Positions 1-64,000 of a stretch of 64,000 bases of DNA are shown here, one piece after another. The translations under genes were made by a program, and so were the position numbers. This DNA is from Verrucomicrobiota bacterium. GTDB taxonomy: Bacteria > Verrucomicrobiota > Verrucomicrobiia > Verrucomicrobiales > Verrucomicrobiaceae. The notes beneath the pieces were generated by a model that saw only the letters and a list, made by a program, of their open reading frames with translations, was not told where the DNA came from and ran no database searches. The stretch is taken from NCBI GenBank assembly GCA_009885695.1, contig VFKE01000022.1, positions 1 to 64,000 of the forward strand, written 5' to 3'. Position 1 is the stretch's first letter; each line of letters opens with the position of its first letter.

Positions 1-97
1 ATTCGGGCTGATAAGTGTCCGCCCATATTCATGAAGCCAGTTCTAAAAGAACGCCACTCCCGAATTTGCAAGCACGACGCGACGATGAAAGTTCGAT

Positions 98-1249
98 ATG
101 AAAGCTGGTCTTGATGCAATCGCATCAATCCCCATGGAAACTCATTCACTTTTTAATTCTTACCCGCTCGAAGACTACCGCGCGCACCGGCAGGAGATCG
201 AGGCGTCGTTGCACGCCATGCTGGAGCGGGGGCATTACATTCTCGGAGGAGAAGTGACGACATTCGAACGCGAGTTTGCCGAATGGGTCGGCGTGCGCCA
301 TGCCATTGGAGTGGCGAACGGCACAGATGCGATCGAGGTGCTGCTGCGCGGACTGGGCATCGGGTGCGGTGATGCAGTGGCGGTGCCTTCGCACACGGCG
401 GTGGCGAGTGTGTCTGCAATTGCGCGATCCGGGGCGACTCCGGTGTTTCTCGATGTGGACGCAGCAACTTACACGATCACGACCGGGTCTTTGGAGGCGG
501 CGTTGCGCGAGGACAACTCTATTAAGGCGGCGCTTGCGGTACATCTCTATGGACATCCGGCGGACGTGGCTGGGTTGCAGGTGCTCTGCGATCAGCGCGG
601 TATCGTTCTTCTGGAAGATTGCGCGCAGGCTCACGGCGCGACCTGGCAGAAACGCAAAGTGGGATCGCTGGCGCGCGGTGCGGCTTTCAGTTTCTACCCG
701 ACGAAAAATCTCGGTGCCATCGGCGATGGCGGTGCCATCACAACGGATGACGATAAACTGGCCGTTCGCATTCGCGAAGTGCGGCAGTATGGCTGGCGCG
801 AGCGTTACATCAGTGCGGTCGAGGGTGTGAACAGCCGTCTCGATGAAATGCAGGCCGCGATTCTCCGGGTGAAACTCCGGACGCTGTATGCGCGGAACGC
901 AGCGCGGCGCAGGCTGGCGGCACTGTATACGGAAGGCTTGCGGGAGCTTTCGTTCGCCGATGCTCCCGTGGTGAAGCCCGGTTGTGAGCATGCCTTCCAT
1001 CTCTACGTGATTCGCTCCAAACATCGCGATGCCTTGATGAAGCATCTCCTCGATGCTGGCGTGCCTGTGGCCTTGCACTATCCGGCAGCTGTGCATCAGC
1101 AGCCCGCGTATGCGGCGGTGAAGCACGGGTCCCTGACGCAGACAGAGGCGCTCGTTCCGGAAATTCTTTCACTGCCGTTGCATCCCTTTCTGAGCGATGA
1201 CGCGGTGCAGTTCACGCTCGATGCCATGCTTAAATTCTCTGCTTCATGA
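98..1249 (+). CDS. DegT/DnrJ/EryC1/StrS family PLP-dependent sugar aminotransferase
   Basis: 383-aa ORF; motifs GTDAIEVLLRGLG, HLYGHPADV, EDCAQAHGA, FSFYPTKNLGAIGDGGAI typical of DegT family. Confidence 0.95.
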   Translation: MKAGLDAIASIPMETHSLFNSYPLEDYRAHRQEIEASLHAMLERGHYILGGEVTTFEREFAEWVGVRHAIGVANGTDAIEVLLRGLGIGCGDAVAVPSHTAVASVSAIARSGATPVFLDVDAATYTITTGSLEAALREDNSIKAALAVHLYGHPADVAGLQVLCDQRGIVLLEDCAQAHGATWQKRKVGSLARGAAFSFYPTKNLGAIGDGGAITTDDDKLAVRIREVRQYGWRERYISAVEGVNSRLDEMQAAILRVKLRTLYARNAARRRLAALYTEGLRELSFADAPVVKPGCEHAFHLYVIRSKHRDALMKHLLDAGVPVALHYPAAVHQQPAYAAVKHGSLTQTEALVPEILSLPLHPFLSDDAVQFTLDAMLKFSAS

Positions 1250-1995
1250 ATGATCACGAATATGCCCTGATGCGCCGGGTGGAGGATTCCTACTGGTGGT
1301 ATGTGGTGTTGCGCGAATCCGTGGCCGCTGCGGTGGCGACGCAGCTCGCTGGCAAATCTGCGGCGCGCATCCTCGATGCCGGCTGTGGCACTGGCGGGAT
1401 GATGGAGGTGCTGCGGCGCGAGAACAAGGCATGGCAGATCAGCGGGCTGGATTTTTCTCCGCAAGCGATCGAGCACACCCGGCAACGCGGCTTCACGGAT
1501 TTCACGCAGGGCAGTGTGGATGCGCTGCCCTATGCGGATGCGTCGTTCGATATTGTGGTCAGCCTCGACGTGCTTTATTTCGAAGGCGTGGATGAAATTA
1601 CAGCGATGGCCGAGTTCCGACGTGTGTTGAAGCCGGGTGGTGCATTGGTGCTGAACCTGCCAGCCTTCGACATCCTGCGCGGTGAACATGATGTCGCCGT
1701 GAAGGGTGTGCGTCGCTACGCTCCATCGCGGGTGCGGGACTTGGTGACGCAGAGTGGCCTGGAGCCTGTGCGGGTTCATTGCTGGAACCTGTGGCTCTTC
1801 GTCCCCATCCTCTGCTGGCGTCTGCTCAGCCGCCTGCGACAGTCCGACGAGGCCAAGTCTGATCTCTCCATGCCACCCGCCTTTCTGAACTCTATACTCG
1901 TCTCGATAGCTCGTCTGGACATGGCGCTGTGCCGTGCCATTAGTTCGCCCCTTGGCACTTCGGTGCAGGCCGTGGCCCGCCAGCCTTTGGCATAA
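1246..1995 (+). CDS. class I SAM-dependent methyltransferase
   Basis: ARILDAGCGTGGMMEVL motif I; ATGA overlap with upstream CDS. Confidence 0.92.
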   Translation: MNDHEYALMRRVEDSYWWYVVLRESVAAAVATQLAGKSAARILDAGCGTGGMMEVLRRENKAWQISGLDFSPQAIEHTRQRGFTDFTQGSVDALPYADASFDIVVSLDVLYFEGVDEITAMAEFRRVLKPGGALVLNLPAFDILRGEHDVAVKGVRRYAPSRVRDLVTQSGLEPVRVHCWNLWLFVPILCWRLLSRLRQSDEAKSDLSMPPAFLNSILVSIARLDMALCRAISSPLGTSVQAVARQPLA

Positions 1996-2007
1996 TGCTT
2001 TTCATTT

Positions 2008-2988
2008 ATGAGCAAGACCAGTGAACCGCTTATTAGTTTCGTCGTTCCGCTCTATTTCACGGGTGAGGGCATCGTAAAACTGCTGGATGCGTTTCGAAAT
2101 CTGTCGCCCGGCGGCGATTATGAAATCATTCTCGTGAACGACGGCAGCACGGACACGACCTTGCCGCGCGCGCGCGAAATCATTCCAACCATGCCCGTGA
2201 AGACCACGCTGGTGGACATGGCGCGGAATTTTGGCGAGCACGCTGCCGTGTTGGAAGGTTTCCGCCATGCACGCGGGCGCTATGTGGTGAACCTTGATGA
2301 CGATCTGCAGAATCCCATCAGCGAGGCATTGAAACTCGTGGAGCATCTTCGCCAGACGGATGCGGATGTGGTTTACTCTTATTATGAAGAGAAGAAGCAC
2401 CACTGGTTTCGTAACCTCGGAAGCTGGCTGACAAATCGCATGGCAACATTTCTCCTGGGTAAACCGGAAGACCTTTATCTCTCCAGCTTCCGCGCGATGA
2501 AACGCGAACTGGTGCAGCGCATCATCCGCTACTCCGGTCCATATCCTTATGTGGACGGCCTCGTCCTCGGAGCCAGCAACCGAATTGAACGGCTCCAGGT
2601 GATCCACGAGGAGCGCGCGGACGGTCAGAGCGGCTACACGCTGCGCAAACTGGTGCGGCTGTGGATGAACATGCTTTTCAATTTCAGCGTCATGCCGCTG
2701 CGCGCTGCAAGTGTGCTGGGTGGCATTTTGTGCGGCGTCGGACTCTTGCTGCTACTCGTCGTTCTCGTGGAGTATTTCTTTAAAGGAGTATCCCAGCTTG
2801 GCTGGGGATCGCTCATGGCGACGGTGTCGATATTCTCCGGCAGTCAGCTTCTCATTCTCGGTTTACTGGGTGAGTATGTGGGCCGAGCCTATATGACGGT
2901 GTCAGGAAAACCACAGTCCGTTGTGCGGGAGCTGGTGGTCCATGAGCCATCGCGACCCCTGTTTGCGGAAGGAGGCCCGAAGGCATGA
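2008..2988 (+). CDS. family 2 glycosyltransferase (DPM1/GtrB-like) with C-terminal TM helices
   Basis: SFVVPLYFTGEGI...LVNDGSTDTT...NLDDDLQNP; two C-terminal hydrophobic segments. Confidence 0.93.
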   Translation: MSKTSEPLISFVVPLYFTGEGIVKLLDAFRNLSPGGDYEIILVNDGSTDTTLPRAREIIPTMPVKTTLVDMARNFGEHAAVLEGFRHARGRYVVNLDDDLQNPISEALKLVEHLRQTDADVVYSYYEEKKHHWFRNLGSWLTNRMATFLLGKPEDLYLSSFRAMKRELVQRIIRYSGPYPYVDGLVLGASNRIERLQVIHEERADGQSGYTLRKLVRLWMNMLFNFSVMPLRAASVLGGILCGVGLLLLLVVLVEYFFKGVSQLGWGSLMATVSIFSGSQLLILGLLGEYVGRAYMTVSGKPQSVVRELVVHEPSRPLFAEGGPKA

Positions 2989-3437
2989 GCGCGCCGGCCA
3001 AGCATCAGGCTGCGATTCAGGAAACCCGCGTGCGCGGGGTGCGGCTCTTCGACCTGCCCTGGATCGAGGATCACAAACGCGGACATCTCACGGTCGGCAA
3101 CTTCGGGCAGGAAATTCCCTTCGTGCCGCTGCGCTACTTCATCACCTTCGGGGTGCCGCTGGAAGAGAACCGCGGGGAGCATGCGCACCGGGTTTGCGCT
3201 CAGTTCCTCATGAGCGTGGGCGGATCTTGCACCGTCATGGTGGACGATGGCGTGACGCGTGAGGAGCATGTGCTCGACCGACCCACCCGCGGGATTCTCG
3301 TGTCGCCCATGGTGTGGGCCTCGGAGTTCAACCACTCTCCGGATTCGCGGCTGCTGGTCTTTGCTTCACATCACTACGATCCGGTCGACTACATCCGGGA
3401 TTACGCGGAGTTTCTTGAGGCAGTTCGGGATCGCTGA
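2985..3437 (+). CDS. WxcM-like/FdtA-type sugar 3,4-ketoisomerase
   Basis: cupin-like GEHAHR...SVGGSCTVMVDDG...VSPMVWASEFNHSPDSRLLVFASHHYD. Confidence 0.85.
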   Translation: MSAPAKHQAAIQETRVRGVRLFDLPWIEDHKRGHLTVGNFGQEIPFVPLRYFITFGVPLEENRGEHAHRVCAQFLMSVGGSCTVMVDDGVTREEHVLDRPTRGILVSPMVWASEFNHSPDSRLLVFASHHYDPVDYIRDYAEFLEAVRDR

Positions 3438-3540
3438 AGCGTGAGATCAGTCACAGTCGCACCTGTCATGTGTCCAAGTGGGTCGGCAGCCCCATGCCGA
3501 CCTTTGGGTGCAGGGATGTCGGCAGAGGGCTGCCGACCCA

Positions 3541-4842
3541 CTATGCCCGCACCTGACCACTGCCGGTGACGAGATGCTTGTAACTGCACAGCTCCGGCAG
3601 GCCCATTGGCCCCCGCGCGTGGAGTTTGTCGGTGCTGATGCCGATCTCCGCGCCGAAACCGAATTCGCCACCGTCGTTGAAACGGGTGCTGGCGTTCCAA
3701 AGCACGACGGCGCTGTCCACTTCGTGGAAGAATTGTTTCGCCGCAGTATCATCAGCAGTGATGATGGCGTCGGTGTGATGCGAGCTGTAGCCATTGATGT
3801 GCGCGATGGCATCCGTGACGTCGGTGACGGTTTTTACTGACAGAATGAGGTCGAGGTATTCGGTGCGGAAGTCATCCTCAGTCGCGAGCTTGGCACCGGG
3901 CCAGTGTTTCACGATGGCGGCATCGCCGCGGATTTCCACACCGTGAGGTTGAAGCAAGCTGGAGAGCATGACGCAGAAAGTTTCTGCGATCTCCGCATCG
4001 ACCAGCACGCATTCAACGGCATTGCACGCGGCGGGCTTCTGACACTTGCCGTTGATGATAATGTCCGCCGCCATCTTCAAATCGGCATCGCGATGGACAT
4101 AGACGTGGCAGACACCGTCGTAGTGCTTGATGACCGGCATGCGCGCGACACTGACGACGCGTTCAATAAGACTCTTCCCGCCGCGCGGGATGATGAGGTC
4201 GAGATACTGGTCCATCTTCGCGAGATGATCCACGCTCTCGCGGTCGGTGAAGGGAATGAGCTGGATGCTGTCCTGCGGCAGTCCGGCTTTCTCACCGCCG
4301 CGCTGCAAGGCATCAGCGATGGCTCGGTTGCTATCGATGGCTTCGGACCCGCCGCGCAGGATGGTGGCGTTGCCGGTCTTGAAGCAGAGAATGGCGGCGT
4401 CGCTAGTGACGTTGGGCCGGGATTCGTAGATGATGCCGATGACGCCGATGGGCACGCGGACTTTTTGCAAACGCAGTCCATTGGGCCGGGACCAGTCCGC
4501 GAGAACTTCGCCGACCGGATCGGGCAGTTTGGCCACGTCTTCAATGGCGCTGGCAATGGCTTCAACTCCTTTGGCATCGAGGCGGAGACGATCAAGCATG
4601 GGCTTCGCCGTGCCGTTCTTCTCAGCGCGCTGCACGTCTTCCGTGTTTGCGGCGAGAATGGCTTTCTCCGCACCGCGAATTTCCGCAGCCATCGCGATCA
4701 GGATGGCGTTCTTCTGCGCGGTGGTGAGTTTTACAAGCTCACGCGAGGCGACTCTGGCGCGGCGACCGAGGTCGAGGATGCGATCGTGGATGCTGGCAGA
4801 CATGAGGGAGGGGCAATATGCCGGGAGTGCCGGGTTGCACAA
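3541..4842 (-). CDS. proA: glutamate-5-semialdehyde dehydrogenase
   Basis: GVIGIIYESRPNVTSDAAILCFKTGNATILRGG, IPRGGKSLI, CNAVECVLVD; start likely at MSASIHDRILDLG (about 4803). Confidence 0.96.
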   Translation of the reverse strand: MCNPALPAYCPSLMSASIHDRILDLGRRARVASRELVKLTTAQKNAILIAMAAEIRGAEKAILAANTEDVQRAEKNGTAKPMLDRLRLDAKGVEAIASAIEDVAKLPDPVGEVLADWSRPNGLRLQKVRVPIGVIGIIYESRPNVTSDAAILCFKTGNATILRGGSEAIDSNRAIADALQRGGEKAGLPQDSIQLIPFTDRESVDHLAKMDQYLDLIIPRGGKSLIERVVSVARMPVIKHYDGVCHVYVHRDADLKMAADIIINGKCQKPAACNAVECVLVDAEIAETFCVMLSSLLQPHGVEIRGDAAIVKHWPGAKLATEDDFRTEYLDLILSVKTVTDVTDAIAHINGYSSHHTDAIITADDTAAKQFFHEVDSAVVLWNASTRFNDGGEFGFGAEIGISTDKLHARGPMGLPELCSYKHLVTGSGQVRA

Positions 4843-4851
4843 GTGCGGCGC

Positions 4852-5895
4852 TCAATCTTCGTCTTCCTGCGTGCGCTCAAAAACGAGCACCCGCTGCACG
4901 GCGAAGCTGCAGATGAAGAGCACGATCTCGACGAGCTGCTTGGCAATGTAGGGGTTCCAATCTGCGTGCTGCATGAGGTTGCGGATGGCGAGCAGCGAGA
5001 TCACGGCCAGCAACGCTTCTTGTGCGGCGAATTTCGTGATGGACCATGCGAGTCTGGATCGGGAACGGAAGACGTATCCCTTGTTCAGTGTAAAATTCAG
5101 AGTGCCGGAAAAAAGGCGCGCGATGCCGATGCTCCATGCGAGGTGCTGCGTCATGCCATAGATGATCGCGAAGATGATGATGTCCATCACGCTGGCCAGG
5201 AGCGAGGTCGAAAGAAAGCGGATGAAAACGAAGTAAATCCGCATGGAATCCTTCAGTGGATTGAAATGCGAGGATGCGTTCTCGTCGATATAGACGGTCT
5301 GGATGGGGACGGCGCTGATGTTGATCTTGTCCTGCGCGGCCATGATGAGCATCTGCAGTTCGAACTCGTAGCCATTAGCTCGCGCACGGAGAAGCTTGGG
5401 CATCAAGGCTCGCGGGATGGCCCGCAGTCCGGTCTGGGTGTCGGTGACTTTGGGACCGACGAGAATGCGAAAGATGCGTCGAGTCACATCGTTGCCGAAA
5501 CGACTGCGCAGCGGCACGTCTCCTGAAAAGGTGCGGGAACCCAGCACCAGATCGGCGCGTGTCAGTTCCGCTTTTTCACCGACGGCGATGATATCTTCCG
5601 CTAGGTGCTGGCCGTCCGCGTCCGCCGTGACCAGCACGGCGTCGGGTTCGTTCAGGCAGAGGAAATAATTCATCCCGGTGCGGAGTGCGGCACCTTTGCC
5701 GAGATTCACTGCGTGACGCAGCACGGTCACTTTCGGGCGTGTGGCTGCTGAATCGAACACACTCTGATGTGCATCACGGCTGCCGTCGTCCACCAGAAGG
5801 ATGTGGTTGATCTTGTCAGAGGCAGCTAACGCACCCACGACATCGAGCAAGTTCTCGACAGGATTCAGTGCGGGAATGAGCACCGTGATGGCCAT
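4852..5895 (-). CDS. glycosyltransferase family 2 domain fused to C-terminal GtrA-like membrane domain
   Basis: LIPALNPVENLLDVVGAL...LVDDGSRDAHQ...TADADGQH; GtrA-like FLSTSLLASVMDIIIFAII...FNF/TLNKGYVF. Confidence 0.88.
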   Translation of the reverse strand: MAITVLIPALNPVENLLDVVGALAASDKINHILLVDDGSRDAHQSVFDSAATRPKVTVLRHAVNLGKGAALRTGMNYFLCLNEPDAVLVTADADGQHLAEDIIAVGEKAELTRADLVLGSRTFSGDVPLRSRFGNDVTRRIFRILVGPKVTDTQTGLRAIPRALMPKLLRARANGYEFELQMLIMAAQDKINISAVPIQTVYIDENASSHFNPLKDSMRIYFVFIRFLSTSLLASVMDIIIFAIIYGMTQHLAWSIGIARLFSGTLNFTLNKGYVFRSRSRLAWSITKFAAQEALLAVISLLAIRNLMQHADWNPYIAKQLVEIVLFICSFAVQRVLVFERTQEDED

Positions 5896-5898
5896 CGG

Positions 5899-6684
5899 TT
5901 ATTTCGCGGCTGCCCGTGGCAACGGGAAGCGGGTTCCGGAACCTCGGCCTTCGACGATGTCAGCGATCTGCTCGGGATGACGGCCGGAAGCGATGACGCA
6001 TTCGACTCCGCCGTTCACGGCATCGCGCACAGCGCGCAGTTTGCTGGCCATGCCGCCGACGGAGTGCTTGCCCTTTTCATCTTGTACCAGGTGAAGAACG
6101 CTTTCGACATCCGTCACCAGGGGAACAATATCCACGGCACCATCAGCGCGATGCTCCATAAGACCGGGCACGCTGGTGAGAAGCACCAGCAGATCCGCGC
6201 CCCAGAGCACCGCGACGCTGGCGGAGAGCTTGTCGTTGTCCCCGAAGCGGAGTTCCTCGACGGCGACTGAATCGTTTTCATTGATGACCGGCACGGTGTT
6301 CTCGAATTCCAGCAGTCGGAGCAGCGTGGCCTTGAAGCGATCAGCGCGCTCTTTGTTCTCGAGATCCTCATGAGTGAGCAGGAGCTGGGCGACATGCAGG
6401 CCATAGCCGCGCAGGTAGCTTTCGTAGCCGTGCATGAGATGAGTCTGGCCGACGGCGGCACAGGCCTGAAGCGTGGAGATTTCTTCCGGACGCTCTTTGA
6501 AGCCGAGCGGCTTCAGGCCGGATGACACCGCGCCGCTGCTGACGATGACGACGGAGTGCCCGCGGTGTTTGAGTTCCGCGATGGCCTCGACGAGGCGCGC
6601 AAGCTGCACCTGGTCCATCTCCGCGCGATCGGTGCGCGTGAGGATTCCGGAACCGAATTTAAGAATGACGCGTTTGCCGCCCAT
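5899..6684 (-). CDS. proB: glutamate 5-kinase (no PUA domain)
   Basis: RVILKFGSGILT, VIVSSGAVSSGLKPLG, INENDSVA, FGDNDKLSASVA, ends GRGSGTRFPLP; ORF extends to 6729. Confidence 0.94.
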   Translation of the reverse strand: MGGKRVILKFGSGILTRTDRAEMDQVQLARLVEAIAELKHRGHSVVIVSSGAVSSGLKPLGFKERPEEISTLQACAAVGQTHLMHGYESYLRGYGLHVAQLLLTHEDLENKERADRFKATLLRLLEFENTVPVINENDSVAVEELRFGDNDKLSASVAVLWGADLLVLLTSVPGLMEHRADGAVDIVPLVTDVESVLHLVQDEKGKHSVGGMASKLRAVRDAVNGGVECVIASGRHPEQIADIVEGRGSGTRFPLPRAAAK

Positions 6685-6780
6685 GAGAAAAAGAGTGGGA
6701 ACCATGCGCTCAAGGGCTGCGGTTTGCAAGCACTCGGAAATTCATCTTGCCCGTGGTGCCCGTGTGTGTCTCATGGTGGC

Positions 6781-7428
6781 GTGCATCTGCTGCCCACTGC
6801 CCTGCTTCTCATTTCGTTCGCCTATCTCTGCGGCTCGCTGCCGTTTGGATATTGGGCGGGACGCTATAAGGGCATCGACATCCGCAAGCACGGCAGCGGG
6901 AACATCGGCGCGACCAATGTCATTCGCGTGCTGGGCAAGGGCATCGGGATTCCGATTTTCATTCTCGACATGCTCAAGGGTTTCTTACCCGTGGTCATGG
7001 CGGAGTGGTGGATGAGACACGGTGGCGCGGATCCGAACACCGCTTCGCTGGTGGCCGTGCTCTGCGCGGCGGCTGCGGTTCTCGGTCACATGTTCACCTT
7101 TTGGCTGGGTTTCAAAGGTGGCAAAGGCGTGGCAACTTCTGCGGGCGTGCTGCTGGGACTGGAACCGTTCTCGCTAGCATTCGGCCTGGTCGCCTGGGTC
7201 ATTGTGTTCAAGCTCACACGGTATGTGGCGCTGGCCTCCGTCGCTGTGGCGGTCACGCTGCCGATGGCGATGGCGCTGTTGATGATCGTGCGCGGCACGT
7301 TGAACTGGGTGCTGCTGGGACTGGGCATCGTAATGGGTGTGCTGGTCTTGGTGCGTCACCGTTCCAACATTGTGCGTTTGCTTAGCGGGACGGAAAATCG
7401 CTTTGCTGCGAAGAAAGGAGCGAAATGA
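6781..7428 (+). CDS. plsY: glycerol-3-phosphate acyltransferase PlsY
   Basis: CGSLPFGYWAGRYKGIDIRKHGSGNIGATNVIRVLGK, GHMFTFWLGFKGGKGVATS; GTG start proposed at 6781, longer ORF from 6556. Confidence 0.93.
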   Translation: MHLLPTALLLISFAYLCGSLPFGYWAGRYKGIDIRKHGSGNIGATNVIRVLGKGIGIPIFILDMLKGFLPVVMAEWWMRHGGADPNTASLVAVLCAAAAVLGHMFTFWLGFKGGKGVATSAGVLLGLEPFSLAFGLVAWVIVFKLTRYVALASVAVAVTLPMAMALLMIVRGTLNWVLLGLGIVMGVLVLVRHRSNIVRLLSGTENRFAAKKGAK

Positions 7429-8423
7429 AAAGTGTCATCGTGCTCGGAGCCGGAAGCTGGGGCACCGCACTGGCCGCAATGCTGGCGGAGCGTGGACTTC
7501 AAGTTCAACTCTGGGGTCGTGATGAAGTGTTGATGCGTGAAATTTCGGAGACGCGGAAAAATTCACGGTATTTACCTATGCTGGAAATTTCTCGTGAGAT
7601 TGAAGTGACGCACCGAATGAAAGATCTCAGAGCTGCTGATCTCGCGGTTTTCGTCATTCCTTCGAAGGGGCTGCGCTCGGTTGCGGGTGAGTTGAAGAAG
7701 GTCAACGTGTTCGGTGGAACGGAAGTGTTGCTCTCATGTACCAAGGGAATTGAACTGGAGACCGGCGAACAGATGTCGGAAATTATCGGGGAAACATTTC
7801 CCAAACATTTGCTGGCCGCGCTTTCGGGACCGAATCATGCGGAAGAAATCGCGCGGCGCCTGCCATCGGCTGCGGTCGTGGCCTCGGCCAGTCCCGAAGT
7901 GGCCGTTCAGCTCCAGAATGTTTTCACGCTGCCGTGGTTTCGTTGTTATACCAGCGATGACATCACGGGCGTGGAGTGGGCCGGGGCGATGAAGAATCCT
8001 TATGCCATCGCTGCGGGCATCGCGCGCGGATTGAACCTGGGCGACAACGCCATCGCGGCGCTGGTGACGCGGGCGCTGGCGGAGATGGTGCGATTCGGTG
8101 TGAAGCAGGGCGGAAGAGTGGAGACATTTTATGGATTGAGCGGAGTGGGCGATCTGGTGACGACGTGTTACTCGGAGCACAGCCGGAACAACCGCGTCGG
8201 GAGGCTGCTCGGGCAGGGGAAGAGTCTCGCCGAGATCATCGCCAGCACGCGCATGGTGGCGGAGGGGGTTCCGAACACGGAAAGCCTGTGGCGTTGCGCG
8301 AGAGAAATCGGAGCGAGCACGCCGCTGCTTGATGAAATTTACGCAGTTCTCTATCAGAACAAACCGCCCAAGGAAGCTTTGCGCGAGCTGCTGGGGCGTG
8401 ATCCGCGGCCGGAGGCGGACTAA
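7425..8423 (+). CDS. gpsA: NAD(P)-dependent glycerol-3-phosphate dehydrogenase
   Basis: VIVLGAGSWGTALAAML, SGPNHAEEIARRLPSA, GAMKNPYAIAAGIARGLNLGDNA, GVGDLVTTCYSEHSRNNRVG. Confidence 0.96.
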   Translation: MKSVIVLGAGSWGTALAAMLAERGLQVQLWGRDEVLMREISETRKNSRYLPMLEISREIEVTHRMKDLRAADLAVFVIPSKGLRSVAGELKKVNVFGGTEVLLSCTKGIELETGEQMSEIIGETFPKHLLAALSGPNHAEEIARRLPSAAVVASASPEVAVQLQNVFTLPWFRCYTSDDITGVEWAGAMKNPYAIAAGIARGLNLGDNAIAALVTRALAEMVRFGVKQGGRVETFYGLSGVGDLVTTCYSEHSRNNRVGRLLGQGKSLAEIIASTRMVAEGVPNTESLWRCAREIGASTPLLDEIYAVLYQNKPPKEALRELLGRDPRPEAD

Positions 8424-8550
8424 GTGGCACCGGCTTGCAGCCGGTGTGTAACCCCGACATTCTGTCGGGGCAGCATTCGATACCAGTATACTCTCGGACA
8501 CGAGCCGGCAGAATGCCCGGCATACACACAGCCTGCAAGGCTGTGCCACT
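8423..8550. repeat. REPIN-like inverted repeat, GTGGCAC...GTGCCAC class (four consecutive hairpins)
   Basis: AGTGGCACCGGCTTGCAGCCGGTG ... CACAGCCTGCAAGGCTGTGCCACT; begins at the gpsA stop codon; same architecture as 29722-29829. Confidence 0.85.
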
Positions 8551-8632
8551 CAAGCGTGTTCCACTCGCACGGCGCAGTGTTCGTAAGATGGTTGCCGGCT
8601 CACTGGATCGAAGGCTGAGTGTGCGACCTGCT

Positions 8633-9481
8633 TCATGTCGCGCGCAGCTTTTTGGAAAACAGTCCGTATTTCGGACTGAAGATATAACTGAGCATAAAGA
8701 TCGCGCCGAGCACCAGGACGATGGTGGAGCTGATGTGCCAGCCTAGGGGATAACTCAGAAAAAAGGCGGTGGTGGCACCGAAGGCGCCGACGAGTCCGCC
8801 TCCGATGAACATAGTGCGCGCGGAATTGGTGAAGAGATAAACGGTGGCTGCGGGCGCGACGAGGAGGCCGACGCTGAGAATGCAGCCGACAGCTTGAAGC
8901 GAGGTGATGAGCACCAGAATGATCATGGCGAAAAGTCCGTAGCTCAGAAGCTGCACGGGCACGCCGAGGCTGGCGGCGACGTTGGGCTCGAAGAGGTAGA
9001 TCAGGATCGGGCGCTGGAGGGCGATCAACGCCAGCACAGCGGCGGCACTGATGCCGAAGGCGAGCCAGAGGTCGGAGTCCGACATGCCGAGGATGCTGCC
9101 GAAGAGCCACTCATCGAGCTTCTGGCGCAGGTTGAGTTTGGAGAGAAGGATGTAGCCGCCGGCGAAGGCGGAGGTGTAGAGGATGCCGAGCGCGGTGTCT
9201 TCATCGATGCGGGAGGTGCGCGCCACGAAAAGCGAGCCAAGGCCGACGAACAGCGCGGCGAAGAGCGCGCCGACGAGCGCGCTCCATTGCGAAAGGCCGA
9301 CCAGCAGCACGGCGAGGGCAATGCCGGGAAACAACGCGTGGGAGAGTGTGTCCACTTTCAGCGCCGCCTTGCGCAGCACGACGAAGGCGCTGACGAAGCC
9401 GTTGCCAAAACCGAACAACACGCAAGCCAGCAGGGCGCGGCGGGCGATGGGCTCGTGGAAAAAGTCGCTGAAGGTGGACAC
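8633..9481 (-). CDS. znuB: zinc/manganese ABC transporter permease (ZnuB/MntB family, ABC-3)
   Basis: polytopic; ALFGFGNGFVSAFVVLRKAALKVDTLSHALFPGIALA..., LLVAPAATVYLFTNS typical of ABC-3 permeases; next to ATPase and ZnuA-like SBP. Confidence 0.88.
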   Translation of the reverse strand: MSTFSDFFHEPIARRALLACVLFGFGNGFVSAFVVLRKAALKVDTLSHALFPGIALAVLLVGLSQWSALVGALFAALFVGLGSLFVARTSRIDEDTALGILYTSAFAGGYILLSKLNLRQKLDEWLFGSILGMSDSDLWLAFGISAAAVLALIALQRPILIYLFEPNVAASLGVPVQLLSYGLFAMIILVLITSLQAVGCILSVGLLVAPAATVYLFTNSARTMFIGGGLVGAFGATTAFFLSYPLGWHISSTIVLVLGAIFMLSYIFSPKYGLFSKKLRAT

Positions 9482-9487
9482 TTGAAG

Positions 9488-10281
<794 letters not shown>

Positions 10282-10288
<7 letters not shown>

Positions 10289-10725
10289 TTGAAGTTGAGA
10301 ATTTCTTGCAAGATGGAATTTCCGGACCAGCGGGTTTCACGACGCGTGTCGAGTTCATCGGGCTCGAGTTCTACGGTGATCGCGGTGTCCGGTGTGCCAT
10401 CAGGCCACTGGGCGGCGAGAGCGAGTTCGAGGCTGTTTTGGGTGATCGGTAGTGAAACTTCGATCTCGATGGGGGATGTCAGCGGAACTGAAGTGACGGG
10501 GATGAGTTCCTTGTTGCTTTGTTTGAGCGAGAGCGACTGCGGCAAGTGGGCGAAACGGATGCGAACGAAGGTGTGTCTGGTGCCGGCGGGTTCTGCAACT
10601 TTAACCGATGTTTGGTTCGCTGTTGTTTCATCCGGACGCGCGACGGTGAGTCGCGCCAGCGGAATGGCGAACAACGCAAAGGCAATCGCACCGATCATGC
10701 ATTGAAGAAGAGGGGAGCCGCGCAT
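10282..10725 (-). CDS. hypothetical protein with N-terminal hydrophobic anchor, within the zinc ABC operon
   Basis: MRGSPLLQCMIGAIAFALFAIPLA signal/anchor; stop overlaps the znuC start; longer ORF to 10767. Confidence 0.6.
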
Positions 10726-10784
10726 TTGAGAAAGGATGAAGGATGAATGTTTCGGCAGGCTCAACACCTGCGGGGATGAAATGA

Positions 10785-11672
10785 TTACGGTTTCAAGGCG
10801 GCGACAATCGCTTTCACGTTGTGCTTGAGCATGGTCTCAAAGGTATGGGCGTCGATGGAAGTGCCGTCGGCGACCAGCGACTGGCCCGCTTTGGCTCCGG
10901 TCTCGCGCGTGATCTCTAGGAGGACTTTGGGGTTGGCTTGATCCTCGGGGAAGACGGCGCGGATTTTGTTGTCGCGGATGATCTTCACGGCATCGGTCAC
11001 ATATTTTGGCGAGGCGGAATCTTCGCGTGAGATGCCGAGGACGGGAATGCTCTTGAAGCCGTATTCCTTGCAGAAGTAGCCGAATGCGGCGTGGCCCGTG
11101 ACTAGCTTGCGGTCGCTCTTGGGGATTTGTGCGATCTGCTGCTGCGCCCAGCTTTTCAGGGCGGCAAACTTCTGCTGTGCGGCTGTGGAGTTGGTCTTGT
11201 AGAATTCCTTGTTGGCGGGGTCGGCAGTGGCGAATTCATCGGCCACGATGCGCGCGGCCCGCTGCATGTTGTCGGCGCTGTGCCACCAGTGAGGATCAAT
11301 CCCGCCTGCGGCGTGTGCGGGGCAGCACATGAAGACTTCGGAGCCTGCGGAGATTTTTAGTGAGGGGATGAGCTTGCCCACCTCTACAATTTTCACGCTG
11401 GGGCCGAGGTTGTCGTGCAACTTTTCGAGGTAGCCTTCCAGATGTTTGCCGGATGCTAGCACGAGCTTCGCGCCCCGGGCCTCACCGAGGGTGCGGGCGC
11501 TGGGCTCGAAATGATGCACGTCCCCCCCGGGACCGAGGAGATCGACGACGCTGACGTTCGCGCCGCCGATCTGACGGGCGAGGTCGCCCAGAATCGGATG
11601 CAGCGTGGCGACCTTGAGTTCTGCATGTGCTAGGCTGGCGCAGGCGAGAGTGAGGAGGGTGGTGAGTTTCAT
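10785..11672 (-). CDS. znuA: zinc ABC transporter substrate-binding protein (ZnuA/cluster A-I)
   Basis: signal peptide; GGDVHHFEPSARTL, GIDPHWWHS, VTGHAAFGYFCKEYG, FPEDQANPKVLLEITRETGAKAG. Confidence 0.93.
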   Translation of the reverse strand: MKLTTLLTLACASLAHAELKVATLHPILGDLARQIGGANVSVVDLLGPGGDVHHFEPSARTLGEARGAKLVLASGKHLEGYLEKLHDNLGPSVKIVEVGKLIPSLKISAGSEVFMCCPAHAAGGIDPHWWHSADNMQRAARIVADEFATADPANKEFYKTNSTAAQQKFAALKSWAQQQIAQIPKSDRKLVTGHAAFGYFCKEYGFKSIPVLGISREDSASPKYVTDAVKIIRDNKIRAVFPEDQANPKVLLEITRETGAKAGQSLVADGTSIDAHTFETMLKHNVKAIVAALKP

Positions 11673-11683
11673 GGTTGGGGTTT

Positions 11684-11767
11684 GTAGTCCGGCCTTCAGG
11701 CCGGCAGGTGGAAATGAATGCTGACCGGTGATGTAGATGAAGAACGACGGGCTGAAGCCCGGACTAC
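11684..11767. repeat. REPIN-like inverted repeat, GTAGTCCGG...CCGGACTAC class
   Basis: GTAGTCCGGCCTTCAGGCCGG ... CGGGCTGAAGCCCGGACTAC, between the porin 3' end and znuA. Confidence 0.8.
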
Positions 11768-11773
11768 GAACAG

Positions 11774-13021
11774 TTATCTGACCTCAGCGCCGCCCCAGGC
11801 GAAGCCGACCTGAGTCCAGATGCTGTGCTCGTCGCCGAAGGCGTTGCTGTGGTCGTAATTGTATTGCAGGCGGAGCTTGAGTGTTCGCGATTGGTTCGCA
11901 TACCAGGTCACGCCAGGGCTGACACGGAAGCGTTCATCGAGTCCTGCGGCGGCGATGCCGCTGACGTATTCCCCGCGCAGGCCCAGCTCAAGACCGTTGT
12001 CGAGTCCATAGGCGAGCGACGAGTAGATGCCGAACTCATCGAGGTTGCCGTGGTGCGGCTTCTCATCGTGATGGGCTTCTCCTTCTTCCTCTTCGGGTTC
12101 TTCACCTGGCAGGTGCCCGCTGATGGCATCGAAGTTGCGCAGCATGGCCTCCGTGCGCCAACGCAGGTAGCGGCCTCCAGTTTCGTAGCCGTTCTGCCGC
12201 CACTGATACTCGATGTGCGTGCCGTAAATCTGCGTCGTGCGGCCCCAGAGGTTGTCGCCCCACGCGCCGCTGAGTCCGGCGCGGAACTGGTGGAAGTCGT
12301 TGTAGTCGTAAAGGTTTGTCCAGTTCACGACCGTGATGATATCATTGAAGGTCGCGCCTTCGGCCTCGAACTCCGGCTCGACTGCCGGCTCAGCGTGCTC
12401 CTCTTCTTCGAGTTTCGGTGCGACACCGACGCTCACGTTGATGAGTGAAGTCCAGCTTGCGGGCAGCTTCCACGTCACTTCACCGCCGATGCTCGTTAGG
12501 CCATCTTCGCCGAGGAAGCGCCCATTGACGAGATACTGGTCGGCCCAGTCGAAGCCGTGCGGGTGGAATGTGTTCTGGATGCCGAAGCGGTTGTAGTAAC
12601 GGCCGCCCCGCAGTTCGAAACCGCCGGGCAGGTTCTTGAGCTTGCCGAACCACTCCTCGTATTCGCCTGCCCAGTTGTCATTCAGGTCAATCTTCGCCGC
12701 ATAGGCACCAAAGGCTTCAAAGTATTCGCCAGCACGCAGCGAAGCTCCGAACTCGATGTTGGCGATGGTCCAGCCCTCACGGTCGGGGTCATGATGGCCC
12801 ACCACCAGCGAAGTGGGGTCGGCGGTGGAGCCGCCATATATGGCATCGAAGTGGACATGCGGGAACAGCACACCGCCCAGCGCAACACCTTCGCCCGTGA
12901 GCCAGTTCGCTTTCGCGGCGGCAGGGGTGTCAGCCGTCGTCAGTGGTGCCAGGAAGAGGGTCAAGGTGGCTGCGGTAGAAGCCAGGTGAAGAGTCAAAGT
13001 GGGGAAGATGGAAAGGTTCAT
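11774..13021 (-). CDS. outer-membrane porin-like protein, candidate zinc-uptake porin
   Basis: signal peptide MNLSIFPTLTLHLASTAATLTLFLAPLTTA; alternating beta-barrel pattern, C-terminal IWTQVGFAWGGAEVR; acidic/His loops; upstream of znuA in the same orientation. Confidence 0.75.
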   Translation of the reverse strand: MNLSIFPTLTLHLASTAATLTLFLAPLTTADTPAAAKANWLTGEGVALGGVLFPHVHFDAIYGGSTADPTSLVVGHHDPDREGWTIANIEFGASLRAGEYFEAFGAYAAKIDLNDNWAGEYEEWFGKLKNLPGGFELRGGRYYNRFGIQNTFHPHGFDWADQYLVNGRFLGEDGLTSIGGEVTWKLPASWTSLINVSVGVAPKLEEEEHAEPAVEPEFEAEGATFNDIITVVNWTNLYDYNDFHQFRAGLSGAWGDNLWGRTTQIYGTHIEYQWRQNGYETGGRYLRWRTEAMLRNFDAISGHLPGEEPEEEEGEAHHDEKPHHGNLDEFGIYSSLAYGLDNGLELGLRGEYVSGIAAAGLDERFRVSPGVTWYANQSRTLKLRLQYNYDHSNAFGDEHSIWTQVGFAWGGAEVR

Positions 13022-13066
13022 GCAAGTTTGCTGAAGGGTGGATGGCGGATCGTAGCACGCCGGAAA

Positions 13067-13091
13067 GTTAATGCAAGTATTTTGCGTTAAC
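13067..13091. promoter_or_regulatory. 25-bp near-perfect palindrome, candidate metalloregulator (Zur-like) operator
   Basis: GTTAATGCAA-gtatt-TTGCGTTAAC, 9/10 arm match, 46 bp upstream of the porin start in the divergent intergenic region. Confidence 0.6.
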
Positions 13092-13114
13092 AGATTCACC
13101 CGGGGGGCGGGAAG

Positions 13115-13151
13115 GGAATTCTTTTGTTGTGTCGTGGAATTCTTTTGTTGT
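13115..13151. repeat. short direct repeat in the divergent intergenic region
   Basis: GGAATTCTTTTGTTGT at 13115-13130 and 13136-13151, 21-bp period. Confidence 0.8.
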
Positions 13152-13280
13152 TGCGAATTCAGCGCTCCGGGCTAGCATCGGTGCTCGTTTTTTGGGTCGG
13201 CGCGCATCTTCTTCAAGTCGGTGTTCAGCCGTTCCGCCGGTTTCACAACATCCCTGTCCCCCTGACCCCCCCTGCCCATC

Positions 13281-14198
13281 ATGGCCAACAAACCCAAGAA
13301 AAAGTCCGTTAAACCCGCAGCCAAGAAAAAGGTTGCTCCAAAGAAGTCTGCTCCGAAAAAGGTTGCTCCAAAGAAGTCCGCTCCGAAGAAGCCTGTCCCA
13401 AAATCCAAGGCAGTGAAGCCGAAAAAGAAGGCCAAGCCCGCGCCCAAGAAGCCGAAGGCTAAAGCCGCCAACAAGCCGAAGGCCAAGGCGGCCAAGAAGA
13501 GTGCGCCCGCACCAAAGCCGGCCGTCAAACTGGTCAAGGCTGCTCCTGCTCCCGTCGCCAAAGGCAAGGCAGTCGCTCTCCAGAAGAACGGGCGTCCGCC
13601 TGTTTCCTATCCCGTCCGGCCGCCGACGCCGCCGCCCAAGCCAATCCGTGGCATTAGTATGGACGATCTTCCGGCGATTCCCGAAGGCAAGCGTCCGCCA
13701 TTGCCTGCTGTGTTCTTGAAAAAGCAGAAGCAGCGACTGCTTGATCTGCGCACTCATTTGCTTGAGGCCATCGAAGGTGTCGCCAATGAAAGCATCCGCA
13801 CGCGGCCGGAAGGCAGTGATGCCTCCGTGGGCGGAATGCACATGGGTGATGCGGGCAGCGACGCCTATGACCGCGATTTTGCGCTCAGTCTTTTGAGCAA
13901 GGAGCAGGATGCGCTGAATGAAATCCAGGACGCCCTGAGGCGCATTGACCAGCGCAGCTACGGCTACTGTGAGATGACTGGAAAGCGCATTCATGAGGAG
14001 CGTCTTGAGGCGCTGCCATTCACCCGGTTCACCCGTGAAGCGCAGGAGCAGATTGAGCGCAACCAGTTCGCCGGCGGACCCCGCCGCGTGGCCCCGCGCT
14101 CCGTCTTCAAGCTTGATGACGAAAGCGACTCGGAGGATGATGAAGAGGGTGAAGATGAAGCGCCCACGCCCGTGGCCAGTGAATCAACCGAATTGTGA
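13281..14198 (+). CDS. DksA/TraR-family protein with degenerate zinc finger, Lys/Ala/Pro-rich histone-H1-like N-terminus and acidic C-terminus
   Basis: KKVAPKKSAPKKVAPKKSAPKK... tail; C-terminus IQDALRRIDQRSYGYCEMTGKRIHEERLEALPFTRFTREAQ (one Cys only). Confidence 0.88.
   Translation: MANKPKKKSVKPAAKKKVAPKKSAPKKVAPKKSAPKKPVPKSKAVKPKKKAKPAPKKPKAKAANKPKAKAAKKSAPAPKPAVKLVKAAPAPVAKGKAVALQKNGRPPVSYPVRPPTPPPKPIRGISMDDLPAIPEGKRPPLPAVFLKKQKQRLLDLRTHLLEAIEGVANESIRTRPEGSDASVGGMHMGDAGSDAYDRDFALSLLSKEQDALNEIQDALRRIDQRSYGYCEMTGKRIHEERLEALPFTRFTREAQEQIERNQFAGGPRRVAPRSVFKLDDESDSEDDEEGEDEAPTPVASESTEL
13329..13388 (+). repeat. in-frame 30-bp tandem repeat (2 units) encoding KVAPKKSAPK
   Basis: aaggttgctccaaagaagtctgctccgaaa / aaggttgctccaaagaagtccgctccgaag. 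Confidence 0.9.
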
Positions 14199-14275
14199 AT
14201 CAACCGAATTCGCCGAACAATGAATCGCCGCTTGACTTCATGAAGGAGTGAACCAATCTAACTGCCCTTTTACAC

Positions 14276-14449
14276 ATGGCCCAGGAAATCATCATACTCG
14301 AATGCACTGAAGCGCGACCCGAAGGCAAGGCGCCTTCGCGCTACGTCACCACACGCAACAAGAAAAGTCCGCGCACGCCGAACCGGCTTGAGAAGAAAAA
14401 ATTCAATCCCTTCCTCAACCGCCGCACGCTCCATCGCGAAACCCGCTAG
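14276..14449 (+). CDS. rpmG: 50S ribosomal protein L33, Cys-poor form
   Basis: 57-aa ORF below the ORF-track cut-off: [57 protein letters not shown]; single Cys, no CxxC pairs. Confidence 0.9.
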
Positions 14450-14466
14450 GCCAACTCCTTCATCTC

Positions 14467-14706
14467 ATGCAGCCCAAGACCCAGCAACGCCTCATTAATT
14501 TTCGCAAGTCGAACCGCCGCATGCCGCGGCGCCGGCTTGACATTCAAATCGACAAGGTGACCTACAAGCACCCCGAGATTCTGAGCAAGTTCACCACCGA
14601 AACCGGCAAGATTCTCCCGCGTCGCATCACGGGCGTTCCCGCCTGGATGCACCGCAAGATCACCAAGGAGATTCGCCGCGCCCGCGCGGTGAACCTGATG
14701 CCTTGA
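14467..14706 (+). CDS. rpsR: 30S ribosomal protein S18, Cys-free
   Basis: YKHPEILSKFTTETGKILPRRITGVPAWMHRKITKEIRRARAVNLMP. Confidence 0.93.
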   Translation: MQPKTQQRLINFRKSNRRMPRRRLDIQIDKVTYKHPEILSKFTTETGKILPRRITGVPAWMHRKITKEIRRARAVNLMP

Positions 14707-14739
14707 CCCGAGGCATCCCGCACTCCTGAAACCTTCACG

Positions 14740-14771
14740 ACGTTCCAGTTTCCGGACTGGGACGTTTTTTG
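14740..14771 (+). terminator. Rho-independent terminator downstream of rpsR
   Basis: ACGTTCCAGT-ttccgg-ACTGGGACGT followed by TTTTTT. Confidence 0.8.
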
Positions 14772-14817
14772 TTCAAAGGTTATCTGTTATTCCGCAACGG
14801 CTCGCAGTGATTAAATC

Positions 14818-15600
14818 ATGCTTCACGACACCCAGAGCCAGCGCGATGCCCGCGGCATACCGATCGACCGTGTGGGTGTGAAAAACCTGCGCTTTCCCCT
14901 GCGCATTCGAGACCGCGATCAAGTTGAGCAATCCACCGTGGCCACGGTTTCACTGGCCGTGGATTTGCCGCATCAGTTCAAAGGCACGCACATGAGCCGT
15001 TTTGTGGAAGTGCTCCACGCGCATGGCCATGAGCTTACCGTGGCCAGCATCGCAGGCATGCCGCTCGCGCTCATGAAAAAGCTCAACTCGGAGAAGGCTC
15101 ATGTTGAATTTCGCTTTCCCTATTTCCGCACCAAGAAAGCGCCCGTCAGCGGTGCCGAAGGACTCCTCGACTACGGCATTGTTTTTGCGGTCGATGCCGA
15201 GGCGGACAGGGTGGATTTCGTGGTTACGGTCGAAGTTCCCGTGACCACTCTCTGCCCCTGCTCCAAGGCCATCAGCGCTCGCGGCGCGCACAATCAGCGC
15301 GGCGTCGTCACACTCTCCGTCCGCTTTCGCGAACCCGTCTGGATCGAGGACCTTGTTGAACTCGTCGAGGCCAGTGCCAGCTCCGGGCTGTATAGTTTGC
15401 TGAAACGACCTGACGAAAAATTCGTCACTGAACAAGCTTATGATAATCCCGTCTTCGTGGAGGATCTGGTGCGCAATGTGGCGCTTCGCGCCCGGGCGCA
15501 CCCGCAGGTGACATGGTTCCGGGTGGAGGCGGAAAATTTTGAATCCATCCACAATCACAACGCCTACGCGGTCATCGAGGAGCGATTGGGCGGTGAATAG
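14818..15600 (+). CDS. folE2: GTP cyclohydrolase FolE2 (type IB)
   Basis: RVGVKNLRFPLRIRDR, FKGTHMSRFVEVL, TTLCPCSKAISARGAHNQRG, ENFESIHNHNAYA. Confidence 0.95.
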   Translation: MLHDTQSQRDARGIPIDRVGVKNLRFPLRIRDRDQVEQSTVATVSLAVDLPHQFKGTHMSRFVEVLHAHGHELTVASIAGMPLALMKKLNSEKAHVEFRFPYFRTKKAPVSGAEGLLDYGIVFAVDAEADRVDFVVTVEVPVTTLCPCSKAISARGAHNQRGVVTLSVRFREPVWIEDLVELVEASASSGLYSLLKRPDEKFVTEQAYDNPVFVEDLVRNVALRARAHPQVTWFRVEAENFESIHNHNAYAVIEERLGGE

Positions 15601-15736
15601 GTGCGGGTGCGGGCCGTGGTCAGCCCTCTTGTTGTTGTGAAGTTGGCTGCCTCGCCAGCATGAGTCCCGAACTCGAATGAACTCGGTGCTTTTGCCAGAT
15701 CTGAAGCTATATTCGTCGCCGAGCAGTTCCTCCTTC

Positions 15737-17038
15737 ATGAAGCCCGCCCGCCCATCAGTTCCCAGAGTCGCGATCAGTAGCGTGATTTGCCTGGTGATTG
15801 TCGGTGTGGCCGCAGTGAATTATTTTCAGAGTCCTGCAACCGATCCGATGGCAGTTCCGGTGACTTCGGCTGTTATAAGTCCGCATTGTCAGGCGGATGT
15901 TTCCCAGCCGGTCATTTCGGACGGCAAGACGATGAATGTTTCCGCAGTCGCAAAGTTGACTGAGGATCTGGCGCAGCGAGTGCAGCCGAAGGGTGCCATT
16001 CCGAATGAAGCCGTGCTTACCTTCGTATCGTGGGCGGCCATGTCCGATTTTTTGAATCGAGCCACCGCCCAAGGACTGGTGGTGAAGGGACGCCTGGATT
16101 CGCTGCGGAGTGTGCGCGTCGCCTTCGACTCACTCGAAAAGCTCCGTCGCGAACTGCTGGATCACGGCGCGGATTACGAAGGCATTGGAGCGAATTTTCC
16201 AGTGCTGGCTCCAGGACTGCCACCGAGGGAGCAGCGCAACGGCGGCGGTGACTTGCAGTTCGGCGATGCCTTGCTCTTTGCGATAGGAGCTGGTCCGGAG
16301 GTCAATCGCTCGCTCTGGGGTAAAGGGGTCACGGTGGCGGTACTGGACTCGGGAGTCGCGGCGCATCCCGCCTTCAGTGAGGGACAGGTCACACATGTTG
16401 ATCTGGTGAACGACGGTCAGCCGTTTGAAGGGCATGGCACCGCGATTGCTTCGTTGATTGTCGGCAGTGTGGACGGCGCGCAGGGCGTGTCACCCGCCGC
16501 TAAAATTCTTGATGTGCGTATTGCCGGCGCGGGTGGCAGTGACAGCTTCCTTCTCGCGCGCGGAATTGAGATGGCCTTGGCGCGCGGGGCGCAGATCATC
16601 AACATCAGCATGGGGTCCTACGGTGATTCGCCGGTTGTGGCGCAGGCCATCAATCACGCGTTGGAGCGTGGCGTTGTCGTGGTGGCTTCAGCTGGCAATG
16701 ACAGTGCCGCCGTCAAGGACTGGCCTGCGGCTTATGCGGGCGTCATCTCGGTCAGCGGGGTCGATGCCGCTGGGCGTCTCGCGTATTATTCCAATTCTGG
16801 CGATCCGACGCTGGCTGCGCCGGGGGTGGGAATTCCGTCGGCCTATGCGCAGTGGAACAAGCCATACCTGGCCATCGGCGACGGCACATCGCAAGCCGCC
16901 GCACTGGTGAGCGGAGCCGCCGCCGCCATCTTGAGTCAGGGCGGCAATGTGCTCACCACACTATCGAAGAGCGCACTGAGCATCCCGGCCAACAAGCAGC
17001 AGGCTGGCGCCGGCATGTTGCACTTGCCCAAGCGCTGA
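15737..17038 (+). CDS. subtilisin-like (S8) serine protease with N-terminal anchor/signal
   Basis: VAVLDSGVAAHP (Asp), GHGTAIASLI (His), GDGTSQAAALVSGAAA (Ser); longer ORF from 15677. Confidence 0.93.
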   Translation: MKPARPSVPRVAISSVICLVIVGVAAVNYFQSPATDPMAVPVTSAVISPHCQADVSQPVISDGKTMNVSAVAKLTEDLAQRVQPKGAIPNEAVLTFVSWAAMSDFLNRATAQGLVVKGRLDSLRSVRVAFDSLEKLRRELLDHGADYEGIGANFPVLAPGLPPREQRNGGGDLQFGDALLFAIGAGPEVNRSLWGKGVTVAVLDSGVAAHPAFSEGQVTHVDLVNDGQPFEGHGTAIASLIVGSVDGAQGVSPAAKILDVRIAGAGGSDSFLLARGIEMALARGAQIINISMGSYGDSPVVAQAINHALERGVVVVASAGNDSAAVKDWPAAYAGVISVSGVDAAGRLAYYSNSGDPTLAAPGVGIPSAYAQWNKPYLAIGDGTSQAAALVSGAAAAILSQGGNVLTTLSKSALSIPANKQQAGAGMLHLPKR

Positions 17039-17082
17039 ACTGTTGTCACATGACCTGATCGCGTTGAGAATATCGCTCACTC

Positions 17083-17478
17083 ATGAATGTTGAAATTTTC
17101 ACCCTCTGCGACGCAGCCACGGTATCCGGGGGAAAGCTCAACATCCTCGGTTCATTTGACACTATCGCTGCGGTGGCATTTCCCTGTCAGCACCCGCTGT
17201 GCGCCATCGCCATCCGGATTCGTTTCGATCTTGGCGAGGAAGGAGATCATAAGTTTCAGGTGCATTTCTGTGATCCAGACATGCGCGCCGTGATGAAGCC
17301 GATGATCCAACAGGCATCAGTCCAGATTCCCAACGAACGGTCCCAGACGGTGACGCATATCTGGAACCTTTTGGGATTCGAACTCAAAGGTGCCGGCGAA
17401 TATTATTTTGAACTCAAAGTGGACAGGGAAACCCCGTGCCGGCTTCCGCTCTATGTGCTTCAGGCGGGGCAGCAGTAA
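17083..17478 (+). CDS. conserved hypothetical (DUF6941-like)
   Basis: MNVEIFTLCDAATVSGGKLNILGSFDTI... Confidence 0.65.
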   Translation: MNVEIFTLCDAATVSGGKLNILGSFDTIAAVAFPCQHPLCAIAIRIRFDLGEEGDHKFQVHFCDPDMRAVMKPMIQQASVQIPNERSQTVTHIWNLLGFELKGAGEYYFELKVDRETPCRLPLYVLQAGQQ

Positions 17479-17529
17479 CAGCCGGAAATAGCGAAGGTGT
17501 CAATTGAAGTGATTGACAATCAGCCTGCC

Positions 17530-17550
17530 ATGTAATAACAGTTATTACAT
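17530..17550. promoter_or_regulatory. 21-bp perfect palindrome, candidate TA autoregulatory operator
   Basis: ATGTAATAACAGTTATTACAT ending 1 bp before the antitoxin ATG (17552). Confidence 0.7.
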
Positions 17551-17551
17551 C

Positions 17552-17824
17552 ATGAGTACTGCCACTGTCAAGCTGACGCGGATCGGAAACTCTCGCGGAG
17601 TGCGGCTCCCCGCCGCAGTCATTCGTCGCTACGGTTTTCGAGGTAACATCAAGCTCGAAGAAAGGGACGAGGGGCTCCTTCTCCTTCTACCCAAGAAAGC
17701 CGGCAAACTCTCGTGGGAAGGCACTGCGGAGGAAATGGCGGCGTCTGGGGAGAATTGGAATCAATGGCAGGGGAGTGAGGCGGACGGACTTTCTTCTATT
17801 CCATGGGAGTCTGGAAAACGGTGA
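17552..17824 (+). CDS. AbrB/MazE-family antitoxin
   Basis: STATVKLTRIGNSRGVRLPAAVIRRYGF SpoVT/AbrB-type N-terminus; followed by PemK/MazF. Confidence 0.88.
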   Translation: MSTATVKLTRIGNSRGVRLPAAVIRRYGFRGNIKLEERDEGLLLLLPKKAGKLSWEGTAEEMAASGENWNQWQGSEADGLSSIPWESGKR

Positions 17825-17835
17825 CTCTGTGCCCA

Positions 17836-18159
17836 ATGAAACGTTTCGAAATCTGGTGGGCGCGTCTCGATCCCATTGAGGGTTCTGAAATCGGGAAAAC
17901 GAGGCCGGTTGTTGTGGTCAGCCTTGATGCATTGAATGCAGCTTTGCAGACAATCACGGTGTGCCCGCTTACCTCCAGTCTTCATCCGCAGTGGCGCACG
18001 CGCATTCAAGTCAACTGCGCCGGCCGGCCGGCTGAGATCGCGGTCGATCAAATTCGCACTATCAGTAGAACGAGGCTCACCCGACGAATTGGCGCGTTGA
18101 AAGCTGCGGAAACCGCTGCTTTGCGCAGGCTGATCTCAGAAATGTATGGCGACGGCTGA
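17836..18159 (+). CDS. PemK/MazF-family toxin (endoribonuclease)
   Basis: MKRFEIWWARLDPIEGSEIGKTRPVVVVS...TVCPLTSSLHPQWRTRI...EIAVDQIRTISRTRL. Confidence 0.93.
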   Translation: MKRFEIWWARLDPIEGSEIGKTRPVVVVSLDALNAALQTITVCPLTSSLHPQWRTRIQVNCAGRPAEIAVDQIRTISRTRLTRRIGALKAAETAALRRLISEMYGDG

Positions 18160-18167
18160 TTGGCGGG

Positions 18168-19181
18168 TTACCCCGCCTTCACCTCGTCCCAGACCTTGGT
18201 GTATTTTTTGAGATCATCGCCGAGATCCTGGATGACTTCACTTTTCGCTTTCACGTCCGCGGGGATGGTGACGGCGGGATTGTTCAGGAATTCTTTCTCA
18301 ACCAGCTTCAGGCCCGCGCTGTTCGGGCAGAGGTAGCCGATATTCTGCATGTTCTCAGCTGACGCTTTTCCGTCGAGCAGAAAATTGATCAACTGATGGG
18401 CCAGCGCGGGATTGGGCGCGCCTTTGGGGATCACCATCTCGTCGCAGGAGGCGCTGACGCCTTCGTTGGGAATGATGACACCGACTTTCTTGTTGGTCTG
18501 CATCACCTGCCAGAGGTCACCGCTGTAACCGTGGACGAGGTTGAACTCGCCGCTATCTACGCCGGCTTTGTAACCTTCGTTGTCGAACTTGGCGATGTTC
18601 TTTTTCCACGCGATCAAGACATCACGCGCTGCGGCGAGTTGTTTGTCATCGCGCGTGTTCAGGCTGTAGCCCAGCGACTTGAGCGCCGCGCCGATGGTCT
18701 CGCGCATGTCATTGAGCAAGGTGACTCGTTTCTTCAAATCCGTTCTGGCAAATGTCTTCCAGCTAGGCTCGATGTCTTTTACCTTGTCCTTGCGATAGGC
18801 GATTACTGCATAACCAAAGGTGTAGGGGACGCTGTGTTTCATCGCGCTGTCGGCGAGCTTGCCGAGCACCTCAAACTCCACGTTCTTCAAGTTGGACAGT
18901 TGCGCGTGATCGAGCGGCTGAAGCATGTCCTGCTGCACCATGAGAGTGATGATGTAGCTCGACGGAAAGATCAGGTCATAGCCGGAGGCGCCGGCCTTGA
19001 GTCGGGCATACATGGCTTCGTTGGAATCAAAGGTGTCGATGGCCACCTTGCACTGGTGCTTCTTTTCAAACTGTTTCACGAGATCCGGGTTGATGTAATC
19101 GGCCCAGGTGAAGACGTGCAGCGTGTCCGCGGCAAATGCACCGGTGGTAAAAAGGGTCAAGAGGACGAGGAGTTGTTTCAT
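18168..19181 (-). CDS. potD: spermidine/putrescine ABC transporter substrate-binding protein
   Basis: signal peptide; LHVFTWADYINPDLVKQFEKK; operon with potA/B/C. Confidence 0.93.
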   Translation of the reverse strand: MKQLLVLLTLFTTGAFAADTLHVFTWADYINPDLVKQFEKKHQCKVAIDTFDSNEAMYARLKAGASGYDLIFPSSYIITLMVQQDMLQPLDHAQLSNLKNVEFEVLGKLADSAMKHSVPYTFGYAVIAYRKDKVKDIEPSWKTFARTDLKKRVTLLNDMRETIGAALKSLGYSLNTRDDKQLAAARDVLIAWKKNIAKFDNEGYKAGVDSGEFNLVHGYSGDLWQVMQTNKKVGVIIPNEGVSASCDEMVIPKGAPNPALAHQLINFLLDGKASAENMQNIGYLCPNSAGLKLVEKEFLNNPAVTIPADVKAKSEVIQDLGDDLKKYTKVWDEVKAG

Positions 19182-19957
19182 GGGGCTGTCTGTTTGCGGG
19201 TGAGTTTGAAGCTGAGGGTGACCACTGCAAAGGTCAGTGCCAGCAGGATGGTGGCCAGGGCATTGATGACGGGCATGTTCTGGCTGACTTTCATCATGCT
19301 GTAAACCCGGAGCGTCAGCGTGGTGGTGCCCGGGCCTTGCACAAAAAACGTGATGACGAAATCGTCAATCGAAAGCGTGAAGGCCAGCAGTCCGCCAGCG
19401 ATGATGCCCGGCGCCAGCAGTGGCAGCACTACGCGCCGCAGCGTCTGCCAGCGGCCCGCGCCGAGATCGCGAGCGGCATCCACCAGGGTAAAATCAAAAT
19501 CTTGCAACCGGCCCAGCACGACCATGGTGACATAGCTCAGGCAGAACGTCACATGGGCGATCCAGATGGTGGTGAAGCCGGTGGGCACGCCCAGAGCCAC
19601 AAAAAAGAGCAGCAGTGAGATGCCCATCAGGATGTCCGGCATCACAAGAGGAACCGTGAGCGTGCCCAGATGGATCTTTTGCAGGCGCGACTGAAAACGA
19701 TGCAGGGCAAAGGCCGCGAGCGTCCCCAGAACCATTGCCGTCAGAGAAGCCAGCGTCGCCAGCCCCAGAGAAGTCCAGAGGGCGGACCAGATGTCGTCGT
19801 TGTTCCAGAGTTTCTCATACCATTTGAGCGTGAAACCCTCCCAGCTGCCGCCGAAGCGGGAGGCATTGAAAGAGTTGATGACCAGCACCACGATGGGTGC
19901 GTAAAAGAACAGCAGGACTGCGGCGGTCACTAAAACTGGAAATCGCGAGCGCTTCAT
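19178..19957 (-). CDS. potC: spermidine/putrescine ABC transporter permease
   Basis: LFFYAPIVVLVINSFNASRFG...EAA loop DAARDLGAGRWQTLRRVVLP. Confidence 0.93.
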   Translation of the reverse strand: MKRSRFPVLVTAAVLLFFYAPIVVLVINSFNASRFGGSWEGFTLKWYEKLWNNDDIWSALWTSLGLATLASLTAMVLGTLAAFALHRFQSRLQKIHLGTLTVPLVMPDILMGISLLLFFVALGVPTGFTTIWIAHVTFCLSYVTMVVLGRLQDFDFTLVDAARDLGAGRWQTLRRVVLPLLAPGIIAGGLLAFTLSIDDFVITFFVQGPGTTTLTLRVYSMMKVSQNMPVINALATILLALTFAVVTLSFKLTRKQTAP

Positions 19958-20868
19958 GCTTGCAGTTCGCCTTTCAGGGCGTTGTCGAGTTTTTCAGACC
20001 GCCTGAAGGCAGAACTGCACAAGATGAGAAGCAGCAGCACGCAGAAGAGCAATGCTGCCGCCAGCGCACTCGCAAGCGGCAGATTGCGATCACCCTGCGC
20101 GCGTTGGGCAATCTTGTTTCCGATCATCTCGCTGTCGGTGCCGCCCACGATGTCCGGCACCACATACATCCCGATGGTGGCCACGAATACGATCAGTGCG
20201 GCTGCGCCGAGTCCGCGGCTGATTCCAGGGATGAAGACAGAACGGAATGCGCGAAAGCCCGAAGCACCCAGATCGCGCGCCGCATCCATCAGCGTGAAGT
20301 CAAATCGCTCCGCCGCAGCGTAGAGCGGCAGAATCGCGAAGGGAAGCTGCGTATAGACCATGATGAGCAGCACCGCGCCGCTGTTGTAAAGCAGGGTGGG
20401 AGATTCGTCGAACAGGCGTGTTGCATCAAGCAACTGGCTGACCAGTCCGTCGGATTGAAGCAGCGTCTTCCAGGCGAACACCCGGATCAGGAAATTTGTC
20501 CAGAACGGAATGATGATCAGCAGTAGGAGAAAGTTTCTCCAGCGCGGGGCTGCCCGGGCCATGGCGAAACTTACCGGCAAGGCGATCACCAGACAGATCA
20601 GCGTCGTGGTCCCGCTGATCCAGAAGGTGCGCCATAAAATCGGACGATACTGCGGATCCGCCAGCGCGCGGAGGTTGTCGAGCGTCCAGCCCGCCGACAC
20701 GCCGCCGGTGGCGTCTGCCGTTTTGAATGCCAGCAGAAATACGATCAACGCCGGAGCGACGAAAAAGACTGCAAGCCATCCCAGCGAAGGAAGCGTTAGG
20801 AGCCATTCGGCGCGGCGTGACGGAATGTTTTTGGCGGCAGACATCGCAGGACTGAGCGGCTGATTCAA
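19954..20868 (-). CDS. potB: spermidine/putrescine ABC transporter permease
   Basis: FWTNFLIRVFAWKTLL...DAARDLGASGFRAFRSVFIP. Confidence 0.93.
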   Translation of the reverse strand: MNQPLSPAMSAAKNIPSRRAEWLLTLPSLGWLAVFFVAPALIVFLLAFKTADATGGVSAGWTLDNLRALADPQYRPILWRTFWISGTTTLICLVIALPVSFAMARAAPRWRNFLLLLIIIPFWTNFLIRVFAWKTLLQSDGLVSQLLDATRLFDESPTLLYNSGAVLLIMVYTQLPFAILPLYAAAERFDFTLMDAARDLGASGFRAFRSVFIPGISRGLGAAALIVFVATIGMYVVPDIVGGTDSEMIGNKIAQRAQGDRNLPLASALAAALLFCVLLLLILCSSAFRRSEKLDNALKGELQA

Positions 20869-22013
20869 GGGATGACGACACTCTTGTCGTCATCAAGACA
20901 ATGATTTCCGGCGGCAGGAGTGCCGTCGTTCCGTGGCATGATGAGGACGCTGGCGGAATCTAGCCGGACGAGAACTCTGCTCCCCTTGGCGACACCGGCT
21001 GGCAGCATCTTTCGCGGCAGTTCTGCAGTCAGACTAATTCCGTTCATCCGCACGATGCACCGGGTGAGTGTTCCGAGCGGGATGATGTCATCGATCACGG
21101 CATCGCAGGTGTTGGTGCTGGTGGAAACGTCTGGTGACGGCTGCAGCAACTGAATGGCTTCGGGGCGGATGATGGCTTCGACGCAAGTCCCCACCGGGAG
21201 GTTCATCTGCTCAGCGGAAAACACTTTGCCGAAATCCGGCACGTCAATTTCACAGCCAGACCGCGAGCTGATGGCGGAGATTGTGCCCTGCAGAAAATTG
21301 GCATCACCTATGAAGCCGGCGACGAAGTGGCTGCGCGGCCGGTCATAAATCTCTGCGGGCGGACCGAGTTGCTCGATGTGACCGGCATTCATCACGGCGA
21401 TGCGGTCGCTCAAGCCCATGGCCTCGGTTTGATCGTGAGTCACATAGATGAACGTGATCCCCGCCGCCTCATGGATGGCGCGCAGTTCCGCGAGCATGTG
21501 CTGGCGGAGTTTGAGATCGAGCGCGGCCAGTGGTTCATCGAGTAGCAGCACCTGGGGTTTGTTGACGAGCGCTCGCGCAATGGCCACGCGCTGTTTTTGT
21601 CCACCGCTGAGCTGCGCGGGTTTCCTTTGCGCTTCACTGCGCAACCGGACCAGGTCGAGCATAGCGTCCACTTCGCGGGCGATGTCTTTTTTGTTCCGTC
21701 CGGCAACGCGCAGCCCGAAGGCGATGTTGTCCGCGACACTGAGATGAGGGAAGAGCGCGTAGTTTTGAAACACCGTGTTCACCGGGCGTGTCTCCGGCGG
21801 CAGATGGGTGATGTCATGGCCATCGAGGAGGATGCGTCCGCTGTCCGGCATTTCGAAACCGGCTGCAAGACGGAGCAAGGTGGTCTTGCCGCAGCCGCTG
21901 GGACCGAGCAACGAAAAGACTTCACCGCGCGCGATGTCGAGTGACACGTCATCCACGGCGCGCACGGCGCCGAAGGATTTGGTGACATTTTCGAAACTGA
22001 GAAAGCCTGGCAC
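20865..22013 (-). CDS. potA: spermidine/putrescine ABC transporter ATP-binding protein
   Basis: GPSGCGKTTLLRLAAGFE, LSGGQKQRVAIARAL, LLLDEPLAALD, C-terminal TOBE-like region. Confidence 0.95.
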   Translation of the reverse strand: MPGFLSFENVTKSFGAVRAVDDVSLDIARGEVFSLLGPSGCGKTTLLRLAAGFEMPDSGRILLDGHDITHLPPETRPVNTVFQNYALFPHLSVADNIAFGLRVAGRNKKDIAREVDAMLDLVRLRSEAQRKPAQLSGGQKQRVAIARALVNKPQVLLLDEPLAALDLKLRQHMLAELRAIHEAAGITFIYVTHDQTEAMGLSDRIAVMNAGHIEQLGPPAEIYDRPRSHFVAGFIGDANFLQGTISAISSRSGCEIDVPDFGKVFSAEQMNLPVGTCVEAIIRPEAIQLLQPSPDVSTSTNTCDAVIDDIIPLGTLTRCIVRMNGISLTAELPRKMLPAGVAKGSRVLVRLDSASVLIMPRNDGTPAAGNHCLDDDKSVVIP

Positions 22014-22108
22014 ACGCGGAGTTGAACACGCCTAAAGCCTCCGTTCAAGAGGCACATCATGCCGGTTGCAACAAAGCGTGTCGCAGGCTGGAAGCCAAAT
22101 CGTCAACC

Positions 22109-22197
22109 GTAGCCGCGTCTCGTGAGAGCGCGGGAAGAATCTCGTTCTTGCAATGGCGTGTCCTCCATTGTCATGCACTCTCACGAGATGCGGTCAC
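22109..22197. repeat. REPIN-like inverted repeat, GTAGCCGC-TCTCGTGAGAG class
   Basis: GTAGCCGCGTCTCGTGAGAGCGCGGGAAGAA ... TGCACTCTCACGAGATGCGGTCAC; left arm shared with 60413. Confidence 0.75.
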
Positions 22198-22221
22198 CAA
22201 GTTCTTGGATGGCTCCTACAG

Positions 22222-22782
22222 TCATTTTTCTGCGTTCGGTGCCACGAAGGACTCCATGCGTGCCACGAGCTTTTTAAGGTCGGTGTCCACGAGGAGCATC
22301 TTGTGATGTTGCGGTTTGAGGAGGCCACTTTGTTCCATTGATTCCATTAAAGTGATCAGGGCATCGTAGTATCCATCGACATTTAGCAGAGCGACAGGCT
22401 TCTGATGATAGCCCAACTGCAACCACGCCATCGCTTCGAACAACTCCTCGAGCGTGCCGTAACCGCCGGGCAACGCGAGAAAGCCGTCGGCGTGATCCAT
22501 CATGAGTTTCTTGCGCTCATGCATGGTCTCGACCTCGAATAATTGCGTGAGCCCGCGATGCTCCTTTTCCAGTGTGACGAGGTTTTTCGGAATCACTCCG
22601 ATGACTTCGCCTCCGCCTGCCAAGGCTGCGTCCGCGACCATGCCCATGAGCCCGACGCTTCCGCCGCCGTAAACAATTCCGATGCCGCGTTGTGCGCAGA
22701 GATTTCCAACGGACTCCGCTGCGTCATGAAACGCGGGATTGTTGCCTGAACTGGAGCCGCAGTAGATGCAAATGTGTCGCAT
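22222..22782 (-). CDS. LOG family (TIGR00730) nucleotide 5'-monophosphate phosphoribohydrolase-like protein
   Basis: ICIYCGSSSGNNPAF, GGGSVGLMG, PGGYGTLEELFE. Confidence 0.94.
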   Translation of the reverse strand: MRHICIYCGSSSGNNPAFHDAAESVGNLCAQRGIGIVYGGGSVGLMGMVADAALAGGGEVIGVIPKNLVTLEKEHRGLTQLFEVETMHERKKLMMDHADGFLALPGGYGTLEELFEAMAWLQLGYHQKPVALLNVDGYYDALITLMESMEQSGLLKPQHHKMLLVDTDLKKLVARMESFVAPNAEK

Positions 22783-22972
22783 AAATTCAAGTGGCGGTGT
22801 CAATGCAATTTCACAAGAAAAATCTTAGAGTACTGGAGACTCACTTTTTCATGTTTTTTCCCTAGATTTCAAGTCACGTGACTCGCATCATCCACATGAG
22901 TATTCTGATGCCGCGAGCTATTCGGGCCGAACCGGAAAGCGGGGCATCAGTGCCATCTGCCATCGTCTTCCC

Positions 22973-25900
22973 ATGAAAAAGTCATCGCTTCTAGCTGTCC
23001 TGAGCCTCCTCCTTGCGAGCCGCGTGCCCGCTGCCGAACTGATCATCACCCCGGAAACCATCACTCCTTCCTCGACCCTCGAACTCCGGTTTGAGACTCC
23101 CATGATCGACAAGGACCGGGTCGGGTCGGTGGAGAAGGAGTCGCCGCTGGTTGGCGATCCAGCCATTACCGGCGAGTTCAAGTGGACCAGCACCCGGAGC
23201 GGTCAGTTCCGTTTCACCCAGCCCCCTGCCTTTGCCACGACCTATAAGTTCCAGCTTCGCGCGGGCTTGAAAGACGCGTCGGGCAAGGAGGTCGAGGCCG
23301 AGAAGTTTGACAAATCCAAAACGGAAGGGTTCCGCATGGTTACCCAGTCGCGCGACTATCCCTATTCTCATTCTTACGGGCAGGCTGGCATCCAGCAGCG
23401 GGTGCCTCGCTATCTACTTCAGTTTTCGGATGCTGTGGATGCTTCGGCTGCTGCCGATCAGATGAGTTTTGTCAGCAAGGCTGGCACCCGGGTGGCGGCG
23501 AAGGCGCGGCTGGCGACAGGCAAGGACTTTCGCCGTCGTTATGTGCAGTATGCTCCGACCTGGGACGAGCTGGCCACTGGTGGCAAAATCCAGCCCAAAC
23601 CTGAAGACATGCGGCCCAACGCTTTGATCGTTGAGAGCCAGGAGCCGCTAACAGTTGGCGAGAGTTGGACACTCCTGGTGCCGAAGTCATTTACCAATCT
23701 GGCCAAGAAGGCTACGATGGACGAGGAAAAGCTTCTGGTGTGGGGCAACGTCGTCAAATTGGAAGTCAAGCACGCGGTTGAAGCGACACATTTTGATCGG
23801 CCGCATTCCATCGAGGTTCATTTTAACAAGTCTGTCGTCTGTGCGCCAGAGGCCGCCGGGGATGACGCGCATTTCCGCCCCTTCATCAAGGTGGAACCCG
23901 CGCCACCGGGGTTGAAAATCATCTCAGCTTACGGCGGAAACACGATTCAAGACGAAAAGGGCGGCGAGCACCGTTACTCGAACTCGGTCAGGCTCGAAGG
24001 CAAGTTCGCGTTGGAAACCGAATACACCGTCACCGTCTCTCATGAAATTCCGGCTGCTGATGAAATCGGGATGGTAGCAGGCTTCTCCAAAGCACACGTG
24101 TTCCACGCCAGCAACGCCTACGTCTCGACTTCCGCTTTCCAAAACACCCAGCTTTCGAGCGGGAGCGGCCTCTTCGACATCTATGCTGCCAACTATAAGA
24201 ATCTGCGTGTTCGAGTGAAGCAGCTCAACGACGGCGACCTGATCCAGGCGCGGATGCTCTATCAGAAAACTTACAATACTTGGGATGACGGCAAGGGGAA
24301 GAACATAACAAAGTTTGAGTCCGCACCCTTCGAAGATTTCCCCGGCAAAGTCGTTTTTGACAAGACCTACGCCAATCAAAAGCCGCTGGAAAAGGCTACG
24401 CTGATCAATCTCAAATGGAGCGAGGTGCTCGGCCAGACTCCGGCCGCGCCTGTGTTCGTCGAGATCGAAGGCTCGCCGCAGGAAGGCGCGCCCAGCGGCA
24501 TCATCTTCAACCGGTCGATTGTCGAGTTCACTGACATTGGCCTCATGGTGAAAAATTCGGGTGTGGAGACCATGGCTTATGCCTTCTCCCTGCGCACGGG
24601 TGCGCCGCTGCCGGATACGCAGGTCACTTTTACGGACAACGAACGCGGCTATCTCGGCTCAGTTCCCACCAACGACAAGGGCATCGCCACCCTGAGTGCG
24701 AAAGGCTCGAAGGGCTGGGCGCTGGCGAAGCGCGGCGCGGATTGTGCGGCGCTGGATTTTGGTGACGGTTACGGCGGCATTTCGCTCTGGCGTCATGGCG
24801 TGCAAAATTATGCGTATGACTCGCCGTGGAAACGGCAGACGCAGACTTTCATCTTCTCCGATCGCCCCGTCTATAAGCCGGGCGACACGGCGCACGTTAA
24901 GGCCATCGCCCGCCTGCGGAGCGGCGATGATTTTTCTCTCGGCATGAGACCGCTCAAGGCGAAGCTGATCGTGAGCGATCCGCGTGGTCGCAACATTCTG
25001 ACGAAGCCGATCACGTTTTCCGCGAACGGAACCTGGAACGATGACGTTAGATTCCCCGAGACCTTGACCGGCTGGTATTCCCTGCAAATTGCATATCCAA
25101 AAAAGGAGTCAGATGGCGCTGAGGAAACCGATGGTGCGGAGGAGTCCGATGAATACAACCGCTACGGCGGGGCCAGTCTCAGTCTCCGGGTGGACGACTA
25201 CAAGCCGAACACGTTTGAGGTCGCGCTCGACGGTGCGAAGCACAAGTTGGAGCGTGATCGCATCACGGTGCCGCTGCGCGCACGTTATTATATGGGCAAG
25301 GCACTGTCACAGGCGAAGACAACATGGAGTGCCAGCCTTCAGCAGAACTTCCAGGCGCCAGCGGACTTCGCGGAGTTTTCATTTGGCGATGTCGAGAGCA
25401 GGTGGCACTACGGGGAGGATCGCGACGAGGAGACAGCCGCTGAAGAAGAGCCCGAGAAGCAGTGGGGGGCCAATGGCATCATGGAACTTGCTGAAGACGG
25501 CACAGCGAGCATCGAACTGCCGCTTCCACCGCCCCACAAGGAAGCGCTGCCGCAGACGATCATGGTGTATGCCGACGTGACCGACGTGAACCAGCAGACG
25601 ATTTCCGCCAGCACTGAATTTCAAATACCTGGCGCTGACTTCCTCGTCGGAGTGAAGAAGAACAAATGGTATGGCAATGTTGGGAAGGTGTTCGACTTTG
25701 ATTTCACTTCCATCACGCCCGAAGGAAAACCCTTCCAGGCACCGGTGCCGGTCGATGTGAAGATCGAGCGCCAGGAATGGAACACCGTGCGTGTGCAGGC
25801 TGCAGGCGGCGATGTCACCACGAAGAATCAGGTGACGATGACCCAGGAATTGAAGACCACGCTTCAAGTCGAGGGCGCAAAAGGCGTGACCAAGGCGCTG

Positions 25901-28831
25901 ACGGTGTTTCAGTTCACGCCGAAAAAAGGTGGTACTTATTTCCTCACCGCGACGGCGAAGGATGCCAAGGGGTTGAACGTCATCACGCGGGTGCCATTTT
26001 ACGTCCTCGGCGGCGACGGCTATCCGTGGTCTTGGGAAGATGGAGAAAAAATCACGCTCCAGCCGGACAAGACAACCGCCAAACCCGGCGAGGAAGTCAC
26101 GATCGTGGTGAAGTCCCCGATCTCAGGCACCGCGCTGGTCACCGTGGAACGCAACCGCGTGCATCGCTCATTCCTCGCAACCATCACGCCGGAGAATCCC
26201 GTGGTGAAAGTCCCCATCACCGATGAAGATTCGCCCAACGCCTTCATCTCAGTCATGGTCATCCGTGGCGCGGCGGACAGCCCGCAGGCTGAGAAGATGC
26301 CTGAATACAAGCTGGGTTACTGCGAGATCATCGTGCCCTCCGTGGCGAAGAAACTCTTCGTGGAGGCCAAACCGACCCAGTCAATTGTGCGGCCCGGCGA
26401 GGAACTCACCGTGAATGCGACTGTAAAAGACAACAAGGGAACCCCGGTCGCCGGCAGCGAAGTCACGCTCTATGCCGTGGATGAAGGTGTGCTCAGCCTG
26501 ATGTCTTACGAGACGCCGATGCCCTTCGCCTTTTTCCATGCCTCTATGGGGCTGGCTGTCAGAACGTTCACCACGCTCAGTAGTCTCCTGGCCGAGGACA
26601 TGGACAAGCGCGACCGCGGCAACAAAGGCATCATCGTCGGCGGCGGCGGGGAGGAAGGCGGCGCGGATGCAGCCATGCGGAAAAACTTTGTCGCCACGGC
26701 AACATGGAACGCATCGCTCATCACCGACAAGGATGGCCGCGTCAGCACCACATTCAAGGTGCCCGACAGCCTGACGCGCTACCGCATCATGGCCATCGCC
26801 GTGAAGGATGCCGACCGCTTCGGTACTGGTGAATCTTCTTTCACCGTGAACAAGCCGCTGATGGTGGAACCCGTCGTGCCGCGTTTCGCCCACGTCGGTG
26901 ATGAAATCCTCATCAAGGCCGTGCTCCATAACACCACCGCGTTCAGCGGCGAAGTCGAAGTCGAACTGAAGCTGGACGACACCGCGACACTCATCAGTGA
27001 GGAGCGACCTTATGCCCTGGTCGCGATGCTGAAGAACCGCACCATGACCAACGACGGCAAGCTCGACCGCCGCAGCATCACGCTCAAGGCTGGTGAGACC
27101 ACGGCGCTGGCGTTCCCGGTGAAGTTCGTCAAAGCTGGCACCTGCGCCTGGCAGTGGCGCGCGCGCACCGTGAAGTGGAGCGATGCCAAAGAGCTGGCCG
27201 ACGCGGTAGAGAGCAAGTTCGAAGTCACCCAGTCCGCGCCTGCATTGCGTGAAGTGCATTACTTTGAACTCACCAGTGCCAAGTCGAATGAAAGCCTCCT
27301 CAAAGGCATCAATCCTCAACTCCTCGAAAGCGACGGCACACTGCGGCTCGATTTCAACCGCAGCCGGCTCGGTGAAGCGCGCGATGCCCTGGAGCATTTG
27401 CTGCATTACCCTTATGGCTGTGTCGAACAAACCACCAGCAGCACATTGCCCTGGCTCGCGCTGGCGAAATATGAACCGATGTTCCCCGACCTCCTGCAGC
27501 AGGACAAGGTGCGCAACGCCATCACTCGCGGGGCTGACCGCCTGCTCACGATGCAGACCGACGAAGGCGGCCTTTCCTACTGGCCGGACGGCGAGAAGCC
27601 CTTGCTCTGGGCTTCTGCCTATGGCGGCTATGGCTTGATCAAGGCGAAGGAATGGGGCGCATCGGTGCCGCAGGAAGCGGTGGATAAACTCACCACCTGG
27701 ATATCGAGACAACTGCGCGAATTGAAGCTTGCGGATACCAAGGAGACCTCCAATCTCTGTGACTCCGCGCTCGCGCTTTACATGCTGGCGAAGGCGGGCA
27801 AGCCGGAACCTTCCTATCAGACAGTGCTCTATCAGCGCCGGGATGATCTTCCGGAAATGTCCCGCCTCTTCCTCGCGATGGCCATGTGCCTGACGAATAC
27901 GCCGGAGAAGCAGATCACTGAACTGCTCAAACCAGCAAAAGGCACCAGGCAATGGGATCAATACTGGCTGGGCGACAAGACCGCTGCCGGCTTGCGCATG
28001 ATCGTCTGCGCGCATCTCGGTCTGACGGATGAAGGAAATAAATACGCCAGTGAAGTGCTCGCGCGTCGCAATGGCCAGGGACACTGGGGCACGACGTTTT
28101 CAAACTCCTGGTTGCTGCTTGGCCTTGCCGCCGGTGAGAAAGCGCCGAAGGATGCCAAGCCGATCAGCTTCGAAGTCGCCTGGGGCGACAAGAAGAGCGA
28201 CCTCACGCTGGCTGACACGATGAGCACCACCAGTTCGATCTATGAGTTCGATAGCAAGCTGGGTGCGAAGACTCTGCGTGCCACCGTGCCCGCCGGCCAG
28301 ACGGTGCGGGGACGCGTCGAACTGAAAGCCTGGCCGGATCTCAAGACATTCCAGTCTGTGCAGAAGGGTTTTGGCATCAAGCGCCGCTATGAGCGTCTCA
28401 CTCCGACGGGCGCGCTGGAGGAGTCGAAGAACCTCCGCGTTGGCGATCTCATTGTGGTCACGCTCGACATCAAGGTGCTCAAGGGCAACCGCTACCTTGC
28501 CGTCGAAGATCCGCTACCCAGTGTGTTCGAGCCGGTAAATCCGGAGTTCGCCACGCAGAACCAGCGCCAGGATGCCAAGGCTCAGGACAACGCCTGGTAT
28601 TGCGACTATCGCGAACTGCGCAATGACAAGGCCTTGTTCTTCACGGATGACTGGAGCCAGCTTGGAACCTTCGAGTTGAAATACCTCGCCCGCGTCATCG
28701 CCGAGGGCGATGTCATCGCGCCGCCCGCGCGCATCGAAGCCATGTATCAGCCCGATCAATACGGTCTCAGCGACATCACCCGCGTGCAGACCCTGCCGAT
28801 GACCAATGGCGGAAACGTGGCGGAGAAGTAA
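22973..28831 (+). CDS. bacterial alpha-2-macroglobulin family protein with thioester motif
   Basis: 1952 aa; signal peptide; MG domains (RPVYKPGDTAHVKAI), VPDSLTRYRIMAIAV, thioester YPYGCVEQTTS at about 27416-27430. Confidence 0.94.
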   Translation: MKKSSLLAVLSLLLASRVPAAELIITPETITPSSTLELRFETPMIDKDRVGSVEKESPLVGDPAITGEFKWTSTRSGQFRFTQPPAFATTYKFQLRAGLKDASGKEVEAEKFDKSKTEGFRMVTQSRDYPYSHSYGQAGIQQRVPRYLLQFSDAVDASAAADQMSFVSKAGTRVAAKARLATGKDFRRRYVQYAPTWDELATGGKIQPKPEDMRPNALIVESQEPLTVGESWTLLVPKSFTNLAKKATMDEEKLLVWGNVVKLEVKHAVEATHFDRPHSIEVHFNKSVVCAPEAAGDDAHFRPFIKVEPAPPGLKIISAYGGNTIQDEKGGEHRYSNSVRLEGKFALETEYTVTVSHEIPAADEIGMVAGFSKAHVFHASNAYVSTSAFQNTQLSSGSGLFDIYAANYKNLRVRVKQLNDGDLIQARMLYQKTYNTWDDGKGKNITKFESAPFEDFPGKVVFDKTYANQKPLEKATLINLKWSEVLGQTPAAPVFVEIEGSPQEGAPSGIIFNRSIVEFTDIGLMVKNSGVETMAYAFSLRTGAPLPDTQVTFTDNERGYLGSVPTNDKGIATLSAKGSKGWALAKRGADCAALDFGDGYGGISLWRHGVQNYAYDSPWKRQTQTFIFSDRPVYKPGDTAHVKAIARLRSGDDFSLGMRPLKAKLIVSDPRGRNILTKPITFSANGTWNDDVRFPETLTGWYSLQIAYPKKESDGAEETDGAEESDEYNRYGGASLSLRVDDYKPNTFEVALDGAKHKLERDRITVPLRARYYMGKALSQAKTTWSASLQQNFQAPADFAEFSFGDVESRWHYGEDRDEETAAEEEPEKQWGANGIMELAEDGTASIELPLPPPHKEALPQTIMVYADVTDVNQQTISASTEFQIPGADFLVGVKKNKWYGNVGKVFDFDFTSITPEGKPFQAPVPVDVKIERQEWNTVRVQAAGGDVTTKNQVTMTQELKTTLQVEGAKGVTKALTVFQFTPKKGGTYFLTATAKDAKGLNVITRVPFYVLGGDGYPWSWEDGEKITLQPDKTTAKPGEEVTIVVKSPISGTALVTVERNRVHRSFLATITPENPVVKVPITDEDSPNAFISVMVIRGAADSPQAEKMPEYKLGYCEIIVPSVAKKLFVEAKPTQSIVRPGEELTVNATVKDNKGTPVAGSEVTLYAVDEGVLSLMSYETPMPFAFFHASMGLAVRTFTTLSSLLAEDMDKRDRGNKGIIVGGGGEEGGADAAMRKNFVATATWNASLITDKDGRVSTTFKVPDSLTRYRIMAIAVKDADRFGTGESSFTVNKPLMVEPVVPRFAHVGDEILIKAVLHNTTAFSGEVEVELKLDDTATLISEERPYALVAMLKNRTMTNDGKLDRRSITLKAGETTALAFPVKFVKAGTCAWQWRARTVKWSDAKELADAVESKFEVTQSAPALREVHYFELTSAKSNESLLKGINPQLLESDGTLRLDFNRSRLGEARDALEHLLHYPYGCVEQTTSSTLPWLALAKYEPMFPDLLQQDKVRNAITRGADRLLTMQTDEGGLSYWPDGEKPLLWASAYGGYGLIKAKEWGASVPQEAVDKLTTWISRQLRELKLADTKETSNLCDSALALYMLAKAGKPEPSYQTVLYQRRDDLPEMSRLFLAMAMCLTNTPEKQITELLKPAKGTRQWDQYWLGDKTAAGLRMIVCAHLGLTDEGNKYASEVLARRNGQGHWGTTFSNSWLLLGLAAGEKAPKDAKPISFEVAWGDKKSDLTLADTMSTTSSIYEFDSKLGAKTLRATVPAGQTVRGRVELKAWPDLKTFQSVQKGFGIKRRYERLTPTGALEESKNLRVGDLIVVTLDIKVLKGNRYLAVEDPLPSVFEPVNPEFATQNQRQDAKAQDNAWYCDYRELRNDKALFFTDDWSQLGTFELKYLARVIAEGDVIAPPARIEAMYQPDQYGLSDITRVQTLPMTNGGNVAEK

Positions 28832-28840
28832 CCCTCGAAT

Positions 28841-28927
28841 GTAGCAGCCGACGTGAGGAGGCTCTAATAATGTTTGCCTGCGCAATGATAAACTTCCAGA
28901 TATGAGCTTTTTCACGTCGGCTGCTAC
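28841..28927. repeat. REPIN-like inverted repeat, GTAGCAGCCGACGTGAG class, overlapping the PBP1C start
   Basis: GTAGCAGCCGACGTGAG (28841-28857) vs TTCACGTCGGCTGCTAC (28911-28927), 16/17 complementarity. Confidence 0.85.
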
Positions 28928-31319
28928 GAAGAAATTGAGATGGCTTTGGAAGCTGGGCCTGGGGTCGATCATCATGGCTGCGTGCGCATGGTGGGCGCTT
29001 CCCTGGGCTGTCCCGTTGCCGGAGAAACTGCTCCAGCCGCTTCAGGCATCGCCCACTTTTCTTGCCACCGATGGAACACCGCTGCGCCAGATGCTCAGTG
29101 CTGATGGTCAGCGCGTGGCATCTCTGGTGAGTTTGGAGGATATTCCCTATGACCTTATTCACGCCACGCTCGCAGCTGAGGACCGGCGGTACTTTTCGCA
29201 TGGCGGCGTGGATCTTGCCGCCATCGCCCGCGCGACGTGGGACAACCTGATGGCGCGTCGTGTCGTGTCCGGCGCCTCGACCATCACCCAGCAACTGGCG
29301 AAAATTTCCGCCGGTGGTCCCAGGCCGCGCCGCTTGTGGACAAAGGTGATCGAAGCTCTTCAGGCCCGACGCCTTGAAATGACCTGGAGCAAGGATCGCA
29401 TCCTCACAGAATATTTGAATCGCGTTGGCTACGGCAATCTGCTGACCGGCTGTGCCAGCGCGGCCCAAGGGTATTTGGACAAGCCGTTGCACGATCTTTC
29501 TCCAGCCGAATGCGCCTTCCTCGCTTCGCTGCCGCAGGCTCCGTCGCGGCTCAACCCCTTCAAAAATTTCAAGGCGGCGCAGACGCGGCAGAAGTTCGTT
29601 CTCGATGGCATGGTCGAGCGTGGCTGGCTCACTGCTGAGAAACGGTTGCTCGCGAGTGAAGAGAAAATTGTGTTGCAGCGTTTCAACGGCGGCTTCGAAG
29701 CACCGCACGCCATTGAGCTGGCTTGTGGCACAGGCTTGCAGCCTGTGTGTGGAACCGGCATTCTGCCGGCTGAAACGCAAGCGGGCAAAATGCCCGCTTT
29801 ACACACAGGTTCAAAACCTGTGCCACAAGTTGTACGCACCACGATCCTGCCAAATCTGCAGATGCGCGTGGAATCGATCATCGCCCGCCGGCTGGCCACG
29901 CTGCGAGATCGTCATGTGACACAAGCCGCTGCGGTGGTCATTGAGAATAAAACGGGCCGAGTGCTGGCGCTGGCCGGCTCCCGTGATTTTTTTTCCAATG
30001 AAGGCGGACAGATCAACGGCGCGTGGGCGCCTCATTCCGCAGGTTCGGCGGTGAAGCCCTTCACTTACCTGCTGGCGTTGCAGCGCGGGTTCACTCCCGC
30101 TTCGATCATCCCCGACCTGCCCATCGAATTCAGCACGCCCGGCGGCATTTACCGGCCGGAGAATTACGATCATCGCCACTACGGCCCGGTGACGTTGCGC
30201 GCGGCGCTGGGTGCTTCGTTGAACATTCCCGCCGTGCGAGTGTTGAAACAGATCGGCGGCGAGAAGGCATTGTATGACACGCTGCAAAACCTCGGCATCA
30301 CCTCGCTCACGGAGCCGCCGGATCATTACGGTCTGGGTCTAACCATTGGCAATGCGCCCATGCGACTTCTGGAACTGACTAACGCCTATGCCTGTCTCGC
30401 GCGCCTTGGTGAATACAAACCGTGGATCCTGCTGGCCGATGCGCCGGAAGCGGCGAACAGACGCGTGTTTCCACGCGAGGTGTGTTATCAGATTGCGGAC
30501 ATCCTTGGAGACAATCAGGCGCGCGTTCCAACCTTCGGTCCCTGGTCGGTCATCCGGCTGCCCTTCAAGGTCGCAGTGAAGACCGGCACCAGCCGGAACT
30601 ATCGCGACAACTGGACGCTCGGCTATTCGCCGGAGTTCACGGTGGGAGTGTGGGCGGGCAACTTCGATCATACGCCGATGGAAAACGTATCTGGCGTCAC
30701 GGGTGCGGGGCCGATCTTCCGTGACATTTTTCTGCGCCTGCGGGAATCGTCCGGTACCAGCTGGTTTGACGCACCGGCCGGGATCGTTCATGCAAAGATT
30801 GATCCGCGCACGGGACGTCGGGTGCCGGAAACCGGGATGGTGGTTCGCATGAGCCGGCCTGAGGTTTTTGTCAGCGGCTCGCTGCCCGACGAAGCAACGA
30901 TGAAGGATTACGAAGCGGAGTCGGGTCGTGCGTATCTGTCGGACGATTATGCAAAATGGATTTCCCAAGGAGATCAATGGCTGACGGGGCTTGTTTGCCT
31001 GAGGCCGACGACGGTGGCGTTACTGCCGCCGCGCATTCTTTCGCCCACGGATGGGAGCGTCTTGTTTCTGGATCCTGATCTGCCAGAAGAAGGTCGAAGG
31101 CTGTTGTTGCGGGCGCAGGAGAGTGAGTCGGTAAACTGGGATTCGCCGACGTTGCGCATCGACGGGAACGATGGTGCTCCGGTGGCATGGCTGATTCCGG
31201 GTCGTCATGAGATCACAGCGTTCCACCGGAAATCCGGCTTGCAGACGACGGTGTCGGTCGAGGTGCGGGATGCGTCGGAGCTCGCGGCACAGCGAAGGAG
31301 CAAGTTGCTGGTCAGGTGA
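28902..31319 (+). CDS. pbpC: penicillin-binding protein 1C (transglycosylase/transpeptidase)
   Basis: GT51 AAEDRRYFSHGGVD, GASTITQQLAK; transpeptidase SAGSAVKPFTYLLAL, KTGTSRNYRDNW; downstream of A2M as in E. coli yfhM-pbpC. Confidence 0.95.
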   Translation: MSFFTSAATKKLRWLWKLGLGSIIMAACAWWALPWAVPLPEKLLQPLQASPTFLATDGTPLRQMLSADGQRVASLVSLEDIPYDLIHATLAAEDRRYFSHGGVDLAAIARATWDNLMARRVVSGASTITQQLAKISAGGPRPRRLWTKVIEALQARRLEMTWSKDRILTEYLNRVGYGNLLTGCASAAQGYLDKPLHDLSPAECAFLASLPQAPSRLNPFKNFKAAQTRQKFVLDGMVERGWLTAEKRLLASEEKIVLQRFNGGFEAPHAIELACGTGLQPVCGTGILPAETQAGKMPALHTGSKPVPQVVRTTILPNLQMRVESIIARRLATLRDRHVTQAAAVVIENKTGRVLALAGSRDFFSNEGGQINGAWAPHSAGSAVKPFTYLLALQRGFTPASIIPDLPIEFSTPGGIYRPENYDHRHYGPVTLRAALGASLNIPAVRVLKQIGGEKALYDTLQNLGITSLTEPPDHYGLGLTIGNAPMRLLELTNAYACLARLGEYKPWILLADAPEAANRRVFPREVCYQIADILGDNQARVPTFGPWSVIRLPFKVAVKTGTSRNYRDNWTLGYSPEFTVGVWAGNFDHTPMENVSGVTGAGPIFRDIFLRLRESSGTSWFDAPAGIVHAKIDPRTGRRVPETGMVVRMSRPEVFVSGSLPDEATMKDYEAESGRAYLSDDYAKWISQGDQWLTGLVCLRPTTVALLPPRILSPTDGSVLFLDPDLPEEGRRLLLRAQESESVNWDSPTLRIDGNDGAPVAWLIPGRHEITAFHRKSGLQTTVSVEVRDASELAAQRRSKLLVR
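29722..29829. repeat. REPIN-like element inserted in frame inside pbpC (108 bp)
   Basis: CTTGTGGCACAGGCTTGCAGCCTGTGTGT ... ACACACAGGTTCAAAACCTGTGCCACAAG; four-hairpin architecture as at 8423-8550. Confidence 0.9.
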
Positions 31320-31546
31320 GGCCCGTCCGCATCATCATATGAAAGACCGGAAATTCTCGTGTCGCTTTTTCTTCAAGCTGGAGCCTCCTATTGCTTCCTC
31401 GAATTTTCCCCAAGGAGCGGCGCATTTTATACCGCCGCCGAAGCCACCTCTGCCCACGCAGACACATAGTGGGTTTATTATCCCAAATCTGCGTGAATCA
31501 GCGTAATCAGCGAATAAATTTTTCTCGCTAAACTTTCAAATTTCGT

Positions 31547-31870
31547 TCAGTCCGAAAGATATTCCGTAACGGCACGCTCCAGCTTTTGCAGGTCGGCTGG
31601 CGATAAGAACGTGATCGCATTCAAGAGCCTGGATTTCGCCGCCTGCCGGATGCCAGGAATGACGGCGAAGCTGGGTTTCCTTCCGCCTGCGGACAATCTG
31701 ACGCGCAGTGGCCAGATTTCACCGGCTTGGGTGGAAAGCGGAATCACGGCGACCGTGTCCAATCGGGCATTGAGTGTGCTGTTGGAGAGCACAACAGCAG
31801 GGCGCACCTTGCCCAACTCCGGTGGATGAGCGTCGCTTAAATTGACCCAAACCACCGTCCCGCGTTTCAT
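31547..31870 (-). CDS. PemK/MazF-family toxin
   Basis: MKRGTVVWVNLSDAHPPELGKVRPAVVLSNSTLNARLDTVAVIPLST; ATGA overlap with antitoxin. Confidence 0.92.
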   Translation of the reverse strand: MKRGTVVWVNLSDAHPPELGKVRPAVVLSNSTLNARLDTVAVIPLSTQAGEIWPLRVRLSAGGRKPSFAVIPGIRQAAKSRLLNAITFLSPADLQKLERAVTEYLSD

Positions 31871-32112
31871 GGTTTGCGGCGTTTTGGAGAACTGGCCAGC
31901 GGCGCGGACTCCCATGATGACAGCCACGCGGCTTCGTTTTTGTTTCCTTTCAGCAGCGTGCCATAAGCATCCGCGGCGGACTCCAGTGCGCGGTGTTTTT
32001 CCTCGCGTGCGACCAGCTCGCGCACGAACCCGGTCAGCGACTGCGCGCCCGGCTTCATCCGCTTGATGGCCGAGTGCAGTACGGGATCAAGTTTGATGGT
32101 TGTCGCCTGCAT
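31867..32112 (-). CDS. ribbon-helix-helix-type antitoxin
   Basis: MQATTIKLDPVLHSAIKRMKPGAQSLTGFVRELVAREE; directly upstream of MazF toxin; ORF extends to 32148. Confidence 0.78.
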   Translation of the reverse strand: MQATTIKLDPVLHSAIKRMKPGAQSLTGFVRELVAREEKHRALESAADAYGTLLKGNKNEAAWLSSWESAPLASSPKRRKP

Positions 32113-32213
32113 ATACTCGAAAGGTATATTTCCATCGTAATTTGTCAACTATTGGCGTCCGTTGTCGCCGCATTATTCATGCGGATTGATTTCATTGCTG
32201 TTCATATCAAAGA

Positions 32214-33101
32214 TTAGCGGCGTTGCGCGCGATATTTTTCGATCTCAGCCCTGATGTGTTCCGCCCGGTTTCCCGGATCCGGATGGGTACTCATGATTTC
32301 GAGCCGATTGGAGCCGCCCGATGCTTTCTTGAGGACGGCCATGACCCTGATGAGGGCTTCGGGGTCGTAGCCAGATTCGATGAGGAAGCGCACCCCGAGC
32401 GTGTCGGACTCAATCTCATCGTCGCGTCCATACTTCAATGTCACCAGTTGGTTCACCATCTGAGCCATGCGCGCCGCATCGTAGCCGCCCTCACTGCCTG
32501 TGGCTCCTATGACGATGGCAGTGGTGATGCCGTTGAAAAGGTTGTTCTTGGCGATCTGCTCCGAAGAATGCCGGCCCACGACATGCCCGATCTCATGCCC
32601 GAGCACGCCGGCGATTTCGTCCTCGCTGCCGAGCATCCGGTAAAGCGCCTCGGTCATGAATATTTGTCCGCCGGGCAGCGCGAAGGCATTCACCACCTGG
32701 CGGTCGGCCAGAAGATGAAACTCAAACTGATAAGGAGTGCGGCCCGCATCGGTTGAGCGGACGATCTTCTGACCAATGCGGTTCACATGACTGCGCGCGG
32801 AGGCGTCAGGCGACAGTCCTCCGTGCTGCGCTGCCATCTCGGCACGGGAGGCGAGTCCCATCTGGATTTCGGCATGGTGATCAAGATCGAGGTGCTGCTT
32901 TCGGCCGGTGAAGTGGTTGACCTCGGCGGGCGTGCTAAAATAGCGGATCACAGCAAACGCAGCGATCAGCAGGATGATGACCAGCCGCCCGCTGCATCCT
33001 GACAGCGGCGAGCGCCGGGACCCGAAGCCCTGGCTGCTTCCGTCGCCAAAAGCTGGTTGGATGTGGAAAAGTTTGCGATACACGGCGGATGTTCGTTGCA
33101 T
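32214..33101 (-). CDS. M48 family membrane-anchored metalloprotease
   Basis: HEIGHVVGRHSSEQ (HExxH), N-terminal TM, STHPDPGNRAEHI. Confidence 0.93.
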   Translation of the reverse strand: MQRTSAVYRKLFHIQPAFGDGSSQGFGSRRSPLSGCSGRLVIILLIAAFAVIRYFSTPAEVNHFTGRKQHLDLDHHAEIQMGLASRAEMAAQHGGLSPDASARSHVNRIGQKIVRSTDAGRTPYQFEFHLLADRQVVNAFALPGGQIFMTEALYRMLGSEDEIAGVLGHEIGHVVGRHSSEQIAKNNLFNGITTAIVIGATGSEGGYDAARMAQMVNQLVTLKYGRDDEIESDTLGVRFLIESGYDPEALIRVMAVLKKASGGSNRLEIMSTHPDPGNRAEHIRAEIEKYRAQRR

Positions 33102-33209
33102 TCAGTTTAGCGGAAAAGTCCGGCGCTGAAAGTCCCGGTTTATGAAAAGTGTCGCGGCTTGGGCTGGTTGTCTTTGCAATTGCGTGTCCCTGCCTATGAT
33201 ACACAGCTC

Positions 33210-34574
33210 ATGATTTCACCAGACATTCGTAATCTGCTTGCCAGAACTTCGCCTGAGGGGGGTGTCACTGCGCAGGGTTGGGTTCGCACCCGGCGCGATT
33301 CCAAAGCTTGCACGTTCATTGAGATTAACGACGGCTCCTGCCTGCGCGGACTTCAAGTCGTGGCCGACAACAGCTTGTCCTGCGCCGGACTTTATCCAAA
33401 GATCCTCACCGGCGCATCCATCCGTGTGATGGGTGATCTCGTGGCGTCTCCCGGCGGGAAACAGGCATTTGAACTGCTGGCGAAGGACTTGGAAATCATC
33501 GGAGAGGCGGACCCGGCGTATCCGCTGCAAAAGAAGGGGCACACGACGGAGTTTCTGCGCGAGATCGCGCATCTTCGTCCGCGCACCAATTTGCTGGGGA
33601 GCGTGTTCCGGGTGCGCAGCCGGATGGCCCATGCTGTTAACACTTTCTTCCAGGAGCGCGGTTTCTTCTACATTCACACGCCGATCATCACTTCCAGCGA
33701 TTGCGAGGGGGCAGGGGAGATGTTTCGCGTCACGACCTTGCCCCAAGGTTCGACAGCCAAGCCGGAGGCGGATTTTTTTGGCAAGCCGGCCTATCTCACG
33801 GTCAGTGGTCAGTTGCAGGGGGAGGTCTTCGCCTGCGCCATGGGAAAAATTTACACGTTCGGCCCCACCTTCCGTGCGGAGAACTCCAATACGGCGCGTC
33901 ATGCAGCGGAGTTCTGGATGATCGAGCCGGAGATGGCCTTCTATGATCTGGAGGCGGACATGACGCTGGCCGAGGAACACATCAAATACCTCCTGCGCGT
34001 GCTTTTCGAAACCTGCGGCGAGGAACTGGAGTTCTTCAACAAGTTCGTCGACAAGGAGCTGATCGCACGGCTGCAACACACGCTCGACAGTCCGTTCCAG
34101 CGCGTGACTTACACGGAGGCTGTGGATTTGCTTCTGAAGTCAGGGCGCAAGTTCGAGTATCCGGTGGAGTGGGGACAGAATCTACAGAGCGAGCATGAAC
34201 GGTTTCTCGCGGAGGAGCACTTTAAAAGCCCCGTCACTGTTTATAACTATCCACGGAGTCTGAAGCCGTTTTACATGCGGCAGAATGACGATGGCCGGAC
34301 GGTGGCCGCAATGGATGTGCTGGTGCCGGGCATCGGTGAGATCATTGGCGGGAGCCAGCGCGAGGAGCGACTGGAACTTCTTGAAGCGGCGATGATCGCC
34401 CAGGGTCTCAATCCTGAAACTTATCGCTGGTATTCCGACTTGCGGCGCTACGGCACGGTGCCGCACAGCGGTTATGGACTCGGCTTCGAACGGTTTCTCA
34501 TGTTTGCCACCGGCGTGGGCAACATCCGCGATGTGATTCCATTTGCCCGAACGCCGGGTCACGCGGACTTTTGA
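33210..34574 (+). CDS. asnS: asparaginyl-tRNA synthetase
   Basis: [87 protein letters not shown]. Confidence 0.96.
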
Positions 34575-34608
34575 TGGCGTCGAGTGCCACCGGCAGCAGA
34601 TATTCTTT

Positions 34609-35454
34609 ATGATACGATGGGTCATATTCTTTCATTTGTTGGTTTTACAAGCGGTGTCTGTTTGTGAGGAAACAAATCCGTTGCGCGTCTCCCTCGTGAC
34701 TGAGGCGTCTGCCATTGTTCCCGGCGAGTCGTTTTATGTCGGGCTGGATTTGCAACATCGGGAAGGTGACCACACTTACTGGAAATTTCCGGGCATTGTT
34801 GGCGTGCCGACCGGGATGGAGTGGAAGCTGCCGGAGGGATTTGAAGCCGGACCGATTGAGTGGACTGAGCCGCATCGCGTCCTGATGTATCAGATCAAGG
34901 CCCAAGGCTACGAAGGCAGCACGCTGCTGCCCATCAAGATCACAGCGCCCAAGACTTTGCAGCCAGGAACCACGGTGGTCTTGGCGGGGCAGGCCTCGTG
35001 GATGTGCTGTGGCCGGGTGTGCAACCCGGGGGTAAGGGATTTGTCGCTCGAGATGAAGGTCGCTCCCGAAAGTGAACTGGATGGGAAATGGCATGCTAAA
35101 TTCAATGCCGCCCGCGCTGCGGCACCGCGTCCGCTGGCTGGTTGGAATGCGGAGGCGAAACGTGCGGGCGCTGAGGTGCATCTCAAGCTGTCGGCCCAAA
35201 CCGATGAGGCGAAGCAACGGGCTGCTGCGATCAAAGAGATGATTTTCTTCACAGATGACGGATTGATCAATGCCGACAAGCCGCAGACTTTTTCCAGCCC
35301 GGAACCTGGAGTGCTGGTGATGAAACTGATCATTTCCGAATACGCGAGCGATCCCAAGGCCAAGGAGCTGAGCGGCATCTTGCAGACGCCGCAGGGATGG
35401 TCGGCGGATGGAACTGTGAAATCCGTTATCTTGCGGGTAAAGCTTGCCGAATGA
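34609..35454 (+). CDS. secreted protein with DsbD N-terminal-like (thiol:disulfide interchange) domain
   Basis: ETNPLRVSLVTEASAIVPGESFYVGLDLQHREGDHTYWKFPG...ASWMCCGRVCNPG. Confidence 0.75.
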   Translation: MIRWVIFFHLLVLQAVSVCEETNPLRVSLVTEASAIVPGESFYVGLDLQHREGDHTYWKFPGIVGVPTGMEWKLPEGFEAGPIEWTEPHRVLMYQIKAQGYEGSTLLPIKITAPKTLQPGTTVVLAGQASWMCCGRVCNPGVRDLSLEMKVAPESELDGKWHAKFNAARAAAPRPLAGWNAEAKRAGAEVHLKLSAQTDEAKQRAAAIKEMIFFTDDGLINADKPQTFSSPEPGVLVMKLIISEYASDPKAKELSGILQTPQGWSADGTVKSVILRVKLAE

Positions 35455-36695
35455 ATCCAGTGACCAGTTCCGAACCACGAAGGCAGCCCAGAGGATTCAT
35501 GGAACAGCCTTTTGCGTATCATCATGAGCTGGAACTGCGCATCGAAACGCTGACGAACCTCGGCCAGGGGCTTGGTAGAATCGATGGCTGGGTGGTGATG
35601 GTGCCCTTTGCGCTGCCCGGCGAACTCGTGGTCGCTCGCATTCACCGAAATCATAAGAACTACAGCGAAGCGGACTTGATGCGCATCATTGAGCATTCGC
35701 CGTCGCGCGTCGAACCGCGTTGCCCGCTATTTTCAAAGTGCGGTGGCTGCCAGTATCAGAATCTGGGTTATGAAGCGCAACTGGTGTGGAAGCGTCAGCA
35801 GCTGGCGGAACTGCTGAAACACATGGCGCGCATCGAGTTTCCCGTTGAGGAAGTCATTGCTTCGCCGCGCGACTTTGGCTATCGCTCGAAGATCACGCCG
35901 CATTTTCCCGTGCCCCACGATGGCAAGATCAGCGCGATCGGCTTCCTCGAAGCTGGCAGCCGGACTCGCATCCGGGACGTGCCACGCTGCGAGATCGCCA
36001 TGCCGGAGATTAACGAGCGATTGTCATCGCTGCGGGAGGAAATTTTTCGCACCGGTCCAGCCCGCTACAAAAAAGGCGCGACCCTTCTGCTGCGGGCCGC
36101 AGGCGGTCGCATTCTTACGGACAACAAGGACATCGCCATCGAAGAAGTTGATGGCATCCGCTTTGAGTTTCAGGCGGGAGACTTCTTTCAGAACAATCCC
36201 TTTATCCTGCCTGCGTTTGTCCGCCATGTCGCGGCTGAGGCTTCGCAGCACGGAGCCTCGCATCTGATCGATGCCTACTGCGGAAGCGGGCTTTTTGCCC
36301 TGGGCTGCGCGAAGCATTTCAAGCATGTTACGGGCATCGAGATTTCCGCCGCCGCCGTGGCCAAGGCGGCTCACAATGCGGCCCTCAATGGGCTGACGCA
36401 CTGCAAGTTTGTTTCCGGCAGTGCCGAGCACATCTTCGAGGGCATTGAATATCCTCCGGACGATTCCGCGGTGATTATTGATCCTCCGCGCGCCGGGTGC
36501 AGTGAGGATTTTCTCAAGCAGCTTTTCCAGTTCGGCCCAGCGACCGTGGTTTATGTTTCCTGCAATCCCGCCACCCAGATGCGCGATCTTGCTAAATTTA
36601 GCGAAGCCGGTTACGCGCTGAGCAAAGTGCAGCCTTTTGACCTCTTTCCACAGACGAAGCATCTTGAGTGTGTCATGACGCTGACCAGAAAGTAA
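35451..36695 (+). CDS. RumA/TrmA-family RNA (uracil-5-)-methyltransferase with TRAM domain and 4Fe-4S motif
   Basis: CPLFSKCGGCQYQ; YCGSGLFALGCA; VIIDPPRAGCS; VYVSCNPATQMRDL. Confidence 0.94.
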   Translation: MNPVTSSEPRRQPRGFMEQPFAYHHELELRIETLTNLGQGLGRIDGWVVMVPFALPGELVVARIHRNHKNYSEADLMRIIEHSPSRVEPRCPLFSKCGGCQYQNLGYEAQLVWKRQQLAELLKHMARIEFPVEEVIASPRDFGYRSKITPHFPVPHDGKISAIGFLEAGSRTRIRDVPRCEIAMPEINERLSSLREEIFRTGPARYKKGATLLLRAAGGRILTDNKDIAIEEVDGIRFEFQAGDFFQNNPFILPAFVRHVAAEASQHGASHLIDAYCGSGLFALGCAKHFKHVTGIEISAAAVAKAAHNAALNGLTHCKFVSGSAEHIFEGIEYPPDDSAVIIDPPRAGCSEDFLKQLFQFGPATVVYVSCNPATQMRDLAKFSEAGYALSKVQPFDLFPQTKHLECVMTLTRK

Positions 36696-36732
36696 AAGAC
36701 CTTTGTAAAACAACAAGGGCTGGCTCTGGATT

Positions 36733-37422
36733 TTATTTCGTGTCACCTTCGGCTGCGATGCTGTTCAGCCATCCAGCCTCCATAAGGGTGTCGAGATAGA
36801 CCACGTTATCCTGTGGCTTGAATATCTTACCGGCTTTAGAGACCCATTTTTTTGCTTCCTCAGCGTCAGTTAATTGAAATGCAAAGGCGGATTTAATGTA
36901 ATAGTAGGCTGGAGTGTCGCCCATGAAGGTGAATCCGGTGGACGTTTTTTCTGCCTCTGCGACTTTCCCCTGTTTCAACTGGCAGATGACGATTTTGAAC
37001 TGAACCAGATGGCGGACGTCCTCCCGGAGTTTTATGAAATCAACGAGCAGTTTGGTGAAACCTGCCTCTGCCTCGGCGTATTTGTGCTCGACATAAAGCA
37101 ACTCCGTCTTGTTAAACTTAGGTTCGAATGCCGCTGGCATCAGCTTCTCCGCAAATTCGAAGCATTCCCGCGCCTTGACATAGTCGCGCAGGGGAGGCGC
37201 CGTATAAACGCTGCCGCGCACATTCGCGATGTAGGCGTTTCCGGGGGAAATGGCATCGGCTTCATCAAGTTTTTTCAGCGCCTCGTAGCTCTGCTGTTTC
37301 TGCTGCAACTGGCGGACTTCTTCGATTATGGCTTTGACGCGCGGATCAATCGGCGACGTGGTCTGAGCCTGAAGCAAAGTGGCACCAGCAAGCAATACGA
37401 GCAGGATACGAGAGTATAGCAT
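36733..37422 (-). CDS. hypothetical secreted TPR-like protein
   Basis: signal peptide MLYSRILLVLLAGATLLQA; helical repeats. Confidence 0.6.
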   Translation of the reverse strand: MLYSRILLVLLAGATLLQAQTTSPIDPRVKAIIEEVRQLQQKQQSYEALKKLDEADAISPGNAYIANVRGSVYTAPPLRDYVKARECFEFAEKLMPAAFEPKFNKTELLYVEHKYAEAEAGFTKLLVDFIKLREDVRHLVQFKIVICQLKQGKVAEAEKTSTGFTFMGDTPAYYYIKSAFAFQLTDAEEAKKWVSKAGKIFKPQDNVVYLDTLMEAGWLNSIAAEGDTK

Positions 37423-37471
37423 GGGGTAAAGTAAGAGACTATCCGCGTCCGACAAACGAAATATATGTCGC

Positions 37472-38629
37472 TCAGTAAACGTCGCGCCGGTATCGTTTGG
37501 CTGCTTTCATGGTCTCGAGGTATTCCAGCGCTTGCTCTGACGTTTTTCCACCTTCCTTGGCGATGATTTCTTGCAAGGCCTTGTCGACGTCGGCAGCCAT
37601 GCGCGAGGCATCGCCGCACACATAAAATATCGCGCCGTGTTCCAGCCAGTCGAAAAGCAGTCGCCCATGTTCCAGCATCTTGTGTTGCACATAAAGCTTC
37701 TGCGCCTGATCGCGCGAGAATGCAGTGTCCATCCGGCGCAGGGTCCCGTCGGCGAGATAACTCTGCCATTCGTCCTCGTAGAAAAAGCAGGTCGCACGAT
37801 TGATCTCGCCAAAGAAAAGCCAGGCATCACCACGGGCACCGGTGGCGCGTCGTTCCTGGCAGAAGGCGCGGAACGGGGCGATGCCGGTGCCGGGTCCGCA
37901 CATGATGATAGGTGAGTCGTCGTTCGGTTCGGGAAGACGGAATCCCGCGCCCGATTTGATGAAGGTGGGCAGCGGAGAACCTAGGGTCACACGATCTGCG
38001 AAGAAGGTGGAGCACACGCCGTTGCGTTGGCGGCCGCGGCTCTCGTAGCGGACGGTGGCGATGGTAAGATGCACCTGGTCAGGAAATGCCTTCAGACTGG
38101 ATGAAATCGAGTAAAGCCGGACATTGAGACGGCGAAGAAGCCCGATAAATTCTGCGGGTTCAAACTTTGCCGCCGGGTTCTCATTGAGGACGTCGAGCAC
38201 ATCGCGGCCCAAATTGTATTTTTTCAATTCATCCTTCTTCTCCAGCGTAGTGAGATCAAGCAGTGCGTTGTCACCCGTCTTGGCCGCGACCGCCTTGAGC
38301 AGCTTGCCGTCGAATTCAGTGATGGCCGAGACTGCTGTCAGGACATCCCTTATTGTTCCTTCACCTCCTTTGGGGTTGGGCACGGTTTCGGTGCCGGAGA
38401 AGCCGAGTGCCGTGATGATGGAGCCGACAAGCTCAGGGTCGTTTTGCGGCTGCACAGCAAGCGAGTCGCCCGGAGTGAATTCCATGCCACTGCCAGAAAG
38501 ATCAATCTCGTAGTGCCAGGTGCTCTTGGTCGCACCGGGTCGGGTCAGTTCATGCGCGACTTTCAGGCGAGCAATGCAGGGATTCTTGACTCCGTAGGGA
38601 GATTTTGCTGATGCGGTTTCGGAACTCAT
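37472..38629 (-). CDS. sulfite reductase flavoprotein-like (CysJ FAD/NADPH domains, no flavodoxin domain)
   Basis: FTPGDSLAVQPQNDPELV, RLYSISSS, GVCSTFFADR, MCGPGTGIAPFRAFCQER, YVCGDASRMAADVDKALQEI. Confidence 0.9.
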   Translation of the reverse strand: MSSETASAKSPYGVKNPCIARLKVAHELTRPGATKSTWHYEIDLSGSGMEFTPGDSLAVQPQNDPELVGSIITALGFSGTETVPNPKGGEGTIRDVLTAVSAITEFDGKLLKAVAAKTGDNALLDLTTLEKKDELKKYNLGRDVLDVLNENPAAKFEPAEFIGLLRRLNVRLYSISSSLKAFPDQVHLTIATVRYESRGRQRNGVCSTFFADRVTLGSPLPTFIKSGAGFRLPEPNDDSPIIMCGPGTGIAPFRAFCQERRATGARGDAWLFFGEINRATCFFYEDEWQSYLADGTLRRMDTAFSRDQAQKLYVQHKMLEHGRLLFDWLEHGAIFYVCGDASRMAADVDKALQEIIAKEGGKTSEQALEYLETMKAAKRYRRDVY

Positions 38630-38845
38630 GAGAATGGCGGAAAACGTAGGGATGCGACATGGGAAGTCAAGATGCCTCCGTGGGATGTCGCCTTGGGGTC
38701 ATTCCACCTCCGACTCGAAACTCTTCTCCTCCTAAATGATGAATTTTTTGTGTCCGGGTGGCATCCGGCCGAGGGCGCAACTTCGATTTGACCGGTGCCC
38801 CCCAGTGAAGCAAGGGCCATAAATTCTCGAACCGTTGCCCGGACT

Positions 38846-39580
38846 ATGAAAATCCCGTTATCATCACATTTATTTTCCGGGGTGTCTTGGCGAGCGCTCG
38901 CGTGCGTTGGCCTGCTTGTCACAACCACCGTTGCTGACGATCGCGACCGACAGGTGCGAGAAGAACCCAGGCCGAAGTTTCTGTCACGAGTCGGCAATTT
39001 TTTCTACAACTTCTCACATGGCATCGAGCGTTCGGAGGTGACAGTATATTCGATTCGTTATGAGTCGGATGTGAACTTCTCACGAGTTCCGGCTTCCCAA
39101 CGTTCTGCCAGAGGGGAGGGGCAGCCAGACCTCGGCGGCCCGCGCTACATCGCCCCGGTGAATCCCGACCCACGCCTCTTGCATCCGCGCGAGCCAGTTC
39201 CGACGCGCTCCGTCGTCGTCGTTCCCCGCCAAGAAGCCCCCGGCATTTATTATCGCCCCACCCCGCCGCCGGATTCACTTAAGCCGGTTGATGCTCTCTC
39301 GGTGCGAACGGTGCCCTTGCCGGAGCCAAGAGTGCCGGACAAGAAAAAAATCCCGGCAGAGTCTTACACGTCAGATGTCGATTTAAAACCGAAGATAAAC
39401 GCGGAGAATCCCGCGCCCGAGAAATCCACGGAGAGCGCTTATCCTGTGGGAACGTCCATCAACCGGTTGGGGCGCGTTAAGAGCCCTTATCCGCCCTATC
39501 GTGAACTGGACGTGACCGGCCTTCCATCGGGCTCGTTGGCAAAGGATCCTCAGACCGGAAAAATTTTCCGTGTGCCCTGA
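38846..39580 (+). CDS. hypothetical secreted Pro-rich protein
   Basis: ORF with signal-like N-terminus MKIPLSSHLFSGVSWRALACVGLLVTTTVA; no recognised domain. Confidence 0.55.
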   Translation: MKIPLSSHLFSGVSWRALACVGLLVTTTVADDRDRQVREEPRPKFLSRVGNFFYNFSHGIERSEVTVYSIRYESDVNFSRVPASQRSARGEGQPDLGGPRYIAPVNPDPRLLHPREPVPTRSVVVVPRQEAPGIYYRPTPPPDSLKPVDALSVRTVPLPEPRVPDKKKIPAESYTSDVDLKPKINAENPAPEKSTESAYPVGTSINRLGRVKSPYPPYRELDVTGLPSGSLAKDPQTGKIFRVP

Positions 39581-39623
39581 GGCTCCCGTGAGGCCCGGAG
39601 AACATTGGCCTGCAGCAGCCTGT

Positions 39624-41513
39624 TCATTCGGACTTGTTGATCTCAACTTTTTTCGTGCTGATATCGACGCTGAGACTGGTTTTTAATCTGGCAATTTGCA
39701 TTTTTGTCACATTCAGCGCCCAAGCTTCGAGGGTTGATGCGCTGCCAGGGAGTGATGCGGCGTGGATGACAGTTTTCCATGGATACATGGTGGACACGGG
39801 CACATCGTCGATGTTGGAAAATTCGTAGTCGAGTCCATAGATGCGGAGCATGTTGAGTGGTGCTGGCTGGCCAAGTGCGATAACTTGATCACCCAGAGTG
39901 ATGAGCAGGGCATCTGCGGGTTCGTTGGTGCCGAATCTGGCGTGCCCGGAAAGTTCGAGCGCGCCGTCCTCGCGGAACTCCGCCACTTCGATGGACGCCT
40001 TCTCGGTGCCGAGCGGCCTGGTCTGGCGGCTGAACCATTTGAGATCGGGCGACTTTAGCGGCTTGAACTTGAGGAGGTTCAAGCCGTTGAGCGTGTTGAC
40101 CGCGTTGATGCAATGCCAGTTCTTCGAATGCTTGTCGAGCACCTTCAGGCTTTCCAGTTTGATGTGCGGCAGGAAAAGAACCAAGGCCTGCGCCTGTCTG
40201 CGCGCATGATGCCAGACATGGGTCAGATGCAGGCCGTATTGCCAGACGGGAATCTGCGCCATGATGAACGCCGTGAACAAGGCCGCGGCGACCACTCCGG
40301 ATGGCGATGATTCATGGTGATTGGATTCTTCGGAGCGACGACGACCGAGGATGAGGGGAAGCGCGAGCATGGAAACCAGCAGATACTGGCTGATGGCGAG
40401 ATAACGTGGTGTCACGGCGCGGTGTTCCCCGATGTCGGCCCCCCGTTTGCTGACCATGAGTCCCACGCCGACGACGTAAGCCGCGAGCGCCAGCCACGGG
40501 ATGGCTGCGCGCCATTGGGAGCGCGGCTGTTTGCGGGAGATGAAAATGAGCAATGCGACGGCAAAGATCAAAAGTGTCGCGATGCCAAGGAAGATCGCCT
40601 TATCCAGCGGATGATCCACGAAGGGCGAACGCGCGAACCAGGTGCCGAAAAACGCGAAGAAGAATCGGACTGCCTGCATGAGGTGATCGCCTTCGAGCAG
40701 GCTGCTTGCCCCTTTCATTGCGTGGTCGCCGGGCTTCAGGTCATAGGCATGGTGCGCCACATTGATAAAGTTGTGGAAGTAACAGGCGATCGTGATCCCG
40801 GCGACTGCGAGAACCCCCGCGGCGGCCGCGACGCGCTTCTTGAGCGACGCGGAATCGAACAGAAGAACCAGCACCAGTAGCACCGGCCAGATCGCCAGCC
40901 CGTGGGCGAAGCTGTGGGTCGCGATCTCCGCCAGAAGAACCGAGAGCGCGACGCGCCACCAGAATTTCTCATTGCGTGGTGCGCCCAGCAGGAGCAGCAC
41001 GCCCAGCAGGCAGGCGATCGGGATCGCCGTCCACAGGCAACTGCCCCAGAAGATGATTTGATAATGGATCGGTGAGAAGATCAGCAGATTGATCGCGAAC
41101 ATCAGGGGCCAGCGCCAGCATGAGCCGCCCAGTGTGCGTTTGACCAGCAGCCAGAGCAGCCAGGAGTCGAGCAGGAAAATTAGGAAGATGAAATATTGTT
41201 CCCAGCGAAAATCCCCGCCGCTCAGATTCGTGAGGCCGATGATGAGCAGTCGAGGCACCACGATGCGGTGCTGGATCTGGGCAGAGTAGAGATGATGGCC
41301 GAGTTCGCTCCATGACATCTTGCCCGCACGGAAGTCGTGCCATTTTTGCAGCAGGGGCGCATTTTCCCACATGTCCCAGCACCCCGCGTCCACGGCCTTT
41401 TCCCGCACCAGGTTGGCGGTGAAAATCGCGGGCGAGAAGACCAGCAGGATCAGCAGCAGGTGTTTGAAGGCGGCGGGCATCAACAAAGATGAAAGGCAAA
41501 GGCCGGCAGGCAA
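39624..41513 (-). CDS. hypothetical polytopic membrane protein
   Basis: 629 aa with about 10 hydrophobic segments; no recognised catalytic motif. Confidence 0.65.
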   Translation of the reverse strand: MPAGLCLSSLLMPAAFKHLLLILLVFSPAIFTANLVREKAVDAGCWDMWENAPLLQKWHDFRAGKMSWSELGHHLYSAQIQHRIVVPRLLIIGLTNLSGGDFRWEQYFIFLIFLLDSWLLWLLVKRTLGGSCWRWPLMFAINLLIFSPIHYQIIFWGSCLWTAIPIACLLGVLLLLGAPRNEKFWWRVALSVLLAEIATHSFAHGLAIWPVLLVLVLLFDSASLKKRVAAAAGVLAVAGITIACYFHNFINVAHHAYDLKPGDHAMKGASSLLEGDHLMQAVRFFFAFFGTWFARSPFVDHPLDKAIFLGIATLLIFAVALLIFISRKQPRSQWRAAIPWLALAAYVVGVGLMVSKRGADIGEHRAVTPRYLAISQYLLVSMLALPLILGRRRSEESNHHESSPSGVVAAALFTAFIMAQIPVWQYGLHLTHVWHHARRQAQALVLFLPHIKLESLKVLDKHSKNWHCINAVNTLNGLNLLKFKPLKSPDLKWFSRQTRPLGTEKASIEVAEFREDGALELSGHARFGTNEPADALLITLGDQVIALGQPAPLNMLRIYGLDYEFSNIDDVPVSTMYPWKTVIHAASLPGSASTLEAWALNVTKMQIARLKTSLSVDISTKKVEINKSE

Positions 41514-41611
41514 CTGGCATTCGCTAACGGCGAGCAGTGAGAGATATCACTTTTTTTGAGTCTGTCGTGTGCAAGTTTACGGTTCCATCCGCGTTTACTT
41601 CTCCAACCAAT

Positions 41612-43027
41612 ATGAAACCGCATCCAACTTCCCGCCGCCGCTTTATCGCGCAATCCGCCGCCGCCATTGGATTTCCCATGATTATTCCTGCAAGTGCGAT
41701 CGGTCGCGGCCGGCCTGCGCCATCATCGCGCATTAATGTGGCAGTATTAGGCTGGGGCACGATCGCGTCAGACTGGACGCCGTCGTTTCTAAACAATGAC
41801 AAGTGCCAGGTGGTGGCGGTGGCTGATCCGATGAAGGAGGGCACGAACTACGGCTATAGTGGCGAGAAACGCGGCGGACGCGAAGTTGGCAGGGAGACGA
41901 TCAACAAATTTTACGGCGAGGCCGCGAACAAGCCGGTGCGCATTTGCACGGCGTATGCCGATTTTCGGGAGTTGCTCGACAAGGAGGACATCGATGCCGT
42001 CCAGATCTGTGTGCCGGATCACTGGCACTGCTACATGGCTGTGCTCGCCGCCCGGAAAGGCCTGCATCTCTATGGGCAGAAGCCGCTCGCGCTGACCATC
42101 GGTGAGGGGCGCCGCATTGTGGACGAGATAGCGAAGGCCGGGGTCACCTGGCAGACCGGCAGTCAGCAGCGCAGCGACATTAATTTTCGTCTGGTCAGTG
42201 AGCTTGCGCGGAACGGACGCATTGGCAAGGTGAAGCAGGTGCGCATCGGCCTGCCTGGCGGCCACAGTAATTGGAGCCAGCTGGCCGACCGGACCGCGCC
42301 CGAGCCGGTGCCGAAGGATTTCGATTACGACATGTGGCTGGGGCCAGCCTCTCAAATGGAATACCGCCCGGCGCTGCTGCCGCTCAACTGGCGGCACAAC
42401 TTCAACTTCTCCGGCGGCATGATCACTGACTTCGGTGCGCATCACATCGATATTGCGATGTGGGCCATGGGAAAGAACAACACCGGCCCCGTTGAATTTA
42501 ATAATATCCGCGGCACCATGCCGGCGAAGACGGAACTCTACAACACCGCCGCTGCGTTTCACTTTGAGTGCAGGTTTGCCGACGGTCTGAAATTTGTCAT
42601 TGCTGACGCCTCGGAAAAGATCATGCCCGAGCTTGATGCGGTGAACAAGAATCCGAACAAACCCGCCGACCACACTGGCATTTTCTTTGAGGGAGAGAAT
42701 GGCAAATGGCTCTGGGTTGACCGCGGCAGGAAACTCGCCAGCGACATCAACATCTTTCGCGAGAAGGTCGGACCGGAGGAAATCCACCTCTGCGAGAGCA
42801 AGGACCACACCGACAACTTCCTCACGCATGTTTACGACGGAAAACCGGTCGTCGCGCCCGTGGAAGACGCGCACCGCACCATCAGCATCGCGCACATTGG
42901 GAATATTGGCCTGCGCCTTGGCCGCTCGAAGTTCAAGTGGGATCCGGTGGCGGAGAAGTTCGCGGATGACCCGGAGGCGAATGCGATGCTCAACCGTGAG
43001 TGGCGGAAGCCGTGGGTGCTCGAATAA
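41612..43027 (+). CDS. Gfo/Idh/MocA family oxidoreductase with Tat signal
   Basis: TSRRRFIAQSAAAIGFP twin-arginine; INVAVLGWGTIA; CVPDHWHCYMAVLAARKGLHLYGQKPLALTIGEG. Confidence 0.95.
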   Translation: MKPHPTSRRRFIAQSAAAIGFPMIIPASAIGRGRPAPSSRINVAVLGWGTIASDWTPSFLNNDKCQVVAVADPMKEGTNYGYSGEKRGGREVGRETINKFYGEAANKPVRICTAYADFRELLDKEDIDAVQICVPDHWHCYMAVLAARKGLHLYGQKPLALTIGEGRRIVDEIAKAGVTWQTGSQQRSDINFRLVSELARNGRIGKVKQVRIGLPGGHSNWSQLADRTAPEPVPKDFDYDMWLGPASQMEYRPALLPLNWRHNFNFSGGMITDFGAHHIDIAMWAMGKNNTGPVEFNNIRGTMPAKTELYNTAAAFHFECRFADGLKFVIADASEKIMPELDAVNKNPNKPADHTGIFFEGENGKWLWVDRGRKLASDINIFREKVGPEEIHLCESKDHTDNFLTHVYDGKPVVAPVEDAHRTISIAHIGNIGLRLGRSKFKWDPVAEKFADDPEANAMLNREWRKPWVLE

Positions 43028-43031
43028 AGAA

Positions 43032-44318
43032 ATGACGAATGACGAATGCCGCGAGACGGGCTGGCATCTGACCAATAATGCCGCCAGGACGAGCCGGCGC
43101 CGTTGCTTGCGCCTGTTTCTGTTCTTCGGCATTCTTTTTCTGTCCCTGGCAGACACCGCGCATTCTTCCGAACGCGGATCTGCCCGCGCTTACTTTTACA
43201 TCGAGCCCAACTCCGCCCGCTTCGAATGTCTGGTGCCATTGCCGGAGATGATGATTTTGCTGGGGCAGTCGCCTGAGAGTTTGCTTGCGGTTGAGGCGCA
43301 GCAGATATTACGCGACGCAGCGCGGGAGAGGGTTGCCGACTGGCTGCGCGTGAAAGTGGACGGGATTGATTCGCCGAGCAGCGAAACTTTTCGTGTCATG
43401 ATTGTAAAGGGTGTGCCCGGCCGAACTGATGTGTTGAAGGCAAACGAGACTGTTTCCTCCGCGGAGGCCATGCTGGGGCTGGTCTGGGAATTTGATCTGG
43501 CGGCCGTTCCTGAGAAGATCGAGGTCGCTTGGACTGGATTCGGTGAGAACATACCGTCGCTTGTCACCAGCATTATCACTGGTTCTCAGAGCGAGGAACA
43601 CGAACTCACGGCGGGCGCGCCGTCGTGCGAGTGGATCAACCGGGGACGGTTGACGATGCAATCGCCACTGGCCCTGGTGCCGCCTCTGCCACCGATGGAA
43701 ACGATCCGGATTCCAGTGGTCAGCCTGCTTTGGGTGATTTTCGGCCTGGTTATTTTCAGCCTTGAGTTTCGGAAGGGTCAAAAAGCTTCGGGCAAGCTTA
43801 TGATGTTGATGATAGGCATCCTCCTGGGCGCTGTCATCTTGTGGCCAGTCGCTTCCGCGAACATCACGCCGCCATGGCATGCCGTTGCGGCTGTGTCGAC
43901 AGACCAGGCGGAGCGCATCCTGTCTCCACTGCTGCGGAATGTTTACCGCGCGTTCGATCAACGACAGGAGAGCGCTATCTATGATGTTCTCGCCCGCAGC
44001 ATCGAGGGTGATTTATTGCCGCGAATTTACCTGCAGACTATTAACGCTCTTACGCTCGATGCGCAGGACGCCACTCGCGCTCGCGTCACGGATCTGGATG
44101 TACAGGTCGAATCCGTGCGCATGACACCGGGGTCGCATGGCTTTATCGCGGATGTGCAATGGACCGCGCTCGGCACAGTTGGCCATTGGGGCCATCAACA
44201 CCAGCGCATCAATCGCTATACGGCAAAGGTCACTGTCGGAGCCGTGCCGGTCGGGAACGGCAAGTCATCAGAATGGAAGGTCGGCGCGCTGGATGTGGAG
44301 CAGGAGACGAGGATGTGA
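43032..44318 (+). CDS. hypothetical membrane protein
   Basis: ATG at 43032 in frame with ORF 42687-44318; signal/TM FLFFGILFLSLADTAHS and two internal TM segments. Confidence 0.65.
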   Translation: MTNDECRETGWHLTNNAARTSRRRCLRLFLFFGILFLSLADTAHSSERGSARAYFYIEPNSARFECLVPLPEMMILLGQSPESLLAVEAQQILRDAARERVADWLRVKVDGIDSPSSETFRVMIVKGVPGRTDVLKANETVSSAEAMLGLVWEFDLAAVPEKIEVAWTGFGENIPSLVTSIITGSQSEEHELTAGAPSCEWINRGRLTMQSPLALVPPLPPMETIRIPVVSLLWVIFGLVIFSLEFRKGQKASGKLMMLMIGILLGAVILWPVASANITPPWHAVAAVSTDQAERILSPLLRNVYRAFDQRQESAIYDVLARSIEGDLLPRIYLQTINALTLDAQDATRARVTDLDVQVESVRMTPGSHGFIADVQWTALGTVGHWGHQHQRINRYTAKVTVGAVPVGNGKSSEWKVGALDVEQETRM

Positions 44319-44321
44319 CCG

Positions 44322-46574
44322 TCACATCGACGATGCGCGATTTACCACGACACCACAGAAGGTTCTTTCCGCAAGACGAGGGCGCAGAAGGTTGAGGGCG
44401 GCGGTGGATTTCTCCTGAGCGCCGCGTGATTCGTCGTGGACGAGGAGGACATCGGTGGCGAGGGGGAGCAAGGGAGCAATGTCAGTGAAGTTACGCATCA
44501 CGCTTGAGCCATCGAGGATGATCCAGTCCATTTGCGGGCCAGCTTTTTCAATCCAGCCGCGATAAGTCTCGAGCAGGTCGCCCTGTTCGTAACGCGGGAT
44601 GTCGATGGTGGGCAGTAGATAGAGATTACTGGTGCCGTAACGGAGGGATTCGAGTCCGCCGGTGGTTTTGGTCTCGTGAGAGACGGAGTGAGGGAAGAGA
44701 AGATTGAAGGTGGGGGACTCTGGGTTGCACTCGATCATGAAGACGCGGCGTCCCTGGCTGCACAAGCCGGCGGCGAGGGCGGAGGACACTGCAGTTTTGC
44801 CTTCACCGGGTTCCGCGCTGGCGATGAGGATGACGCCGGGACCTTGGCGAAAGGTGGCGCGCTGTTCGAGGGCGCTGACGAGGTCGCGCATCGAGTTCGA
44901 GGAACTCGATCCAGGACGGAGCATTTCACCAAGGAGCGTGGCAGGAGTTGCGTTTCGGATCTCAGGCAGACGGGCGAGAACAGTGGTTCGTTCGGAGGTC
45001 GTCGAAAGCATGCTGTTAGCGGCAGGGTCGCCTTCAATGGTGGTTTTTATTGCAGGTAAACCACGCAACATGGGAAGCACTTGCTGCTCGCAGAAACCAA
45101 AGCCAACTGGCACGCCAAGCAAGCAGAAGCCGAACACGAGCATGGAAGCCAGGAGCGCGATGGGTTTGCTGGGCTTGAGCGGCCTCTCGGGTGCGACGGC
45201 GACGTCCGCGATCCGGAGTAGTCCGCTTTCCTTGAACTGGCCGGTGAGGTCAGCCTGGTTCATGCGCACCGTGATTTTTTGGTAGAGTTCGCGGTCAGTC
45301 GCAACTTTGTCGCGCAAGAGGTTGCCCTGGACGTTCTTGCCGCCTTGGGCGAGCACATCCTGGCGCGATTCATCGAACTGCCGTTCGAGGTCTTCAATTT
45401 GTTTGCCGAGGGTGGCGGCGTCGGTCTGCACCATGGTGATGACGGCGGAGATATTGCGCTTCAGTGTTTCGCGGTAGGTTTCGATCTCCTGATTGATGGC
45501 GACCATCTTCGGATGATTTTTTGCAGCCCAGGTTTCAAGCGGAGCGCGATCGGCAATTTTCGCCTCCAGAAGTTTTCGCGTGGCGGCCACATCGGGGTTT
45601 TCCGCGATGAGTTTAAGGTCGAGCGGTTCGCGTCCGGCTGACTGGGCGGACTGGATGGTGCGGAAGTCCTGGCGTGCCTTGGTGAGCCTGACCATGGCGT
45701 CGGCGATGGAGGTGGTGAGCAATTTTACTTTGTCACTGGACACGTCCTTTACTTCATTGTCCTGCATCAGTCCCTGCGACTGACGGTAGGCGGTGAGTTC
45801 CTGCTCGCTCTTCTGTAGACGCTGACGGATTTCGGTGATCTTCTTATCGAGGAAATCCGAAGAAGCCCTGGTGGTGGTGAGTTCCTGCTCGGTGACGTAG
45901 TGGATGTAGTCTTCGACATAGCGATTCGCGATGCGAGCCGAAAGCTTGGCGTCGCTGGTGCGCACCTGCACGCGCAAGATGTGTGAGTCCTTGAGCGGTT
46001 CGACTCTCGTCGCGAGGTCGAGTTTCCGCGCGAAGAGTTCCTGATTGCTCAGCGGCGCGGCGGGTTTTGGTGTGATGAACCAGCCTTTCACCGTGGCGAG
46101 CCATGACTTTCCCGTTTTGCCATCGGCGATGAGCGCGTCGCGATCCGCTGGCGCGATGGAATCGCTGAGATAATCCGCGAATCGGCGCGCTTTCAATTCG
46201 GACCGATGGTTGTTTACGAGCATGGGGGCGCTGAGTTCCGTGACGCTGGCGCGGCTCATTTCATTGAAGCTGAAAACATTTGGATCCTGCAGCCGGAGAA
46301 GGATTCGGGATTCCGCTTCGTAAACTTTTGGTCCCATGCCGAGGCCATAGAAGGTCAGTGCCGCGAGCGGCAGTGCGATCAGCAGGCCTAGTTTCCAGTG
46401 CTTGCGTAGGTAGCCGAAGAGGTCGGTGAGGCTGACCACGGTTGTGTTGTCGGCAACTGGAGCAGATTGTTGCAGGATGAAGACGGGCTGCGATACGGGC
46501 CGTGATGCTTCGAGTTCAAGTTGCTTGCTGCCGATGAGTCCGGCATTGGTGGGGAATGTGATCACGTGTTGCAT
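44322..46574 (-). CDS. Wzz/Wzc-type chain-length determinant fused to tyrosine-kinase-like ATPase
   Basis: N-terminal Wzz domain with TM; coiled coil; ASAEPGEGKTAVSSALAAGLCSQG Walker A; IILDGSSVM. Confidence 0.88.
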   Translation of the reverse strand: MQHVITFPTNAGLIGSKQLELEASRPVSQPVFILQQSAPVADNTTVVSLTDLFGYLRKHWKLGLLIALPLAALTFYGLGMGPKVYEAESRILLRLQDPNVFSFNEMSRASVTELSAPMLVNNHRSELKARRFADYLSDSIAPADRDALIADGKTGKSWLATVKGWFITPKPAAPLSNQELFARKLDLATRVEPLKDSHILRVQVRTSDAKLSARIANRYVEDYIHYVTEQELTTTRASSDFLDKKITEIRQRLQKSEQELTAYRQSQGLMQDNEVKDVSSDKVKLLTTSIADAMVRLTKARQDFRTIQSAQSAGREPLDLKLIAENPDVAATRKLLEAKIADRAPLETWAAKNHPKMVAINQEIETYRETLKRNISAVITMVQTDAATLGKQIEDLERQFDESRQDVLAQGGKNVQGNLLRDKVATDRELYQKITVRMNQADLTGQFKESGLLRIADVAVAPERPLKPSKPIALLASMLVFGFCLLGVPVGFGFCEQQVLPMLRGLPAIKTTIEGDPAANSMLSTTSERTTVLARLPEIRNATPATLLGEMLRPGSSSSNSMRDLVSALEQRATFRQGPGVILIASAEPGEGKTAVSSALAAGLCSQGRRVFMIECNPESPTFNLLFPHSVSHETKTTGGLESLRYGTSNLYLLPTIDIPRYEQGDLLETYRGWIEKAGPQMDWIILDGSSVMRNFTDIAPLLPLATDVLLVHDESRGAQEKSTAALNLLRPRLAERTFCGVVVNRASSM

Positions 46575-46628
46575 GTTGGTCTTGATGTTTGAACGGTTAA
46601 TGAACGGAAGGCGTGGGGCTTTGGGATG

Positions 46629-47897
46629 TTATCCGCGGGGTTCGTCGTCCGGCTTTATGGCGGTATCGGTTGACACGGTGCGGGTCGTTTTGCGCTTGCA
46701 GTAGCGAAGGAGTTTGAAGACAGCGGCGCGCGGGCTTAGACGGTTGAAGGTTTCGATATCCACGACGCTGCGCCGGGCGTCGCTCCATTCCTGCTTATAA
46801 GGCAGGTCGCCGGGGAGGAAGTCGAACTCGCGCAAGCCGCGCTGGATGGCGCACTGCACCGCCCAGGCAATGGCCATCTTTCCGATGGAGAGGTCGCTGT
46901 AGTCGGCGTTCCATCCCGCCTGGTAAAACCAGGATCGGCCATCGTGATGAAAACAATAGGTCGCCGCACCAGGTGCGCCGTCGAGTTCGAGAATGTTGAT
47001 GGAGAGACGGTCAGCCGGGAGCCAGCGCTGCACGAGTTTACGGTGGAAGTTTAAGACGTTTTCACGGAGGAAATTACTTTCACTCACGCACCAGCGGCGT
47101 GAGTGGAGTCTGATGAGCACGTCGAGTGATTCGGATGGCGTAAGATGAGTGCTTCCCTGCAATGGACGACCGGTGTGCTGGCTGAGCATTTTCTTCCACT
47201 TGCGGCGGTGATTGCTCCGCCAATTCTGGCCATGTGACATTTCGATGTCATCCCATGAGTTTGGAAGTGAGATGAAATGAGAACGATACCGATCGACGAT
47301 TTGCGTGCCGGAACCGAAGCGGCGGAGTGCGTCGAGGATGTGGGGGAGGTTCGGCGATGCCTCGTCTATCATCGGCAGGAACGTCGTCTCCCACTGGCTG
47401 CGCAGTCTCATGAAGACCTGGCAGAGAAGCGGGGTCAAGGATGCCTCCATTCCGCGGGGCACGATGAAGTCGAGTCCTTCGGAAGTGATGTCACCGATGC
47501 CGCCAAGGAATGTGAGGTGTCTCAGGTGGCGGCGGGCGCCCGCGACCGGATGGCCGATCATGAGAGGGGCGATTGCAAGCGCCGTGCCGGACGCGTCGCG
47601 CACGACGCCGATGGTCAGTTGGAAATTACCGCGACCTTCCTCCCACCACAGGCTGACCCAATCCCAAGTCATGAAGGGTGTGCGGATGGCGGAACGCGAG
47701 AGCAGTTCGTCCCAGACGGGCTCGAGCGCGAGAAACTCATCCTCATCGCTCACGATTTCCAGGTGGAAGGTCTGCGATGTCTGCGCGTCATTCCGCGCTG
47801 ACACCCTTGAAGGTGCAGTGAGCGAGGTGAGTCTGGCTGCGGCAGAATTCATGGGTGCGACAAAGGAGTCAGAGGGGTTGAGCAACGAGATCGGCAT
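46629..47897 (-). CDS. FemAB/CelD-like GNAT acyltransferase (EPS-associated)
   Basis: FLALEPVWDELLSRSAIRTPFMTWDWVSLWWEE; GAATYCFHHDGRSWFYQAGWNADYSDLSIGKMAIAWAVQ. Confidence 0.88.
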   Translation of the reverse strand: MPISLLNPSDSFVAPMNSAAARLTSLTAPSRVSARNDAQTSQTFHLEIVSDEDEFLALEPVWDELLSRSAIRTPFMTWDWVSLWWEEGRGNFQLTIGVVRDASGTALAIAPLMIGHPVAGARRHLRHLTFLGGIGDITSEGLDFIVPRGMEASLTPLLCQVFMRLRSQWETTFLPMIDEASPNLPHILDALRRFGSGTQIVDRYRSHFISLPNSWDDIEMSHGQNWRSNHRRKWKKMLSQHTGRPLQGSTHLTPSESLDVLIRLHSRRWCVSESNFLRENVLNFHRKLVQRWLPADRLSINILELDGAPGAATYCFHHDGRSWFYQAGWNADYSDLSIGKMAIAWAVQCAIQRGLREFDFLPGDLPYKQEWSDARRSVVDIETFNRLSPRAAVFKLLRYCKRKTTRTVSTDTAIKPDDEPRG

Positions 47898-49113
47898 AAA
47901 CGGATTCGTATCCGTATGCGGTGCGGGTGATGGTATGGTTTTTCTCGACTCGGGCTCTCACCTCGCGGCTGAGCCTGTTACGGGACGTGTTATCCAGTGT
48001 GAGGATGTTCCTCCAAACTGAGGCCAGCCTGGCAGCATCACCTGCGGGAGCGACAAATGAGGAGTCGCCGATGAGTGCGGCGCAGTCTCCCACATCCGTC
48101 GCGGCGCAGGGCACGCCACTGGCCATCGCTTCCAGCAGAGTCATCGGGCAAGCCTCGGTTCGTGAAGAAAGTGAGAATAACGACAGCGCTGGATAGAAGC
48201 TCTCCATGTCCGGACGGAATGGCATGAAATGCACGTGGTCCTGCAATGGAAGCTGCATCCAAGCAGCGCGGGAGCTGGCGTCGAGATCTTCCGGGGTGCC
48301 ACCACAGAGAATGAAGCGGGTTTGTGGCAGAGCCTGCTGCACGAGCGCCGCTGCCCGGAAGAAAGTTTCGAGCTGCTTCATCTCGTGGAAACGTCCCGCG
48401 TAGCCGACGACGGGCGCGTCTGGGGGAATGCTGAGATTGTTCCGCAGTGCGGAACCGGCATCGGAGCACGGGGCAAATCTTTGGGTGCAGATACCATTGG
48501 GAATCCACTGCATTTTTTCCCGGGGATAGCCCAGGGCGGCGTGATCATCGATCGCGGCCGCAGAGCACGAGATGATGCGGCGCGGGATGAACTTCGAGAT
48601 CGCGGTGAGCGCAGCACGGAAGAGTTTCATCTTGGCGTCGCTGTCACCTGGATTGCGGTGAATTTCCCGGCAGTGGATGCTCCAGGTGATATTGCGCACA
48701 CCGGCGAGTCGTGCGCTCAGGCCACCGATGAGGTCGGCGTGATGCATCCACGTTTGCACGACATCCGGCTTCTCAGCGCGGATGATCCCATGGAGTCGGC
48801 GCAGGACGGAACCCCGGAGGAATGCGGGCGATTCAAGATCGTGGAAAGCATGGGTGTGCTGCCGCAGGCGTGCCTTTTGGGCCGGCCACTCGCGTCCGTC
48901 CACGGCGATGACGACCGTGCGCCATGCGCTGTCATGCATCGATTCGACGAGGTTGACCAGCATGGCTTCCGCTCCGCCACCACCGATGCTGGGTGTGATG
49001 TGCAGCACGGTGGGCCGCGTGTCTCCGGCACGATTCATGATCGCAGTCTCCCCGGCCGCGCGCGGGGGTGCGGTGGTGATCGTTCCGGTAAAGCTGGCGG
49101 AGTTGGCGTGCAT
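47869..49113 (-). CDS. family 4 glycosyltransferase
   Basis: HITPSIGGGGAEAMLVNLVES; VGYAGRFHEMKQLETFFRAA; EACPMTLLEAMASGVPCAATDVG. Confidence 0.93.
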   Translation of the reverse strand: MHANSASFTGTITTAPPRAAGETAIMNRAGDTRPTVLHITPSIGGGGAEAMLVNLVESMHDSAWRTVVIAVDGREWPAQKARLRQHTHAFHDLESPAFLRGSVLRRLHGIIRAEKPDVVQTWMHHADLIGGLSARLAGVRNITWSIHCREIHRNPGDSDAKMKLFRAALTAISKFIPRRIISCSAAAIDDHAALGYPREKMQWIPNGICTQRFAPCSDAGSALRNNLSIPPDAPVVGYAGRFHEMKQLETFFRAAALVQQALPQTRFILCGGTPEDLDASSRAAWMQLPLQDHVHFMPFRPDMESFYPALSLFSLSSRTEACPMTLLEAMASGVPCAATDVGDCAALIGDSSFVAPAGDAARLASVWRNILTLDNTSRNRLSREVRARVEKNHTITRTAYGYESVYADLVAQPL

Positions 49114-50174
49114 TACATCCAGATGGCAAAGGCCCGGCGCATTTTTTGCCGCCAATTCTTGAAGGTTTCAAATGCGCCTGAAAGCGTGGCCTCGGCCTGT
49201 TGGAGTGATTCTGGTGAGCCGTAGCGCGGGAGTTGGTAGGTGCCTTTTCCCGGCTGGGCAAAACCAGGCGTCATGGTGAATGCCGCGCGGAACCCGGCTT
49301 CGTGCAACAGCCCCATGGTGTCGGCGGTGTAGTCGTCGTCGTGTCCGTTTGGATAGGCGAACATCGAAGGTGTGACCCCCAGTTCTTCGGTAATGCGGTC
49401 GCGTGAGGTGATGATTTCTTCGCGTGCAGCCTCAGTTGTGCAGCGTCCGAGAATCGGATGCGTGTGCGTGTGGGCGCCGAAATTAATCAAGCCGCCGTCG
49501 CGCAGCTCGCGCGCCTGCGTCCATGTCACGGCGCGGAGCGGAACGGGGATATCGCCGTCTTCAGGCTGGAGTGCGTCGATGAGGCGGTTGAGATTTTCTT
49601 CCACCGCAGAGTGCTGGAGATGTTTAAAGGCACGCAGCACCATCGGGAGTGCGGCGCCCCGCGCGGCCGGTGACCCGGATTTAAAACGAAGGGTCACTGC
49701 GCCCACGCGGATGTCGACCAGGCGGGCGGTGGCCCGCGCCATGGCGAGTTCAAGGCGGTGGAACCAGGGCTGGATCGTGCCGTCAATAAAACCCGTGCAG
49801 AGAAAAATGGTAGCCGGCAGTCCGAACTCGCGCAGGGTGGGGTAGGCTAGCAGGTAATTCGACTCGTAGCCGTCGTCGAACGTGAGCGCCACAGCACGGT
49901 CCGGCAATGCTTCGCCGCGCATCAGCGTCGCCGAGATCTCATGGAGCGGTAGCACGTTATAGTTTGCCGCAAGATGGGCGCACAGATCACGAAACAGATT
50001 CTGGGGCGTATGCAGGCTTTCATCGAGCAAGCCCGAGGATTCTCCGGGTGCGCGAACACCGTGAAAAGTAAGGACGCAAGCTTCGCCTGAGCGCCAGTGG
50101 CGCGAGAGTCTAGCAAGCCCAGATCCAATGAGGGCAGAAGCTGCAATTTGCTGGCGGGTGAACATTTTAGTCAT
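49113..50174 (-). CDS. polysaccharide deacetylase family protein
   Basis: VALTFDDGYESNYLLAYPTL; NFGAHTHTHPILG; FAYPNGHDDDY. Confidence 0.93.
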   Translation of the reverse strand: MTKMFTRQQIAASALIGSGLARLSRHWRSGEACVLTFHGVRAPGESSGLLDESLHTPQNLFRDLCAHLAANYNVLPLHEISATLMRGEALPDRAVALTFDDGYESNYLLAYPTLREFGLPATIFLCTGFIDGTIQPWFHRLELAMARATARLVDIRVGAVTLRFKSGSPAARGAALPMVLRAFKHLQHSAVEENLNRLIDALQPEDGDIPVPLRAVTWTQARELRDGGLINFGAHTHTHPILGRCTTEAAREEIITSRDRITEELGVTPSMFAYPNGHDDDYTADTMGLLHEAGFRAAFTMTPGFAQPGKGTYQLPRYGSPESLQQAEATLSGAFETFKNWRQKMRRAFAIWM

Positions 50175-50291
50175 TGTTGAGAAGCAAGATTGAGAGTAAT
50201 CTTGCAGATGAACCATAAAAATCAATAGTAAAAGTCATAATTTTAATGATTAATCTATAATTTTAGAAAATTTTTCTGTTAAACATCAGCC

Positions 50292-52355
50292 TCATATGGC
50301 TTTTGCGCTGCTTATGTTTGATGTGCACAAGAACGGGGTGGATTTTGCCGGGCTTGGGGCGGAGTAGGCTGGAGCGTTGGTGGTATCGGCCGGTGCGGAT
50401 GCACCCGACTGCTGTTCTGCCAGCCATGCTTGGAACATGAGCACGTCCCAGAGGTAGAAGTGCCAGTTCCGAGTGCCGGAAAGATGTTCCTTCCATTTTT
50501 TTTGCACGGGTTCTGGATGGAAAAATCCCTCACGACGGAGCCGGGATTCATCGAGCAAGTCTGCCGCCCAGTCGCGCAGCGGTCCGCGAAGCCAGCTTTC
50601 CATCGGCACGCCAAACCCACGCTTGGGACGGTCAATCAGATGTCGGGGCACATGGCGGTCAAGCACGCGGCGCAGGAGCCATTTGCCCTTTCCGTTCTGC
50701 ACCTTCATGGAATACGGCAGTCGCCATGCGAACTCCATCACCTGGGTATCGAGCAGTGGAATCCGGCCTTCCAGACTCACGCCCATCGCGGCCCGGTCCA
50801 CTTTGGTGAGGATGTCGCCCGGCAGGTAGGTTTCCATGTCGAGCTGCATCATCCGGTGCGTGAAGTCGGAGATGCGCGGCCAGCCGTTTTGGTTGGTGAT
50901 GGATGTCTCCGCTTCCGCTCCTCCGATGACGACGTCTGCAGGCGACTTCCAGTGCGAGATCAGATTCAGATACAAACTGTCCATGCCGGGTGCGGCGATG
51001 ACCTCGGCGAGTTTGTGAAGTTTGTCGCCGAATGGGATTTTGCGATAGCGCGCCGGCAAGAGGGGGCCAGCAGTGCGGGCGAGCGAGTTCCAGGCGCCGG
51101 CAGGTATGGCGGTCAATGCCCCTGCCCCAAGTCTGCGTAGTGCGGGCGGCATCCAGGCGAACTGGTTCCAAATGCTGCGGCCCATGGCATAACGCTGGTA
51201 ACCTCCGAAGAGTTCATCGCCCGCATCGCCGGACAGCGCGACCGTCACATGTTGCCGCGCCAGAGCGCAAACGAGGTAGGTGGGGATTTGTGACTGGTCG
51301 GCGAACGGCTCGTCATAGAGCGCGGGCAACTTGGGGATGACATCGAGCGCATCCTGGCCGGTGACATAAAACTCCGTGTGATCGGTGCCGAGGTGCCGGG
51401 CAACTTCCTTCGCGTGCTGCGCCTCATTGTATGCCTTCTCGTTGAAACCGATCGTGAAGGTGCGAACCGGGCGACTGCTCTGCGCCTGCATCAATGACAC
51501 AATGAGTGAGGAATCAATTCCGCCGGATAAGAACGCGCCCAGCGGCACATCGGAAATCATCCGCTTGCCGACTGCGCTTTTGAGCAGCGCCTCCATTTCG
51601 TCTGTGGCTTCGTCCTCACTGCCGGTGAAGGGATGATAGAGTCCGCGCTCGATTACCTCGCGCAGGTTCCAGTAGAGCTGCGGCGTGGGTCGTGCCGAAC
51701 TGCCGTCCCAGGTTAGCAGAGATGCGGGCGGCAGTTTATGAATGCCCTGGTAAATGGAATACGGTTCCGGAATGTAGGAGTAGCGCAGCAATCCTGTCAG
51801 TGCGCGTCGATCAATGTTCGCGGAGAACTGCGGGTGCCGCTTCAGCGCTTTAAGTTCGGAGGCGAACACCAGTGTGTTGCCGAGCCATCCGTAATAGAGC
51901 GGCTTCTCGCCCATGCGGTCGCGTCCGAGATGGATCACGCGGTCCTGACGATCCCACAAGGCGAACGCAAACATGCCGTTGAACTTCTTCGTGGATTCGA
52001 CCACGCCCCATTCGAGGAAGGCGGCCAGCATGACTTCGGTGTCGGAGTGGCCGCGGAACGTGTGGCCTTTCGTCAGCAGTTCGGCGCGCAAATCCTGGAA
52101 GTTGTAAACTTCGCCGTTGAAGACCATGACGTAGCGGCCGTCCGCCGAGTGCATCGGCTGGTGTCCTTCTGGAGAAAGATCAAGAATCGAGAGTCGGCGA
52201 TGGCCCAGCGCAAGGCCACAGGCGTCGTCCACCCAGAGTCCGCCGTCGTCCGGGCCGCGATGGACAATCGCGTCCGTCATCGCGCGCACGGTGGCGGCCA
52301 GAGCGTTGGCTGCCCGCGCTCCGGGTGATCCGAAAAATCCTGCTATGCCGCACAT
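50292..52355 (-). CDS. asnB: asparagine synthase (glutamine-hydrolysing) family amidotransferase
   Basis: MCGIAGFFG N-terminal nucleophile; GPDDGGLW; FLSGGIDSSLIVSLM. Confidence 0.94.
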   Translation of the reverse strand: MCGIAGFFGSPGARAANALAATVRAMTDAIVHRGPDDGGLWVDDACGLALGHRRLSILDLSPEGHQPMHSADGRYVMVFNGEVYNFQDLRAELLTKGHTFRGHSDTEVMLAAFLEWGVVESTKKFNGMFAFALWDRQDRVIHLGRDRMGEKPLYYGWLGNTLVFASELKALKRHPQFSANIDRRALTGLLRYSYIPEPYSIYQGIHKLPPASLLTWDGSSARPTPQLYWNLREVIERGLYHPFTGSEDEATDEMEALLKSAVGKRMISDVPLGAFLSGGIDSSLIVSLMQAQSSRPVRTFTIGFNEKAYNEAQHAKEVARHLGTDHTEFYVTGQDALDVIPKLPALYDEPFADQSQIPTYLVCALARQHVTVALSGDAGDELFGGYQRYAMGRSIWNQFAWMPPALRRLGAGALTAIPAGAWNSLARTAGPLLPARYRKIPFGDKLHKLAEVIAAPGMDSLYLNLISHWKSPADVVIGGAEAETSITNQNGWPRISDFTHRMMQLDMETYLPGDILTKVDRAAMGVSLEGRIPLLDTQVMEFAWRLPYSMKVQNGKGKWLLRRVLDRHVPRHLIDRPKRGFGVPMESWLRGPLRDWAADLLDESRLRREGFFHPEPVQKKWKEHLSGTRNWHFYLWDVLMFQAWLAEQQSGASAPADTTNAPAYSAPSPAKSTPFLCTSNISSAKAI

Positions 52356-53530
52356 GGTTTCGTGGTGGTGTGGGGGTTGGCCGGGCCGGTGTGGCTCGTG
52401 AGAAGTTGCGTGAAGCGGTCAATTACTGAATCGAGTGAAAAATTTTGAGCGATGTGCTGGCGTGAAGCCATGCCGAGTTCGTGGCGCGCAATCTCCGGCA
52501 TCCGCAGCAGGTTGTGGATGGCATGTGCAAGCGCGGTGGAATCGCGGGCTGGCACCACCCGGCCGCAATCACCCGCGAGCCATGCGGAATCGCCCACGTC
52601 CGTGACTGCGCACGGCACTCCGCAGGCCATGGCTTCGCCAACGACATTGGGGCAGCCTTCGCCGAATGCCGAGGATGAGCAGGCCACATCGAGCCCTGCG
52701 GTGAGCTGAGGTATATCCTGCCGCTCGCCGAGCAGATGAATGCGCTGCTGGAGATTGAGCGAGGAGATTTGCGCGGATAATTCCTTATTTTCCCCGTCGA
52801 TGCCCGTGCCCACCATGATGAAATGGGTTTTGGGAGATGCTTCGCTCACGATGGCAGCGGCGCGGATGAAGTTCGCGTGGTCCTTCATCGGTGCGAATCG
52901 TCCGAAGCGACCGACCAGCGTAGTTTCGGGCGGAAGACCGAGTTCGGCGCGCAGAGCGATGCGTGCTTCAGAAGCCGGCACGAATTTTGCGAGATCAAAT
53001 CCATTCGGGATCAGCACCGTTTTTTCCTTGCGGTAGCCTGCGATCTCGTGGTGCCGTGCGCTGGCCCGAGAATTGTAGGATATGGCGCTGGCGAAAGGCG
53101 AGAGGCGGGCGCAGAGCCGGATTACGGCGGCGGAACCTGGCTTTTCATTCTTGAGCGAGTCGAGCGACTGGCGCACGTTCCAGATGAGCGGGGCGCGCTG
53201 GAAAGCGAGCCATTTTCCGAGGAGTGCGGCCAGATTGCCGTGATACATCCATCCGGCGATCACGTCGGGCTTGGTGGTGCGCATGGCGCGCGCGAGTTGG
53301 AACAGTGCGCTTAAACTGGGGCGGCCGGGCGTCATGCCGAGCGAGCAGACATTCACGCCCAGGCCTGCGAGTGGCGCGACGTACTTGCCGCCCGCAGTCA
53401 GCGAGATCACGGAATGCCGGAAGCGCGAAGCATGGCTGGCTGCGATGAAGGCGCACAACATCATTTCCGCGCCGCCGGTGCCGAGACCGGTGGTGACCCA
53501 GGTGACGTTGATTTTGTCTTTGTGGTTCAT
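52343..53530 (-). CDS. family 4 glycosyltransferase
   Basis: TGLGTGGAEMMLC; VGRFGRFAPMKDHANFIRAA; EGCPNVVGEAMACGVPCAVTDVGDSAWL. Confidence 0.93.
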   Translation of the reverse strand: MNHKDKINVTWVTTGLGTGGAEMMLCAFIAASHASRFRHSVISLTAGGKYVAPLAGLGVNVCSLGMTPGRPSLSALFQLARAMRTTKPDVIAGWMYHGNLAALLGKWLAFQRAPLIWNVRQSLDSLKNEKPGSAAVIRLCARLSPFASAISYNSRASARHHEIAGYRKEKTVLIPNGFDLAKFVPASEARIALRAELGLPPETTLVGRFGRFAPMKDHANFIRAAAIVSEASPKTHFIMVGTGIDGENKELSAQISSLNLQQRIHLLGERQDIPQLTAGLDVACSSSAFGEGCPNVVGEAMACGVPCAVTDVGDSAWLAGDCGRVVPARDSTALAHAIHNLLRMPEIARHELGMASRQHIAQNFSLDSVIDRFTQLLTSHTGPANPHTTTKPCAA

Positions 53531-54708
53531 GCGTTTGAGTTCAGATATTCGTGGAGCGGGGCGGACACTTCAGCACCGGTGAGCTGCGACAGCGCATCGC
53601 GTGTGCGGCGGACAAGCTGTGGCATGGCGAAATTTTCGACGATGTGTGCGCGAACGCGCATCTTGAGTTCCGTCATCGTGGTGCCGTCAGCCTCGATGAG
53701 GCGGCACATCGCTCCTGCCAGCGCTTCGGGTTGCGACGGAGGAACGGTGTACCTGGAATTGGCGATGATGTGCGCGGAATCGCCGACATCCGTGACGACG
53801 CAAGGCACTCCACAGGACATCGCTTCGGCGACTACGTTGGAGAATCCCTCGCCAAAGGACGAGGAAGAGACCAATGCATTGATCGCGCTGTAAACCGCCG
53901 CCATGTTCTGGCGTGGCTGGTGCCAGAGAATTTTTTCAGTGATGCCCAGCTCGGCGGCGAGCTGTCTCATTTTTTTCGCATAATTCTCGTTGCCGCCGCC
54001 GATGCAGACGAGGCGGGCATTGGGATGCATTTTGCAAACGACCGCGGTGGCGCGGAGCAGCGTGGCATGATCCTTCATGGCGTTGAGACGCCCGACATGA
54101 CCGAAAAGGAAGTTTTCCTTCACGATCTGCCATTCTTCGCGGAGTCGGAAACCGGCAGCGCTGTCCGGTGAGAATCGATCAACGGCGATGCCGTTAGGAA
54201 TGACACTGATCTTCCCCGCCGGAAATCCCTGTGAAATGTAGTAGCTGCGACCCGCGGCGGAGTTGGCGATGATCTGGTCCGCTTTATGGGAGAGCAGACA
54301 ACTTAGGCGGAAGCTGAGCCGCCCAAGAACGCCCCAGAGCCCGGCGTCGGTCTGCGAATCGCGCAGACCCCAGACGATGCGCGCGCCATTGAGGAAGGGC
54401 TTGAGCAGCACACTCATTACATTCGATTCCGTGAGATAACCGTGCAAAATGTCCGGACGCTCCGCTCGCGCAGCACGCACCAGGCGAATGAAAAACCCGA
54501 TGAGATCCCAGCGGCCATTCTTACAAACCTTGACGGTTTTGATTCCCGCAGTGCGCAGCTCTTTTTCGAGCGGGCCGGTATAGAAATGCAGGACGCTGAC
54601 TTCGAACTCATCGCGCGGCAGTCCGGTTGCGAGCGCGACGAGCTGGCGCTGGGCTCCACCGTAGCCCAGGTCGCGGATAAGAAAAGTGAGGCGGGTGGGC
54701 GTGTTCAT
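53527..54708 (-). CDS. family 4 glycosyltransferase
   Basis: RDLGYGGAQRQLVALATGL; FGHVGRLNAMKDHATLLRA; EGFSNVVAEAMSCGVPCVVTDVG; start at 54708 with ATGA overlap. Confidence 0.93.
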   Translation of the reverse strand: MNTPTRLTFLIRDLGYGGAQRQLVALATGLPRDEFEVSVLHFYTGPLEKELRTAGIKTVKVCKNGRWDLIGFFIRLVRAARAERPDILHGYLTESNVMSVLLKPFLNGARIVWGLRDSQTDAGLWGVLGRLSFRLSCLLSHKADQIIANSAAGRSYYISQGFPAGKISVIPNGIAVDRFSPDSAAGFRLREEWQIVKENFLFGHVGRLNAMKDHATLLRATAVVCKMHPNARLVCIGGGNENYAKKMRQLAAELGITEKILWHQPRQNMAAVYSAINALVSSSSFGEGFSNVVAEAMSCGVPCVVTDVGDSAHIIANSRYTVPPSQPEALAGAMCRLIEADGTTMTELKMRVRAHIVENFAMPQLVRRTRDALSQLTGAEVSAPLHEYLNSNA

Positions 54709-55988
54709 GCGGAAATTTTCTGTGGCGCGGAAAACAGTGCATCGGTTGCATTCGCTTTTGTTGCTGCAAAAAGCTGGAACACGATGCGCTGTGGGAAAAG
54801 GACGTGGCAGGTCACCGCAATGGTGAACCAGTAAACCGGCATCTCGATCAGCACCTGGCTGCATGGGATGAAAAGCAGAACGGGCAGCAGGCAGAAAAAT
54901 CCTCGGAAACGCTGCCGCATGGACACGAATGCAAGGGTGAAGACCAGCCCGGCAAAAAACAGCACGCCGAAGATTCCCATGTCCAGCCAGACGGAGATAA
55001 TCTGGTTGTGCGGCTGCCAATGATTGGTGCCGGCCCCGATGCCGTGTCCGAAAATGGTGGCGCGGCTTACCGCCTCCCAGCCATCCTGCAAGTCCTTCAC
55101 GCGCTCAGGCGATTTGATTTTTTCAAAATCGAGATCGTAGATCGCCTGCAAGCGGCCACCGACGTCTTCATTCGAGATAATGCCGCTGCGCGAGGATTGC
55201 GCGAGCATCGTCAAGCCCATGCCGCCGAGGGGAACGCTGAGCACGGCGATGATCAGCAGCCCGCGCATGCGCTCGCGAAAATGAATGGCAATGTAGGGTA
55301 GCACCATTACGGCAAAGACAGCCATGCCGCTGCGGCTGAGCGTGACGGCGATGGCGACGGTGGACACGCCGACCACGGCCATGTTCCACCAGAAATTCGG
55401 ATTTACTGTGAAGAGCACTCCAAGCAGGAGACAAATAAGAATTGGCGAGTGATTTGGGTCCTCCAGAAATCCTGACATTCTTCCCGAAATGCGTGTGAAA
55501 CTGCCATAGCCGAGCCATTCGTAAAAATTGGCGGCGGCGCATCCGATGATGATCGCGGTGGCGAGCCAGCGCACGGTCTCCATGCCGCGCTCTGTCGAGG
55601 GAATAAGCATCAGCAGAAGCGTGATGAGAAAATTCGCCAACATGATCATGATGAAAAATTGATGGGTTCCGAGAGAAACCACGGAGTAACGTTCCAGCGC
55701 CACGCAGTCGAAGATGCGCCACAAAAGAAAAACGAGCGGCAGGAGCGCGGGCCAGCAGAACTTGGGGCGGTTGCTGGCAATGATGACCAACAGCAGCGCG
55801 CCCATGCCCAATGTGAAATCACGCGGCTTGATGGGGAAGCCGGCATTTTCGTAATGCCAGGAAAGCCAGCAAGTGGTCAGGGGCGCCAGCATGGCGATGG
55901 CGGCAAGAGTCAGTGCTCGCTGTGGGAAAGTCCGTCGAGGGCACGCCGCCTCACTTAAATCATGAGCGGCCAGAGCCGGGATCATCAT
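54705..55988 (-). CDS. O-antigen ligase/polymerase (Wzy-like), copy A
   Basis: polytopic; paralogue of the 56171-57448 gene by near-colinear alignment; ORF extends to 56174. Confidence 0.88.
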   Translation of the reverse strand: MMIPALAAHDLSEAACPRRTFPQRALTLAAIAMLAPLTTCWLSWHYENAGFPIKPRDFTLGMGALLLVIIASNRPKFCWPALLPLVFLLWRIFDCVALERYSVVSLGTHQFFIMIMLANFLITLLLMLIPSTERGMETVRWLATAIIIGCAAANFYEWLGYGSFTRISGRMSGFLEDPNHSPILICLLLGVLFTVNPNFWWNMAVVGVSTVAIAVTLSRSGMAVFAVMVLPYIAIHFRERMRGLLIIAVLSVPLGGMGLTMLAQSSRSGIISNEDVGGRLQAIYDLDFEKIKSPERVKDLQDGWEAVSRATIFGHGIGAGTNHWQPHNQIISVWLDMGIFGVLFFAGLVFTLAFVSMRQRFRGFFCLLPVLLFIPCSQVLIEMPVYWFTIAVTCHVLFPQRIVFQLFAATKANATDALFSAPQKISA

Positions 55989-56170
55989 TGTTACCCCTGG
56001 CTGATGCGGTGTCTGCTGCGCTTGGGTGCGAACGCGCGGAAGGTCGCCGCGTCGCAAGGGTTTGCGATGAGCGCTGGGAGCGAGACGCGCGAGCATGCAC
56101 CTGGCCCGGAAGCGGAGCCTGCCGAGGAGTCGGATAAAGTTGGTGAGGTGAGGGCGCATTTTTTTAGAGA

Positions 56171-57448
56171 TCAATTGGCGGCGAAAGAAACGGACTCGCT
56201 AGAGGCCGGTGCCTGACTGCGGGCTGGTGCGATGAGCCGGAACACGATGCGCTGCGGAAAAAGGACGTGGCAGGCCACCGCGATGGTGAACCAGTAAACT
56301 GGAATCTCGATGAGCACCTGGCTGCATGGGATGAAAAGCAGCACGGGCAGCAGGCAGAAAAATCCGCGGAAACGCTGCCGCATGGAAAAGAAAACGAGGG
56401 TGAAAATTAAGCCAAAAAAAAACAGAACGCCCAAGATTCCAGTGTCCAGCCAGAGGGCGACGATCTGGTTATGCGGCCGCCATTTATTGGCACCGGTGCC
56501 GGTGCCGTGCCCAAACAGGATGGCGCGTCTCACGGCCTCCCAGCCGTCCTGCAAGTCCTTCGCGCGCTCAGGCGATTTGATTTTTTCAAAATCGAGATCG
56601 TAGATCGCCTGGAGGCGGCTGTCCACGTCCGCGTTGGCGACGATGCCACTGCGCGAGGTTTGCGCGAGCATGGTCAACCCCACACCGGCGAGGGGAATCG
56701 CGAGCGCGGCGATGAGCAGCAGGCCGCGCGCACGCTCGCGGAAATGAAGCGCGATGTAAGGCAGAACCATCACGGCGAAGACGGCCATGCCGCTGCGGCT
56801 GAGCGTTAGGGCGATTGCCAGAGCTGCGACGCCGCTGGCGGCCATGTTCCACCAGAAATTCGGATTCACCGTGAAGAGCACGCCCAGCAGCAGGCAGGAG
56901 AGGATTGGCGAGGTGTTCGGGTCTTCCAGGAAGCCGGACATGCGCCCGGGAATCAGAGTGAAACTGGCAGCGCCGAGCCATTCATAAAAATTGGCCGCGG
57001 CGCATCCGATGATGATCGCGGTCGCGAGCCAGCGCGCCGTTTCCATGCCGCGCTCCGCGCAGAGAATGAGAATAAACAAACCCGTGACGAGGAAGTTCGC
57101 CAGCATGATCATGACGTAAATTGCTTGAGTGCCGAACGACACCACGGAATAGCGCTCGAGAACCGCGGCGTCGAAAATGCGCGTCATCAGAAAGAGCAAC
57201 GGCAGCAGCGCCGGCCAGCAGAACCTGGGGCGGTTGCAGGCGATGACCAGCAGGAGCAGCGTGCCCATGCCCAGCGTGAAGTCGCGCGGCTTGACGGGAA
57301 AGCCTGCTTTCTCGTAGTGCCACGTGAGCCAGCAGGTGGTGATCGGCACCAGCATGGCGATGGCGAAGAGCGTTAGTGCCCGCGAACGGAAAGTCCAGCG
57401 GGGGATCGTCGCGGCGCCGAAACCGGAAACTGCCAGCTCCGCGATCAT
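56171..57448 (-). CDS. O-antigen ligase/polymerase (Wzy-like), copy B
   Basis: MIAELAVSGFGAATIPRWTFRSRALTLFAIAML...; ATGA overlap with the flippase stop. Confidence 0.9.
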   Translation of the reverse strand: MIAELAVSGFGAATIPRWTFRSRALTLFAIAMLVPITTCWLTWHYEKAGFPVKPRDFTLGMGTLLLLVIACNRPRFCWPALLPLLFLMTRIFDAAVLERYSVVSFGTQAIYVMIMLANFLVTGLFILILCAERGMETARWLATAIIIGCAAANFYEWLGAASFTLIPGRMSGFLEDPNTSPILSCLLLGVLFTVNPNFWWNMAASGVAALAIALTLSRSGMAVFAVMVLPYIALHFRERARGLLLIAALAIPLAGVGLTMLAQTSRSGIVANADVDSRLQAIYDLDFEKIKSPERAKDLQDGWEAVRRAILFGHGTGTGANKWRPHNQIVALWLDTGILGVLFFFGLIFTLVFFSMRQRFRGFFCLLPVLLFIPCSQVLIEIPVYWFTIAVACHVLFPQRIVFRLIAPARSQAPASSESVSFAAN

Positions 57449-58926
57449 AATTTTTCCTCCTCGCTGATGCGCTGCCTGATGTGGGCGAGCGCGAACGTAT
57501 AAAAAGCTGCTGCCGCGCAAAAGTGAACGATGACCGTGGAAAGCGCGATGCCTGCCACGCCCAGCGGGCGCATGAGCAGCGCGTTGGAGACGACATTGAT
57601 GAACAGCGCAAACGCGGCCATGCCGAGCATGAAACGCGAGGCCTGCATGGACACTACGAGACGCGCGGCCAGACTGCTGGCGATGTAAAACGGCACCTGG
57701 AACACGCTGAATCGCAGCACCAGAGTCACGCGCTCCGTGTCCTGCGCGGTGAAAGCGCCGCGTTCGAAAAGAATGCGCACGACGGACGGCGCGAACCAGC
57801 ACATCAGCAGCGTCGCTGGAATCACGATCACTAGGATGGTTCCTGTTACCTGAAGAAGGTGACGCCGGAGTTCCTTCCACTCACGCCGAGCCACCGCATC
57901 CGCAAAATATGGAAACAATGCCTCGCCCGCCGGTGCCGCAGTGAGAGCGAGGAGGATGCTGGTAATTTTTTCCGAATAGCCAAGCACGGCCACGCTGCCG
58001 GGCTGGAGCCACGACGCCATGACCTGGTCAATTACCGGGGCGCTGCCAATGACGATGCCCGCGAAGAGAAACGGCACTGTGTTGCGCAGCACCTCGGCAC
58101 AGTCCGGTTCCCAGTGACGCAGGCAGCCTGCGGACCAGCCGCGATCCTGTGGCAGTGTTCTTCGCACGGCCAGCGCGACGAGCATCAGTTGCAGCAGCAC
58201 GCCGAGATTGGTGGCATGCACCAGCACTTCAATCGGCGCGGTGTGACCGGCGGCGATCAAGGCGGTGATGATCACTGCAGGGGCGGCGGCGGGGGCAATG
58301 GCGGCGAGCACAAAATTTTTCTGCGCCCGAAGCCAGGCAGCCAGATGGAATATCATGCCTGAACCGATAAAAAACGGCAGCATATTGCGGAGCATCCGTG
58401 CAGCCTGCGCCTGCTTTTCCGGACTGAATCCGCGGCCCATCAGTCGCACGATGGGATCGGCGGCGATGGCCAGAAGGGCGCTGACGAGCACGAACGTCAC
58501 CAGGTTGCACAAGGCCATTTGCAAGCCCAGCCGGTGGGCGCTCTCGCGGCCCCGACGGTGCAGCAGGCGGGTGAACACCGGCAAAAATGAATCCGGCATC
58601 CCGCCGCCCAGCATCGCGGCCAGGAACGAAAGCAGCGTGAAGGAAAGCACAAACGCATCCAGCTCGTCCGCGATGCCGAAATGCCGCGCAACCGCTGCCT
58701 CTTTCAAGAACGAAACTGACTTGGCCACCAGGGTCAGTGAAGCCACGGTCATGAATCCTTGGAACATCCGGAAGAGCACCCCTCCCGTGGTGGGTCCCCC
58801 GATCGGTCCCGTCCAGCGAGCGACGGTGGAATTATCGCTTAGAGCCGCGCTGGCAGGTGGCTTTTGAATCGACATTTTATGCAAAAAATAGAGTGCTGCT
58901 GGCTGCGCGGCTTCAGGTGCGGGCAA
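57445..58926 (-). CDS. MurJ/MviN-like flippase (probable Wzx-type EPS flippase)
   Basis: FLKEAAVARHFGIADELDAFVLSFTLLSFLAAMLGGGMPDSFLPVF; polytopic; within the EPS operon. Confidence 0.9.
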   Translation of the reverse strand: MPAPEAAQPAALYFLHKMSIQKPPASAALSDNSTVARWTGPIGGPTTGGVLFRMFQGFMTVASLTLVAKSVSFLKEAAVARHFGIADELDAFVLSFTLLSFLAAMLGGGMPDSFLPVFTRLLHRRGRESAHRLGLQMALCNLVTFVLVSALLAIAADPIVRLMGRGFSPEKQAQAARMLRNMLPFFIGSGMIFHLAAWLRAQKNFVLAAIAPAAAPAVIITALIAAGHTAPIEVLVHATNLGVLLQLMLVALAVRRTLPQDRGWSAGCLRHWEPDCAEVLRNTVPFLFAGIVIGSAPVIDQVMASWLQPGSVAVLGYSEKITSILLALTAAPAGEALFPYFADAVARREWKELRRHLLQVTGTILVIVIPATLLMCWFAPSVVRILFERGAFTAQDTERVTLVLRFSVFQVPFYIASSLAARLVVSMQASRFMLGMAAFALFINVVSNALLMRPLGVAGIALSTVIVHFCAAAAFYTFALAHIRQRISEEEKL

Positions 58927-59089
58927 ATTTTGTGGAGAAAAATGGTGCTTATCTGAAATTCCAAATGGTAGTGACCAACCGTCGCGATTTTGTAAATTAC
59001 CATAAATAAGATTGATTACAATGCTTTCAATGTATATATTTCATTTTCAATACAATCAGTATATTTAGTATAGTTAAATATTTTAGTGT

Positions 59090-60364
59090 ATGAGTCCGCT
59101 TGAGCATCCCTTGACGGAAATCGATAACCCGGTTGGGATGGCGCGTAGGCTCCTTCGCACGGCGGGAGAATCTGATATTGAACAAGCTGGCAGGCAGGAT
59201 TGCCGATCCGCGACCGCTGGAGCCTTATCATTGCGGGTCATGCTCGTCACGGAGCCGGGTGTGGATGGTGTGTTTCGCCATGTTGAGGCTCTGGCGCACT
59301 ATCTTTTGGCGCAGGGGCATCGGGTGGATCTTGTGTATTCGGGTGTGCGCGGTTCCGACCGGCTGGGGGAATTGGTTGATCGGGTCGCGGCCGCAGGGGG
59401 CCGGATTTTGAATCTCTCAGTGAGTAATGTTCCTGGCCCGCGTGATCTGCCGGCATTGCTCAGCCTGCGCCGCCTCGTGGCGGATGCTGATCCGGATGTC
59501 ATTCATGCCCACAGTTCCAAGGCTGGTGCCTTGGTCCGCGCTCTGCGAGCGATGGGAGTCCGGCAGCCCTTGTTCTACACACCACATGCCTATTACGGCA
59601 TGTGCGAGCCCTCCGGTTTGAAGGCGCATATCTTCAGCGGCATCGAGCGCATGCTGGGCAGGGTGGGCACCACATTCAACCTTTCCGGATGTGAACTGGC
59701 CTTTGCAGAGCGCACCCTTCGCTTGCCGCGGAAGCAATTGCGATTGATTCCGAACCCCGTGGATACGCATCGATTTGCGCCGGCGCTGCCGGATGAAAAG
59801 CAACGATTACGGAAAGAGTTGGGATTGCCGGACGAGGCGCTGCTACTGGGCTGCGTCGGCAGACTCGCGTTTCAAAAGGATCCCATCACGCTGTATCGCA
59901 GCCTGGCTGTGGCGTCGCAGCAGGTGAAGAATTTGTGGCTGTATCACTTGGGCACGGGTGAACTTGCTGACGACTGTGCCAGGCTGGCCGCTGAACTTGG
60001 CATAAAGAATCGCATCATTCGCCGAGATTATTTGAGCGATCCGCTGCCATTTTACCAGGCGATTGACGCTGCGATCCTTACGTCACGCTACGAGGGCCTG
60101 TCTTTCGCCGTGCTCGAAGCGCTGGCGTGTGATCTCCCCGTGATTCTCAGCGAGTCGCCCGGAAATCTCGATTTTCTAGATATAGGCCTCTCGCACTGCT
60201 GGTCAGCCCCGAAGGAGAACTCTGAGCTGATGGGCGAGGCTATTGTGAAATGGGTGACGGAGCAGCCCCGTCCATCGAATCATCGTGCAACGGCGGAGAA
60301 TCGCTTCAGCCAGGAAACCTGTTTTGGGACTGTGGTCGTCGAGTATCAAAGCCGAGTGCGCTGA
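59090..60364 (+). CDS. family 4 glycosyltransferase
   Basis: LVTEPGVDGVFRHVEALAHYLLAQGHRVDLVYSG; LLGCVGRLAFQKDPITLYR; YEGLSFAVLEALACDLPVILSE. Confidence 0.93.
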   Translation: MSPLEHPLTEIDNPVGMARRLLRTAGESDIEQAGRQDCRSATAGALSLRVMLVTEPGVDGVFRHVEALAHYLLAQGHRVDLVYSGVRGSDRLGELVDRVAAAGGRILNLSVSNVPGPRDLPALLSLRRLVADADPDVIHAHSSKAGALVRALRAMGVRQPLFYTPHAYYGMCEPSGLKAHIFSGIERMLGRVGTTFNLSGCELAFAERTLRLPRKQLRLIPNPVDTHRFAPALPDEKQRLRKELGLPDEALLLGCVGRLAFQKDPITLYRSLAVASQQVKNLWLYHLGTGELADDCARLAAELGIKNRIIRRDYLSDPLPFYQAIDAAILTSRYEGLSFAVLEALACDLPVILSESPGNLDFLDIGLSHCWSAPKENSELMGEAIVKWVTEQPRPSNHRATAENRFSQETCFGTVVVEYQSRVR

Positions 60365-60412
60365 TAAGGCGACCAAGCACAGCCGACTGGCCTGGAGCAT
60401 TTTTAAAAAGAC

Positions 60413-60497
60413 GTAGCCGCATCTCGTCCGAGTGCGGGAAGAAGCCACGGCAGCCAACGAAGCATGCCTATTTCCTGCGTTTTCGCTTCGCGGCTAC
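60413..60497. repeat. REPIN-like inverted repeat, GTAGCCGC-TCTCGT class
   Basis: GTAGCCGCATCTCGTCCGAGTGCGGGAAGAA ... GCGGCTAC; shares its left arm with 22109. Confidence 0.75.
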
Positions 60498-60524
60498 GAA
60501 ATTATTTAAACCGCTCTCGTTTAT

Positions 60525-61880
60525 TCAAGATGGTATTGGTTCACACCCGCCTTGTGGAGCATCCGACTGAACCATTGCGCATGGGGCTGACGGCATCAAA
60601 CGCAGCAGCAGCGGTTCCACGATGAGACGACTTGCAGCAACTGCGTAAAGTGGCGCCATCATGAACACCCAGGGCATGATGTAGCGGGGTTCTCCATACA
60701 CCAGGCCATAAAAAAAGAGGCTGGTGGCGAACATGAGCAGCGTGCCTTCCACATAAAAATCTTTTCGGCTTTCGCGGAGAAGAGTCGGAAGATAGAGCCC
60801 GAGCATGAGCATGGCCATGAACTGAGTGTTTTTGAAAAGGAGCAGCGCGCGCCATGCAGGCAGGTTGGCCACGTCGTAGTTGGTCACCATGTAAACAACA
60901 CGATTGAGACATTGCAGAGAGTAGCGAACCGGATCCTTGTGAATGATTTCCAGCGCATGTTTTTTATACCACAGGTATCTTTCCACATCGGATTTCATGG
61001 CTGGAAGAGCGAGTTTGGCTTCTTCCGGCATCTCCGGTTTGTCGGGACTTGGAATTTGAGTGAAGGGCAGCACGTTACCGCGATACATCGAACTGACGCC
61101 ATCGATCGAACCCATGATAGGCAGTCCGAAAATTTGGTAGTTTCTCGCCGTCCAGGACAGCGGCATCACCAACACCACCGCTGCGAAGACCCCGCTCCTG
61201 AGCGCGGGCACCCGGCCGCGCCACCACATGAAGGTCACGAATAGTGGCACGGCCATGACAAAAATGGATTTTGTCAGGCAGGCGTATCCCAGCAGCGCAG
61301 CCGAACCCAGCAGGGCGGGCCAGGAGCGCTTGATCCGGTCCCAATCGCCCAGCACCAGCCAGGCACCAGCCAGCGCCGGGATGGTAGTGCCCTCGCTTCC
61401 CAACAAATGCTGATAGATGAACAACGTCCAGTATCCCTGCACGAATAGAAGGCTGAGCAGGCCGGCGAGCGGTCCATGTTTTCGCGCAGTAAATCGCGCT
61501 AAACCCCATGCCGCCACTCCGTAAAGCAGAATCTGGGCGACATAAACAGGCCACAGGTTGGTAAACACCAGGTCATGTGGCCTGACAAATCCCAGTGCCA
61601 TGAACAACGCGATAAATGCGACATAGCCGGGTTCCCGGCGCGCGGACGGCGTTTTTCCGTCCAGTGTAAATTGCCCGTCCGTCGCGACATGGCTGGCAAG
61701 GGTCATGTATTCGAGGGCATCCGGGTTGGCTGAGTGGATTTTGTCCGCAGGGCGAAGGCCCGTGTAGCATGTGATCACCAGATGGCAGATCACGAAAAAC
61801 ACCGCCACCAACCCAATCGGGGGCCTGCAGAGCAATCGTTCCAATGCTGGTTTATGCAGACGATGCCTGGCAGACTTCAT
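60525..61880 (-). CDS. polytopic membrane protein (GT39/ArnT-like or EPS-associated)
   Basis: 451 aa, multiple TM; ATGA-type overlap with downstream GT2. Confidence 0.7.
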   Translation of the reverse strand: MKSARHRLHKPALERLLCRPPIGLVAVFFVICHLVITCYTGLRPADKIHSANPDALEYMTLASHVATDGQFTLDGKTPSARREPGYVAFIALFMALGFVRPHDLVFTNLWPVYVAQILLYGVAAWGLARFTARKHGPLAGLLSLLFVQGYWTLFIYQHLLGSEGTTIPALAGAWLVLGDWDRIKRSWPALLGSAALLGYACLTKSIFVMAVPLFVTFMWWRGRVPALRSGVFAAVVLVMPLSWTARNYQIFGLPIMGSIDGVSSMYRGNVLPFTQIPSPDKPEMPEEAKLALPAMKSDVERYLWYKKHALEIIHKDPVRYSLQCLNRVVYMVTNYDVANLPAWRALLLFKNTQFMAMLMLGLYLPTLLRESRKDFYVEGTLLMFATSLFFYGLVYGEPRYIMPWVFMMAPLYAVAASRLIVEPLLLRLMPSAPCAMVQSDAPQGGCEPIPS

Positions 61881-62944
61881 ACTGTGGAAAATGAGGGCTG
61901 ACGGGCTTTCGTGGTTTTTTTCGCCTGCGCGTCCTTGCCGAGTTTACGCATCAGCAGCGGTGCCGCGTTCCCAGAACGTCTGCTCATCATCGTGATCTCG
62001 AACAACGCCATGAAGTGATTGTTCACATTCGACAAAATCAACGCGATGCCGCTGAAGAGCACCGAGAGAACCATCAGTCCCATCGAGAGAATCGCCGTCG
62101 GGACGCGATAGACATAGCGATGCTGGATGTATTCCATGACGGGGAGCAATCCGAGCGCCAGGCCGGTTCCCGCGCATAAAAATGCGATCGTTCCGAAAAA
62201 GAACATCGGCCTATAATTCATTAGAATGCCAAAGATTGTCATGCAGACGCGGATGCCATCACGAACGGTGTTGAGCTTTGACGTGCTGCCAGCTGGCCGG
62301 TCCGTGTAGTGGATGGGAACTTCGACTATTCGAAAACGGTTGCTCAGGGCGAAGATGGTGGACTCAGTCTCAAGTTCGAAACCGCCACGAAGAATCGGCG
62401 TGTGCTCCACGAAGCGGTGTGTCATGACACGATAGCCTGACATGATGTCTTTCAAGTCGGAGTGGAAAAGCCAGTTCACCAGATTGATCACCAACCGGTT
62501 GCCGAACACGTGCAAGGGTCGCTTGTTCTCCTGAAGGTAGTGGCCCGTGGATTGACGATCCCCGATGACCAAGTCGGCACGTTTTTCCAGCACTGGTGCG
62601 AGCATTTTTGGCAGATCTTCCGGGTGGTAGGTCATGTCTGCATCCACCATCACATAGACGCTGGCTTGAACCTCATGAAAAGCCAATCGCACAGCATTGG
62701 CCTTGCCTGGACGACCTTCGTAAAGAACCATGCCGCTGGCTCCGCAGTCATTGAGCGCCCGACGAGCAATTTCCGCCGTGCCATCCGTGGATCGGTTGTC
62801 CACGATCACATAAGTGGCCTCCGGCATGGCCGCATGAAACCGGCAGATAACCTCGCGAATGGTCACCGCCTCGTTGTATGCCGGTATGATGATGGCAACA
62901 TCCAGAATATCTATTCTACCACTCGCGTTATAATTCATGGTCAT
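61877..62944 (-). CDS. family 2 glycosyltransferase with C-terminal TM helices
   Basis: VAIIIPAYNEAVTIREVICRFH; YVIVDNRSTDGT; YVMVDADMTYHPED. Confidence 0.94.
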   Translation of the reverse strand: MTMNYNASGRIDILDVAIIIPAYNEAVTIREVICRFHAAMPEATYVIVDNRSTDGTAEIARRALNDCGASGMVLYEGRPGKANAVRLAFHEVQASVYVMVDADMTYHPEDLPKMLAPVLEKRADLVIGDRQSTGHYLQENKRPLHVFGNRLVINLVNWLFHSDLKDIMSGYRVMTHRFVEHTPILRGGFELETESTIFALSNRFRIVEVPIHYTDRPAGSTSKLNTVRDGIRVCMTIFGILMNYRPMFFFGTIAFLCAGTGLALGLLPVMEYIQHRYVYRVPTAILSMGLMVLSVLFSGIALILSNVNNHFMALFEITMMSRRSGNAAPLLMRKLGKDAQAKKTTKARQPSFSTV

Positions 62945-63110
62945 AATCGGCTCTGTTTCAATTTGTAACTAATTCAGTGTTTACTAAAGTTGCTGGCTTC
63001 CAGCTTGAATTCATTGTCCTGTCTCGCCCTTAAGAATTTGAAGAAGTTGGGCTGGATCAGTCGCGCTGCGCGTTACAGGGTGGGGGATTTTGTGTTGCAC
63101 ATCATGTGCC

Positions 63111-64000
63111 TCAGCAGGCGTTCTCGCGCTTGAAGAATGTCATGACCATGATCTGCACGTCGAGCAAAAGGTTCCAGTTTTCCAGATACCAGAGGTCGCA
63201 CTTGATGCGCTCGGTCAGGTCGGTGTCGCCGCGCAAGCCCTTGATTTGTGCCCAGCCGGTGATGCCGGGTTTGGCGTTGTGGCGTGCGTTATAGTGAGGG
63301 ATAATGTGCTTGAAGTTAAGGATCAGTTCCGGGCGCTCGGGTCGTGGACCCACGAGACTCATCTCGCCTTTCAGCACGTTCCAAAACTGCGGGATTTCAT
63401 CGATGTTCCATTTGCGCATGAATGAGCCTATGCGGAGGCGGCGCGGGTCTTCCTTCGTGCTCCAGCCGACTTCGCCGTTGGTCTCGGCATTGAGTTTCAT
63501 GGAGCGGATTTTGAGGATGTCGAACGAGCGTCCATTCACACCCGTGCGGCGCTGGCGGTAGAAAATCGCGCCGGGCGACTCAAGGTAAACCAGTGCGCCG
63601 AAGATGGCCATGATTGGGGCTGACATGACCAGACCGATAAGCGCTCCGATGATGTCGAGGCCGCGTTTCAGCAACACGTTGAAGGTGTTGTCGAGTGGCA
63701 GACGGTCCACGCCAAGGATCGGGGTGCCGGCCAGCGTTTCAAGGTGCAGTCCGCTCTGGAAGATGCGGAAGCACGAGGGAATCATCTTGAAGGAAATCAT
63801 CTCGCGTTCGCAGAGATTCGCCAGTTCCATGAGTTGATCGCGCGAGGTGCCGAGGTCTGCGGTCACGACCATTTCCACGCGATGTTCGGCCATGATAGAC
63901 TCCATCTTCGTGATGAACCCAAGGCAAGGCACGTCCGGCTTGAGCAGCGTATTGATCTCGTCACCCGTCTTAACATAACCGAGAACTTGGATGGCCGAAA
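63111..64000 (-). CDS. exopolysaccharide biosynthesis polyprenyl glycosylphosphotransferase (WcaJ/CpsE type), truncated at window edge
   Basis: KRGLDIIGALIGLVMSAPIMAIFGALVYLESPGAIFYRQRRTGVNG; SLVGPRPERPE; KPGITGWAQIKG; frame stays open to base 64000. Confidence 0.94.
   Translation of the reverse strand, partial: SAIQVLGYVKTGDEINTLLKPDVPCLGFITKMESIMAEHRVEMVVTADLGTSRDQLMELANLCEREMISFKMIPSCFRIFQSGLHLETLAGTPILGVDRLPLDNTFNVLLKRGLDIIGALIGLVMSAPIMAIFGALVYLESPGAIFYRQRRTGVNGRSFDILKIRSMKLNAETNGEVGWSTKEDPRRLRIGSFMRKWNIDEIPQFWNVLKGEMSLVGPRPERPELILNFKHIIPHYNARHNAKPGITGWAQIKGLRGDTDLTERIKCDLWYLENWNLLLDVQIMVMTFFKRENAC

Follow-up and report, generated by a model that had tools for sequence, protein, structure and literature searches.

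The closest described relatives of the element considered here are the REPINs of Pseudomonas fluorescens SBW25, the intragenic REPs of the GTAG superfamily, and the palindromic elements of Rickettsia. The SBW25 REPINs are inverted REP doublets of about 70-110 bp that are linked to RAYT genes, and they are extragenic (Bertels and Rainey 2011, PMC3116915). Intragenic GTAG REPs were described mostly from Opitutus terrae, whose GTAG-20 family occurs as inverted dimers and in-frame genic copies with the tag changed to GTGG in most cases; in the various species its hosts include the two uvrA genes, DNA polymerase I and further genes of repair (Di Nocera et al. 2013, PMC3733652). Rickettsia palindromic elements (Ogata et al. 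2000, 2002), as the available text of PMC6649704 and PMC3733652 presents them, are mobile palindromes carried in frame by many unrelated, often essential proteins, with the tag CGTC in RPE-4 and RPE-6. One survey of RAYTs states that proteins longer than expected were left out of it, as fusions or errors of annotation (PMC6006769).

The element studied here resembles each of these systems in part. It shares the inverted doublet and the RAYT link with the SBW25 elements, but its units each carry a further conserved hairpin, and a fair proportion of the copies is genic. Like GTAG-20 it has a GTGG tag, inverted dimers and in-frame genic copies, and the hosts in common are both uvrA-type genes, polA and repair genes, here including mutS and mfd. 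Neither pbpC nor mfd, mutS, tsaD, hemC, sufD or gcvP appears by name in the available main text of PMC3733652, which also describes no constant phase of reading, no dated insertion whose sister allele has collapsed, and no complete RAYT genes lying in frame within host genes. The pbpC insert is an addition to the published intragenic REPs of the Opitutus terrae type. With the Rickettsia elements it has in common a palindrome in frame in host proteins, as judged from open frames and empty sites with translation presumed; it is tied to a RAYT and, its tag being GTGG rather than CGTC, it is not classed as an RPE.

The window, the whole 64,000-nucleotide stretch of DNA that was analysed, comes from a fragmented draft genome of 3.47 Mb in 216 contigs (G000; its sister species is G001) and contains the gene for penicillin-binding protein 1C (Table 1). 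The product matches the PBP_1c family over its full length (NCBIfam TIGR02073, 499 bits, cut-off 494) and is 84% identical to the protein of the sister species, and the dN/dS of 0.095 between the two genes indicates purifying selection. Residues 261-305 are modelled with a pLDDT below 50 between confident domains, and the insert is predicted to be disordered. Immediately upstream lies a very large ORF of 1952 aa (22973-28831), of the alpha-2-macroglobulin type by eye. The pairing of such an ORF with pbpC is common, and it looks ordinary here.

The first-pass annotation had placed a 108-bp nested inverted repeat (29722-29829) in the linker of this protein. The repeat is present, Pfam domain positions agree with its location between the GT51 and transpeptidase domains, and its reading frame and peptide are as first given; comparison of the whole family, which sets the ends at GTGG and CCAC, reduces the mobile unit proper to 102 bp. 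The outer CTT/AAG are flanking bases that lengthen the palindrome in the pbpC copy and not in other copies. The inverted-repeat arms (29722-29771 and 29780-29829) are 80% complementary with a spacing of 8 nt, and as single-stranded DNA the palindrome folds at -42.2 kcal/mol, compared with -20.8 +/- 2.6 for shuffles (z = -8.25). The copy thus has the form of a REPIN, with inverted REP units and a spacer that can fold into a single hairpin. Its in-frame reading would give (C)GTGLQPVCGTGILPAETQAGKMPALHTGSKPVP(Q), which takes up residues 275-309 of PbpC, and the predicted PbpC sequence at this place includes CGTGLQPVCGTGILPAETQAGK. The earlier description of two Cys-free segments plus one Cys-containing start was inexact, as the insert has two cysteines, C275 and C283 (CGTGLQPVCGTG...).

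Table 1. Positions of the pbpC gene, its REPIN, related elements and RAYT-bearing reading frames (window coordinates unless a locus or contig is given)
Feature	Position	Strand	Remarks
pbpC, penicillin-binding protein 1C, 805 aa	28902..31319	+	ORF intact, insert in frame
Pfam matches in the pbpC protein	residues 69-237; 343-610; 709-773		Transgly; Transpeptidase; BiPBP_C
GT51 transglycosylase domain	29106..29612	+	Pfam PF00912, E 2.7e-52
Transpeptidase domain	29928..30731	+	Pfam PF00905, E 1.4e-20
REPIN in pbpC	29725..29826	+	two inverted two-hairpin REP units, 102 bp = 34 codons, GTGG...CCAC ends
5' REP unit	29725..29772	+	covariance model R1, 65.9 bits, E 1.6e-15
5' unit: tag GTGG; hairpin 1; hairpin 2	29725-29728; 29729-29747; 29755-29769	+	
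3' REP unit, inverted	29779..29826	-	covariance model R1, 66.5 bits, E 1.2e-15
3' unit: tag; hairpin 1; hairpin 2	29826-29823; 29822-29804; 29797-29781	-	
CACAGG direct repeat, left	29729..29734	+	bounds the 75-bp deletion of the sister allele
CACAGG direct repeat, right	29804..29809	+	other bound of the 75-bp deletion
Second full REPIN, same family	8424..8549	+	outside any supported gene
R1 unit of second REPIN	8424-8471	+	69.2 bits
R1 unit of second REPIN	8502-8549	-	63.1 bits
leuS with in-frame RAYT, G000	L143:45-3350 = contig C121:85544-88849		
RAYT-NUDIX loci	L042:1488-3011; L202:565-2259; L203:790-2385; L204:772-2274		
ADH-Gfo/Idh loci with RAYT	L205:451-3396; L206:430-3381		

The family is dispersed and multicopy, as expected of REPINs, and its abundance is far above what chance would give. 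BLAST gives 64 element matches in the genome, the loci examined hold about 54 distinct full or half places (57 were listed originally, a few of them repeats in overlapping loci), and the covariance model finds at least 85 half-unit matches genome-wide. The half-unit consensus is GTGG, a CACAGGC-TTGCA-GCCTGTG hairpin, TGTAGC and a CCCGGGC-ATTCT-GCCCGGG hairpin. Across 56 units the tag is GTGG in about 50 and mostly GTAG or GTAA-type in the rest, and it is followed by the CACAGGC...GCCTGTG stem; a GTAG or degenerate 5' tag ahead of an imperfect palindrome is the hallmark of the GTAG superfamily. Both hairpins co-vary: 97.2% of cells are paired against 84.6% after shuffling, double-sided changes number 56 where shuffles give 11.7 and slid controls no more than 9, and the covariation score is 0.341 against 0.102. 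The intergenic copy of the same element type that had been noted at 8423-8550 is real, with slightly narrower limits, two R1 units and no coding frame found across it. A weak match to the unit model at window positions 11659-11706 (15.9 bits, E 0.028) is possibly a decayed half element. A sub-type with CTTTCAGAGCC in hairpin 1, whose two extra bases shift the frame downstream, was seen in G000 only outside supported genes (L046, L047, L048, L055, L056, L063, L064).

A RAYT gene can be tied to these units. Among the 18 Y1_Tnp genes of the genome, the one on contig C151 has an R1 unit on each side, the two in inverted orientation (72.9 and 71.3 bits), in arms of 47 bp with 3 mismatches. Its nearest homologue, at 59% identity in genome G013, is likewise flanked by R1 units, and that genome has at least 80 unit matches by covariance model; in both cases a RAYT gene is bounded by the same REP, as in REPIN systems. 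The sister species has no RAYT above 52% identity to the C151 RAYT and only 6 unit matches. Genome G012, which belongs to another genus, has 86 unit matches among the matches listed; despite these, none of its RAYTs exceeds 46% identity to the C151 RAYT (56% for a partial one).

A search of the genome for other in-frame copies, which the first-pass annotation had suggested, was productive: 15 ORFs with named families carry the element in frame, pbpC and about 14 others. The hosts include proteins of DNA repair (UvrA, a second UvrA-type protein, so that both uvrA-type genes are hit, Mfd, MutS and PolA), GcvP, TsaD, HemC, SufD and TrhP, as well as a CusA-type RND pump, a MacB/FtsX permease, a heparinase-like protein and an ADH-Gfo/Idh fusion. 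Relatives mostly have short linkers or empty sites at the corresponding positions. In TrhP the insert is complete in this species and in the sister alike, and the dN/dS of 0.35 for this shared insert, which is below 1 and derives from only 15 changes, makes some constraint on the peptide possible. In MutS, GcvP, SufD and UvrA, REP peptides occupy the same sites in G012 (L189, L190, L194, L195) as in G000 (L049, L038, L068, L039), but the sister species lacks them. Scarless loss in the sister and repeated insertion at the same permissive sites are therefore both possible.

All 12 intact upstream (5') units in genes are read in a single phase, offset 1 (SGTGLQPVCSPGILPG), which yields the peptide (S/C)GTGLQPVC(S)PGILPG. 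Across 56 units, offset 1 is open in 52 and offset 0 in 49, and use of offset 0 in genes was not seen; the single-phase use of the 12 genic units has a probability of about 3e-4. In most units the TAG of TGTGTAG closes offset 2. Offset 0 would give a Cys-rich hydrophobic peptide, and selection against this product would explain the single phase. A target preference, for example for (T)GA right before GTGG, could add to the bias. For the 8 genic copies that score well, neither strand is closed in the phase used (16 of 16 readings open, compared with 23 of 36 for intergenic copies), a difference biased by the fact that the genes were found through their open frames.

The history of the pbpC copy can be followed in the sister species, whose gene has CTGTGGCCCAGGTTTAAAGCCCGGACCGCAAG at the same site and is exactly 75 bp shorter, in frame, retaining 33 of the 108 bp or about 11 codons. 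Because the two CACAGG repeats of the full copy lie 75 bp apart, the length missing in the sister, a slippage deletion between them can account for the shorter allele. Family orthologues from other genera have unrelated linkers of about 5-25 aa without the element. Since the element is present at the same site in both species and absent from distant orthologues, the two alleles indicate that it entered pbpC before the species split and that the gene stayed in frame in both lineages. The proposed alignment of orthologues for empty sites gave a divided result: the distant orthologues lack the insert, but the sister gene, considered as an empty site, was rejected on account of its 33-bp remnant, and the genus yielded no true empty site. 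Outgroup linkers are too variable to define the target bases. Two outcomes that would have told against the first-pass annotation did not arise, in that the more distant orthologues do not have the peptide at this place, and pbpC, with its intact frame, low dN/dS and family score above the cut-off, does not look like a pseudogene.

Very probably, then, pbpC contains a REPIN from a GTGG-tagged REP family within the GTAG superfamily, as selfish DNA that is tolerated in frame rather than recruited. Its architecture of two inverted units, the dispersed family with co-varying hairpins, and the RAYT bounded by the same units are direct observations, and the early recognition of a REPIN-type element inserted in frame in a PBP1C linker is upheld by this architecture, by the intergenic kin and by the absence from distant orthologues. 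The accompanying proposal of domestication, under which selection would keep a linker needed for PBP1C spacing or for contact with a partner, is improbable. The insert does lie between two catalytic domains of an intact and constrained protein, it predates the sister split, and the trhP insert shared by both species evolves at a dN/dS below 1. However, the sister holds only a remnant, short unrelated linkers suffice in family orthologues, no structure is predicted for the insert, and much the same peptide appears in many unrelated proteins. Together, the sister deletion, the predicted disorder, the covariation at the DNA level and the roughly 14 unrelated hosts argue for tolerance and against recruitment.

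Two further explanations were weighed. Ribosome hopping, comparable to that at mitochondrial byp elements, or RNA processing might leave the mature PbpC without the insert; the RNA/DNA hairpin at this place is strong, and the available text of PMC6649704 mentions translational bypassing of palindromes in yeast mitochondria. Bypassed DNA would need neither an open frame nor a shared phase, yet the genic copies either have lengths divisible by three or continue in an alternative open frame as far as the end, their used phase is open more often than in intergenic copies (with the bias noted above), and the in-gene units all share one phase, making this explanation very unlikely. An artefact of assembly or gene calling, or a decaying pseudogene, might be suspected in so fragmented a draft, but it is scarcely credible in view of the collapsed form at the same place in the sister assembly, the full-length PBP_1c match, the purifying selection on pbpC and the same element type in frame in 14 further conserved genes.

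If the insert is tolerated selfish DNA, a RAYT, a Y1 HUH transposase, would have moved the REPIN into pbpC in trans via single-stranded DNA, and the same process would have placed copies in the other G000 proteins. The pbpC copy may have been retained by virtue of landing in a variable linker and in the only phase that gives a soluble, turn-rich and stop-free peptide. Its translation would then add a disordered spacer that PbpC does not require, and the copy could shrink in frame by slippage between repeats within the palindrome.

Entire RAYT genes appear to have entered proteins in a similar manner. LeuS of G000, the only leucyl-tRNA synthetase gene found in the assembly, is a 1102-aa open frame with Y1_Tnp between the Pfam LeuRS domains; the RAYT unit spans 654 bp, a multiple of three, with inverted ends identical at 28 of 28 positions and neither a stop nor an ATG of its own. 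The sister LeuS is without this insert. Among 386 genomes sampled evenly across the order, at least 29, G000 included, have LeuS-RAYT hybrids (L262 and L291-L317 among the loci). In all 29 the insertion site lies between AHDERD...QVV and ...NSGFLDG, within a single editing-domain loop that corresponds to residues 364-376 of Thermus LeuRS. Most of these RAYTs have REP-type inverted repeats at their ends, often of 22-36 bp with 0-2 mismatches, and 25 of the 29 hybrids have no ATG between LeuS and RAYT; one hybrid (G323) has a stop within the matched stretch. An AlphaFold model of the hybrid is weak (mean pLDDT 58.9, shallow alignment), with the RAYT and C-terminal parts predicted confidently.

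A single ancestral insertion in LeuRS was considered and rejected, as the LeuRS label has to change 5 times on the RAYT tree (2 of these changes are forced by starred branches). G259/G351 and G000/G010 form pairs in the LeuRS tree and not in the RAYT tree, and this disagreement between the two trees indicates that insertion, or replacement, recurred. It is probable that whole RAYT transposons, from several RAYT lineages, were inserted in frame repeatedly at this one editing-domain loop and made an HUH transposase an internal domain of an essential enzyme, with HsdR, NUDIX and ADH-Gfo/Idh being comparable cases and the pbpC REPIN the small, non-autonomous form. No report of RAYT transposons in frame within LeuRS was found in the literature searched, relative to which whole in-frame RAYT insertions are, as far as shown, new.

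RAYTs in frame were also observed in other hosts. A type I restriction HsdR ORF (L145:505-3501, G000 contig C176) contains one that has peptides of a different REP family on either side, NPLHGGKGGQECPPSV and SSPLPTTKGGLGNPPSV. The C151 RAYT continues in frame via a REP peptide into a NUDIX gene, an arrangement also present in G013, G067 and G065, and such joins of a RAYT to a NUDIX hydrolase via a REP-like peptide thus occur in four genomes of three genera. The NUDIX-joined RAYTs make up one clade (support 99/96 and 100/97), which suggests an inherited fusion or read-through. In G021 and G023 one protein has an in-frame RAYT, with REP peptides on both sides, in the linker that joins its zinc-dehydrogenase half to its Gfo/Idh half, and the same linker in the G000 homologue (L134) has REP peptides.

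As far as the sequences indicate, a bacterial repeat regarded as extragenic can spread in core proteins, where it would be translated as a linker, and in-frame shrinkage of such inserts is illustrated by the pbpC gene of the sister species. The account given for the retention of these elements in one phase is testable. For annotation, the findings bear on leucyl-tRNA synthetases of about 1,100 aa and on odd GTGLQPV or GETPALP peptides. If whole transposons do survive as internal domains of LeuRS, mobile DNA would have a way to remain in indispensable genes without the splicing on which inteins depend.
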